Shown piece by piece: positions 1 through 40,666 of a stretch of DNA of 40,666 nucleotides (the stretch's first letter is position 1; each line of letters begins with the position of its first letter). Where the stretch lies: assembly GCF_016900315.1 (NCBI RefSeq), contig NZ_JACSNQ010000017.1, forward strand, positions 1 through 40,666. Reading direction: 5' to 3'. A program made the position numbers and the translations under genes. The notes under the pieces were generated by a model that was not told where the DNA came from, did not search any database, and saw only the letters and a program-made list of their open reading frames with translations. This DNA is from Olsenella profusa. Its GTDB lineage: Bacteria; Actinomycetota; Coriobacteriia; Coriobacteriales; Atopobiaceae.

Positions 1-254
1 CGCCCGCCCCGGCGCCGACCCCGGCCCCGCAGCCCGCGCCTGCTTCCGGCGGCGCGGACCCCGCCCTGAGCCCCGAGTTCGCGAGCATCGTCTCCGAACT
101 GACGGCTGCCTTCGGCCAGCCCCTCTCGGTGAGCGTGGAGAGCGCGCCCAGCACCTCGGACGAGGACGCCGCGGCTGAGCTCGAGGGCGCGGGCGCCTCG
201 TTCGACGACTCGGGCTTCACCGAGGAGCCCGTCGAGGACGGGGACGACGACTAG
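1..254 (+). CDS. dnaX: DNA polymerase III subunit gamma/tau, C-terminal end (partial)
   Basis: Reading frame open from the window edge (first full codon at 3) to the TAG at 252-254. About 83 residues are visible: a Pro/Ala-rich linker, a short segment with the look of a folded tail ([16 protein letters not shown]), then a very acidic end (EDGDDD). No catalytic motif lies inside the window, so the call rests on context: the next two genes are ybaB/ebfC and recR, and dnaX-ybaB-recR is one of the most conserved bacterial gene strings. The Pro/Ala linker fits the region after the AAA+ and domain III part of tau. The identification is inferred; the frame itself is clear. Confidence 0.75.
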
Positions 255-323
255 TCACCCCGCCGGGTGCGCCCGGCAGCCCCACGTACGTATCGCCAAC
301 AAGACGACGAAAGGAAACGCACG

Positions 324-659
324 ATGTCCAAGGGATTCAACATGGGCGGCATGAACCGCAACCAGATGATGGCCCAGGCCCGCAAGATGCAGGAGCAGCT
401 CCTCGCCGCGCAACAGAAGGCCGCGGCCACCGAGGTCTCCGCGTCCGCGGGCGGCGGCGCCGTCAAGGTCACCGCCACCGGCGACCTGCGCCTGACCTCG
501 CTCACCATCGACCCGGCCGCCCTCGACCCCGAGGACGTGGAGATGCTCCAGGACATGATCCTCGCCGCGGTCAACGACGTGCTCGAGTCCGCGGAGCAGG
601 CCGCCAGCCAGCAGATCAGCTCCGTCACCGGCGGGCTCAACATCCCGGGCCTCTTCTAG
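324..659 (+). CDS. ebfC: YbaB/EbfC family nucleoid-associated protein
   Basis: 111 residues, the usual size of the YbaB/EbfC family, a small dimeric DNA-binding protein often encoded between dnaX and recR. Visible family features are the Met/Gln-rich start ([17 protein letters not shown]), the central segment with [18 protein letters not shown], and the helical end. I chose ATG 324 because AAGGA at 311-315 is well spaced from it; an in-frame extension back to 267 adds residues unlike the family. The stop lies 11 bp before recR, so the two are probably co-transcribed. The family binds DNA as a dimer and is linked to nucleoid organisation and recombination repair. Confidence 0.9.
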
Positions 660-670
660 GCGGGCGCGCC

Positions 671-1282
671 TTGACGGACACCACCATCAACGACGGCCGC
701 GCGCTCCAGCGCCTGCTCGACGAGCTGGGCCGGCTGCCCGGCATCGGGCCCAAGTCGGCCCAGAGGATCGCCTACCACCTGCTCGAGGCCGACGCCGAGG
801 AGGCCCGCCGCCTGGCCCAGGCCATCCTCGAGGTCAAGCAGCAGGTCCACTTCTGCCCCGTGTGCTTCTCCTACGCCACGCGGGACACCTGCGACGTCTG
901 CGCAGACGCCAGCCGCGACCGCTCGTCGATCTGCGTGGTCTCCGAGCCCCGCGACGTCAGCGCCATAGAGCGCACAGGCAGCTACCATGGGCTCTATCAC
1001 GTCCTCGGCGGCGTGATCAGCCCGATGGACAAGGTCGGCCCCGACCAGCTCCACGTCCGCGAGCTGTTCGCGCGGCTGGCGGACGGCGAGGTCACCGAGG
1101 TCATCCTGGCCACCAACCCGGACGTGGAGGGGGAGACCACGGCCACCTACCTCGCGCGCGTGATCAGGCCGCTGGGCGTGCGCGTCTCGCGCCTGGCGAG
1201 CGGCCTGCCCGTGGGCGGGGACCTGGAGTATGCCGACGAGGTCACGCTCGGCCGAGCCATCGAGGAGCGCCGAGAGGTCTAG
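671..1282 (+). CDS. recR: Recombination mediator RecR
   Basis: 203 residues, standard for RecR. Domain order: an N-terminal helix-hairpin-helix ([20 protein letters not shown], about residues 15-35), a zinc finger with two Cys pairs (CPVC near 64 and CDVC near 76), a Toprim domain ([17 protein letters not shown] through [19 protein letters not shown]), and the C-terminal [20 protein letters not shown] segment. RecR works with RecO (and RecF) to load RecA on gapped single-stranded DNA. The start is TTG 671 with no strong ribosome site, 11 bp after ebfC, which suggests translational coupling. No key residue appears to be missing. Confidence 0.96.
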
Positions 1283-1307
1283 GCGCAGGCGAGAAGGAGC
1301 ATCGAGG

Positions 1308-2198
1308 ATGAGAGACGTCCGAGACAGCCAGGGAAAGCGCTTCACCCACGCGGCGGGCCATGCGGCCCACGGCACGCCGCGCCCCAGGTCGCACGCCCCC
1401 GGGGCCACCCACGCGTCCCCGAGCCCCCGACGTGCCGTGACGGCCGGCGCCCGCCGCGCCCACGCGACGGTCGAGGTGAGCGACGAGGAGGGCATCTCGA
1501 CCATCCGCGCCGGCCAGGGCGCCCGCGTGACCACGCGCCACAACGCCGACCAGGCGGCCCGCCGCGCCCGCAGGAACGCCGAGGAGCGCTACTTCGAGCG
1601 CCACCCCGAGGCGCGCGGGACCGCCGTGGGACCCGAGCGCAGCCGCAAGAACGTGGTCCTTCTCGTCGTCCTGGCCGTGCTCGCGCTTGTCATCGTGTTC
1701 CTGGTGGGCCGCTGCGTGACCGTTGCGCTTGCACCGGCGCCCGACGAGGGGGCCTCCGAGCAGACCTTTGGCGACCAGGGCCTCACCTCGGAGGGGCCCC
1801 AGGAGGTCGAGCGGGATCCCGAGTCCGAGGTGGCCTTCGCCGACGGCAGCGTCTCGTACCAGGGGAGCACGTACTTCCTGGCCACGCAGGAGGACGGCTC
1901 CTGGGGCGTGTCCGAGACGGACCCCTACGGGGCGTCCGAGACGCTCTTCCTGCTGGAGGGCACGCCCGCGGCGCTTGCGCGCTGGACCAACACGATTCTC
2001 GTGCCCGAGAACCGCGACGGCACCTGGGACGTGGTCTGCTACGTGATTGCCGGGCACACCGGCGGCGCGAGCTATTTGGTGGGCGAGGACGGCAGCCCCG
2101 TCCAGGGCAACGGGGAGGTCTCGTCCGTCTCCATCGAAGGCTCCGTGATGCACGTGACCACCACGGACGGCGCCGTGAGCGACGTTCAGCTGTCATAG
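1308..2198 (+). CDS. Single-pass membrane protein of unknown function
   Basis: 296 residues from ATG 1308; GAAGGAGC at 1293-1300 is a good ribosome site, while the upstream in-frame extension overlaps recR. Residues 1 to about 110 are Arg/Ala/His-rich, basic and probably disordered. One clear membrane segment follows (NVVLLVVLAVLALVIVFLVG). The C-terminal half is acidic and would lie outside the membrane; it contains a stretch resembling a small beta-rich domain (VSYQGSTYFLATQEDGSWGVSETDPYG). No signal peptidase site or catalytic motif is visible, and I do not recognise the family. The layout (cytosolic basic tail, one TM, extracytoplasmic domain) suggests an anchored envelope protein co-transcribed with recR. 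A variant of the recurrent GGCGAGAAG motif overlaps its ribosome site (1288-1297). Confidence 0.75.
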   Translation: MRDVRDSQGKRFTHAAGHAAHGTPRPRSHAPGATHASPSPRRAVTAGARRAHATVEVSDEEGISTIRAGQGARVTTRHNADQAARRARRNAEERYFERHPEARGTAVGPERSRKNVVLLVVLAVLALVIVFLVGRCVTVALAPAPDEGASEQTFGDQGLTSEGPQEVERDPESEVAFADGSVSYQGSTYFLATQEDGSWGVSETDPYGASETLFLLEGTPAALARWTNTILVPENRDGTWDVVCYVIAGHTGGASYLVGEDGSPVQGNGEVSSVSIEGSVMHVTTTDGAVSDVQLS

Positions 2199-2236
2199 CG
2201 GCCACGAGGCGTTCGCGGCGGGTCCCGAGCCTGCGT

Positions 2237-2263
2237 CCCGCCGGCTCGGCGGCGTCTGTTTTT
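2237..2263 (+). terminator. Possible rho-independent terminator after the dnaX-recR group
   Basis: A short GC hairpin (CCGCC/GGCGG with loop GGCTC) is followed within 10 bases by TGTTTTT. The stem is only 5-6 bp, so the terminator is weak. A second small hairpin (CACGGC/GCCGTG) lies at 2270-2288 and carries CTTCTCGCC, a core copy of the recurrent motif. Confidence 0.4.
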
Positions 2264-2337
2264 GCCGGTCACGGCACTTCTCGCCGTGCCCGTGCGGACG
2301 TGATGGGAGCGGGCGGAAACTTTTTTGAAATTGGGGG

Positions 2338-2366
2338 TTGCCAAGAGCCGGGCGGCATGAGAGAAT
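2338..2366 (+). promoter_or_regulatory. Candidate promoter of tRNA-Asp
   Basis: TTGCCA at 2338-2343, a 17-bp spacer, then GAGAAT at 2361-2366. The tRNA starts 20 bp downstream. The -35 is good and the -10 matches four of six positions. This is position-based inference. Confidence 0.5.
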
Positions 2367-2386
2367 AGCTCCCGCGCAAGGCGAAC

Positions 2387-2463
2387 GGGGTGTTAGCTCA
2401 GCTGGTTAGAGCGCCGGCCTGTCACGTCGGAGGTCGAGGGTTCGAGTCCCTTACATCCCGCCA
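2387..2463 (+). tRNA. tRNA-Asp (anticodon GTC)
   Basis: 77 nt including an encoded CCA. The acceptor stem pairs GGGGTGT with ACATCCC (one G-T pair). The D arm has AGCTCAGCTGGTTAGAGC and the T arm has GGTTCGAGTCC. The anticodon loop CTGTCAC lies on a stem CCGGC/GTCGG, placing GTC at 2421-2423, with discriminator G as expected for Asp. Confidence 0.97.
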
Positions 2464-2474
2464 TTGCACTGATC

Positions 2475-2499
2475 AGGGCTCCTTCGGGAGCCCTTTTTC
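2475..2499 (+). terminator. Rho-independent terminator after tRNA-Asp
   Basis: Perfect 8-bp stem AGGGCTCC/GGAGCCCT with a TTCG tetraloop followed by a run of T. It begins 11 bases after the tRNA CCA end. Confidence 0.95.
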
Positions 2500-2628
2500 A
2501 TAGCGATACTCATGGCGATACGAAGGGTCAGTCGCTTCCCGTCGCTCCCGTTGGCCCCCGTGCCCGCCCCTATTGCGTGGTCCGCGGTATCATATGGTCT
2601 CACGGTCGGCGCGACGACGGGACGCCTC

Positions 2629-3321
2629 ATGCAACCAACCCCAGAGCGGGACATACGGCCGGTTGCGGTCTTTGACTTTGACGGCACCTCCATAAGGGGG
2701 CAGTCGGGCGCGCTGGTGACGCGCTACCTCTTCATGCACGGCTACATGTCGCTTGCGCGGCTCGGCCGGCTCACGTGGTGGGGCATCCGCTACAAGCTGC
2801 ACCTGCCGTACCGGCAGAGCGAGGCCCGCGAGCTCGTGTTCGGCGCGCTCGCCGGGCGCAGCGCGGCGGAGGTCGACGCAATCCTCACGAGGTTCCATAA
2901 CGAGGTGCTGCTCCCGCGCTATCGCCCGCAGGCCCTCGAGGAGGTCAGGCGCTGCCATGACCAGGGCCTCACGGTGATCATCGTCTCGGCGACCTTCGAG
3001 CCTATCGCGGCCATCGCGGCCGAGCGCATGGGCGCGGACGGCTACGCGGCCACCCGCATGGCGCGCGACCCCCAGGGACGCTACACCGGCAAGGTGGAGG
3101 GGCCCGTGGTGGCGGGGGAGGAGAAGTACCACGCCGCCGAGCGCTGGTGCAACGGGCATCTCGGAACCGGGCGCTGGCGCCTCGAGCGCGCGTACGGGGA
3201 CCATCACACCGATGCCTACCTGCTCTCCCGCGCCAAGCACGCCTGCGCCGTGTGCCCGGGCACCACGCTCGAGGTGAGCGCGCGGCGCCACGGGTGGGAG
3301 ATTCTTGACTGGGACAAGTGA
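2629..3321 (+). CDS. HAD superfamily subfamily IB phosphatase (SerB/PgpC-like)
   Basis: 230 residues from ATG 2629. HAD motif I is VFDFDGTSIRG, with the nucleophile Asp near residue 14 and the second Asp two residues on. Motif II is VIIVSATFEP (Ser), motif III a Lys in GEEKYHAAERW, and motif IV YGDHHTDAYLL. The helical cap between motifs I and II (YLFMHGYMSLARLGRLTWWGIRYKLHL) is of the IB type seen in SerB-, PgpC- and CicA-like proteins, and its hydrophobic character would fit a lipid-linked or otherwise bulky substrate. Motif IV has TD where ND or DD is commoner. The substrate cannot be told from sequence. An in-frame extension to 2512 is possible but would start directly behind the terminator; the shorter start fits the family. 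It lies 51 bp before the rrf2 gene. Confidence 0.82.
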   Translation: MQPTPERDIRPVAVFDFDGTSIRGQSGALVTRYLFMHGYMSLARLGRLTWWGIRYKLHLPYRQSEARELVFGALAGRSAAEVDAILTRFHNEVLLPRYRPQALEEVRRCHDQGLTVIIVSATFEPIAAIAAERMGADGYAATRMARDPQGRYTGKVEGPVVAGEEKYHAAERWCNGHLGTGRWRLERAYGDHHTDAYLLSRAKHACAVCPGTTLEVSARRHGWEILDWDK

Positions 3322-3372
3322 GGTTGCGGCGGCAGGCCGCGGCCGGCGCCCGGACCGCCACCGAGGAGGGGC

Positions 3373-3945
3373 ATGGACGTATCAAAGAAGACCGACTACG
3401 CTCTGAGGATGCTCGCCGCGCTGGTGAGGGACCCTTCGGGCGTGGTGTCCGTGCGCACCGCCGCGCGCGAGAACGGCGTGCCCTACTCCTTTGCGCGCTC
3501 GATCCAGCACGACCTGGCCGTGGCCGGGATCGTGGAGAACGCGCGCGGGGCCACGGGCGGCATGCGACTTGCTGTGGACCCGCGTGAGACCACGCTGCTG
3601 CAGCTCGTGGAGGCGGTGCAGGGCCCCGTGATCATTGCGGGCTGCCACGGGTCCGCCGGCTCGGGCGAGCCCTGCCCGAACCTTGCCACCTGCCACTTCA
3701 GCCCCGTCTGGTGCAACGCCGAGCGGCTCCTGCGCTCGTTCTTCTCCGCGGTGACGCTCTACCAGGCCGTGGTCGAGGGGCGCTCACCGCTCTTTGACGG
3801 CGGCTTCAGGCTGGTCGGCCTTGACGAGGCTCGTGCCGCGGCCCACGGCGACGTCCCGCCCGTCCCGTCCGACGCCGGCGAGAAGGACGTCCTCGCCGAG
3901 GCCCCGCGCCGCTCCGGCATGCTCGACGGCGGTGACGTCGTATGA
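3373..3945 (+). CDS. Rrf2 family transcriptional regulator with cysteine cluster
   Basis: 190 residues. The N-terminus is a winged helix of the Rrf2 family (DVSKKTDYALRMLAALVRDP, with the recognition helix near NGVPYSFARSIQHDLAVAGIVENARGATGGMRLA). A cysteine-rich loop, about residues 90-115, has four Cys (CHGSAGSGEPCPNLATCHF, then C in VWCNAE), like the Fe-S sensors IscR and NsrR. It is therefore a likely iron, redox or nitric-oxide sensor. The C-terminal 40 residues are an unusual tail that contains a copy of the GGCGAGAAGGAC motif (3877-3888, read as GEKD). GAGGAGGG at 3363-3370 fixes ATG 3373. Its last codons overlap the next gene by ATGA, implying co-translation with the MutY-like enzyme and possibly control of the rubrerythrin gene downstream (inference). 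Confidence 0.88.
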   Translation: MDVSKKTDYALRMLAALVRDPSGVVSVRTAARENGVPYSFARSIQHDLAVAGIVENARGATGGMRLAVDPRETTLLQLVEAVQGPVIIAGCHGSAGSGEPCPNLATCHFSPVWCNAERLLRSFFSAVTLYQAVVEGRSPLFDGGFRLVGLDEARAAAHGDVPPVPSDAGEKDVLAEAPRRSGMLDGGDVV

Positions 3946-4889
3946 GCAAGCCCGCAGGCAGGGGAGGCGTGTCCGGGGACGGCCCCGGTGCGCCTACCGA
4001 CGACCTCGGCGTGCCCGACGCTGCCGCCGGCCCGCGCCCGGAGGACCTCGCGCCCTTCCGCGCCCTCGTGCTCGAGCGCGGTCGCGAGCTCTACCGCGAC
4101 CTCCCCTGGCGCCGCACGCGCGACCCCTACGCCATCTGGATCAGCGAGGTCATGCTCCAGCAGACGCAGACCACGCGCGTGGACGGCCGCTGGCAGCGCT
4201 GGCTCGAGCGCTTCCCCACGGCAGACGCCCTCGCCGCCGCCTCCCCGGCCGACGTGCTGGACGAGTGGCAGGGCCTCGGCTACAACCGCCGCGCGCTCGC
4301 TCTGCACCGCGCCGCGCAGGCCGTCTCGGTGGCCGGCGGGCAGCTGCCCTCGGACGCCCGCGCGCTCCAGGCGCTGCCCAGCGTCGGCCCGGCGACGGCG
4401 GCCGGCATCCGCGCCTTCGCCTTTGACCTGCACGCGGTTTACCTGGAGACCAACGTGCGCTCCGTCCTGCTCCACGAGCTCTACCCCGGCGCCGAGGGCG
4501 TCCCGGACAGGGAGCTCGTGCCGATTGTGGACGCCACCTGCCCGGCGGACGCCTCCGACCCCGCCGATGACCCGCGCACCTGGTACTACGCGCTTCTCGA
4601 CTACGGCGCCTACCTCAAGCGGACCGTGCCCAACCCGTCGCGGCGCTCGAGGGGGCACGCGCGCCAGTCGCGCTTCGAGGGCTCGCACCGCCAGAAGCGC
4701 GCCGAGCTCGTCCGCGTCCTTCTCGCCCATCGCGCGGGTGTGGACGTTTCGTCGGCCTGCGCCGAGCTCTCCGCAGAGGAGCGGAAGGCGGGTAGAAGTC
4801 CACTAGCTCACGCCGACGTGCAGGCCCTTCTCGACGAGCTCGCCGCTGAGGGGTTCTGCCGGCAGGTGAGCGGCAGGTGGGTCGTCTAG
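3942..4889 (+). CDS. mutY: MutY-type A/G-specific adenine glycosylase, variant without Fe-S cluster
   Basis: 315 residues. The HhH-GPD core is plain: LPWRRTRDPYAIWISEVMLQQTQ near residue 55, WQGLGYNRRA, and the hairpin LPSVGPATAAGI near 146. The position of the usual catalytic Asp (DGNV in classical MutY) reads ETNVRSVLLHE, and the usual C-terminal four-Cys iron-sulfur loop is absent: after LLDYGAYLKRT comes a basic Ser/Arg/Gly stretch ending RQSRFEGSHRQKR. As I recall, this ETN(V/I)R plus FEGS(D/H)RQ pattern marks a lineage of cluster-less MutY proteins in anaerobic Gram-positives and Bacteroidetes. It probably removes A opposite oxidised G, but the changed catalytic residue leaves activity open. 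The N-terminal 30 residues are a low-complexity extension. ATG 3942 overlaps the rrf2 stop. Confidence 0.85.
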   Translation: MSKPAGRGGVSGDGPGAPTDDLGVPDAAAGPRPEDLAPFRALVLERGRELYRDLPWRRTRDPYAIWISEVMLQQTQTTRVDGRWQRWLERFPTADALAAASPADVLDEWQGLGYNRRALALHRAAQAVSVAGGQLPSDARALQALPSVGPATAAGIRAFAFDLHAVYLETNVRSVLLHELYPGAEGVPDRELVPIVDATCPADASDPADDPRTWYYALLDYGAYLKRTVPNPSRRSRGHARQSRFEGSHRQKRAELVRVLLAHRAGVDVSSACAELSAEERKAGRSPLAHADVQALLDELAAEGFCRQVSGRWVV

Positions 4890-4902
4890 GCGTCCTGCCA
4901 GC

Positions 4903-4911
4903 TGATATAGT
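4903..4911 (+). promoter_or_regulatory. Candidate extended -10 promoter of rubrerythrin
   Basis: TG at 4903-4904 followed after one base by TATAGT (4906-4911), an extended -10. No convincing -35 lies 17 bp upstream. It would give a leader of about 55 nt before the rubrerythrin ATG. Confidence 0.5.
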
Positions 4912-4974
4912 GTTCCGTAAGCCGGGCGGAGGGCCCGGTCGCAAAGTCCCCGCGGGGACAGGAGAGGAGCAGCC

Positions 4975-5520
4975 ATGGCTGTCGACTTCGAGAACTCCCA
5001 GACCAAGAAGAACCTTGAGGCCGCGTTTGCCGGCGAGTCCCAGGCAACCAACAAGTACGCCTACTACGCCAGCAAGGCCAAGAAGGAGGGCTACGAGCAG
5101 ATCGCCGCGATCTTCACCGAGACCTCCGGCAACGAGAAGGAGCACGCCAAGCTCTGGTTCAAGTACCTCCACGGCGGCGAGGTGCCCGACACCCTGACCA
5201 ACATCAAGGACGCGGCCGCCGGCGAGAACTACGAGTGGACCGACATGTACAAGGGCTTCGCGGAGACCGCCGAGGCCGAGGGCTTCACCGAGATCGCGGC
5301 CAAGTTCAAGATGGTCGGCGAGGTCGAGAAGCACCACGAGGAGCGCTACAACAAGCTGGCCGAGCGCGTCGAGAAGGGCGAGGTCTTCGCGCGTCCGGGC
5401 GTGAAGGTCTGGAAGTGCCGCAACTGCGGCCACCTGCACGTGGGTGCCGAGGCGCCGAAGGTCTGCCCGGTCTGCAACCACCCGCAGTCCTACTTCGAGG
5501 AGCAGGCGATCAACTACTAG
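4975..5520 (+). CDS. rbr: Rubrerythrin
   Basis: 181 residues. The N-terminal four-helix ferritin-like diiron domain shows the Glu/His ligand pattern ([43 protein letters not shown]). The C-terminal rubredoxin domain has two CxxC pairs ([12 protein letters not shown] and [13 protein letters not shown]) that bind one iron. Rubrerythrin reduces hydrogen peroxide in anaerobes, taking electrons through its rubredoxin centre; it is cytoplasmic. The length is slightly under the classical 190. GGAGAGGAG just upstream fixes ATG 4975. Codon use is strongly biased to C-ending codons, as in a highly expressed gene. It has its own promoter and terminator and lies behind an Rrf2 regulator and a DNA-repair glycosylase, a plausible oxidative-stress group. 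Confidence 0.96.
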
Positions 5521-5553
5521 GCGCCGGCGCCGTCTGAGCGCTGCGTCACGTCG

Positions 5554-5582
5554 GGGCCCCGGATTACGTCCGGGGCCCTTTT
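5554..5582 (+). terminator. Rho-independent terminator after rubrerythrin
   Basis: Perfect 9-bp stem GGGCCCCGG/CCGGGGCCC with a 7-nt loop, followed by TTTT. It lies 33 bp after the rubrerythrin stop. Confidence 0.92.
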
Positions 5583-5630
5583 CGTGTGCGGGCGGCCTGC
5601 CTGCGAGCTGGGACCGTCGGGTCCCGTGGG

Positions 5631-6112
5631 CGTTACAAAGTCGCGGTCGTTGTATCACCAACAGCCGGAGCGCTTTCAAAACCGCGCCTGCTGCATCCTA
5701 AACTGCCGAGGCGCTTACGAAACCACGCTTGTCACACCCCCGGCGACCGGTGTGCTTACAAAACAGCGCCCGTCGCAGGCGAGAAGGACCTCGGCGCTTA
5801 CGATTTGCGGACCGTTGCGGCCCCAGCGTCCTTCTCGCTTGCAACAGGCGGCGATCCGTAAGCGCGTCCGGGGCGGCTGGCCACAACAGCCGGGATTTTG
5901 GAAGCACTCGCGTCACCTAGCGGCGTAACAGCTGCGATTTTATAAGCACGGGCGAGCCGGGAGGCGCAACGGTCGCAAGTTTGAAAACGCTTCTGCTGAC
6001 CGGTGGCGCAACGGTCGCGGTTTTAAAAGCGTAGCCGGGCTGGTGGTGCAACGGCCCCGTTTTCGTAGGCGCCTGGCGGGCTGACAGCGCAACACATCCG
6101 TTTTAGTAAGCG
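5631..6112 (+). repeat. Repeat array 1: twelve 24-bp units, period about 41 bp, convergent
   Basis: A non-coding block between rubrerythrin and glgB. Five units read in plus orientation start at 5631, 5671, 5712, 5753 and 5795; seven in minus orientation start at 5841, 5883, 5925, 5966, 6008, 6048 and 6089. Start-to-start steps are 40-42 bp except 46 across the orientation switch. The plus consensus is roughly CGCTTAC-RAAAC, then a GC-rich stretch, then GTTGC, with TTA-N13-GTT as core; individual units have several mismatches and the 16-18 bp between them are not conserved. The switch is flanked by GGCGAGAAGGAC (5778-5789) and its near-inverse GTCCTTCTCGC (5828-5838). Short open frames across it have no ribosome sites and are ignored. 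Function unknown. Confidence 0.9.
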
Positions 6113-6195
6113 CGCCCGCCCGCGCCTACGCGCCCGCTCCTCGACCCGCCCCGCGCACACAGCTCGCCGAGCGCTTCTACCTGCTCGCGGTTTTC

Positions 6196-6230
6196 TTGTG
6201 GACATTATGTTGACGGCGGGAGCACAATAA
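6196..6230 (+). promoter_or_regulatory. AT-rich putative control region of glgB
   Basis: The only AT-rich stretch upstream of the glycogen cluster. It holds TTGTG (6196-6200) and CACAA (6223-6227) as a distant dyad, the palindrome ACATTATGT (6202-6210) and TTGACG (6210-6215). No -35/-10 pair with normal spacing stands out, so I mark it only as the likely promoter/operator region. Confidence 0.3.
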
Positions 6231-6307
6231 GTGTTGTTCTGCGCGCGGGCCGTCCGCGCCGGGCGCCGCGTCTCCGCGCGACGCACCTGACCAGCGAGGA
6301 GTGAGAC

Positions 6308-8449
6308 ATGGATTCTCTTGATAGCACCCTCTATCTGAGCAACGACGACCTCTTCCTGTTTGCCCGCGGCGAGTGGTATCGAAGCTACGAGAAGATGGGC
6401 GCGCACCCCGCCGTCACCGACGACGGAACGCACGGCTTCCACTTTGCCGTCTGGGCGCCCCGCGTCCAGAGCGTGCACCTGATCGGCGACTTCAACGGCT
6501 GGGACGAGACGGCCACTCCGCTCACGGAGACCGAGACCGGCGGCATCTGGGAGGGCTTCGTCCCGGGCATCCAGGAAGGCGAGCTCTACAAGTACCTCAT
6601 CACCACCACCAAGGGCGAGAAGCTCTACAAGGCGGACCCCTACGGCTACTACGCCGAGGTCGCGCCCGGCACCGCCTCGCGCACCTTTGACATCGAGGGC
6701 TACGCGTGGGGGGACGGCGCCTACATGAAGCAGCGCGCCAAGGCCAACGTGTTCAAGGAGCGCCTTAACATCTTCGAGGTGCACCTGGGCAGCTGGCGCC
6801 GCCACGGAGACGAGCCCCAGGGTGAGCCGCGCCCGGACGGCACCTACCCCGGCCCTGGCGACCCGTTCCCCGCGCAGCGCGGCACCTTCTACACCTACGA
6901 CGACCTGGCCGACGAGCTCGTGGCCTACGTCAAGGACATGGGCTACTCCCACGTGGAGATCATGCCCGTCAACGAGCACCCCTTTGACGGCTCCTGGGGC
7001 TACCAGCCCACCGGCTACTACGCCGCCACGGCCCGCTACGGCAACCCCAAGCAGTTCATGCACTTCGTTGACGCCTGCCACGAGGCCGGCATCGGCGTGA
7101 TTCTGGACTGGGTGCCCGGCGGCTTCTGCGCCAACGCCGAGGGCCTCGCCACCTTCAACGGCGAGATGCTCTACGAGCACAAGATCCATCCCAACTGGAA
7201 CACCCACCAGTTCGACTACTCCCGCGGCGAGGTCCGCAGCTTCCTAGTGTCCAACGCCTTGTTCTGGGCCGAGCTCTTCCACGCAGACGGCCTGCGCATG
7301 GACGGCGTCTCCAGCATGCTCTACATGAACTTCGGCATCGACGACCCGGGCCAGAAGCGCTTCAACGAGAAGGGCACCGAGGAGGACCTCGACGCCTCGG
7401 CGTTCATCCGCCAGACCAACACCGCGATGGGCAAGTTCTACCCCGACGTCATGATGATCGCCGAGGAGTCCACCGCCTGGCCGCTCGTGACCTACCCGCC
7501 CGAGGACGGCGGCCTCGGCTTCCACTTCAAGTGGGACATGGGCTGGATGAACGACACCCTGCACTACATGCAGACGGACTTCCCGTGGCGCCCGGGCAAC
7601 CACCGCATGCTCACGTTCTCCACGATGTACCAGTTCAACGAGAACTTCATCCTGCCGCTCTCGCACGACGAGGTGGTCAACGGCAAGTGCTCGCTCATCA
7701 CGCGCATGCCCGGTGACTACTGGAGGCAGTTCGCCGGCATGAGGGCGCTCGCCTTCTACCAGATGACGCACTCCGGCGGCAAGCTCAACTTCATGGGCAA
7801 CGAGATTGCGCAGTTCATCGAGTGGCGCTACTACGAGGGAATCCAGTACTTCCTCGCGGAGCAGTACGAGACCCACCGCCACCAGCAGCAGTTCGTCCGC
7901 GCGCTCAACCGCTTCTACAACGAGCACCCCGCGCTCTGGCAGCGCGCCTTCGAGTCCGACGGCTTCGAGTGGATCGACGCGGACAACGCCGAGCAGTCCA
8001 TCATCACGTTCATCCGCAGGGGAGACAAGCCCGGCGACGAGCTCGTCATCCTCATCAACTTCGACGTCAACGCCCGCGAGGACTTCCGCATGGGCGTGCC
8101 GGAGTGGGGCGTCTACGAGGAGCTCTTCAACTCCGACGACGAGTCCTTCGGCGGCTCCGGCGTCATCAACGCCGGCAAGCTCAAGTGCCAGGACGAGCCC
8201 TGGAACGGCCGCGAGCAGTCCATCGTGGTGCGCGTGCCCCCGCTGGGCGGCATGATCCTCAAGAAGACCGGCACCCTGCGCCGCCCGGCCAAGAAGACCG
8301 CCGCCGCCAAGAAGCCGGCTGCCAAGAAGGCCTCCGGCGAGAAGGGCGCCGCCAAGCCGGCCGCCAAAAGGACGGCGGCCAAGAAGGGCGGCGCAAAGGG
8401 AGCGTCAGCCAAGAAGTCCACCACAAAGAAGCCCTCCCCCGAGGAGTAA
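6308..8449 (+). CDS. glgB: 1,4-alpha-glucan branching enzyme with Lys/Ala-rich C-terminal tail
   Basis: 713 residues. It makes the alpha-1,6 branches of glycogen. A CBM48 domain (about residues 25-115, FAVWAPRVQSVHLIGDFNGWD) precedes a GH13 barrel. Catalytic features are GVILDWVPGGF, the nucleophile Asp in GLRMDGVSSMLYM (about 332), the acid Glu in MIAEEST (about 386) and the His-Asp of LSHDEVVNGK. The extra N-terminal domain of long branching enzymes is missing. After residue 650 the enzyme body ends and a 60-residue tail of repeated AAKK/PAKK-type motifs with about 18 Lys follows, like a histone H1 tail; this is unusual for GlgB. GAGGAG at 6297-6302 supports ATG 6308. It is the first gene of a six-gene glycogen operon. 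The tail could bind nucleic acid, polyphosphate or the granule; that part is speculation. Confidence 0.96.
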   Translation: MDSLDSTLYLSNDDLFLFARGEWYRSYEKMGAHPAVTDDGTHGFHFAVWAPRVQSVHLIGDFNGWDETATPLTETETGGIWEGFVPGIQEGELYKYLITTTKGEKLYKADPYGYYAEVAPGTASRTFDIEGYAWGDGAYMKQRAKANVFKERLNIFEVHLGSWRRHGDEPQGEPRPDGTYPGPGDPFPAQRGTFYTYDDLADELVAYVKDMGYSHVEIMPVNEHPFDGSWGYQPTGYYAATARYGNPKQFMHFVDACHEAGIGVILDWVPGGFCANAEGLATFNGEMLYEHKIHPNWNTHQFDYSRGEVRSFLVSNALFWAELFHADGLRMDGVSSMLYMNFGIDDPGQKRFNEKGTEEDLDASAFIRQTNTAMGKFYPDVMMIAEESTAWPLVTYPPEDGGLGFHFKWDMGWMNDTLHYMQTDFPWRPGNHRMLTFSTMYQFNENFILPLSHDEVVNGKCSLITRMPGDYWRQFAGMRALAFYQMTHSGGKLNFMGNEIAQFIEWRYYEGIQYFLAEQYETHRHQQQFVRALNRFYNEHPALWQRAFESDGFEWIDADNAEQSIITFIRRGDKPGDELVILINFDVNAREDFRMGVPEWGVYEELFNSDDESFGGSGVINAGKLKCQDEPWNGREQSIVVRVPPLGGMILKKTGTLRRPAKKTAAAKKPAAKKASGEKGAAKPAAKRTAAKKGGAKGASAKKSTTKKPSPEE

Positions 8450-8456
8450 GCTAGAG

Positions 8457-8480
8457 CGGGGCCGTCTCCGGGCGGCCCCG
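8457..8480 (+). promoter_or_regulatory. Intra-operon RNA hairpin between glgB and glgP
   Basis: Perfect 8-bp stem CGGGGCCG/CGGCCCCG with an 8-nt loop, starting 8 bp after the glgB stop and without a T run. More likely an RNA-processing or stability element, or a partial terminator, than a full stop, since glgP follows on the same strand. Confidence 0.55.
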
Positions 8481-8568
8481 ACACGGGTCCGGGAACAACG
8501 CGACAGCCGGGCCCCGCGCGGCGAGCCGCGTGCCCCCGAGTTCTTGTCGCCCGAGCTGAGGAGCAGTT

Positions 8569-11001
8569 TTGACGTACAACAAGATCTTTGAGAACAAGCA
8601 GGACTTCGTCGAGCAGTACCGTGAGGCCTGCCTCGCCCGCTACGGCACCCCCTTCGAGGAGCTGCCCGCACAGGAGCGTTACTATGCGCTCGCCGAGCTC
8701 ATCGCCACCAAGGGCCGTGCGATCTTCCCCGAGTCCCACCCCAAGGACGCCAAGAAGGTCTACTACTTCTCGCTCGAGTTCCTGATCGGCCCGCTGCTTG
8801 ACAACTACCTCATCAACTTCGGCATCCGCGACATGGTGGCCGACGGCATCAAGTCCATGGGCTCCAGCCTCGAGGAGATCTGCCGCCAGGAGGTCGACCC
8901 GGGTCTCGGCAACGGTGGCCTCGGCCGTCTTGCCGCGTGCTTCCTCGACTCCATGGCCCACGAGGGCATCGCCGGCTACGGCAACGGCATGCGCTACCGC
9001 TACGGCCTCTTCCGTCAGTACATCGAGGGCGGCCGTCAGGTCGAGCGCACCGACAACTGGCTCGCCAACGGCTTCCCCTGGGAGACCCGCAAGGACGGCA
9101 GCTCCGTGCTCGTGCGCTTTGGTGGCCAGGTCGTCCGCCACGAGGAGGACGGCAGGTTCTGGTTCACCCAGGAGGGCGGCGACATCGTCCGCGCCGTGCC
9201 GTATGACGTGCCCATCGTCGGCTTTGGCGGCAACGTCGTGAACAAGCTGCGCCTGTGGTCGGCCGAGCCCTACACCGAGGACTTCGACCTCGACGCCTTC
9301 AACGCGGGCGACTACGCGCGCGCCAACAAGTTCCGCTCCGACGTCGAGGCCATCTCCACGATCCTCTACCCCAACGACGCCGGCGAGCACGGCCGCATGC
9401 TCCGTCTGAAGCAGGAGTACCTCTTCGTCTCGGCGGGCCTGCAGACCATCCTGCGCACCTACGAGCGCGACTTCGGCCCGGACTGGGAGCACCTCGGCGA
9501 CCACGTGTGCGTCCACACCAACGACACGCACCCCGCCATGTGCGGCCCGGAGCTCATGCGCCTGCTCGTTGACGAGAAGGGCGTGGACTTCGACCTCGCC
9601 TACAAGGTGGCCAAGGAGACCATCTCCTTCACCAACCACACCGTCATGCCCGAGGCGCTCGAGAAGTGGCCGATCAACACCTTCCGCGCCCTGCTGCCGC
9701 GCCTCTACATGATCGTCGAGGAGGTCGACCGCCGCTACCGTGACAGCCTGGCCAACCACCTCTCGCCCAACGACGGCAACTGGACCGACGTCCTGTCCAA
9801 GACGGCAATCCTCTGGGACGGCCAGGTCCGCATGGCCAACCTCTCGATCATCTTCTCCCACTCGGTCAACGGCGTCTCCGCGCTGCACACCCAGATCCTC
9901 AAGGACTCCGTGTTCCACGAGTTCTACGAGCTTGTTCCGCAGCGCTTCAACAACAAGACCAACGGCGTCTCCCACCGTCGCTTCCTCTGCGAGGCCAACC
10001 CGCCCTACGCCAAGCTCATCACCAACGCCATCGGCGACGGCTGGCTCAACGACGCCATGGAGCTCGAGAAGCTCGTCCCCTTTGAGCAGGACGCCAGCTT
10101 CCTGGAGGGCATGGAGGCCGCCAAGCGCGCCGACAAGGAGCGCCTTGCCGCCTACGTCAAGGAGACCTCCGGCGTCGACCTTGACTGCAACATGGTCTTT
10201 GACGTGCAGGTCAAGCGCTTCCACGCCTACAAGCGCCAGCTGCTCAACGTCTTCAAGGTGCTCGACGTCTACAACCGCATCCTTGCTGACCCGAACTACA
10301 GCCCGCGTCCCACGGCCTTCATCTTCTCCGGCAAGGCGGCGCAGAGCTACACCTTCGCCAAGGAGGTCATCCGTCTCATCAACTCGGTGGCCGACGTCAT
10401 CAACAACGACGAGCGCGTGAACGACAAGATTCGCGTGGCCTTCGTGCCCAACTTCGCCGTCTCCAACGCGCAGCTCATCTACTCCGCCGCCGAGATCTCC
10501 GAGCAGATCAGCGTGGCCGGCGCCGAGGCCTCCGGCACCTCCAACATGAAGCTCATGATGAACGCGGCCATCACCCTGGGCACGCTCGACGGTTCCAACG
10601 TGGAGATCTCCGAGCTCGTCGGCCCCGAGAACATCAAGATCTTCGGCCTGCACGCCGACGAGGTCGAGGCCCTGCGCGCCAGCGGCCGCTACTACGCCTG
10701 GGACCAGTACAACGCCGACCGCGACCGCCTCGGCCGCATCGTGGACATGCTCACCGACGGCGCCCTCGCGCGCCTCTCGGGCAACTTCGACAGCATCCAC
10801 GACTACCTCATGGTCGACAACGATCCGGACCTCGTGCTGCGCGACTTCCACGCCTACGTCCAGGCCTGGGACGAGCTCACCGGCGCCTACGCGGACCGCG
10901 CCGCGTGGAACAAGGCGGCGCTCCACAATACCGCCAAGGCCGGATATTTCTCTTCTGACCGAACGATTCGTGAGTACATGGCCGATATCTGGCACATTTA
11001 A
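8569..11001 (+). CDS. glgP: Glycogen/maltodextrin phosphorylase (GT35)
   Basis: 810 residues, a normal length. It releases glucose-1-phosphate from the non-reducing ends of glycogen or maltodextrin, using pyridoxal phosphate. The PLP-binding signature EASGTSNMKLMMNAAITLG is present, with the Schiff-base Lys at about 661. Other family blocks are ALAELIATKGRAIFP-YYFSLEFLIGPLL near the N-terminus, DPGLGNGGLGRLAACFLDS, and VHTNDTHPAM. The start is TTG 8569 with GAGGAGC just upstream; there is no nearby ATG in frame. It lies 119 bp after glgB. The C-terminal end (FSSDRTIREYMADIWHI) matches the usual phosphorylase end. Codon bias is strong, suggesting high expression. Confidence 0.96.
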   Translation: MTYNKIFENKQDFVEQYREACLARYGTPFEELPAQERYYALAELIATKGRAIFPESHPKDAKKVYYFSLEFLIGPLLDNYLINFGIRDMVADGIKSMGSSLEEICRQEVDPGLGNGGLGRLAACFLDSMAHEGIAGYGNGMRYRYGLFRQYIEGGRQVERTDNWLANGFPWETRKDGSSVLVRFGGQVVRHEEDGRFWFTQEGGDIVRAVPYDVPIVGFGGNVVNKLRLWSAEPYTEDFDLDAFNAGDYARANKFRSDVEAISTILYPNDAGEHGRMLRLKQEYLFVSAGLQTILRTYERDFGPDWEHLGDHVCVHTNDTHPAMCGPELMRLLVDEKGVDFDLAYKVAKETISFTNHTVMPEALEKWPINTFRALLPRLYMIVEEVDRRYRDSLANHLSPNDGNWTDVLSKTAILWDGQVRMANLSIIFSHSVNGVSALHTQILKDSVFHEFYELVPQRFNNKTNGVSHRRFLCEANPPYAKLITNAIGDGWLNDAMELEKLVPFEQDASFLEGMEAAKRADKERLAAYVKETSGVDLDCNMVFDVQVKRFHAYKRQLLNVFKVLDVYNRILADPNYSPRPTAFIFSGKAAQSYTFAKEVIRLINSVADVINNDERVNDKIRVAFVPNFAVSNAQLIYSAAEISEQISVAGAEASGTSNMKLMMNAAITLGTLDGSNVEISELVGPENIKIFGLHADEVEALRASGRYYAWDQYNADRDRLGRIVDMLTDGALARLSGNFDSIHDYLMVDNDPDLVLRDFHAYVQAWDELTGAYADRAAWNKAALHNTAKAGYFSSDRTIREYMADIWHI

Positions 11002-11058
11002 GGATATGTGTTGGGGGCTTTCGCTCCCGCGTGATGGGTTGTCGAAAGGAGTGGGGGT

Positions 11059-12207
11059 ATGAGCAAGAAAGAGTGCATCGCAATGCTCCTGGCAGGAGGA
11101 CAGGGCAGCAGGCTCGGCGCGCTGACGAGCAACGTCGCAAAGCCGGCCGTGTCGTTTGGCGGCAAGTTCCGCATCATCGACTTCGCGCTGTCCAACTGCG
11201 CTAACTCGGGCATCACGACGGTCGGCGTGCTGACGCAGTATCGTCCGTACCTGCTGCACAGCTACATCGGGACCGGTGAGGCCTGGAACCTCGACGAGCG
11301 CGGGGGCGGCGTCTCCATCCTGCCGCCGTTTGCCACGCAGACGGGCGGCGCCTGGTACGAGGGCACGGCCGACGCCGTGACCCAGAACATCGGCTACATC
11401 GAGCAGAACGACCCCGAGTACGTCCTCATCCTCTCCGGCGACCAGCTCTACCGCATGGACTATGACGACATGCTCGAGAGCCACAAGAAGAACAACGCCG
11501 ACCTCACGATCGCCGTCATGCCGGTGGCGTGGGAGGAGGCCTCCCGCTTCGGCATCCTGACCGCCGACCCCGACGGCCGCATCACCAAGTTCACCGAGAA
11601 GCCCAAGAAGCCCGATTCAAACCTCGCCTCCATGGGCATCTACATCTTCAACGCCGACCTTCTCGTCGAGACCCTCAAGGAGGACGCGCTCGACCAGACC
11701 TCCGAGCACGACTTCGGCGGCAACATCATCCCGAAGCTTCTCGAGGACGGCAAGCGCCTCTACACCTACGAGTTCAGGGGCTTCTGGCGCGACGTCGGCA
11801 CCATCTCCAGCTACCACGAGACGAGCATGGACCTGCTCGGGCCCAACCCGGCGTTCGACATCTTCAGCACCGAGTTCCCGATCATGTCCAACGCCTCCAC
11901 GCGCCCGCCCGCGTTCGTGGGCAAGGACGGCAACATTGACGACTGCCTCGTCGCCAACGGCTGCCAGGTCTACGGCACGGCAAAGCACTCGATCCTCTCG
12001 ACGGACGCCTACGTCGGCGAGCGTGCCACGGTCATCGACTCCGTGCTGCTGCCCGGCTCGGTGGTCAAGGACGGCGCCCAGGTCGTCCGTGCCATCCTCG
12101 GCGAGAACTCCGTGGTCGAGGAGAACGTCAGCGTCGGCAGCGTCGACACCACCAAGGACACCGCCGTCATCGGCAACGACGTTGTCGTCGGGAAGGGGGA
12201 GAACTAG
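11059..12207 (+). CDS. glgC: Glucose-1-phosphate adenylyltransferase, catalytic subunit
   Basis: 382 residues. It forms ADP-glucose from glucose-1-phosphate and ATP, the committed step of glycogen synthesis. The nucleotidyltransferase motif [13 protein letters not shown] is intact (about residues 12-24), followed by [42 protein letters not shown] and [20 protein letters not shown]. The C-terminal 100 residues are a left-handed beta-helix of hexapeptide repeats. AAAGGAG at 11045-11051 supports ATG 11059. It is followed after 2 bp by glgD; in Firmicutes GlgC and GlgD form a mixed tetramer, which I expect here too. Confidence 0.96.
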
Positions 12208-12209
12208 TC

Positions 12210-13304
12210 ATGGAGAAGGTCATTGGCCTGATTACCTGCAACTACTCCGCCAAGGAGTCCAGTGCACTCACCGAGAACCGCCCGGTGGCCTCGCTGCCGT
12301 ACTTCGGGCGCTACCGTCTCGTTGACTTTGCCCTGTCCAATCTCGTCAACTGCGGCATCCGCACTGTGGGCATGGTCATGCCGTACAACTACCGCTCGAT
12401 CATCGACCACGTGGGCTCCGGCAAGGACTGGGACCTCGACCGTAAGAACGGCGGCCTGTTCATCCTGCCCGGCTCCGCCTTTGGCACCTCCCGCACCGGC
12501 GCGCGCTTCCTGCTGCGCGACCTCGTGCACAACAAGGCCTACTTCACGCGCTCCACGGCCGACGCCGTGATCTGCTCCACGGCCAACTTCGTCTACAACG
12601 TCGACCTCAACCAGGTCTACGACGCCCACAAGGCCTCCGGCGCCGACATCACCGTCCTCACCAAGACGGCCGCCGAGAAGGATCCGGACGTCACGGCGTT
12701 CGACGTGGTCGATGGCCGCGTCCAGGGCGTCCACCACGGCACCGCCTTCGGCGACACGATGTTCCTGGACTGCTTCGTCATCAACCGCCAGCTGCTGCTG
12801 GACATGTTCGACTGGTACGCCCCGACCGACTACCTCGACCTCTTCGAGGCCATGGCCGGTGACTTCGGCCGCGTCAACGTGCAGGCCTACAACTTCGACG
12901 GCTACGTGGCGCCGATCTTCAACAAGCGCGCCTACTACCGCGCCAACATGGACCTGCTCGACCCGCACATCACCGCCGAGCTCTTCACGGCCGACCGCTC
13001 CATCAAGACCAAGACGCACGACACGCCGCCCGCCAAGTTCGAGGTCGGCAGCCACGTCTGCAACTCCGCCGTCGCCTCCGGCGACCGCATCTACGGCAGC
13101 GTGAACGACTCCATCCTCGGCCGCAACGTCATCGTCGAGGCCGGCGCCACCGTGCGCAACTCCATCGTGATGCAGGGCTGCGTCGTCAAGAGCGGCGCCC
13201 GCGTTGAGAACGCCATCGTCGACCGCGGCAACGTGGTGCCCGCCGGCACCGAGCTGCGCGGCACGCCCGAGGACGTCCTCATCAAGGAAAAGGCCCACGA
13301 GTAA
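12210..13304 (+). CDS. glgD: ADP-glucose pyrophosphorylase regulatory subunit GlgD
   Basis: 364 residues, homologous to GlgC along its length but without the GGxGxRL nucleotide-binding loop: the N-terminus reads ITCNYSAKESSALTENRPVASLPYFGRYRLVDFALSNLVN. The C-terminal hexapeptide beta-helix is kept (NSILGRNVIVEAGATVRNSIVMQGCVVKSG). In low-GC Gram-positives GlgD is catalytically weak and modulates GlgC. It starts 2 bp after the glgC stop, with GGGGGAGAA as a ribosome site inside the glgC end, so the pair is made together. A GlgC/GlgD pair in a GC-rich genome is one reason for my Coriobacteriia guess. Confidence 0.93.
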   Translation: MEKVIGLITCNYSAKESSALTENRPVASLPYFGRYRLVDFALSNLVNCGIRTVGMVMPYNYRSIIDHVGSGKDWDLDRKNGGLFILPGSAFGTSRTGARFLLRDLVHNKAYFTRSTADAVICSTANFVYNVDLNQVYDAHKASGADITVLTKTAAEKDPDVTAFDVVDGRVQGVHHGTAFGDTMFLDCFVINRQLLLDMFDWYAPTDYLDLFEAMAGDFGRVNVQAYNFDGYVAPIFNKRAYYRANMDLLDPHITAELFTADRSIKTKTHDTPPAKFEVGSHVCNSAVASGDRIYGSVNDSILGRNVIVEAGATVRNSIVMQGCVVKSGARVENAIVDRGNVVPAGTELRGTPEDVLIKEKAHE

Positions 13305-13323
13305 GCAAAGAGGGAGAGTCACC

Positions 13324-14823
13324 GTGCCAACGAACGCCAAGCGCAGGAAGTTGAGGGTGCTCTTCGCGTCCTCCGAGGCCGTCCCGTTTGCCAAGACGGG
13401 CGGCCTGGGGGACGTCGCCGGCTCGCTCCCCCGCGCGCTCAAGCACGCCGGCGCACGCGCCGCCGTGATCATGCCGAAGTACGCAACCATCCCGCAGGAG
13501 TACCGTGACCAGATGAAGCACGTCGCGGACTTCTACGTGCCGCTTGCCTGGCGCAACGAGTACTGCGGCATCGAGAAGCTCACCCTGCAGGACCTGGACT
13601 TCTACTTCATCGACAACGAGGCCTACTTCAAGCGTGACGGCCTCTACGGCTACTTTGACGACGGCGAGCGCTTCGCCTTCTTCTCCAAGGCCATCTGCGA
13701 GGCCATCGCCAGGGTGCCGGAGCTCGAGTGCGACGTGCTCCACTGCAACGACTGGCAGACGGCGCTCTGCTGCGTGTTCCTGCGCGAGTTCTACCGCGAG
13801 GTCCCGCAGTGCAACAACGTCAAGACCGTCTTCACCGTGCACAACGTGAAGTTCCAGGGCCAGTACAGCGACCGCATGCTCGAGGAGGTGCTGGGCCTGG
13901 CCAACGTCCCCGCGGCGCGCGACCAGCTCTACTGTGACGCCAACTCGATCAACTTCATGAAGGGCGCGCTCTGCTACGCGGACTACCTCACCACGGTGAG
14001 CCCGAGCTACGCCTACGAGCTGCAGATGCCCTTCTACGGCGAGGGCCTCGACGACATCTTCCGCCGTCGCTGCGACAGCCTGAGCGGCATCCTGAACGGC
14101 ATCGACCAGACCATCTGGAACCCTGCCACCGACCCGATGATCGCGGCCAACTACTCGCCGACCGACCTTGCCAACAAGGCCGAGTGCAAGCGCGCCCTCC
14201 AGGCCGAGCTCGGCCTGCGCCAGGACCCCACGCGCCCGCTCGTGGTCTCCATCGGCCGCCTGACGGACCAGAAGGGCCTCGGCCTGGTGCGCTACTCGAT
14301 GGACCGCCTCATGCAGCGCGGCGTCCAGGTTGCCATCCTCGGCACCGGCGACAAGGACCACGAGGACGCCTTCCGCTACTTCGACGCCAAGTACGGCGAC
14401 ATGATGTGCGCGCGCATCGCGTTTGACAACGCGCTCTCGCACCGCATGTACGCCGGCGGCGACCTCCTCCTCATGCCGTCCGAGTTCGAGCCCTGCGGCC
14501 TCTCCCAGATGATCGCCATGCGCTACGGCACCCTGCCCGTGGTGCGCGAGACGGGCGGCCTGCGCGACTCCGTCGTCCCGTACAACAAGTACACCGACGA
14601 GGGCACGGGCTTCTCGTTTGCCAACATGAACGCCGACGAGATGGCCGACGCCCTCCTCGGCGCGTGCGAGGTCTTCTGGACGGACGCCGACGCCTGGCTC
14701 CAGCTCCAGCTCCAGGCCATGGAGACGGATTTCAGCTGGCGTCGCGCCGCAAACGACTACATGGACATCTATCATGGTCTTCACCCGGAGATCATTCGGT
14801 ACAACAAGCGGAGAGACAGGTAG
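13324..14823 (+). CDS. glgA: Glycogen synthase (ADP-glucose, GT5)
   Basis: 499 residues. It transfers glucose from ADP-glucose to growing alpha-1,4 chains. The GT5 signature FAKTGGLGDVAGSLP lies about residues 22-36. The rest of the GT-B fold shows LHCNDWQTAL, VFTVHNVKFQG, LTTVSPSYAYE, GILNGIDQTIWNP, SIGRLTDQKG and the donor-site block MPSEFEPCGLSQMIAMRYGTLPVVRETGGLRD. I chose GTG 13324 with AGGGAGAG at 13311-13318; a longer frame running back into glgD would be an overlap artefact. It lies 19 bp after glgD and 3 bp before the fusion gene. Confidence 0.95.
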   Translation: MPTNAKRRKLRVLFASSEAVPFAKTGGLGDVAGSLPRALKHAGARAAVIMPKYATIPQEYRDQMKHVADFYVPLAWRNEYCGIEKLTLQDLDFYFIDNEAYFKRDGLYGYFDDGERFAFFSKAICEAIARVPELECDVLHCNDWQTALCCVFLREFYREVPQCNNVKTVFTVHNVKFQGQYSDRMLEEVLGLANVPAARDQLYCDANSINFMKGALCYADYLTTVSPSYAYELQMPFYGEGLDDIFRRRCDSLSGILNGIDQTIWNPATDPMIAANYSPTDLANKAECKRALQAELGLRQDPTRPLVVSIGRLTDQKGLGLVRYSMDRLMQRGVQVAILGTGDKDHEDAFRYFDAKYGDMMCARIAFDNALSHRMYAGGDLLLMPSEFEPCGLSQMIAMRYGTLPVVRETGGLRDSVVPYNKYTDEGTGFSFANMNADEMADALLGACEVFWTDADAWLQLQLQAMETDFSWRRAANDYMDIYHGLHPEIIRYNKRRDR

Positions 14824-14826
14824 CAT

Positions 14827-17800
14827 TTGAGGGCACGACACGTCACTTCAGAGTCCGAGTACAGAACCCCCTTCGGTGCCGTCCAGCTGGGCGGCACCGT
14901 TTCGCTGAGCATCGACGTGTGGGGAGATGACGTCGTCTTCTGCACGCTGCGCGTCTGGACCGACGCCCACGGCGAGGAACTCATCGAGATGCGCGGCAGC
15001 CGCAACGGCGACTGCCTGCGCTTCTCGGCGAACTACAAGCCGGCCGAGACGGGCGTGGTCTGGTACAGCTTCGACATCGAGGCGCGCGACGGCTCGGTGT
15101 GGCGCTACGGCGCCAAGGAGGGGTGGACCACCGGCGAGGGCACCTTTGCCTACGGCGACCCGCCGTCGTTCCAGATCACGGTCTTCTCGCCACGGGCAAA
15201 CCAGCCGCGGTGGTACCGCGAGGGCATCGTCTACCAGATCTTCCCCGACCGCTTTGCGCGCGGGGAGGACTGGGAGCGCCGCGCCGCCGACTCGATGGCG
15301 ATCAAGCGCAAGGGCGGCCCCGGCCGCGAGGTGCTCCAGGACTGGGACACCCCGCCCACCTACGCGCGCACGCCGGAGGGCGGCATCGACCACTGGGACT
15401 TCTACGGCGGCACGCTCGAGGGCATCCGCGAGAAGCTCGGCTACCTCGAGGACCTTGGCGTGACGGTGCTCTACCTGAACCCCGTCTTCGAGGCGGCGAG
15501 CAACCACCGCTACGACACGGCCGACTACCTGCGCATCGACCCGATGCTCGGCGACGAGCGGAGCTTCCGCGAGCTCTGCGTGGACGCGGCCGAGCACGGC
15601 ATCTCGGTGATCCTTGACGGCGTCTTCAACCACGTGGGCGCCGACTCGCGCTACTTCAACCGCTTCGGTACCTACGCGGAGCCGGGGGCCTACCAGGGCG
15701 AGAAGTCCCCGTACTTCAATTGGTTCACCTTCAACGACGACGGCACCTACGCCGGCTGGTGGGGGGACCAGAACCTCCCCAGTGTGCGCTCCGACTGCGA
15801 CGAGTTCCACGAGCTCATCTGCGGGCGCGCAGGCGTGATCCGCCACTGGCTGCGCTCCGGCGCCCGGGGCTGGCGCCTCGACGTGGCCGACGAGCTGACC
15901 GACGACTTCATTGTCCAGATCAAGCAGGCTCTCGTCACCGAGAAGCCCGACGGCGTGCTCATCGGCGAGGTCTGGGAGGACGCCTCCAACAAGCTCGCCT
16001 ACGGCAAGCTGCGCCAGTACTTCGAGGGCAAGGAGCTCGACGGCACGATGAACTACCCGCTGCGCACCGGGCTTCTCGCCTTCATACGCGGCGACATCGG
16101 AGCCTCCGAGCTCGCGGCGCGCCTTGAGCAGCTGCGCGAGAACTACCCGCGCGACAACTTCTACTCGGCGCTCAACCTGCTGGGCAGCCACGACCGCGAG
16201 CGCCTCTTCACGGTGCTCGGCGGCGCTCCGGACCCGGACTCGCTGCCCGAGGAGGAGCGCGCGAGCTTCCGGCTTGACGACAACCACGTGGGCCTTGCCA
16301 AGGCACGCCTGTGGGTGATGGCGCTGCTGCAGATGACGCTGCCCGGCGTGCCGTGCGTCTACTACGGCGACGAGCGCGGCGTCGAGGGCTTCCGTGACCC
16401 GTACAACCGTGCGAGCTTCCCGTGGGACGGGGGGCTGCAGGACTGCACGTCCATCTACCGCAACGCGATCGCCCTGCGCAAGACGCTGCCGGTGCTGGTG
16501 GACGGCGAGTTCGAGCCCTTCTCGTCCGGCGAGGACGTCTTCGGCTTCTGGCGCCGCGGCGACGGCGAGAGCGTGTGCGTGCTCGCCAACGGCAGCCTGG
16601 AGAACGCCCACGACGTCAAGGTGCCCGTGGGCGCAAGCCAGGTCACCGACGTCATCTCGGGCAAGGTCCCGCGCATAAGCCACGGCCAGGCCGAGGTCTT
16701 CCTCTGGCCACTCGGCACGGCGGTGCTGCACTTCCACGACGAACAGCGCCTCCAGATGGCCCCCGAGCGCGGCATGGGCGTGCTCTGCCACGTCACCTCC
16801 GTGCCCAACGGCGGGAAGGCCGGCACGCTCGGCGCCCCGGCGCGCCGCTTCGTGGACTGGCTCGCCGCCGCGGGGCAGAAGTACTGGCAGGTGCTCCCGG
16901 TGAACCCGCCGGACCGCTACGGCTCCCCCTACGCGGGGCTCTCCGCCTTCGCGGGCAACGTCGGCCTCCTGGAGCTGCCGGCGCCGGCCGCGCTGGCCTC
17001 CCTGGAGAAGATCGGCAACGACGAGGACTACCTCGAGTTCTGTCGGGAGAACGACTACTGGCTGACGCCCTACGCCACCTTCCGCGCCTGCAAGGAGCTC
17101 CTGGGCGACGACGAGCCCTGGCAGGAGTGGCCGGAGCCCTACCGCACCTACTCGCCGCGCCTGGCCAAGGACCCGAAGCTGCGCAAGTCCGTCGAGGCGC
17201 ACCGCCGCATGCAGTACAAGTTCCAGCTTGAGTGGGAGGACCTGCTCAGGTACGCCCACGCGCACGGCGTGCGGATCATCGGCGACATGCCGATGTACGT
17301 CTCGGCGGACTCGGCCGACGTCTGGAGCGAGCCGGACATCTTCGACCTCGACGAGGACGGCTACCCGCGCCGTCAGGCCGGCGCGCCCGCGGACGCCTTT
17401 GCGCCGGAGGGCCAGCTCTGGGGCAACCCTACCTATCGCTGGGACATCCTGCGCGAGCAGGGCTACGGCTGGTGGATGCGCCGGTTCAGCCGCGCGCTCG
17501 CGCTCTACGACTACGTGCGCCTGGACCACTTTATCGGGTTCTCGTCCTACTATGCCATCCCGGCGGGCAAGCCGGCCACGGAGGGCACCTACGCCTTCGG
17601 ACCGGGGATCGACCTCTTCAGGACGGCCCAGCGCCAGTTTGGCGAGCTGCCGTTCATCGCCGAGGACCTGGGCGCCGTCACGCCGGCCGTCCGTGCGCTG
17701 GTCACGGCGACGGGATTTCCCGGCATGGACGTGGCGCAGTTCGCGGAGACGGACGTGCGGGAGACCTACGTGCCGCATCCGGGGACCGTGGCCTACACCG

Positions 17801-18090
17801 GCACGCACGACAACCAGACGCTGGTGGGCTTCTGCGAGAGCCGCTACTGCCTCGAGGAGGACGACGCGCGCGAGATGGCCGACGGCATCTGCCGGCGCGT
17901 GCTCGCCTCCGACGCCGACGTGGCGATCCTGCCGCTGCAGGACGTGCTGCTGCTGGACGACGAGGCGCGCATGAACGTGCCCGGCGTGGCCGAGGGCAAC
18001 TGGTCCTGGCGCGCCGACGACGAGGCCGTCGCGGCGGCCAGCGCCCGTCTCGCCGACCTCGCCGAGGCCAGCGGGAGGATTTTGGGGTAG
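14827..18090 (+). CDS. Fused GH13 amylase/neopullulanase-like domain and 4-alpha-glucanotransferase (MalQ)
   Basis: 1087 residues with two enzymes in one chain. Residues 1 to about 115 form a beta-sandwich like the CBM34 or N-domain of neopullulanases. About 120-630 is a GH13 barrel: YQIFPDRFARG, the nucleophile Asp in GWRLDVADEL, the acid Glu in VLIGEVWED, and LLGSHDRERL. From about 640 (MAPERGMGVLCHVTSVPN) to the end is GH77 MalQ: GDMPMYVSADSADVW, AFAPEGQLWGNPTYRWD, YDYVRLDHFIGF, FIAEDLGAVTP and YTGTHDNQT. MalQ passes maltosyl units between chains; the amylase half would cut alpha-glucan or cyclic dextrins. Fusions of this kind are known in anaerobic Gram-positives. TTG 14827 lies 3 bp after glgA, so translation is probably coupled. 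There is no signal peptide: it is cytoplasmic and works on glycogen. Confidence 0.93.
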   Translation: MRARHVTSESEYRTPFGAVQLGGTVSLSIDVWGDDVVFCTLRVWTDAHGEELIEMRGSRNGDCLRFSANYKPAETGVVWYSFDIEARDGSVWRYGAKEGWTTGEGTFAYGDPPSFQITVFSPRANQPRWYREGIVYQIFPDRFARGEDWERRAADSMAIKRKGGPGREVLQDWDTPPTYARTPEGGIDHWDFYGGTLEGIREKLGYLEDLGVTVLYLNPVFEAASNHRYDTADYLRIDPMLGDERSFRELCVDAAEHGISVILDGVFNHVGADSRYFNRFGTYAEPGAYQGEKSPYFNWFTFNDDGTYAGWWGDQNLPSVRSDCDEFHELICGRAGVIRHWLRSGARGWRLDVADELTDDFIVQIKQALVTEKPDGVLIGEVWEDASNKLAYGKLRQYFEGKELDGTMNYPLRTGLLAFIRGDIGASELAARLEQLRENYPRDNFYSALNLLGSHDRERLFTVLGGAPDPDSLPEEERASFRLDDNHVGLAKARLWVMALLQMTLPGVPCVYYGDERGVEGFRDPYNRASFPWDGGLQDCTSIYRNAIALRKTLPVLVDGEFEPFSSGEDVFGFWRRGDGESVCVLANGSLENAHDVKVPVGASQVTDVISGKVPRISHGQAEVFLWPLGTAVLHFHDEQRLQMAPERGMGVLCHVTSVPNGGKAGTLGAPARRFVDWLAAAGQKYWQVLPVNPPDRYGSPYAGLSAFAGNVGLLELPAPAALASLEKIGNDEDYLEFCRENDYWLTPYATFRACKELLGDDEPWQEWPEPYRTYSPRLAKDPKLRKSVEAHRRMQYKFQLEWEDLLRYAHAHGVRIIGDMPMYVSADSADVWSEPDIFDLDEDGYPRRQAGAPADAFAPEGQLWGNPTYRWDILREQGYGWWMRRFSRALALYDYVRLDHFIGFSSYYAIPAGKPATEGTYAFGPGIDLFRTAQRQFGELPFIAEDLGAVTPAVRALVTATGFPGMDVAQFAETDVRETYVPHPGTVAYTGTHDNQTLVGFCESRYCLEEDDAREMADGICRRVLASDADVAILPLQDVLLLDDEARMNVPGVAEGNWSWRADDEAVAAASARLADLAEASGRILG

Positions 18091-18116
18091 CAGTTCTGGT
18101 TCCGTACCGTTCTGCG

Positions 18117-18155
18117 CCGCGCGCCGGGTCGAGGCTCTTCTCGCCCGGCGCGCGG
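18117..18155 (+). terminator. Large GC hairpin at the end of the glycogen operon
   Basis: Perfect 12-bp stem CCGCGCGCCGGG/CCCGGCGCGCGG at 18117-18128 and 18144-18155. The 15-nt loop can pair further (CGAG/CTCG). It lies 26 bp after the fusion-gene stop. There is no T run, so it may be a processing or stability hairpin rather than an intrinsic terminator. The descending side contains CTCTTCTCGCC, a copy of the recurrent motif. Confidence 0.6.
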
Positions 18156-18221
18156 TGCTGTGTTGGGTTGGCGTTTGCTGCCTCGTTGCCGCCCTGACGC
18201 TGCTGCCGTCTCGCCCGTTGC

Positions 18222-18319
18222 CGCCACCCCCTTCCGCCGCCTCGCCGTCACCACCTTCCCGTCGCCTCGCCGCCACCCCCTTCCGCCGCCTCACCGTCAC
18301 CACCTTCCCGTCGCCCCGT
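18222..18319 (+). repeat. Two tandem 49-bp direct repeats
   Basis: Copy 1 spans 18222-18270 and copy 2 spans 18271-18319. They differ at only about three positions and are pyrimidine-rich (CCACCCCC-TTCCGCCGCC-type). The second copy runs into the first unit of repeat array 2. A similar GC-rich stretch of the opposite strand sense lies beyond array 3 (20076-20180), so the inverted arrangement around the orphan gene may extend into this sequence. Confidence 0.8.
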
Positions 18320-18539
18320 TAGGAATCCGCGCATCTTAGCGCGGGCGCGTCCCGTTGCGTTAGGTTCCGCCGCACATTTTGCCCTCCCGGCCCAAATACG
18401 CCCCGGTTCCTAACGGGCCCGCAGGCGGCTGCACTAACATGCAGCGGTTCCTAACGGACTCAGGGGGCGGCCGCACTAACATGTCCCGGTTCCTAACGGG
18501 TTCGCGGCCGGCCGCGCTAACGTGCCCCGGCTTCTAACC
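18317..18539 (+). repeat. Repeat array 2 (left of orphan gene): >> <<<<, period 41-42 bp
   Basis: Plus units start at 18317 and 18358; minus units start at 18392, 18433, 18475 and 18516. The plus consensus is CGTTAGGAACCGG-GGCATGTTAGT, with the same TTA-N13-GTT core geometry as arrays 1 and 5. The gap at the orientation switch is 10 bp. The whole block is an inverted copy of array 3, including the spacers (for example GCCCTCCCGGCCCAAATACG in both); by eye about nine positions in ten agree. Confidence 0.92.
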
Positions 18540-18556
18540 CGCCCCGACACCACCCA

Positions 18557-18590
18557 GTTCTCCCGGCGAGGAGAACGGCGAGAAGAACCT
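18557..18590 (+). repeat. Inverted repeat followed by exact GGCGAGAAGAACCT
   Basis: GTTCTCC (18557-18563) and GGAGAAC (18570-18576) form a perfect 7-bp dyad. It is followed immediately by an exact copy of the recurrent motif at 18577-18590, plus orientation, 38 bp after repeat array 2. Confidence 0.85.
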
Positions 18591-18659
18591 GCGAACAGCC
18601 GGGTCGCGACGCCGTGCGATCCTCGTCGCAGGCCGTCCGGAAGCTTGGCGTAAGAAAGC

Positions 18660-18700
18660 CGCTTGTTTCCTGACTAACTATTTTAATTTCTCACACCATC
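18660..18700 (+). promoter_or_regulatory. AT-rich leader of the orphan gene
   Basis: A short AT-rich stretch (TTGTTT at 18663-18668, TTTAAT at 18682-18687) in an otherwise very GC-rich interval, directly upstream of the orphan gene. The -35/-10 spacing is too short for a standard promoter, so only the location is suggestive. Confidence 0.3.
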
Positions 18701-18728
18701 ATACGTGGGAAAAGCGTACCCTCATTGC

Positions 18729-19814
18729 ATGGTTATGCTGCTGTCACACCTCAGCGCGCTCGAGGCGCTGCGTCGACAAGGGACCTCCGCTCTGCTCGAC
18801 GCTTCGGAGTCGGATGCCCCGCCGGTGCCCGACGTCGCACCAACGCATGCCGAGCTCACGGAACGCCTTGGGAGTGACCCGGCCCTTCGCGGCCTTGAGG
18901 GGCCGGTCGACCTGCTTACAACAGGTGCGCGGGGCCACGCTCGGACCTCGACGGTCACCACTCACCAGCAGACGACGTCGCTGCCGCCCGGGGCGCTGCT
19001 GCGACTCTCCGACGACGTTTGGTGCACCTCGCCCGAGCAGCTTGCGGTGCAGATGGCACCGCGCCTCACCAAGCTCGAGCTCGTGGCTCTGCTTGCGGAG
19101 CTGATGGGGCTCTACGCCATCGAACCAACCACCGAGGACGGCATGGTGCAGCGCGACGTCCCGCTCGCAACGCCGGAGAACGTGGGCGCGCACCTTGACG
19201 CCCTGGGCCCCGTCCGCGGCACGGCCCAGGTGAGGCGCGCGCTGGCCCTGACGCCCGTGCGCTCCGGCTCTCCGCGCGAGACAAAGCTCACGCTGCGCCT
19301 CTCGCTCAAGCCGGCCCTCGGCGGCTGGCACCTCAACGTGCTGTCCCTCAACTCCTCGGTTGAGGTGCAACGGATTGACCGCGCCATGACCTGCGGCGTG
19401 CGCCGTCCCGACATCGTGATCGGGGGCCGGGACGGCCAGGTGGTGGCCCTCGAGTATCACGGGCGTCGGCATGACGCGCCTGAGCGGCTGGCGCAAGACG
19501 CCGCGCGCACCAACGAGCTCAGGGCCATCGGGGTTGGGGAATACGTGGTTCGCCGCGAGCAGTACCGCGACCTCGCCTACATGGACGGGCTCGTTGAGCG
19601 CATCCGCGCCGACCTCCACCTCCCGCGCGTGGGGTTGGCGCCCGAGGAGCGGAAGCGTCGCAGGCAGCTGCGTCAGGAGCTCTACCATGAGCTCGAGTGC
19701 ATCGACGGTACCCACTGGGACGGTCGCGAGCGGGCGAGAAGGGCTGCGGAGCAGGAGGTCGCTGCGGAGGGTGGCTGGGACGTCGTGCCGGTGGAGGCGT
19801 ACGGGCTGGGCTGA
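18729..19814 (+). CDS. Orphan protein with AbiEi/DUF559-like (PD-(D/E)XK-type) C-terminal domain
   Basis: 361 residues from ATG 18729; GTG 18705 (369 residues) or ATG 18735 are alternatives, and none has a good ribosome site. The N-terminus (LLSHLSALEALRR) and the block RGTAQVRRALALTPVRSGSPRETKL resemble actinobacterial AbiEi-antitoxin/DUF559 proteins. The C-terminal domain has the sparse nuclease-fold pattern: Glu in SPRETKL, Asp in RRPDIVI, then VALEYHGRRH, a later Asp/Arg pair (AQDAARTNELRAIG) and YVVRREQYRDL. This resembles Vsr-like folds, with EYxG-xxH in place of ExK. Cleavage activity is not assured. It is a single gene between the glycogen operon and mfd, enclosed by the mirror-image arrays 2 and 3, so it looks like a cassette. 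Whether it acts on those repeats is speculation. Confidence 0.7.
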   Translation: MVMLLSHLSALEALRRQGTSALLDASESDAPPVPDVAPTHAELTERLGSDPALRGLEGPVDLLTTGARGHARTSTVTTHQQTTSLPPGALLRLSDDVWCTSPEQLAVQMAPRLTKLELVALLAELMGLYAIEPTTEDGMVQRDVPLATPENVGAHLDALGPVRGTAQVRRALALTPVRSGSPRETKLTLRLSLKPALGGWHLNVLSLNSSVEVQRIDRAMTCGVRRPDIVIGGRDGQVVALEYHGRRHDAPERLAQDAARTNELRAIGVGEYVVRREQYRDLAYMDGLVERIRADLHLPRVGLAPEERKRRRQLRQELYHELECIDGTHWDGRERARRAAEQEVAAEGGWDVVPVEAYGLG

Positions 19815-19853
19815 GGTCTTTCTTGCCGTTTTTCTCGCCGGTATGCCGGGGCG

Positions 19854-20075
19854 GGTTAGGGATTGGGGCATGCCAGTGCCGCCGGCCGCGAACCCGTTGG
19901 GAACCGGGGCATGTTAGTGCGGCCGCCCCTGAACCCGTTAGGAACCGCTGCGTGTTAGTGCAGCCGCATGCGGGCCCGTTAGGAACCGGGGCGTATTTGG
20001 GCCGGGAGGGCAAAAGGTGCGGCGAAACCTAACGAGACGGGCCCCGGGCGCGCTAAGATGCGCGGATTCCTAACG
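19854..20075 (+). repeat. Repeat array 3 (right of orphan gene): >>>> <<, period 41 bp
   Basis: Plus units start at 19854, 19895, 19936 and 19977, exactly 41 bp apart; minus units start at 20011 and 20052. The switch gap is 10 bp. Read on the minus strand this is array 2 again. TTTCTCGCC (19831-19839) precedes it and GGCGAGAAGAACCT (20224-20237) follows it. The interval 20076-20220 is GC-rich, with CGGTGGCGGC-type low complexity and no gene that I can support. Confidence 0.92.
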
Positions 20076-20223
20076 GGGCGGGGCGGCGACGGCTCGGTGG
20101 CGGCGGGGCGACAGCGGCAGAGCGACAGCAGCGGTGGGGCCGCAGCTCGGTGGCGGCAGCGGCGGGACGGCGACGCCGCGCCGACAACAGAACAGCAACG
20201 TGAAACGCCCCTGCCCCGCACCG

Positions 20224-20237
20224 GGCGAGAAGAACCT
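20224..20237 (+). repeat. Exact copy of motif GGCGAGAAGAACCT
   Basis: Plus orientation, 22 bp upstream of the putative -10 of mfd, so it overlaps the -35 position. A near-copy GGCAGAAGAACC follows at 20267-20278, just after that -10. Confidence 0.9.
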
Positions 20238-20258
20238 GTGGCCGCACCCCGTGGCGGG

Positions 20259-20264
20259 TACAAT
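20259..20264 (+). promoter_or_regulatory. Candidate -10 of mfd
   Basis: TACAAT at 20259-20264. The -35 window (20236-20241, CTGTGG) is poor and is partly occupied by the GGCGAGAAGAACCT motif. The leader to the mfd ATG would be about 65 nt. Confidence 0.45.
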
Positions 20265-20337
20265 GGGGCAGAAGAACCGTCCGCAGCGCACCGACCCCGC
20301 CCGCCGGGGCCGGCGCCCGTCTGTGCAGAGGACCCCT

Positions 20338-23300
20338 ATGCTCATCGACCGCGTTTCTCGCCAGCTGCTCGCCGACCCGGAGCTTGCGCCGCTCGTGCGC
20401 GAGCTCGAGGCCGGTCACGACGCAAGCCTCGCCGTGGCCCAGTCCGCCCGTCCGCTCGTGCTCGCGGCGCTGTGGGCGGCCAACCCGCGACCCTGCCTGC
20501 TCGTGGTCTCCGGCGAGGAGGCGGCCGACCGCACCGCCCGCGCCATCGGGGCCTGGCTCGGCCAGGACGTGGTGGGGCGCTACCCGGAGCGGCGGGACCG
20601 ACCCTGGGCCGACACCGCCCCGGACGACGCCGTCATCGGCACGCGCTGCCGCTCGGTGACGCGCCTTGCCGCGGGGGAGCGCTGCGTGATCGTGGCCTCT
20701 GCCCACGCGCTGCTGCGTCGCGTGCCACCCAAGGGCAGCGGCTACTTTGCCTCGAGCACCTTCGCCGTGGGCGAGGAGGTCCCGTTTGAGGACGTGCCGG
20801 CGCTGCTCGTGGGCATGGGCTACAACGACGCCGGCGAGGTGGACGCCCCCGGCGCCTTCCACGTGCACGGCGACACGGTGGACGTGTGGCCCGCGCAGGC
20901 CACGAGCCCCGTGCGCATGGAGTTCTTCGGGGACGAGATCGACCGCGTGCGCCGCATGGTCCCCTCGACGGGCCAGACGATCGGCGAGCTCACCGAGGTC
21001 ACCGTCTCCCCGTGCCGCGAGCTCGCCCTCACCGACGAGACCGTGGCCCGTGCCGAGCGCGCGCTCTACCACGCGGCCGAGGACAGCTCCAAGGTGGCCG
21101 CCGACCTCGAGCTCATTCGTCAGCGCGCGGCCGCGCCCTCGCTGGAACGCTACCTCCCGCAGCTCTACGGGAGCACCGCCTCGCCGCTCGAGCACCTGAG
21201 CGCCCAGACGCTCGTGGTGCTGGCCGAGCCGCGCGCCCTCTTCGACGACTGCATGCGTGCCGCCGACGACGTGCTCGCCGCGGCCAACGCCGCCCGCGTG
21301 CCGCTGGAGGGCCTCTACACCTCGCCGCGCGAGCTGGACTTTGGCACGCAGCAGCGCCTGAGCTTCTCGTCCATGCTGCGCGCGGGCTCCGGCTCCGCCA
21401 CGGCCGAGCTCGCCGTGCGCCAGCCGGGGATCGCGGGCTCCGACTCCAAGCTGCTCGGGCGCCTGCGCCAGCTCGTGAAGGACCGCGCGTCGGTGATCTT
21501 CGCCGTGCCGGACCGTGGCGCGCGCGAGTCGCTGGAGCTGCGCCTTACGGACGAGGCCGTGCCCTTCCTTGAGTCCCTGGGCACGGCTGCCGAGAACAAC
21601 GACCCGCAGGTACCGCCCCTTGAGCGCGGGCGTGTGACCTTCACCGACGCGCCAGTGCCGGCCGGCATCGTGATTCCGGGTGCGAGCCTGGCCGTCCTCT
21701 CCGTCTCGGACCTCTCCGCCCGCACGGCCAAGGCGCGCCGCCGAGCCCGCCGCGTGGACCCCACGAGCGTCACCTTCCCGTTCAAGCCCGGCGACTACGT
21801 GGTCCACGCCACGCACGGCATCGCGCTCTTCTCGCAGATCGTCCGCCAGGAGGTGGCCGGGCGCGAGCGCGACTACTTCCTGCTGGAGTACGCCGGCGGC
21901 GACAAACTCTTCGTGCCGTTGGAGCAGGTGGACCGCATCACCCGCTACGTGGGGCCCGACGGCGCGAGCCCGCGCCTCACGCGCCTCAACACCGCCGACT
22001 GGAGCCGCGCCACCAACAAGGCGCGCAAGTCCGCCAAGAAGCTCGCGTTCGACCTCGTGGACCTCTACACGCGCCGCAGCTCGGTGCCGGGCTACGCGTT
22101 CTCCCCGGACACGCCCGTCCAGCAGGAGATGGAGGCGAGCTTCCCCTACGAGCTCACGCCGGACCAGCGCAGCGCCATCGCCGACATCAAGGCCGACATG
22201 GAGGCCCGCCGGCCGATGGACCGCCTGCTCTGCGGCGACGTGGGCTTCGGCAAGACGGAGGTGGCCCTGCGCGCGGCGTTCAAGTGCTGTCAGGACGCCA
22301 AGCAGGTCATGGTGCTCTGCCCCACGACCATCCTGGCGCAGCAGCACTTCGAGACGTTCTTCTCGCGGTTTGCGCCCTTTGACCTCAAGGTGTCGGTGCT
22401 GTCCCGCTTTGTGACGCCGGCCCAGCAGCGCCGCGCGCTCGAGGGCTTCGCGGACGGCTCGGTGGACGTGCTCATCGGCACGCACCGCCTGCTCTCCGCC
22501 GACGTCAACCCCTATGACCTGGGGCTCGTTGTGATCGACGAGGAGCAGCGCTTTGGCGTGCAGCACAAGGAGCAGCTCAAGAACATGCGCGAGCAGGTCG
22601 ACGTGCTGACCCTCTCGGCCACGCCCATCCCGCGCACCATGCAGATGGCCATGAGCGGCGTGCGCGACATGAGCCTCATCATGACGCCGCCGCCCGGCCG
22701 CCTACCCGTCAAGGTGACGGTGGGGGAGTGGGACCCCGACCTCGTCTCCGCGGCCATCCGCGACGAGCTGGCGCGCAAGGGGCAGGTCTACTACGTGTCC
22801 AACCGCGTCCACACCATCGATGACGCGGTGGCGCGCGTGATGGAGGCCGCCCCGGAGGCGCGCGTGGGCGTTGCTCACGGCAAGATGAGCGCGCGCGAGG
22901 TCGAGGACGTGATGCTGCGCTTCCAGGAGCACGAGATCGACGTCCTGGTGGCCACGACGATCATCGAGAGCGGCATCGATAACCCGCGCACCAACACGCT
23001 CATCATCGAGGACTCGCAGCGCCTGGGCCTGGCGCAGCTCTACCAGCTCAAGGGCCGCGTGGGCCGCGGCCGCACGCAGGCCTACGCCTACTTCATGTTC
23101 CCGGCCGAGCAGCCCCTCACGCCCGAGGCCACCGACCGCCTCACGGCCATCAACGAGTACCAGGACCTGGGCAGCGGCATGAAGATCGCGATGCGCGACC
23201 TGGAGATTCGCGGCGCGGGCTCGCTCATGGGCGCCGAGCAGCACGGCAACCTCTCCAGCGTGGGCTTTGACCTCTTCACGCAGATGCTCGGCGAGGCCGT

Positions 23301-23775
23301 GTCCGAGGCGCGCGGCGAGACGCGCGACGTGGAGCTGGCCGAGGTCACGATCAACCTGCCGGCCGACTTCTTCCTGGCCGAGGAGTACCTCCCGGACGTG
23401 GACAAGCGCGTGCTGGTGTACCGCCAGCTTGCCGCGGCAGTGGACCTGGCCGAGGTGGACGCCGTCCAGCGCGACTGCGAGGAGCGCTACGGCGCGCTGC
23501 CACTGGCCGGGCGCAACCTCTTCGACCGCGCCCGCCTGCGCATCCGCGCGCAGCGCCTGGGCTGCACGACGGTCTCCCTCGCCGCCGGGCGCCTCACCTA
23601 CCAGGGGCTGGAGGTCCCGCGGCAGACGGCGCTCAAGCTGCGCGAGCGCGGCGGCATCTACTACGCCAAGACGCACAAGCTGGCCTACCCGTTCCATCGC
23701 TCCGAGGAGGAGGTCATGCCGGCCGCCCTCGGCGTGCTGGAGGAGATCGGCGGCGACGACGAGGCGGAGGAGTAG
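20338..23775 (+). CDS. mfd: Transcription-repair coupling factor Mfd
   Basis: 1145 residues, normal for Mfd. It removes RNA polymerase stalled at DNA lesions and recruits the UvrA/UvrB repair system. N-terminal UvrB-like domains come first (LVVSGEEAADRTARAIGAWL, VHGDTVDVWPAQATSPVRMEFFGDEIDRVR). The RNA polymerase-interacting domain is VHATHGIALFSQIVRQE to FVPLEQVDRITRYVG. The translocase has Walker A GDVGFGKTEVALRA, DEEQ in VVIDEEQRFGVQHKEQ, LSATPIPRTMQM, TTIIESGIDNPRTNT and QLKGRVGRG. ATG 20338 has AGAGGA just upstream; the in-frame extension to 20134 crosses low-complexity DNA and the putative promoter. It is transcribed alone. Confidence 0.96.
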   Translation: MLIDRVSRQLLADPELAPLVRELEAGHDASLAVAQSARPLVLAALWAANPRPCLLVVSGEEAADRTARAIGAWLGQDVVGRYPERRDRPWADTAPDDAVIGTRCRSVTRLAAGERCVIVASAHALLRRVPPKGSGYFASSTFAVGEEVPFEDVPALLVGMGYNDAGEVDAPGAFHVHGDTVDVWPAQATSPVRMEFFGDEIDRVRRMVPSTGQTIGELTEVTVSPCRELALTDETVARAERALYHAAEDSSKVAADLELIRQRAAAPSLERYLPQLYGSTASPLEHLSAQTLVVLAEPRALFDDCMRAADDVLAAANAARVPLEGLYTSPRELDFGTQQRLSFSSMLRAGSGSATAELAVRQPGIAGSDSKLLGRLRQLVKDRASVIFAVPDRGARESLELRLTDEAVPFLESLGTAAENNDPQVPPLERGRVTFTDAPVPAGIVIPGASLAVLSVSDLSARTAKARRRARRVDPTSVTFPFKPGDYVVHATHGIALFSQIVRQEVAGRERDYFLLEYAGGDKLFVPLEQVDRITRYVGPDGASPRLTRLNTADWSRATNKARKSAKKLAFDLVDLYTRRSSVPGYAFSPDTPVQQEMEASFPYELTPDQRSAIADIKADMEARRPMDRLLCGDVGFGKTEVALRAAFKCCQDAKQVMVLCPTTILAQQHFETFFSRFAPFDLKVSVLSRFVTPAQQRRALEGFADGSVDVLIGTHRLLSADVNPYDLGLVVIDEEQRFGVQHKEQLKNMREQVDVLTLSATPIPRTMQMAMSGVRDMSLIMTPPPGRLPVKVTVGEWDPDLVSAAIRDELARKGQVYYVSNRVHTIDDAVARVMEAAPEARVGVAHGKMSAREVEDVMLRFQEHEIDVLVATTIIESGIDNPRTNTLIIEDSQRLGLAQLYQLKGRVGRGRTQAYAYFMFPAEQPLTPEATDRLTAINEYQDLGSGMKIAMRDLEIRGAGSLMGAEQHGNLSSVGFDLFTQMLGEAVSEARGETRDVELAEVTINLPADFFLAEEYLPDVDKRVLVYRQLAAAVDLAEVDAVQRDCEERYGALPLAGRNLFDRARLRIRAQRLGCTTVSLAAGRLTYQGLEVPRQTALKLRERGGIYYAKTHKLAYPFHRSEEEVMPAALGVLEEIGGDDEAEE

Positions 23776-23782
23776 GGGGCGG

Positions 23783-23796
23783 AGGTTCTTCTCGCC
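23783..23796 (-). repeat. Exact copy of motif GGCGAGAAGAACCT (minus strand)
   Basis: Reads AGGTTCTTCTCGCC on the plus strand, 8 bp after the mfd stop and 15 bp before the short repeat cluster 23811-23926. Confidence 0.9.
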
Positions 23797-23810
23797 GCGT
23801 TGCGCGTGCT

Positions 23811-23926
23811 GCGCCTGATTTGCCGCGTATGTGCGCTGCGCCTGAATTCCCGGGGTTGTGCGTGTGCTGCGCCTGATTTGCCGCACCTGTGTGCGTTGCC
23901 GCACGCACTCCCCGTGGTTTAGGCGC
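23811..23926 (+). repeat. Short repeat cluster of GCGCCTGATTTGCC type
   Basis: Three plus copies start at 23811, 23838 and 23869 (GCGCCTGA-WTT-CC followed by TGTGC), and one minus copy ends at 23926 (GTTTAGGCGC). The layout >>> < resembles the larger arrays, but the steps are 27 and 31 bp and the unit differs, so I treat it as a separate family. It lies in the 437-bp gap between mfd and mazG, which holds no gene that I can support. Confidence 0.7.
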
Positions 23927-23982
23927 ACAAAACGCACAACCCCGCCGAAACGCGCGCAGGGTGCCCCGGCCTCGTCTGCCGC

Positions 23983-23994
23983 GTTCTTCTCGCC
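23983..23994 (-). repeat. Motif copy GTTCTTCTCGCC
   Basis: A 12-base match to the recurrent motif in minus orientation, 8 bp before repeat array 4. Together with the plus copy at 24186 it brackets that array. Confidence 0.8.
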
Positions 23995-24002
23995 ATGTGC
24001 CG

Positions 24003-24142
24003 CGTTAAGAACCGAGGCGTGTTGTTGCATGCCAGGCTCGCGCGGTTAGGAATTCGCACACGTTAAGCCCGCGGCAACGTAAGGAGCCCGGATTTCTAAC
24101 CAAACAAGCCGCCCTCGCCGCTATCTGCTCGGATTCCTAACA
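24003..24142 (+). repeat. Repeat array 4: >> <<, period 41 bp
   Basis: Plus units at 24003 and 24044, minus units at 24078 and 24119; both steps are 41 bp and the switch gap is 10 bp, as in arrays 2 and 3. The first unit (GTTAAGAACCGAGG, then GTTGTTGC) is intermediate between the GTTAGGAACC type of arrays 2 and 3 and the CTTAxxxAAC-GTTGC type of arrays 1 and 5, which supports a single family. Confidence 0.88.
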
Positions 24143-24177
24143 GACGGACCAGCAAGGCACCACGGCGCCCGCCGCGC

Positions 24178-24199
24178 TAGAATCTGGCGAGAAGAACCT
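24178..24199 (+). promoter_or_regulatory. Candidate -10 of mazG with exact GGCGAGAAGAACCT at the start site
   Basis: TAGAAT at 24178-24183 is followed after two bases by the motif at 24186-24199, which would cover the transcription start. Then comes GAGGAG (24202-24207) and the mazG ATG at 24213. The -35 is weak. If the -10 is real the leader is only about 20 nt and the motif forms most of it. Confidence 0.55.
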
Positions 24200-24212
24200 G
24201 AGAGGAGCAGCC

Positions 24213-25076
24213 ATGTCCGAAGCCGCAGACCGCGTCGACGCCGAGACCAGCCAGCGTCCCGGTGCACCGACCACCCACCCGGAGTTCGACCGTCTGGTTC
24301 GCACGATGTGGCGCCTGCGCCAGCCGGATGGCTGCCCGTGGGACCGCGAGCAGACGCATCGCTCCATCACGCGCAACATGATCGAGGAGGCCTACGAGGC
24401 CGTCGACGCCATCGAGGCGGACGACCAGGCGCACCTCCTGGAGGAGCTCGGCGACGTGCTCGAGCAGGTGGTCCTGCACGCGCAGATCGCCGCCGACGAG
24501 GGCGCCTTCACCATCGACGACGTGGTGGCGGGCCTCAACGAGAAGCTTGTCCGGCGCCACCCCCACGTCTTTGGCGAGCACGTGGCCGCCGCCGACGGCG
24601 CCGAGGTCACCGACATCTGGGACGAGGTCAAGGCGGCCGAGCGCGCCGCGTCCGGACAGGGCGACGCGGAGCCGGGCCTGCTCGACTCCGTGCCGCGTGG
24701 CCTCCCCGCGCTCATGCAGTGCCAGAAGATCTCCAAGCGCGCGGCCAAGGCCGGCTTCGAGTGGGCCGACGAGGCGGGCGTCTGGGACAAGGTGGCCGAG
24801 GAGCGCGCGGAGTTCGAGCGGGAGGCGCCGGGCTCGCCGGAGCGCACCGAGGAGTTCGGCGACCTGCTGTTCTCGCTGGTCCAGGTGGCACGCTGGGAGG
24901 GCATCGACGCCGAGGAAGCACTTGCCTCCGCCAACCGCAAGTTCAGGAGCCGCTGGGGGCTCATGGAGAAGGCCGCCCGCGAGCAGGGCGTCAGGCTGGA
25001 GGGCCTCTCCGACGAGGCCTGGGATGCGCTCTGGAGACGTGCGAAGGCGGAGGAGAAGGCCGCGCGCACGGCCTGA
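24213..25076 (+). CDS. mazG: Nucleoside triphosphate pyrophosphohydrolase MazG
   Basis: 287 residues with the tandem MazG arrangement. The first domain has LRQPDGCPWDREQTHRSITRNMIEEAYEAVDAIE and the metal-binding EELGDVLEQVVLHAQIA; the second has the degenerate repeat WDKVAEERAEFE with EEFGDLLFSLVQVARW. It hydrolyses NTPs and dNTPs to monophosphates, cleaning damaged nucleotides and influencing (p)ppGpp levels. GAGGAG at 24202-24207 supports ATG 24213. It starts the mazG - divIC-like - ppx run. In many actinobacteria eno lies between mazG and the divIC gene; here it is missing. Confidence 0.95.
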   Translation: MSEAADRVDAETSQRPGAPTTHPEFDRLVRTMWRLRQPDGCPWDREQTHRSITRNMIEEAYEAVDAIEADDQAHLLEELGDVLEQVVLHAQIAADEGAFTIDDVVAGLNEKLVRRHPHVFGEHVAAADGAEVTDIWDEVKAAERAASGQGDAEPGLLDSVPRGLPALMQCQKISKRAAKAGFEWADEAGVWDKVAEERAEFEREAPGSPERTEEFGDLLFSLVQVARWEGIDAEEALASANRKFRSRWGLMEKAAREQGVRLEGLSDEAWDALWRRAKAEEKAARTA

Positions 25077-25092
25077 GCGAGCACCCGTCTGC

Positions 25093-25098
25093 TATAAA
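25093..25098 (+). promoter_or_regulatory. Candidate -10 of the divIC-like gene
   Basis: TATAAA at 25093-25098, 17 bp after the mazG stop. If used, transcription starts near 25105, which rules out the upstream in-frame ATG at 25098 and supports the start at 25176. Confidence 0.45.
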
Positions 25099-25175
25099 TG
25101 AGGCAACGCGTCGCGAGGGTTCATCACCCCGTCGCGCGTCCGCCCAGCCATAAACGGACCAGAATCGAAGCCGGC

Positions 25176-25871
25176 ATGAGCACAAGCACCCTCATACATC
25201 CCGTCCCCGCTCGGGGGCGCAGCACATCCCTCCCACGGCGAGAAGGACTTTGGGCTGTGGACGTATCGCGTTCTGCAGCGGCTGCACCGCGCGCCGCGGC
25301 TGCGCCTCGTGTCACGACCGCGTCGCGCGCTGCGACGTCCCGTCGGCAGGGGCGCTCCGAGGCGCGCGGCGGCGCGCACCGCCCTGCCTCTCGCAGGACC
25401 CCGTCTGGCCGCGCGGCGCGCACGGGTGGCGCCGGTCGTGGCTCGGGGGCACCCCGCAAGTCGACGTCCGGGAGTCTGCTGTCCAAGCTGCCCGTAGACC
25501 CACGAGGACTTCTCACCCGGTTTCGCGTCCCGCTCATTGCGGCGGTCGTCCTGCTGGTGGTGGTCGCGGCGCTCTACGGCCCTGCAAAGGACTGCTACGG
25601 CGCCTGGCGCCGCAACGCCTCCCTGCAGGAGACGCAGAGCCAGCAGAGCAGCGAGCAGGCTGAGCTCCAGGGAGACGTCAGCGCCCTCATGACCGAGGAG
25701 GGCATCAAGGACGAGGCCCGTCGCCGGGGCTACGTGGACGAGGGCGAGACGGGCGTGGTTGTCAAGGGGCTGAGCGACGACTCCGATGCCGCAGACGACG
25801 CGGGCCCCTCCGAAGAGACCCCTTGGTACCTTGCCGTTGGCGACTTCATCTTCCAGTACCACGGAGAGTAG
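25176..25871 (+). CDS. Septum formation initiator, FtsB/DivIC-like
   Basis: 231 residues from ATG 25176. The first 110 residues are a long basic Arg/Ala/Ser-rich cytoplasmic tail. A single membrane helix follows (PLIAAVVLLVVVAALYGPA), then a short coiled coil (NASLQETQSQQSSEQAELQGDVSALM) and the family block EEGIKDEARRRGYVDEGETGVVV. The acidic end finishes WYLAVGDFIFQYHGE. FtsB/DivIC proteins are bitopic divisome parts that work with FtsL and FtsQ/DivIB to activate septal peptidoglycan synthesis. The location between mazG and ppx is the typical actinobacterial one for this family. A GGCGAGAAGGAC motif lies in the 5' coding region (25237-25248, read as RREG). Confidence 0.85.
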   Translation: MSTSTLIHPVPARGRSTSLPRREGLWAVDVSRSAAAAPRAAAAPRVTTASRAATSRRQGRSEARGGAHRPASRRTPSGRAARTGGAGRGSGAPRKSTSGSLLSKLPVDPRGLLTRFRVPLIAAVVLLVVVAALYGPAKDCYGAWRRNASLQETQSQQSSEQAELQGDVSALMTEEGIKDEARRRGYVDEGETGVVVKGLSDDSDAADDAGPSEETPWYLAVGDFIFQYHGE

Positions 25872-25920
25872 GCGGGGCAGGGACGGGAGGGGCGAAGGCC
25901 GGAAGCGACAGGGGGCAGAG

Positions 25921-26934
25921 ATGACTCGTCTTGCGTGCATTGACATCGGAACGGTGACCGCGCGTCTGGCCGTGGCGGACGTGGAGGCCGGCCAGGTGCT
26001 GCGCCTGGCCAAGCACTCCGAGATCTGCAACCTCGGCGAGGGGGTGGACTCCACCGGCCTCCTCAGGCAGGAGGCGATGGAGCGCGTCTTTGCCTGCGTG
26101 CGCGGCTACATGCAGTCCGCGCGCGAGGCCGGGGCGCAGGCCGTGTGCTGCACGCTCACGAGCGCGGCGCGCGACGCGAGGAACTCGCGCGAGCTGGGCG
26201 CGGCGCTCGACTCCCTGGGGCTTGACCCGCTCATCATCCCCGGGACCGTGGAGGGTGCGCTCACCTTCCTCGGCGTGGCGCGCGACTTCCGTGGCCGCCG
26301 CATCCTCGTGGCGGACAACGGGGGCGGCTCAACCGAGCTCGCCTGCGGCACGCTGGGCACGGACGGATCCTTTGACCTCGGCTTTGTTCGCTCTGTCGAC
26401 GTGGGGTGCCGTCGCGTGACCGAGAAGTTCCTCCCGGCCGCGCCGCTGCCCACGGCGGACGACCTCGCGGCCGCGCATGTCTTTGCTGCAGAGATGTTCG
26501 CGCCCGTGGTGGAGGAGGGCGGCCTCTGGGCCGCCGGGTCGGAGCGCGCCGGCGAGGCCGCGCCGGAGGCACTCGTTGTCTGTGGCGGCACGGTTACGAG
26601 CCTTGTTGCCATCGACAAGCGGCTGGAGCCCTACGATTCCTCGCAGGTCCACCTGGCCGCGCTCTCGCGCGAGCGCGTCGGCGAGCTCGAGGCGCTTCTC
26701 GCCGGGATGACCGTGGACGAACGCGCCAAGCTGCCGGGCCTCCAGGCCAAACGGGCGCCCGTCATGCTGGGCGGGGCCGTGGCGGTCTCCGAGCTCATGG
26801 CGCAGACGGGCTTCGAGCGGCTCCAGGCGAGCGAGTCCGACCTGCTCTTCGGTCTGGCCATCGCCGCGGAGGCGACGCTTGCCGGCAGGGAGTCCCCGGT
26901 GGGCTGGCGCCCGTCGATGCGCCCGTTGCGCTAG
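25921..26934 (+). CDS. ppx: Ppx/GppA family exopolyphosphatase
   Basis: 337 residues. The ASKHA ATPase fold shows CIDIGTVTARLAVADV at the N-terminus (phosphate loop; most relatives have GSNS where this has GTVT), IIPGTVEGALTFLGVARDF, the second phosphate motif VADNGGGSTELA, and LVVCGGTVTSL. The family cleaves terminal phosphates from polyphosphate or from pppGpp. At about 335 residues it is the short, two-domain form common in actinobacteria. ATG 25921 follows AGGGGGCAGAG; longer frames back to 25786 overlap the divIC-like gene. The stop TAG overlaps a possible -10 (TAGGAT) for the tRNA-Leu that follows. Confidence 0.92.
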   Translation: MTRLACIDIGTVTARLAVADVEAGQVLRLAKHSEICNLGEGVDSTGLLRQEAMERVFACVRGYMQSAREAGAQAVCCTLTSAARDARNSRELGAALDSLGLDPLIIPGTVEGALTFLGVARDFRGRRILVADNGGGSTELACGTLGTDGSFDLGFVRSVDVGCRRVTEKFLPAAPLPTADDLAAAHVFAAEMFAPVVEEGGLWAAGSERAGEAAPEALVVCGGTVTSLVAIDKRLEPYDSSQVHLAALSRERVGELEALLAGMTVDERAKLPGLQAKRAPVMLGGAVAVSELMAQTGFERLQASESDLLFGLAIAAEATLAGRESPVGWRPSMRPLR

Positions 26935-26955
26935 GATGTTCTCGTTGTCGGGCAC

Positions 26956-27040
26956 GGGGGCGTGGCGGAATTGGCATACGCAGGAGACTTAAAATCTTCG
27001 GCCGCAAGGATTGTGGGTTCGAGTCCCACCGCCCCTACCA
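26956..27040 (+). tRNA. tRNA-Leu (anticodon TAA)
   Basis: 85 nt including CCA. The acceptor stem is GGGGGCG/CGCCCCT (closing G-T pair) with discriminator A. It has a long variable arm typical of class II tRNA. The anticodon loop CTTAAAA on the stem GGAGA/TCTTC places TAA at 26990-26992. The T arm is GTGGGTTCGAGTCCCAC. Confidence 0.95.
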
Positions 27041-27081
27041 TCGACGCCCCTGGCGCTGGCGCGACGTCGCAGCGCCTCTGG

Positions 27082-27087
27082 TATACT
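27082..27087 (+). promoter_or_regulatory. Candidate -10 of tRNA-Glu
   Basis: TATACT at 27082-27087, 11 bp before the tRNA start. No clear -35 is visible. Confidence 0.45.
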
Positions 27088-27097
27088 CGTTCCCTAC

Positions 27098-27173
27098 GTC
27101 CCCATCGTCTAGTGGCCTAGGACACGGCCCTTTCAAGGCTGTAACACGGGTTCGACTCCCGTTGGGGGCACCA
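27098..27173 (+). tRNA. tRNA-Glu (anticodon TTC)
   Basis: 76 nt including CCA. The acceptor stem is GTCCCCA/TGGGGGC. The anticodon loop CTTTCAA on CGGCC/GGCTG places TTC at 27132-27134. The T arm is ACGGGTTCGACTCCCGT. Confidence 0.97.
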
Positions 27174-27182
27174 CGATGGCTT

Positions 27183-27215
27183 GGCCCGGACCGCGGCTGC
27201 GGTCCGGGCCTTTTT
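27183..27215 (+). terminator. Rho-independent terminator after tRNA-Glu
   Basis: Perfect 12-bp stem GGCCCGGACCGC/GCGGTCCGGGCC with loop GGCT, then TTTTT. It begins 10 bases after the tRNA. Confidence 0.97.
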
Positions 27216-27350
27216 CATGTGCAGCGGCCTTGGCGGGGCGTGGCCTTGCGGCGGAGCGAAACGGCGGCCTCGACGACGCGCGGCCCGGGCACGCGGCGCA
27301 ACGGTGGCCCTTCCCTCGGGGAACGCCCCTTGCGCCCGGCGTCCGGGTGC

Positions 27351-28337
27351 CTACCAGTCCAGGCCGTTCTTCTCGGCAAAGGACCGGGCGCCCTCGGTGA
27401 GCCAGTCAAAGCCCTGGCACCAGCCGATGAAGTCGGGCACGTCGGCGATGATCGGCTCGGCCTCGCGTACGGCGAGCAGGCACTCCTCGAAGCTGCAGGG
27501 CGTGGCCTCCGGGCGGTCGGGCAGGTAGACCTCCACGTAGGTGGGACGCAGCAGGGCATAGGCGCCGCCCTCGCAGAGCTGGCAGTAGCCGCGCAGGGCG
27601 CGCCGGGCGGCGGGCAGGCGGTCCAGCTTGTAGAGCAGCAGCGTTCGCGCCAGGTGGGACCACGAGCTCTCGCGGCGGCCCAGGCGTGCGTCGATGGCGT
27701 CGAGCCCGGCCTCGTCCTCCAGTCGGGCGTAGGCGAGCATGCAGGTGTGCCGCGCGCCGAGGGGGTCCGACGGGGTGGCGTCTATCACGGAGGTCGCCAC
27801 CTTGGCGGCCATCTTGAAGCGTGCCCCGTCCAGGCAGGTGCGCGCCACGGCGGCGCGCAGGCGTAGGTGCGGCCGTTGGAAGACGTCGTTCCAGGCGTCG
27901 CCGCCCGGGGTGTCCGCGCTGGCGGCCGATGCGTCCCCATCGTCGAGCCCGAAGCCGCGCTGGGTCTCGAGAAGGGCCGCGAGCAACGGGTCCGGGTCAA
28001 GGTCGGTGGCGAGCAGCTCGAGCAGGTGCGCGTCGAGACAGCCCTCGTCGATGGCGCGGGCGCGGACGCACTCGTCCCGCAGGGCGGTGAGGCGTCGGAC
28101 GCGCGCGGCCTGGTATGCGTCGTCGTCCAGCAGGTCGTCGTCTCGAAGGCTCGCACGGTAGGCGTCGAGTGCCTGGGCCAGCACGAGCAGGGCCTGCTCC
28201 GGCGCGGCGTCCACAAACGACGCGGGGTTTTCGCGAACGGCGAGCACCAGCTCCGCGTAGGCCTGCTCGGAGAGTGGCCCTATCTTCCGGAGCCGCCGTC
28301 GGGCGCAGCGCTCCACGAGCTCGTCCCAAGCGTTCAC
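27351..28337 (-). CDS. TPR-like helical repeat protein, downstream paralog
   Basis: 328 residues from GTG 28337, whose GTGA overlaps the stop of the upstream gene; that overlap decides the start. The protein is soluble and all-helical, with TPR/SEL1-like pairs such as ALLVLAQALDAYRASL, AAKVATSVIDATPSDPLGARHTCMLAYARLEDEAGLDAI and HLARTLLLYKLDRLPAARRALRGY. The middle section aligns with the upstream gene (AYARLEDEAGLDAIDARLGRR versus AYALAKLEDERGLEELARRY), so the two are tandem paralogs. TPR-like proteins usually mediate protein contacts; no catalytic motif is visible and the partner is unknown. The 3' end carries a one-mismatch copy of the recurrent motif (27365-27374 region). Confidence 0.75.
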   Translation of the reverse strand: MNAWDELVERCARRRLRKIGPLSEQAYAELVLAVRENPASFVDAAPEQALLVLAQALDAYRASLRDDDLLDDDAYQAARVRRLTALRDECVRARAIDEGCLDAHLLELLATDLDPDPLLAALLETQRGFGLDDGDASAASADTPGGDAWNDVFQRPHLRLRAAVARTCLDGARFKMAAKVATSVIDATPSDPLGARHTCMLAYARLEDEAGLDAIDARLGRRESSWSHLARTLLLYKLDRLPAARRALRGYCQLCEGGAYALLRPTYVEVYLPDRPEATPCSFEECLLAVREAEPIIADVPDFIGWCQGFDWLTEGARSFAEKNGLDW

Positions 28338-29380
28338 GGGCGTGCCCCCTCCCCGCGCGCGGCGGCGCGAACCGCCTCGGCGGCAGCCGCCGGGTCGAGC
28401 CGCGCGGCCTCGCGCATGACCCACATGCCAAAGACGCCGCGTCCGGACCGGTCGTTACCCTCCTGGAGGAGGACCATGCCCTCGCTCACCGCCAGGATGA
28501 GCTCGTCCTCGCCGTAGGGCTGTACCCGTAGGCGGGCAAACTCGCCGTCAGGCAGCTCAATCTGACGGATGAGGATGCCGGCGCAGCCGGGATAGACGTC
28601 GAGCAGGTGACGCAGCTGGTTTCGGGCGCCGGCAAAGTCACAGCGCTTGTGGGCGAGGGCGCAGCGAGAGAGGATGAGCCAGGCGTCGTCGGCGGAGCGC
28701 ATGGGCGAGATGGTCTCGTAGCGTCGGGCGAGCTCCTCCAGGCCCCTCTCGTCCTCGAGCTTGGCGAGCGCATAGGCCAAGGTGAAGCGCACGTCGGAGA
28801 GATCGCGCGAATCAGATTCCAGCAGCCGTTCGGCGGCGGCTATGGCGTCGTGGTTGCGGCCGCAGATGAGGGCGTCCTCGGCCATCGAGGCGAGCCAGCG
28901 CCAGTAGGGCCGCAGGGACAGCAGGGCGCCCAGGGCCGCCCGCTCGCCACCGAGGGCCTCGCTCGCGCGCTCGCGCTCCTCCTCGCAGACGTCGCGCACC
29001 TCGTCGACGCGCGAGGCGAGGAACTGGTAGCGCTCGTCCACGGAGGCCAGACGAGATGCCGAGAGCATGCGTACGGCGTCGAAGCAGTGCTCGTCGAGCG
29101 AGAGCGCCTCCTCAAGCAGGTCGCGCCCGCGGCGGACGAGGGCCTCGGCCTGCTCCTCGGAGGCGAGGGGGAGGCGGTAGTCGATGGTCTCGGTGGCAAG
29201 AGCCACCAGGTGGAAGGCGCGGTCGGCGTCCGACTGTGGCAGGGAGTCGCGGTCCTGCGCAAAGCGTCGCCCAAAGGTGGCGAACGCGTGCGTGGCCGCC
29301 GAGGGGTCGCTGGTGTCAAGCGCGAGCGCGTAGCGCAGGCTCAGACGCTCGTAGTCCTCTCGCTTTGGATCGTGTGCCAT
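28334..29380 (-). CDS. TPR-like helical repeat protein, upstream paralog
   Basis: 348 residues from ATG 29380, preceded on the minus strand by GAGGAGGGAAG. It is all-helical with TPR-like pairs: QAEALVRRGRDLLEEALSLDEHCFDAVRML, HDAIAAAERLLESDSRDLSDVRFTLAYALAKLEDERGLEEL and FAGARNQLRHLLDVYPGCAGILIRQIELPDGEF. It forms a two-gene unit with the downstream paralog through a 4-bp overlap. There is no signal peptide or membrane segment. I do not recognise a named family. The longer frame to 29626 adds residues with no ribosome site. Confidence 0.75.
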   Translation of the reverse strand: MAHDPKREDYERLSLRYALALDTSDPSAATHAFATFGRRFAQDRDSLPQSDADRAFHLVALATETIDYRLPLASEEQAEALVRRGRDLLEEALSLDEHCFDAVRMLSASRLASVDERYQFLASRVDEVRDVCEEERERASEALGGERAALGALLSLRPYWRWLASMAEDALICGRNHDAIAAAERLLESDSRDLSDVRFTLAYALAKLEDERGLEELARRYETISPMRSADDAWLILSRCALAHKRCDFAGARNQLRHLLDVYPGCAGILIRQIELPDGEFARLRVQPYGEDELILAVSEGMVLLQEGNDRSGRGVFGMWVMREAARLDPAAAAEAVRAAARGEGARP

Positions 29381-29522
29381 CTTCCCTCCTCTCGTCCCTC
29401 TATGGTAGCCGAGTGGGGGACCGCCGGCCCAGAGGGGCGGCGCACCGGCGCGGGGGCGCGTTTTGGAGTGCGTTGCGCGAGGACGATCCGCGAGGGGCAC
29501 GTCCGGCGGCGAGGGGCGCGCC

Positions 29523-29534
29523 GTTCTTCTCGCC
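29523..29534 (-). repeat. Motif copy GTTCTTCTCGCC, no array
   Basis: A 12-base match to the recurrent motif in the 407-bp gap 29381-29787. I see no TTA-N13-GTT array here. The rest of the gap is GC-rich up to about 29600 and then becomes the promoter and leader of the alcohol dehydrogenase gene. Confidence 0.75.
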
Positions 29535-29647
29535 GCCTGGGCGTGCCCTGTGGCGATGCCTCTCACCTGCGCTTCTTTCCGTCCGCCGCGCCGCTTGCGC
29601 CGTCTGCCGACGCCTTGGAAAGGCACAGTGTTGCCAACTGGTTTCGC

Positions 29648-29653
29648 TATACT
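29648..29653 (+). promoter_or_regulatory. Candidate -10 of the alcohol dehydrogenase gene
   Basis: TATACT at 29648-29653. No good -35 at standard spacing; TTGCCA at 29631-29636 is only 11 bp away. Predicted leader of about 128 nt. Confidence 0.5.
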
Positions 29654-29721
29654 TGAGACGTCTGAGCCGGCGGCGGGAACGAGGCCGCCAGCGGCCCGGA
29701 GCGGTACTTCTCACATGGCGA

Positions 29722-29766
29722 AAACGGGGAGTCTCCCCGTTTGGACTTCCGTCGCGGGGGCGACGG
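29722..29766 (+). promoter_or_regulatory. Structured 5' leader: two adjacent hairpins
   Basis: Perfect 9-bp stem AAACGGGGA/TCCCCGTTT with a 3-nt loop (29722-29742), then a perfect 7-bp stem CCGTCGC/GCGACGG with a GGGG loop (29749-29766). The pair ends 10 bp before the ribosome site GGAGGAG. The first is terminator-like with only three T, so attenuation or translational control is possible. No known riboswitch consensus is recognised. Confidence 0.55.
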
Positions 29767-29787
29767 CAAAGGAATTGGAGGAGTGTT

Positions 29788-31002
29788 ATGGGACGTTTCA
29801 CCAACCCGCGTGACCTGTACTTCGGCGAGGGCGCCCGCCACGAGGTCAAGAACCTCAAGGGCTCTCGCGCCATCATCGTCACCGGCGGCGGCTCAATGCG
29901 CCGCGGCGGCTTCCTGCAGGACATCGAGGCCGACCTCAAGGAGGCTGGCTTCGAGGTCTCCATCTACGAGGGCGTCGAGTCCGACCCGTCGGTCGACACC
30001 GTCATGAAGGGCGCCAAGGCCATGCAGGAGTTCCAGCCTGACTGGATCATCGGCCTGGGCGGTGGCTCGCCGATCGACGCGGCCAAGGCCATGTGGCTCT
30101 TCTACGAGTACCCTGACTTCACCTTCGAGCAGGCCGTGGTGCCGTTTGGCTTCCCGGAGCTGCGCCAGAAGGCCCACTTCTGCGCCATCGCCTCCACGTC
30201 CGGCACAGCCACCGAGGTCACGGCCTTCTCCGTCATCACGGACTACGAGAAGGGCATCAAGTACCCGCTGGCCGACTTCAACATCACGCCTGACGTGGCC
30301 ATCGTCGACCCCGAGCTCACCTACACCATGCCGCAGAAGCTCTGTGCGCACACCGGCATGGACGCGCTGACCCACGCCATCGAGGCCTACGTCTCCACCG
30401 CCGGCTCCATGTTCACCGACGGCAACGCCCTCCACGCCATCCGCGAGATCGTCGAGTGGCTGCCCAAGTCCTACACCGGTGACCACGAGGCCCGTCAGCA
30501 CATGCACGAGGCCCAGTGCATCGCCGGCATCGCCTTCTCCTCCGGCCTGCTCGGCATCGTGCACTCCATGGCCCACAAGACCGGCGCCGCCTTCTCCGGC
30601 GACCACATCATCCACGGCTGTGCCAACGCCATGTACCTCGGCAAGGTCATCCAGTTCAACGCCAAGGACGCCCGCGCCAAGAGCCGCTACGCCTACATCG
30701 CCAAGGAGATCCTGCACCTCGCCGGCGAGACCGAGGACGAGCTCGTTGCCTCGCTGGTCCAGGAGATTCGCGACCTCAACGACAAGCTGGACATCCCGCA
30801 GGGCATCAAGAACTACGGCAAGGGCGGCGTGAAGTCCGAGACCTCGATCATCGACTACGACGAGTTCGAGGCCAAGAAGTCCGAGGTTGCCGCCAACGCG
30901 CTGCTCGACGCCTGCACTGGCTCCAACCCGCGCCAGCCCACGCAGGAGGAGATGGAGAAGCTCCTCGAGTGCGTCTACAACGACGTGGACGTGGACTTCT
31001 AG
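29788..31002 (+). CDS. Iron-containing alcohol dehydrogenase
   Basis: 404 residues from ATG 29788 (GGAGGAG at 29776-29782); the frame is open far upstream but that part overlaps the leader. Family III dehydrogenase: the nucleotide-binding GLGGGSPIDAAKAMW, then CAIASTSGTATEVTAFSVI. The metal site is the Asp of DVAIVDPELT with three His (GIVHSMAHKTGAAF and IIHGCANA), and MDALTHAIEAYVS is present. It interconverts an alcohol and an aldehyde or ketone with NAD(P)H; the substrate could be ethanol, butanol or a diol. Codon bias is among the strongest in the window, implying high expression, as for a fermentation enzyme. It is transcribed alone, with its own terminator. Confidence 0.94.
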   Translation: MGRFTNPRDLYFGEGARHEVKNLKGSRAIIVTGGGSMRRGGFLQDIEADLKEAGFEVSIYEGVESDPSVDTVMKGAKAMQEFQPDWIIGLGGGSPIDAAKAMWLFYEYPDFTFEQAVVPFGFPELRQKAHFCAIASTSGTATEVTAFSVITDYEKGIKYPLADFNITPDVAIVDPELTYTMPQKLCAHTGMDALTHAIEAYVSTAGSMFTDGNALHAIREIVEWLPKSYTGDHEARQHMHEAQCIAGIAFSSGLLGIVHSMAHKTGAAFSGDHIIHGCANAMYLGKVIQFNAKDARAKSRYAYIAKEILHLAGETEDELVASLVQEIRDLNDKLDIPQGIKNYGKGGVKSETSIIDYDEFEAKKSEVAANALLDACTGSNPRQPTQEEMEKLLECVYNDVDVDF

Positions 31003-31048
31003 TCCGGCATCCGGGTTGCGCTCGGCCGAGCGCACATCTCGCACCGCT

Positions 31049-31079
31049 GGGGTCGGGCCTTCGGGCCCGGCCCCTCTTT
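31049..31079 (+). terminator. Rho-independent terminator after the alcohol dehydrogenase
   Basis: 11-bp stem GGGGTCGGGCC/GGCCCGGCCCC (one T-G pair), loop TTCG, then TCTTT. Confidence 0.9.
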
Positions 31080-31155
31080 CGTGCGGCGGGTGGGGGCGCG
31101 CGGGCCGGGCCGCGCGGCGCCGCTCCGTGCTGTGACGTGCGGCGCCGTGCCGTGC

Positions 31156-31476
31156 CGCTTAGAGAACGGCGGCCGTTGCGCGATTGTCGGACGCGGCTGC
31201 TTACGAAACGGGGACTGTTGCAGCCCGGCGCCCATACCTTGCTTAGAGAACGGCGACCGTTTCCGTGCGGCCAGCCAACCCGCTTAGAGAATCGGGCGCG
31301 TTGCGGCTTCGGGGGCGAAAAACGTGCCGTTGAGCGAGGTTCTTCTCGCCGGGCGGACGGTGCGGGGCGTAATACCCTGCAATTTCAAAGCGCCCGGAAG
31401 CCTCGGAGCTGCAACGGCTGCCAATCCCTAAGCGATGTCCCCGCACGGCTGCGCAACGACCACCGTTCTCTAAGCA
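31156..31476 (+). repeat. Repeat array 5: >>>> <<<, period 41-42 bp, motif in the centre
   Basis: Plus units at 31156, 31198, 31240 and 31281 (CGCTTAGAGAACGG then CGTTGC; steps 42, 42, 41). Minus units at 31369, 31411 and 31453 (steps 42, 42). A weaker minus unit may follow at 31498 and scattered GCAAC fragments reach 31606. Between the two halves lies an exact minus-strand copy of GGCGAGAAGAACCT (31337-31350). The 630-bp gap 31003-31632 holds no gene that I can support. Confidence 0.9.
31337..31350 (-). repeat. Exact copy of motif GGCGAGAAGAACCT (minus strand)
   Basis: Reads AGGTTCTTCTCGCC on the plus strand; it sits in the orientation switch of repeat array 5. Confidence 0.9.
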
Positions 31477-31570
31477 CAGCAGCACAAGCGCGAGGCCGCA
31501 ACGCGCGGTGGGCCGTCGCCGGGTGCACCCCTCAAGCCACAGCTGCGGTCCCCACCAAGCCGCAACGCCT

Positions 31571-31600
31571 TTCACGGCGCTTACCCGGGTTGGCTACAAT
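31571..31600 (+). promoter_or_regulatory. Candidate promoter of the Cof-type phosphatase gene
   Basis: TTCACG (31571-31576), an 18-bp spacer, TACAAT (31595-31600). The leader would be about 25 nt. It lies at the decayed end of array 5. Confidence 0.5.
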
Positions 31601-31632
31601 GGCGCAACGGAAACGCTGCACAGGGAGGGCGA

Positions 31633-32463
31633 ATGGGCGAGAAGAACGGTGCGGTTGCCTTTTTTGACGTCGACGGCACGCTGGTCTGGCACGACATGGA
31701 CAAGGCGCGCACGGAGGGAGCGGACGCCGTCTTTGCCGAGCCGCACCCGACCGAGGCCGTCTACGAGGCGTTTCGCCGCATGCGCGCCGCCGGGCACCGC
31801 ACGCTCATCTGCACGGGCCGCCACCTGCCCTTCATCTCGGACACCCTGCTGGCGCTGGAGCCCGACGGCCTCATTGCGGGCGCCGGCGCCTACGTGCGCG
31901 TGGGGGACGAGGTGGTGCGCAACGCCACGATCGAGGACGACCTGCTGCTTGAGACCGCGCGCCGCTTCATCGACGCGGGGGTCGACATCGCCTTCGAGGG
32001 CGGGGACTGCAACCTCGAGGTGCACCCGAGCGGCGCCCCGGCGGCCTTTGCCGGCTCCGAGCTCGCGCACGACCTCGCGGGCGTCGAGCGCTCGGTCGCG
32101 CGGCACCACTACTGCAAGTTCTGCGTGAGCGGGGTCACGCTGGAGCAGCTCGCGGGTCTCCGCTCGTTCTACGAGCCCCACTTCACGGTCTGTGACCTGC
32201 AGTACGACACCTACGAGTTCTCGCTCAGGGGCGTTGACAAGGGGAGCGCCATCGACGTGGCCCTTGCGCGGCTGGGCCACGGTCGCGCGGATACCATCGC
32301 CTTCGGCGACTCCGAGAACGACCTCTCGATGGCGGGCCACGTGGAGACGTTCGTGGCCATGGGCAACGCGCTGCCCAACGTCAAGGCGCGCGCCGACTAC
32401 GTGACCGACTCGGCCGCCGACGACGGTGTGGTCACCGGGCTGGAGCACTTCGGGCTGATCTAG
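31633..32463 (+). CDS. Cof-type HAD-IIB phosphatase
   Basis: 276 residues. HAD motif I is FFDVDGTLVWHD (about residues 10-21), motif II LICTGRHLPFI, motif III a Lys in VDKGSAIDVALARLG, motif IV IAFGDSENDLSMAGHVETFVAMGNA. The large C2B cap between motifs II and III is typical of Cof/YidA proteins, which dephosphorylate sugar phosphates, flavin precursors or phospholipid head groups; the substrate is not readable. GGGAGGG at 31622-31629 supports ATG 31633. Codons 2-5 (GGCGAGAAGAAC, 31636-31647) are a 12-base match to the recurrent motif, so the first residues GEKN may be dictated by the DNA element. It converges with murE. Confidence 0.9.
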   Translation: MGEKNGAVAFFDVDGTLVWHDMDKARTEGADAVFAEPHPTEAVYEAFRRMRAAGHRTLICTGRHLPFISDTLLALEPDGLIAGAGAYVRVGDEVVRNATIEDDLLLETARRFIDAGVDIAFEGGDCNLEVHPSGAPAAFAGSELAHDLAGVERSVARHHYCKFCVSGVTLEQLAGLRSFYEPHFTVCDLQYDTYEFSLRGVDKGSAIDVALARLGHGRADTIAFGDSENDLSMAGHVETFVAMGNALPNVKARADYVTDSAADDGVVTGLEHFGLI

Positions 32464-32479
32464 CCGCGACGGCAGGGCA

Positions 32480-32509
32480 CGGTGCCGGGACGCGGGCGCC
32501 CAGGCACCG
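32480..32509. terminator. Hairpin in the convergent gap between the HAD gene and murE
   Basis: 7-bp stem CGGTGCC/GGCACCG around a GC-rich interior. There is no T run on either side. It may act as a weak terminator for either direction. Confidence 0.35.
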
Positions 32510-32532
32510 CCCGGGCCACCGCCCGCCGCTGC

Positions 32533-34059
32533 CTAGCGGTACTTCTCGACGGCCTCGCGGAGCACCTCGCCGTCGGTGCGGCACGGAACGAAATCGTCGC
32601 CCACGTGCTGGCGGGTCTCGTCGCCCTTGGCAAGCAGGCAGACCACGGCCGGCCCCTCACCCTCAAAGGCGAGCTGCGCGGCACGGTGGATGGCCTCCTC
32701 GCGGTCGCAGATGACCTCGTAGGACGTGCCCTCGGGCGTCGCTGCCGCCATCTGCGCGCAGATCTCCGCCACGGGCTCGTGCGCGGGGTCCTCCTCGGTG
32801 TAGATGAGGTGGTCCGCCCACTTGGCGGCCTCCTGCGGCAGCTCGGTGCGCCGCTCGTAGGCCTTGCCGCCTGGCGCGCCCATCACCACGATGAGGCGCG
32901 CCCCCGGGAACTCCTTGCTCACGGACGAGAAGAACCTCTGGTAGGAGAGCTTGTTGTGCGCGTAGTCGACGAGCGCCACGACACGGTCGCCCGGCTTGCC
33001 GATGAGCTCCATGCGTCCCGGCGCCGTCGCCCGCGCAAGTCCCGCGCGCACCTGCGCCGCGTCCACGCCGAGCACCTCGCAGATGGCAATCGTAGCCAGG
33101 GCGTTGTCGACGTTGAAGAGGCCCGGCATCGCGAGCGTGACCTCGCCCTCCCAGCTCGGCGTGTGCGCGGTGAAGCTCACGTGGCCAAAGTCGGAGCGGA
33201 CGTCGGAGGCCCACACGTCGGCGCCCTCGGCCCCGGAGGCGGAGAAGCGCAGCACCCGCTCGCAGCGGGCGGCGCGCGCGAGGATCTCGTCGAGGTGGTC
33301 GGAGTCGAGGTTCACCACGGCCACGCGCGCCTGGTCGAAGATGCGCAGCTTGCTCTCGAAGTAGTCCTCGAAGCTGGGGTGCTCGACGGGAGAGATGTGG
33401 TCGCGCCCGATGTTCAGGAAGCACGCCACCTCCAGGGAGAGGCCCATCACGCGGTCGTACTTAAGCGCCTGGCTGGAGACCTCCATGTCCAGGAAGGGGA
33501 GGCCGGCTTCGCGCACGTGGGCGATGTGGCGCCAGAGGTCCGGGGACTCCGGCGTGGTGTTGTGGCTCTCGAAGCGCTCCATGCCGTCATAGGTCTCGAT
33601 GGAGCCGATGACGCCCGTGGCCGAGCCCGGCTCGTCGCCGTCGAGCGCGGCGCACAGCATGTAGGAGACCGTGGACTTGCCCTTGGTGCCCGTGATGCCG
33701 GCCACGCGGACGTCGTGGTCCGGGTGGCCCCAGGCCTCGGCGGAGACGAGCGCCATCGCCCGGCGCAGGTCGGTGGCCACGAGCGCGGGCACGCCCGGGG
33801 CGGTCTCGGCGAGCTCGGCGGCCCGCCCCTCGTCGCAGAGGTAGGCCACGGCGCCCGCCGCGAGCGCGCTCGTGAGGTAGGCGGGCCTGAACGCCGCCCC
33901 CTTGCACACGAAGACGTGCCCCGCGCAGGCAACGCGGGAGTCGCAGTCGGCGCCGGTCACGGGCGTGGCGCCCGTCTCGGCCGTGAGGTTTGAGGTGCCT
34001 GCAAGCAGGCCCTGAGCGCGGAGCAGCTCGGCCAGCGAGGCAAGAGTCGTCGTATCCAT
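32533..34059 (-). CDS. murE: UDP-N-acetylmuramyl-tripeptide synthetase (MurE-type Mur ligase)
   Basis: 508 residues. It adds the third amino acid to UDP-MurNAc-L-Ala-D-Glu. The N-terminal uridine-binding domain has CDSRVACAGHVFVCKGA. The ATP loop GITGTKGKST lies near residue 120. The carboxy-Lys segment and HNTTPESPDL follow, then GRDHISPVEH, VDYAHNK and AKGDETRQ. Where meso-DAP enzymes have DNPR, this one reads TEEDPAHEP, with Ala in place of Arg. S. aureus MurE, which adds L-Lys, also has Ala there (DNPA). That suggests L-Lys, or possibly ornithine, rather than meso-DAP (inference). The gene stands alone, outside a dcw cluster. The start ATG 34059 lies 7 bp after a perfect -10, so the mRNA may be leaderless. 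Confidence 0.92.
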   Translation of the reverse strand: MDTTTLASLAELLRAQGLLAGTSNLTAETGATPVTGADCDSRVACAGHVFVCKGAAFRPAYLTSALAAGAVAYLCDEGRAAELAETAPGVPALVATDLRRAMALVSAEAWGHPDHDVRVAGITGTKGKSTVSYMLCAALDGDEPGSATGVIGSIETYDGMERFESHNTTPESPDLWRHIAHVREAGLPFLDMEVSSQALKYDRVMGLSLEVACFLNIGRDHISPVEHPSFEDYFESKLRIFDQARVAVVNLDSDHLDEILARAARCERVLRFSASGAEGADVWASDVRSDFGHVSFTAHTPSWEGEVTLAMPGLFNVDNALATIAICEVLGVDAAQVRAGLARATAPGRMELIGKPGDRVVALVDYAHNKLSYQRFFSSVSKEFPGARLIVVMGAPGGKAYERRTELPQEAAKWADHLIYTEEDPAHEPVAEICAQMAAATPEGTSYEVICDREEAIHRAAQLAFEGEGPAVVCLLAKGDETRQHVGDDFVPCRTDGEVLREAVEKYR

Positions 34060-34066
34060 GGGGCCT

Positions 34067-34095
34067 AGTATACGTCCTGCGACCGGGCGTGTCTG
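34067..34095 (-). promoter_or_regulatory. Promoter of murE (minus strand)
   Basis: On the minus strand: CAGACA (34095-34090), a 17-bp spacer, TATACT (34072-34067). Transcription would start at about 34060-34059, at the murE start codon itself. The divergent tRNA-Val promoter (TAGACT at 34105-34110) lies just beyond. Confidence 0.65.
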
Positions 34096-34120
34096 CGGAC
34101 GTGGTAGACTCGTGCCACTC

Positions 34121-34196
34121 GGGCGATTGGCGCAGCGGCTAGCGCAGGTGCCTTACACGCACAAGGTCGGCGGTTCGAACCCGTCATCGCCCACCA
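34121..34196 (+). tRNA. tRNA-Val (anticodon TAC)
   Basis: 76 nt including CCA. The acceptor stem is GGGCGAT/ATCGCCC with discriminator A. The anticodon loop CTTACAC places TAC at 34154-34156; the outer pair of the anticodon stem is mismatched (G-A). The T arm is GGCGGTTCGAACCCGTC. Confidence 0.95.
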
Positions 34197-34204
34197 CAAA
34201 CGCC

Positions 34205-34242
34205 GCGGCGCCGCTCCAGGCAGGGGCGGCGCCGCTCTCTTT
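34205..34242 (+). terminator. Terminator after tRNA-Val
   Basis: 10-bp stem GCGGCGCCGC repeated as its own complement at 34205-34214 and 34226-34235, 11-nt loop, then TCTCTTT. Confidence 0.85.
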
Positions 34243-34273
34243 GGGCGTCCGGGGCGCTCGTCTCGAGGCCATG

Positions 34274-34360
34274 GGGAAATAATCCACATTTGGCTTTGTG
34301 ATGGCGACAAAACCCCAGTTGGGCTTTGGGAGCGGCTGCCCAAATGTGGATTAATTTCCC
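34274..34360 (+). repeat. AT-rich inverted repeat upstream of rph
   Basis: GGGAAAT-AATCCACATTTGG (34274-34293) is repeated inverted as CCAAATGTGGATTAATTTCCC (34340-34360), with one extra base. Between them lies a direct partial repeat (TTTGGCTTTGTGA and GTTGGGCTTTGGGA). The element is much more AT-rich than its surroundings and lies 39 bp before the rph start. It may be an operator pair, an RNA hairpin or a small MITE-like insertion. Confidence 0.8.
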
Positions 34361-34398
34361 GAGGTCACCGGTCACGGGCCTTGGAGAGGGGAGTGGAC

Positions 34399-35136
34399 GT
34401 GGACATCATGGCAGGTGGTGCGAGGCCGTCGGGCCGCGCGGCGGACGAGATGCGGCGGGTCACGCTCACCCCGGGCGTGCTGAAGAACGCCGCCGGGTCG
34501 TGCCTCGCCGAGTTCGGCGACACGCGCGTGCTCTGCGCGGCGAGCGTGGAGGAGGGCGTGCCCGCCTGGCGCAAGGGCGCGCACGCCGGCTGGGTCACGG
34601 CCGAGTACGCGATGCTGCCGGCCTCCGGCAGTCGCCGTACCCCGCGCGAGTACCGCGGGCGCAAGGGCCGCTCCATGGAGATCGAGCGCCTCATCGGGCG
34701 AAGCCTGCGCTCCGTCGTGCGGCTCGACCGCCTCGGCGAGGTGACGATCACGCTCGACTGCGACGTCATCCAGGCCGACGGCGGCACGCGCACGGCCTCG
34801 GTCACGGGCGCGTGGGTGGCGCTGCACGGCGCGCTCTCGAGCCTCGTCGAGCGGGGTCGCCTGCCGCGGCTCCCGCTCACCGGCCAGGTGGCGGCCGTCT
34901 CCGCGGGCATCGTGGGCGGCATCGCCCTGCTCGACCTGGACTATCCCGAGGACAGCCACGCCGAGGTCGACCTCAACCTCGTGGGCACCGGCGACGGCCG
35001 GATCGTGGAGGTGCAGGGCACCGGCGAGCGCTCCACGCTCGACCGCGCCCAGCTCGACGCCCTGCTCGACCTGGGACAGGCGGGCGTGGCGCGCCTGTGC
35101 GAGCTGCAGCGCGAGGCGACGGGCTACCGGCTGTAG
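34399..35136 (+). CDS. rph: Ribonuclease PH
   Basis: 245 residues from GTG 34399, which is spaced correctly from GGAGAGGGGAG (34383-34393); TTG 34381 and ATG 34408 are in-frame alternatives. The phosphorolytic 3'-to-5' exonuclease trims tRNA 3' ends. Family blocks are RRVTLTPGVLKNAAGSCLAEFGDTRVLCAASVEE, GWVTAEYAMLPASGSRRTPRE, RKGRSMEIERLIGRSLRSVV, TLDCDVIQADGGTRTASVTGA and LDLDYPEDSHAEVDLNLV. It is followed by rdgB after 24 bp, the common rph-rdgB pairing. Confidence 0.95.
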   Translation: MDIMAGGARPSGRAADEMRRVTLTPGVLKNAAGSCLAEFGDTRVLCAASVEEGVPAWRKGAHAGWVTAEYAMLPASGSRRTPREYRGRKGRSMEIERLIGRSLRSVVRLDRLGEVTITLDCDVIQADGGTRTASVTGAWVALHGALSSLVERGRLPRLPLTGQVAAVSAGIVGGIALLDLDYPEDSHAEVDLNLVGTGDGRIVEVQGTGERSTLDRAQLDALLDLGQAGVARLCELQREATGYRL

Positions 35137-35160
35137 AAACCGAATCGAGGGGAGAAGGAC

Positions 35161-35784
35161 ATGGCACACCTCAGCATCAGCGAGCTCGACCCCGCGCGCA
35201 CCGTGGTCGTCGCGACGGGCAACGCGCACAAGGTCGTGGAGATCGAGGCGATCCTCGCGCCGGCGATGCCCGGCGTGCGCTTCGTGGCCCTCGGCGAGCT
35301 CGGGGACTTCCCCGACCCGGTCGAGGACGGGAAGACCTTCTTTGACAACGCCCTCATCAAGGCGCGCGCGGCCCAGGCGCAGACCGGCCTTGCCATGGCC
35401 GTGGCGGACGACTCGGGCCTGTGCGTCGACGCCCTCGACGGCGCGCCGGGCATCTACTCCGCGCGCTGGGCGGGCGAGCACGGCAACGACGCCGCCAACA
35501 ACGAGAGGCTCATGCGGGAGATGGAGGGCGTCGCCGACGAGGCCCGCACCGCCCGCTTCCACTCGAGCGTGGTGCTCGTGCGCGGCGACGAGGTCCTGCG
35601 CGGCGACGGCGACTGCGAGGGCGTGGTCGGGCATGTCCCGCGCGGCAGCCACGGCTTTGGCTACGACCCGCTGTTCCTTCCCGCCGAGACCCCCGGCAAG
35701 ACCATGGCCGAGCTCACGCTGGACGAGAAGAACCAGATCTCGCACCGCTTCCACGCGCTGGAGGACCTGGCGTCCAAGCTGTAG
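35161..35784 (+). CDS. rdgB: XTP/dITP diphosphatase (RdgB/HAM1)
   Basis: 207 residues. It hydrolyses non-canonical purine triphosphates (XTP, dITP) to keep them out of DNA and RNA. It has the family start VVVATGNAHKVVEIEAIL, then FDNALIKARAAQAQTGLAMAVADDSGLCVDALDGAPGIYSARWAG, GDGDCEGVV, HGFGYDPLFLPAE and ELTLDEKNQISHRFHAL. All expected metal- and substrate-binding segments are present. GGGGAGAAGG just upstream supports ATG 35161. It is in an operon with rph. No obvious terminator follows; the 270-bp gap to nagB is GC-rich and has one CTTCTCGCC at 35829-35837. Confidence 0.95.
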   Translation: MAHLSISELDPARTVVVATGNAHKVVEIEAILAPAMPGVRFVALGELGDFPDPVEDGKTFFDNALIKARAAQAQTGLAMAVADDSGLCVDALDGAPGIYSARWAGEHGNDAANNERLMREMEGVADEARTARFHSSVVLVRGDEVLRGDGDCEGVVGHVPRGSHGFGYDPLFLPAETPGKTMAELTLDEKNQISHRFHALEDLASKL

Positions 35785-36055
35785 CCGCCGGGAGCCGCCT
35801 GCCCCAAAAGCCGTCACGCCGCGGGGCGCTTCTCGCCGTTCGCGGAATGCGTCTGGCCGGAGGCACCCCGCGGTGGCATCATCAAAGCGTCTGGGGCGCG
35901 CGTCCCAGATCGCCATGGACGGGCAGGGGCCTCGACGCGGCGATTCCTTCACAGAGCTCGTTGGCGACCTCGCCCTGGTGGTCGCAGTCACATTGGCCGC
36001 GGCCGATGGGGCCGCACGGTGGGCGGGAGGCCCGCCGAGACAGAAGGGACGCACG

Positions 36056-36790
36056 ATGAAGATTCTCCGCGCCAAGGACTACGCCGACATGAGCCGCAAG
36101 GCGGCAAACATCATCTCCGCCCAGGTCATCCTCAAGCCCGACTGCGTGCTGGGCCTGGCCACCGGCACCACGCCCATCGGCACCTACAAGCAGCTCATCG
36201 AGTGGAACCACAAGGGCGACTGCGACTTCTCGCAGGTCCGCACCTACAACCTCGACGAGTACCGCGGCCTCAGCCACGAGGACCCGCAGAGCTACCACTA
36301 CTTCATGCGCGAGAACCTCTTTGACCACGTGAACATCGACCTGGCCAACACGCACGTGCCCGACGGCGCCAACCCCGACGCCGACGCCGCCTGCGCCGAG
36401 TACGACCGCATGGTCGCCGAGGCCGGCTACCCCGACCTGCAGCTGCTGGGCATCGGCAACAACGGCCACATCGGCTTCAACGAGCCGGACGACCACTTCT
36501 CCAAGGGCACCCACTGCGTGGACCTCACCGAGTCCACGATCAAGGCCAACAGCCGCCTGTTCGAGCACGAGGAGGACGTGCCGCGCCAGGCCTACACCAT
36601 GGGTACGCAGACCATCATGTACGCGCGCATGATTCTCGTGGTGGCCAACGGCGAGGCCAAGGCCCAGGCCGTCCGCGACATGTGCTACGGCCCGGTCACG
36701 CCGAGCTGCCCCGCCTCCATCCTGCAGCTCCACACCAACTGCGTCGTGGTCGCGGACGAGGCCGCGCTCTCGCTCTGCCCGGCCGAGTAA
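36056..36790 (+). CDS. nagB: Glucosamine-6-phosphate deaminase
   Basis: 244 residues from ATG 36056 (AGAAGGGA upstream); the open frame runs back into rdgB but that part is noise. It converts glucosamine-6-phosphate to fructose-6-phosphate and ammonia. Signatures: VLGLATGTTPIGTYKQLIEW, TYNLDEYRGLSHEDPQSYHYFM, LLGIGNNGHIGFNEP with the catalytic Asp/His/Glu group, and MGTQTIMYARMILVVANGEAKAQAV. The length is that of the short Gram-positive form. No nagA or transporter lies beside it. It is followed by two hairpins and a convergent peptidase gene. Confidence 0.95.
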   Translation: MKILRAKDYADMSRKAANIISAQVILKPDCVLGLATGTTPIGTYKQLIEWNHKGDCDFSQVRTYNLDEYRGLSHEDPQSYHYFMRENLFDHVNIDLANTHVPDGANPDADAACAEYDRMVAEAGYPDLQLLGIGNNGHIGFNEPDDHFSKGTHCVDLTESTIKANSRLFEHEEDVPRQAYTMGTQTIMYARMILVVANGEAKAQAVRDMCYGPVTPSCPASILQLHTNCVVVADEAALSLCPAE

Positions 36791-36800
36791 CGTCTCAGAG

Positions 36801-36899
36801 GGGCGGGGTGCTGACCTTCGTCCTCAAACAGCTTCGCCGCGGCGAGAAGGACGCTCGCCCCGGCTGCAGAACTGCGGGCGGAGGTCAGCACCCCCGCCC
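36801..36899. repeat. Inverted repeat with nested arms, nagB/peptidase intergenic (left element)
   Basis: GGGCGGGGTGCTGACCT (36801-36817) pairs with AGGTCAGCACCCCCGCCC (36882-36899), one extra C. Inside, CGTCCT (36819-36824) pairs with AGGACG (36848-36853), and the loop contains GGCGAGAAGGAC (36841-36852). It could fold as a terminator for both converging genes, though no T run is present. Confidence 0.85.
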
Positions 36900-36920
36900 G
36901 CAGTCGTGTCTCAGGTTTGG

Positions 36921-36987
36921 GCGGAGGGACGTGTCCCCGCCCGCAGATCGCGCAGCGCTGTCTGAGGACGGGGACACGTCCCTCCGC
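36921..36987. repeat. Inverted repeat GCGGAGGGACGTGTCCCC (right element)
   Basis: A perfect 18-bp inverted repeat: 36921-36938 and 36970-36987. The GGGGACACGTCCC core is itself nearly palindromic. The arm aligns with that of the left element (GGCGGGG-...-TCCGCC), so the two hairpins look like a REP/BIME-style pair between convergent genes. Confidence 0.88.
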
Positions 36988-37006
36988 CACCCCCGCCGAT
37001 ATCGCG

Positions 37007-38080
37007 CTACAGCACGGTCAGCGCCTTGGGGTAGGAGTTCAGGACCTCGCAGCCGTCCTCGGTGACGATGACGAGGTCCTCGATGCGCACGCCCATGTCG
37101 CCGGGCAGGTAGATGCCGGGCTCGATGGAGAAGCACTGGCCGGGGCGGACGGGCTCGTCGTGGGTGGCCGAGACGTCGCCGGGCTCGTGGTCCACGAGGC
37201 CGATCTGGTGGCCCAGGCGGTGCGTGAAGGCCTCGCCCCAGCCGGCGTCCTCGATGACCTGGCGCGCGGCGCGGTCGATCTGGGCAAAGGTGACGCCCGG
37301 GCGCACGATCTTCTCGGCGGCCTCGTTGGCGCGCAGCACCGTGTCGTAGACCTTGCGCTGGTGGGCGGTCGGCTCGGCGGTGAAGAAGGTGCGGGTCATG
37401 TCGGAGCAGTACCAGTCCTGCTTGCAGCCCACGTCAAAGAGGACCATGTCGCCGGGGGCAAGCGCGGTGTCGTCGGGCTCGTGGTGCGGGTCGGCCGCGT
37501 GGTCTCCGAAGCTTACGATGGGGGAGAACGAGTGGCCCTGCGCGCCGAGGCGCCGGTACTCGCCCAGGAGCCCGTCGGCGATCTGGCGCTCCGTCACGCC
37601 CGGGCGGAGCTGGCTTGCCAGCCAGCCCATCGCGGCGTCGTTGGTGGCGGACGCCGCGCGCATGAGGTCCTGCTCGCGTGCGTCCTTGACCGAGCGGGCG
37701 TCGTCCACCACGTCGGAGGCCAGCACGTAGCCGGAGGCCGCGTCGGACTCCATGAGCGGCACGAGCCAGCGGGCCGCGAGGTCCTTGTCCACGCCGAGCG
37801 GCTGGTCTGCCGCGCACGCGGCGGCCACCAGCGGTACGGGGTCGTCGGTGTCGGAGAAGCTCACCACGCGGGCGCCGCAGCCGGAGGCGTCCGGGAAGAG
37901 GCGGTTCGCAAAGAGCGTGGGCTCGCCCGTCGCGGGCACGAGCAGCGCGAGGAAGCGCTCGTAGGGCTCGGTGTAGTAGCCACAGAGCCACCAGATGGAG
38001 AGCGGGTCCACCACCAGCGCCTGCTCGAGGTTCCTTCTCGCCATGTTCTGCCGGACGCGTGCCAGACGGCTGGTGTCCAT
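37007..38080 (-). CDS. M24 family metallopeptidase (Xaa-Pro dipeptidase/aminopeptidase P-like)
   Basis: 357 residues from ATG 38080 (AGGGAG on the minus strand just upstream). An N-terminal creatinase-like domain (RLARVRQNMARRNLEQALVVDPLSIWWLCGY) is followed by a pita-bread domain. Metal ligands: Asp in VLFDVGCKQDWYCSDMTRTFF (two Asp), His in HRLGHQIGLVDHEPGD, Glu in FSIEPGIYLPGDMGVRIEDLV (two Glu). It removes or splits Xaa-Pro peptides in the cytoplasm. About 355 residues matches the Gram-positive YpdF/PepQ form. GGCGAGAAGGAACC lies inside codons 11-16 of the gene (38029-38042). It is convergent with nagB and divergent from veg. Confidence 0.92.
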   Translation of the reverse strand: MDTSRLARVRQNMARRNLEQALVVDPLSIWWLCGYYTEPYERFLALLVPATGEPTLFANRLFPDASGCGARVVSFSDTDDPVPLVAAACAADQPLGVDKDLAARWLVPLMESDAASGYVLASDVVDDARSVKDAREQDLMRAASATNDAAMGWLASQLRPGVTERQIADGLLGEYRRLGAQGHSFSPIVSFGDHAADPHHEPDDTALAPGDMVLFDVGCKQDWYCSDMTRTFFTAEPTAHQRKVYDTVLRANEAAEKIVRPGVTFAQIDRAARQVIEDAGWGEAFTHRLGHQIGLVDHEPGDVSATHDEPVRPGQCFSIEPGIYLPGDMGVRIEDLVIVTEDGCEVLNSYPKALTVL

Positions 38081-38202
38081 GAGGCTCCCTTCGTCGTGCC
38101 TGCTGCTGTGCTGCGGGCAGTGTAGCACGTGGCCCAAGAGGCCGGCTCCCCGTTGCCCATGGCGTGTCGCGTGGTCATCTCATGGCAAGAGGTTGAACCA
38201 GA

Positions 38203-38232
38203 TTGCACCCCGGTCCCCTTGCGTAATATGAT
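38203..38232 (+). promoter_or_regulatory. Candidate promoter of veg-ispE
   Basis: TTGCAC (38203-38208), an 18-bp spacer, TATGAT (38227-38232). The leader is about 50 nt. The region is clearly more AT-rich than its surroundings. Confidence 0.6.
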
Positions 38233-38288
38233 GGAATGCCCCTGATTTTGGATATTTCCGCCCGGCCGGGCGCGTGGAGGTTCGCAAC

Positions 38289-38585
38289 ATGGAGAACGAG
38301 ATTCCGTCCGTCAACCGCATCGACGAGATCCGCGAGGCGCTGAGCTCGCTGGAGGGCAAGCGCCTCAAGGTCAAGGCCAACATGGGCCGCTCTCGCATCG
38401 TCGAGCGCACCGGCACCCTCATGCACGCGCACCCGTCGCTGTTCATCGTCGAGGTCGAGGAGCGCCGCGGCCGCACCGCGCGCCAGTCCTACCAGTACGT
38501 GGACGTGCTCACCGGCACCGTCGAGCTCTTTGACGCAGAGACGGGCGAGCGCCTCTTCGACTTTGTCGAGAGCTCCGGCGAGTAG
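38289..38585 (+). CDS. veg: Veg family protein
   Basis: 98 residues from ATG 38289 (GGAGG at 38276-38280). The family pattern is clear: IDEIREALSSLEGKRLKVKANMGRSRIVERTGTL, then HPSLFIVEVEE and SYQYVDVLTGTVEL. In Bacillus, Veg is a small, highly expressed protein that stimulates biofilm matrix genes; its biochemical action is not settled. The gene usually lies upstream of ispE, as here (12-bp gap), which supports the call. Confidence 0.88.
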   Translation: MENEIPSVNRIDEIREALSSLEGKRLKVKANMGRSRIVERTGTLMHAHPSLFIVEVEERRGRTARQSYQYVDVLTGTVELFDAETGERLFDFVESSGE

Positions 38586-38597
38586 GAGCCCCCTCGC

Positions 38598-39464
38598 ATG
38601 GCCAGCCCCGTGGTCGTCGAGACCCCCTGCAAGGTCAACCTGCATCTTGGCGTCCATCACCAGAAGGACGCCCGCGGCTACCATCGCGTGGACTCCGTCA
38701 TGGTGCCCGTGGCGCTGACGGACACCGTGGAGGCACGCCCCGCCCGCGGCCTCTCCGTGCGCTTTGAGCCCGCCCTTGAGGTCCCCGTCGAGAAGACCGG
38801 CGTCTGGCGTGCGGCGACGCTGCTCGCCGAGGCGCTCGGCGTGGCGCCCGACGTGGAGCTGCGGGTTCGCGCGCGGATTCCGGTGCGCGCGGGCCTTGGT
38901 GGGTCCTCGGCAGACGCGGGCGCGGCGCTGCGGGCGCTCTGCGAGCTCTGGGGCGTCGACGCGCTCGACGAGCGCGTGGTGGGCGTCGCGCGGCGCGTGG
39001 GCGCTGACGTTGCCTTCTTCCTGCGGCCCGAGCCGGCGCTCTTCCTGGGGGCGGGCGACGTGTTCGAGCGCGCGTTCCCGGCGCTTGACGCGTACCTGGC
39101 GCTGGTGATGCCGAGCTCAGGCGGCGGCTCCACCCCGCAGGCCTATGCGGAGTTCGACCGCTCCGGCATCGATCCCGCCCCCTACGGCGGCATGTGCGCG
39201 GCGCTTGAGGGGGGAGACGTCGCCGTCGTGGCCGCGCGTCTCCACAATAATCTCGCTGACGCGGCGCGGGCCCTCTGCCCGGAGGTCGCGGTGGTGGAGG
39301 GGTGGCTGCGTGCGCAGCCCGGCGTGCTTGCCGCCCAGGTCACAGGCTCGGGAAGCTGCTCGTTCGCGCTGTGCGAGGGAGAGCGCGCCGCCTGCGAGGT
39401 GGCCGAGCGGGCCGCTTCGGAGCGCGGATGGCGCTCTTGGGCAACAAAGACTTGGACATACTGA
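38598..39464 (+). CDS. ispE: 4-(cytidine 5'-diphospho)-2-C-methyl-D-erythritol kinase
   Basis: 288 residues. The GHMP kinase of the MEP isoprenoid pathway. Motif 1 is ETPCKVNLHLGV, with the usual Ala-Lys-Ile/Val-Asn pattern as Cys-Lys-Val-Asn. The ATP loop is PVRAGLGGSSADAGAAL (about residues 96-112). Next comes GADVAFFL, and the third motif is QVTGSGSCSFAL. It follows veg and is probably co-transcribed. The C-terminus (WRSWATKTWTY) overlaps the -35 of the following tRNA promoter, so its last codons double as a regulatory site. The presence of ispE implies isoprenoid synthesis by MEP rather than mevalonate. Confidence 0.93.
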   Translation: MASPVVVETPCKVNLHLGVHHQKDARGYHRVDSVMVPVALTDTVEARPARGLSVRFEPALEVPVEKTGVWRAATLLAEALGVAPDVELRVRARIPVRAGLGGSSADAGAALRALCELWGVDALDERVVGVARRVGADVAFFLRPEPALFLGAGDVFERAFPALDAYLALVMPSSGGGSTPQAYAEFDRSGIDPAPYGGMCAALEGGDVAVVAARLHNNLADAARALCPEVAVVEGWLRAQPGVLAAQVTGSGSCSFALCEGERAACEVAERAASERGWRSWATKTWTY

Positions 39465-39480
39465 GAAAGTCTGCTATACT
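39452..39480 (+). promoter_or_regulatory. Promoter of tRNA-Pro, inside the ispE end
   Basis: TTGGAC (39452-39457), exactly 17 bp, TATACT (39475-39480). The tRNA starts 13 bp downstream. It is the best consensus promoter in the window. The -35 lies in the last codons of ispE. Confidence 0.8.
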
Positions 39481-39492
39481 CTTCTGCCGCTT

Positions 39493-39569
<77 letters not shown>

Positions 39570-39579
39570 TGCACGTTCA

Positions 39580-39609
39580 GGGGTCGTCGGCTTGCCGGCG
39601 GCCCCTTTT
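39580..39609 (+). terminator. Rho-independent terminator after tRNA-Pro
   Basis: 11-bp stem GGGGTCGTCGG/CCGGCGGCCCC with two T-G pairs and loop CTTG, then TTTT. Confidence 0.9.
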
Positions 39610-39696
39610 CTTGTCGTGGGCTTGTCGTGGTGCGCGGGCGGGTTGACCCGGGCGCGCGGGCGCGACCGCAGGGCCGCGTGGGCGCGCGGCGCGTGG

Positions 39697-40569
39697 TCAG
39701 CCTCGAGGTTCTTCTCGCCAGGGACCCTCCCGCCGGACGGTGGCGAGCATGTGCCGCGGCACGGCGTGGAGGGCGCAGCTGCCGATGACGTGGCCCGCGG
39801 CCCGCTTGGCCGCGTCGCTTGCGTTGCTCGTGGCGTAGGCGTGGTCGAAGCGCACGAGCATGGCCAGGTCGTTGCCGCCGTCGCCGTAGACCGCCACCTC
39901 GTCCTCCCCAAAGCCGAGGCGCGCGGCAAGCCAGGACAGCGCCTCGCCCTTGTTCACACGCGCGTCCGTGAGCTCGAAGAGGTCCCCGTCAAACGAGGCG
40001 TTCACGATCGTGTCCGCGTGCTCGGCCACGAAGGCCGCAAGCTCGCGCTTCTCGTCGGGGTCGGCGGTGCGGCAGTTGACCTTGCAGATGGGGCGGGCCA
40101 GCACGGCCGCGTCGGTCTGGTCGAAGAGCTGGTCGGGAGGGGTGGGACGACGCCGCTGGCGCCACGCAGCGAGTCGTCCCGCCAGCCCGCGCGAGGGCCG
40201 GAAGCTTGCCACAAACTGCTCGTGCGATCCGCGCACCAGCGTGAGCTCGGGGTCGATGCAGCTGAGGCAGCACCGCGGAAAGCCGGCGAGGAGCTCCTCG
40301 AGCGTGGCGGGGGCGATGGGCACGTGGCGAAGCAGCTCGCCGCGCGTATCCCGGATAAAGGCCCCGTTGCCGCTCACCGTCTCAAGCGGCAGATTCCCGA
40401 AGCCGAGCTCGCGTGCGTGATGGACGGCCCGACCGGTGGCCAACGCCACGTGGCGCCCGGCGCGCAGTACCGCCTCGAGCCGCGTGAGGATGGCGCGGTC
40501 CGTCTCGTGGAGCGCGTTGAAGAGCGTGCCGTCGAGGTCGCTGGCAAAGAGCTTGATCAGAGGTATCAC
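39697..40569 (-). CDS. Cof-type HAD-IIB phosphatase
   Basis: 290 residues from GTG 40569. Motif I is LFASDLDGTLFNALHE, motif II ALATGRAVHHA, motif III a Lys in ARVNKGEALSWLAARLG, motif IV VAVYGDGGNDLAMLVRFDHAYATSNA. The C2B cap between motifs II and III includes CCLSCIDPELTLVRGSHEQFV. It is of the same family as the gene at 31633 but not a close copy. The substrate is probably a small phosphorylated metabolite. The extreme 3' end of the coding frame contains an exact GGCGAGAAGAACCT (39719-39706), translated as REEP near the last residues, so the C-terminus may have been shaped by that element. A minus-strand promoter lies just upstream. Confidence 0.9.
   Translation of the reverse strand: MIPLIKLFASDLDGTLFNALHETDRAILTRLEAVLRAGRHVALATGRAVHHARELGFGNLPLETVSGNGAFIRDTRGELLRHVPIAPATLEELLAGFPRCCLSCIDPELTLVRGSHEQFVASFRPSRGLAGRLAAWRQRRRPTPPDQLFDQTDAAVLARPICKVNCRTADPDEKRELAAFVAEHADTIVNASFDGDLFELTDARVNKGEALSWLAARLGFGEDEVAVYGDGGNDLAMLVRFDHAYATSNASDAAKRAAGHVIGSCALHAVPRHMLATVRREGPWREEPRG
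39706..39719 (-). repeat. Exact copy of motif GGCGAGAAGAACCT (minus strand)
   Basis: Reads AGGTTCTTCTCGCC on the plus strand. It overlaps the last codons of the HAD gene, in the convergent gap with tRNA-Pro. Confidence 0.9.
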
Positions 40570-40596
40570 CTGCCGTCGTGTTCTGGTGTCGCGGCA

Positions 40597-40626
40597 AGTA
40601 TAGCCCGCGGGCCCCCGCGTTGTCTG
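40597..40626 (-). promoter_or_regulatory. Candidate promoter of the second Cof-type gene (minus strand)
   Basis: On the minus strand: CAGACA (40626-40621), an 18-bp spacer, TATACT (40602-40597). The leader is about 20 nt. The same -35 hexamer is used in front of murE. Confidence 0.55.
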
Positions 40627-40666
40627 GGGCTCTGCCCGCCGCGCCTCCCGCGACGCCCCGCTGCCC

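Follow-up and report, generated by a model that had tools for sequence, protein, structure and literature searches.

Small genes for homing endonucleases of the Vsr/PD-(D/E)XK type replace an allele at a fixed site, and the ends of Tn7-type transposons carry repeated TnsB sites, with TnsA serving as a nuclease. Solo LTRs and MITEs, in turn, are gene-less copies of the end sequence of an element. A further system, REPIN/RAYT, is described as a gene tied to a short repeat, with gene-less inverted groups of that repeat lying between genes and a repeat class that is specific to the gene lineage (PMC3116915). According to two reports, RAYTs are HUH-type tyrosine transposases whose presumed substrates are folded single strands (PMC3116915, PMC8266576).

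Here we describe a locus in which one gene with nuclease motifs lies between two arrays of short repeats. The window, that is, the whole stretch of DNA that was analyzed, covers 40,666 nucleotides of the genome of Olsenella profusa. In a search of open PMC text, no description of such dispersed intergenic repeats for Olsenella, Atopobiaceae or Coriobacteriia appeared among the matches listed (titles and the beginnings of abstracts). We also found in open PMC text no paper joining repetitive extragenic repeats with a flanking Vsr endonuclease and none on DUF559/AbiEi in "Coriobacteri", and the search there for free-standing intergenic Vsr homing endonucleases returned one phage-intron paper only, in two versions.

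The gene and its mirror-image arrays

The features of the window are collected in Table 1.

Table 1. Positions of genes and repeat arrays in the window ('>' and '<' give the direction of units).
Feature	Coordinates	Strand	Description
Solo array, other class	5672..6110	.	GCTTAC..GTTGC, ~41 nt; '>' then '<' units; between rubrerythrin gene and glgB
Flanking gene, GlgX/4-alpha-glucanotransferase type	14917..18090	+	C-terminal part malQ; left edge of insertion site
Left array	18318..18538	.	Class A units '>><<<<'; starts 18318+, 18359+, 18390-, 18431-, 18473-, 18514-
Nuclease-motif gene	18705..19814	+	369-aa protein; PD-(D/E)XK (Vsr/MTES_1575-like) motifs P235-D236...E250-Y-H-G...H256
Right array	19855..20074	.	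Class A units '>>>><<'; starts 19855+, 19896+, 19937+, 19978+, 20009-, 20050-; left array inverted
Flanking gene mfd	20338..23775	+	Right edge of insertion site
Solo class A array	24004..24141	.	'>><<', weaker units, no gene; between mfd and mazG-type gene
Second solo array of GCTTAC..GTTGC class	31157..31475	.	'>>>>' then '<<<', 41-42 nt spacing

The class A unit has the consensus GTTAGGAAyCGsgGCATgTTwGnGC (~25 nt). In both arms, units of the same direction recur with a period of 41 nt and a single step of 42, and the central convergent pair is 31 nt apart in each arm. A repeat search of the window returned two inverted repeat pairs, 18312-18466/19926-20080 (155 nt, 92%) and 18464-18549/19844-19929 (86 nt, 85%), and an end-to-end alignment of the left and right arms gave 206 identical columns out of 233 (88.4%). 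Given that 136 of 150 positions agree in the units and 60 of 70 in the spacers, the spacers are almost as similar between the arms as the units are. The mirror-image arms, spacers included, had been estimated by eye at about 90 percent in the initial annotation, and the alignment confirms them; the unit pattern drawn there ('>><<<<' and '>>>><<') was reproduced by a unit model, and the arms do enclose exactly one gene, 18705-19814. Scanning with the same model found 25 arrays in 176 kb of the source genome (stretches picked for having matches), 2 arrays in 320 kb of eight congeners and none in shuffled sequence. Immediately outside the left array, at 18220-18317, lies a 49-nt direct repeat (96%).

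Given that Met at codon 9 of the enclosed gene is conserved in 46 of 50 aligned rows, translation is likely to start at 18729. The catalytic motif PD...(E/D)-x-x-G..H is conserved in an alignment of 50 (P 50/50, D 49/50, H 48/50), with E or D as the acidic residue between PD and H in most rows, and the most variable regions are the N-terminal 1-120 and the C-terminal 311-369. In Pfam, the window protein matched MTES_1575 (REase) below threshold (E 0.07, 13.6 bits vs a cut-off of 38.2), and 4 of 7 aligned members matched this domain, at best with E 0.013. PADLOC, NCBIfam and PHROGs gave no match to the window protein, and the earlier statement that no transposase motif is visible holds as far as these four collections reach. 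The MTES_1575 domain is described in one report as a novel Vsr-family REase that occurs fused with winged helices (PMC3710099). An AlphaFold model built from 7 sequences was weak (mean pLDDT 60.7), with the middle alone fair and residues 1-108 mostly below 50. The top Foldseek match of this weak model was a mitoribosomal chain (E 0.013), followed by Cas4-like, TnsA (prob 0.85-0.91, E 0.075-0.19), FAN1, PspGI and NucS, and no PDB match reached E 1e-3; many of the matches after the top one are PD-(D/E)XK nucleases by fold class. From the motif and these matches we infer that the protein is a nuclease, probably a DNA-cutting enzyme.

Relatives of the gene and their shared flanks

The description of the gene as an orphan has to be corrected, since the source genome has 7 places homologous to it, the query included, and homologs occur in 164 of the 197 genomes sampled in the order. 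Four homologs in the source genome (L009, L010, L012 and L015) have shared flanks and three (L011, L013 and L014) do not. In the named relatives (Olsenella, Thermophilibacter and an Atopobiaceae bacterium), all 6 homologs found sit between shared flanks, as do 27 of the 29 loci of a family search, with five loci counted in both sets. Under a strict rule for shared flanks (>=50 nt, E<1e-8), 36 of 46 cassettes passed, as did 4 of 109 control genes; given that these 4 are themselves nuclease cassettes by position, 0 of 105 other genes have shared flanks. Among homologs of 29-39% identity from 11 other Atopobiaceae genera, shared flanks were seen in 14 of 20 with a loose limit and in 12 of 20 with the strict rule. 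Outside the Atopobiaceae, 4 of the 20 homologs tested had them, 2 strongly. Since shared flanks are rare there although the protein is widespread in the order, the arrangement of a gene between arrays is mainly an Atopobiaceae trait. The array-less homologs outside the family, together with three of the seven in the source genome, indicate that arrays are not a general requirement of the protein.

The glgX/malQ-mfd insertion site

We compared the glgX/malQ-mfd site in 31 genomes, of which 29 were readable and 2 unreadable. A cassette was present in 15 and absent from 14, and it was oriented as in the window in 8 genomes and reversed in 7, one of them at a contig end. Among the cassette-less sites, 11 have a 166-411-nt gap and no nuclease, and 3 contain another gene. 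The genome nearest to the window by mfd (G103) has no cassette here, with a gap of 163-166 nt, and the cassette-less gap of another (G092) holds a solo array of the L021 type, as judged by eye. Several nuclease-less gaps, at L064, L070, L074, L079, L081 and L085, show, again by eye, other palindromic repeats of unknown type. At L096 and L102 the nuclease homologs at the shared site have decayed catalytic motifs and are possibly decaying copies.

The protein tree and the flank tree of the site are in conflict, with a six-row flank group (support 88/93) carrying three separate protein lineages. In the pair L022/L023, the flanks are 96-98% identical up to ~30 nt from the outermost units; inside, the arrays are not alignable, and dS is 0.86 for the gene vs 0.10 for mfd and 0.12 for malQ. 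We read this as a cassette replacement with breaks near the array edges, and such sharp edges fit homing-type copying by repair. Vertical inheritance seems to explain the pairs L065/L068 and L065/L092 (protein 94%). The mobile cassette that the initial annotation had suspected is supported, since among congeners one and the same site can carry the unit, lack it or show it replaced. The opposite picture, one orientation everywhere with arms that diverge independently, was not found as a whole; independent divergence holds in some pairs.

It had also been suggested that concerted copying between the arms keeps their spacers alike. The presence of the same unit in both arms speaks for this, as do L030/L031 and L042/L075, in which the arms are more similar within a cassette than between orthologs. 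However, orthologous arms are more similar than the arms within a cassette in L097/L098 and L065/L092, and L033/L036 is even. In L022/L023 the two arms have changed jointly, an outcome that replacement accounts for equally well. With this mixed support, concerted change of the two arms is not general.

Lineage-specific units and helical phasing

The ~25-nt unit is particular to each cassette, and the lineage-specific unit of one arm recurs in the other. In units with a clear motif, two variable boxes stand on either side of a short A/T-bearing centre, and the arrays run towards each other with convergent units. Similarity between units was correlated with similarity between proteins across 34 cassettes (Mantel r 0.63, 0 of 2000 permutations; Spearman 0.34, with many pairs at the score floor). 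These comparisons indicate that gene and array travel together, in a correlation that does not separate recognition from shared descent. In L023, box 1 is common to the window (GTTAGGAA) and box 2 (GTCCCC) is common to L022; this combination suggests that the two boxes may change partly independently.

We also analyzed the distances between units. Of 250 same-direction spacings, 240 were 21, 30-32, 40-42, 51-52, 62 or 73 nt, so that steps of 2, 3, 4, 5, 6 and 7 DNA turns are all present, and the resultant over same-direction spacings was 0.92 at a period of 10.25-10.5. When each value was counted once per cassette (n=66), the resultant was 0.80 at 10.5 nt vs <=0.38 in 1000 random sets, a comparison between related cassettes for which a p-value would not be literal. 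Given that nearly all spacings are multiples of the DNA turn, the natural reading is that the protein sits on one face of double-stranded DNA, as this pattern suggests.

Gene-less arrays

The source genome contains at least 88 class A units at no fewer than 28 places, two of which are the arms (150 of 613 candidates scored); none of the other 26 places in that genome adjoins any of its homologs of the gene. In 30 congeners the count was 0-3 class A units each (150 candidates scored per genome), with 0 in G103. In other lineages, the L021 unit has 50 copies in its own genome and 0 in 6 others, and the close pair G087 and G098 has a common unit family that is absent from six other genomes. At the 5672-6110 junction, the window has a solo array and G103 has a full cassette.

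In G087, 13 of 23 arrays are exactly 148 nt long with a uniform '>><<' pattern. Eight of its ~23 solo arrays lie within 70 kb of the cassette (C1:97800-168200), and this may reflect local spread. Of the 23 G087 arrays, 13 fall within a single alignment that spans them in the G098 stretches searched; 2 are diminished or lost, and the others are merged or not comparable. Thus, most comparable arrays are stable at the distance between these two genomes. The two losses left remnants or replaced neighboring sequence, not a clean empty site, and at these two polymorphic arrays no target duplication was seen. At two further places a single G098 array stands where G087 has two arrays ~6.5 kb apart. 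The array-bounded G087 blocks that are missing in G098 (L124:10103 to L125:3603 and L128:3671-10232) are presumably one PTS/SIS-type operon and one segment with methylase/helicase-like genes.

A different repeat is also abundant. The sequence GGCGAGAAG(A/G)AC is the commonest 12-mer of the genome stretches read, with 58+58 occurrences in 217 kb (in the window, for example, at 18577, 20224, 23784, 24186, 31338 and 39707), and it is absent from 120 kb outside the Atopobiaceae. The window holds 34 matches to GGCGAGAAGAACC with <=2 mismatches vs 1.7 expected, and in two genomes a looser form has a density of 2.3-2.7 per kb between genes vs 0.7 per kb inside genes. The repeat resembles a DNA-uptake-type signal sequence.

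Proposed mechanism and alternative explanations

We propose that the nuclease-fold protein would bind as an oligomer to one face of double-stranded DNA, at arrays made of its own ~25-nt two-box units; an array of this class flanks its gene on both sides. The protein would cut or nick at arrays, and host homologous recombination would then copy the array-gene-array block, or the array alone, into the break. Recombination between the arms could leave a solo array and, because the units of any one array point both ways, the block could insert in either orientation. The unit would then be a single-gene, homing-like mobile cassette, whose nuclease acts at its own arrays and which moves by recombination there, and we lean modestly towards this explanation. 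It accounts for most of what was observed, namely the arrays on both sides of the gene, the occurrence of both orientations, the edges of the replacement and the solo arrays. Binding of the units by the protein, cutting, and the spread of cassettes and arrays by repair-driven copying are what we infer from the patterns described above. A bolder proposal, to which we give slightly less than even credence, is that these cassettes represent a new class of self-spreading DNA, in which a restriction-type nuclease propagates helically phased arrays of its own two-box site and swaps gene-plus-array cassettes between relatives, the boxes and the protein changing together, so that each species has its own repeat family.

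The main rival, which we regard as unlikely but worth serious consideration, is that the nuclease is a passenger. The arrays would be spread by something unlinked, or be mere portable homology, and a nuclease gene, for example a defence gene, would lodge between them, with cassettes swapped by ordinary homologous recombination. The protein family is mostly without arrays across the order, and arrays also bound gene blocks other than the cassette (~6.5 kb, twice in G087, with a single array in G098), as a passenger would have it. However, a passenger would not predict that each gene lineage has its own unit class on both sides, that units and proteins are correlated, or that class A is nearly absent from 30 congeners.

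We consider it still less probable that the protein is a regulator or a chromosome-organizing DNA-binding protein, with the arrays as operators and the catalytic motif put to another use. Operator arrays typically have helically phased sites, and none of 48 arrays fell inside a gene predicted by an in-house caller, 28 lying between tandem, 13 between convergent and 5 between divergent genes and 2 at contig ends. In comparison with array-less gaps, which were obtained by subtraction, however, arrays are depleted between divergent genes (5/46 vs 22/73, p 0.015), where promoters lie, and enriched between convergent genes (13/46 vs 5/73, p 0.003), which argues against operators, as do the conservation of the catalytic motif and the gain, loss and replacement of cassettes.

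Two further explanations seem to us very improbable. One of them follows from the invertible cassette of the initial annotation, in which the mirrored arms, 88% identical, would recombine and flip the gene within one strain. The occurrence of both orientations at one site is real among species; however, orientation follows the cassette lineage, being constant within each of four supported clades of the protein tree and requiring 2 changes on that tree (shuffled mean 5.2) and 3 on the flank tree, which fits insertion or replacement either way round and not a working flip switch, and in 20 of the 27 loci with shared flanks the arms match best in direct rather than inverted orientation. The other is an RNA-level or single-strand element with convergent arrays as hairpins, terminators or double-stranded RNA, for which it can be said that arrays often start within tens of nucleotides of a stop codon and that, in the 13 uniform G087 arrays, units pair slightly better within than between arrays (0.822 vs 0.777; 96 of 5000 permutations >= observed); against it, unit spacing follows the DNA turn, spacers and loop of the same 13 arrays pair worse within than between (0.466 vs 0.593 and 0.357 vs 0.473, with 4996 and 4974 of 5000 permutations >= observed), and Rfam at gathering thresholds finds only tRNAs in the window.

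If the homing-like cassette is real, it would be a second enzymatic route, beside RAYT transposases, to dispersed intergenic repeat families in bacteria, in a host family of gut bacteria for which the searched literature gave no description of such repeats. Dozens of naturally paired variants of protein and site, with boxes that seemingly change partly independently, would make DNA recognition by this protein family directly testable. In addition, given that gene blocks with arrays at their borders vary between close relatives, the arrays may influence the exchange of accessory genes among commensals.

Comparison with known systems

Like Tn7-type ends, the cassette has repeated, oriented sites at both ends, and TnsA is among the fold matches of its protein. 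Unlike in Tn7, only one gene lies between the arms, with no second (DDE) transposase; neither Pfam, NCBIfam nor PHROGs gave a transposase match for this single gene, the ends are self-inverted arrays, and no target duplication was seen at two polymorphic arrays, neither of which gives a clean empty site. The solo arrays recall solo LTRs and MITEs, as at the junction that is full in G103 and solo in the window, although no reverse transcriptase or transposase was found in the cassette. Vsr/PD-(D/E)XK homing endonucleases share with it the replacement at a fixed site and the breaks near the unit edges. They differ from it in that the cassette has a multi-unit array in place of one target, that arrays occur genome-wide, and that no intron or intein was seen.

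In logic, the cassette is like REPIN/RAYT (REPtron), since its cognate repeats flank the gene and are also dispersed between genes. The window protein had no match to an HUH (Y1) tyrosine transposase in Pfam, NCBIfam, PADLOC or PHROGs, and its motif is PD...E..H. Unlike REPIN/RAYT, the cassette thus pairs a protein bearing PD-(D/E)XK motifs with arrays of several units whose spacing is in phase with the double helix. These gene-plus-array units have the appearance of a kind of mobile DNA not yet described.
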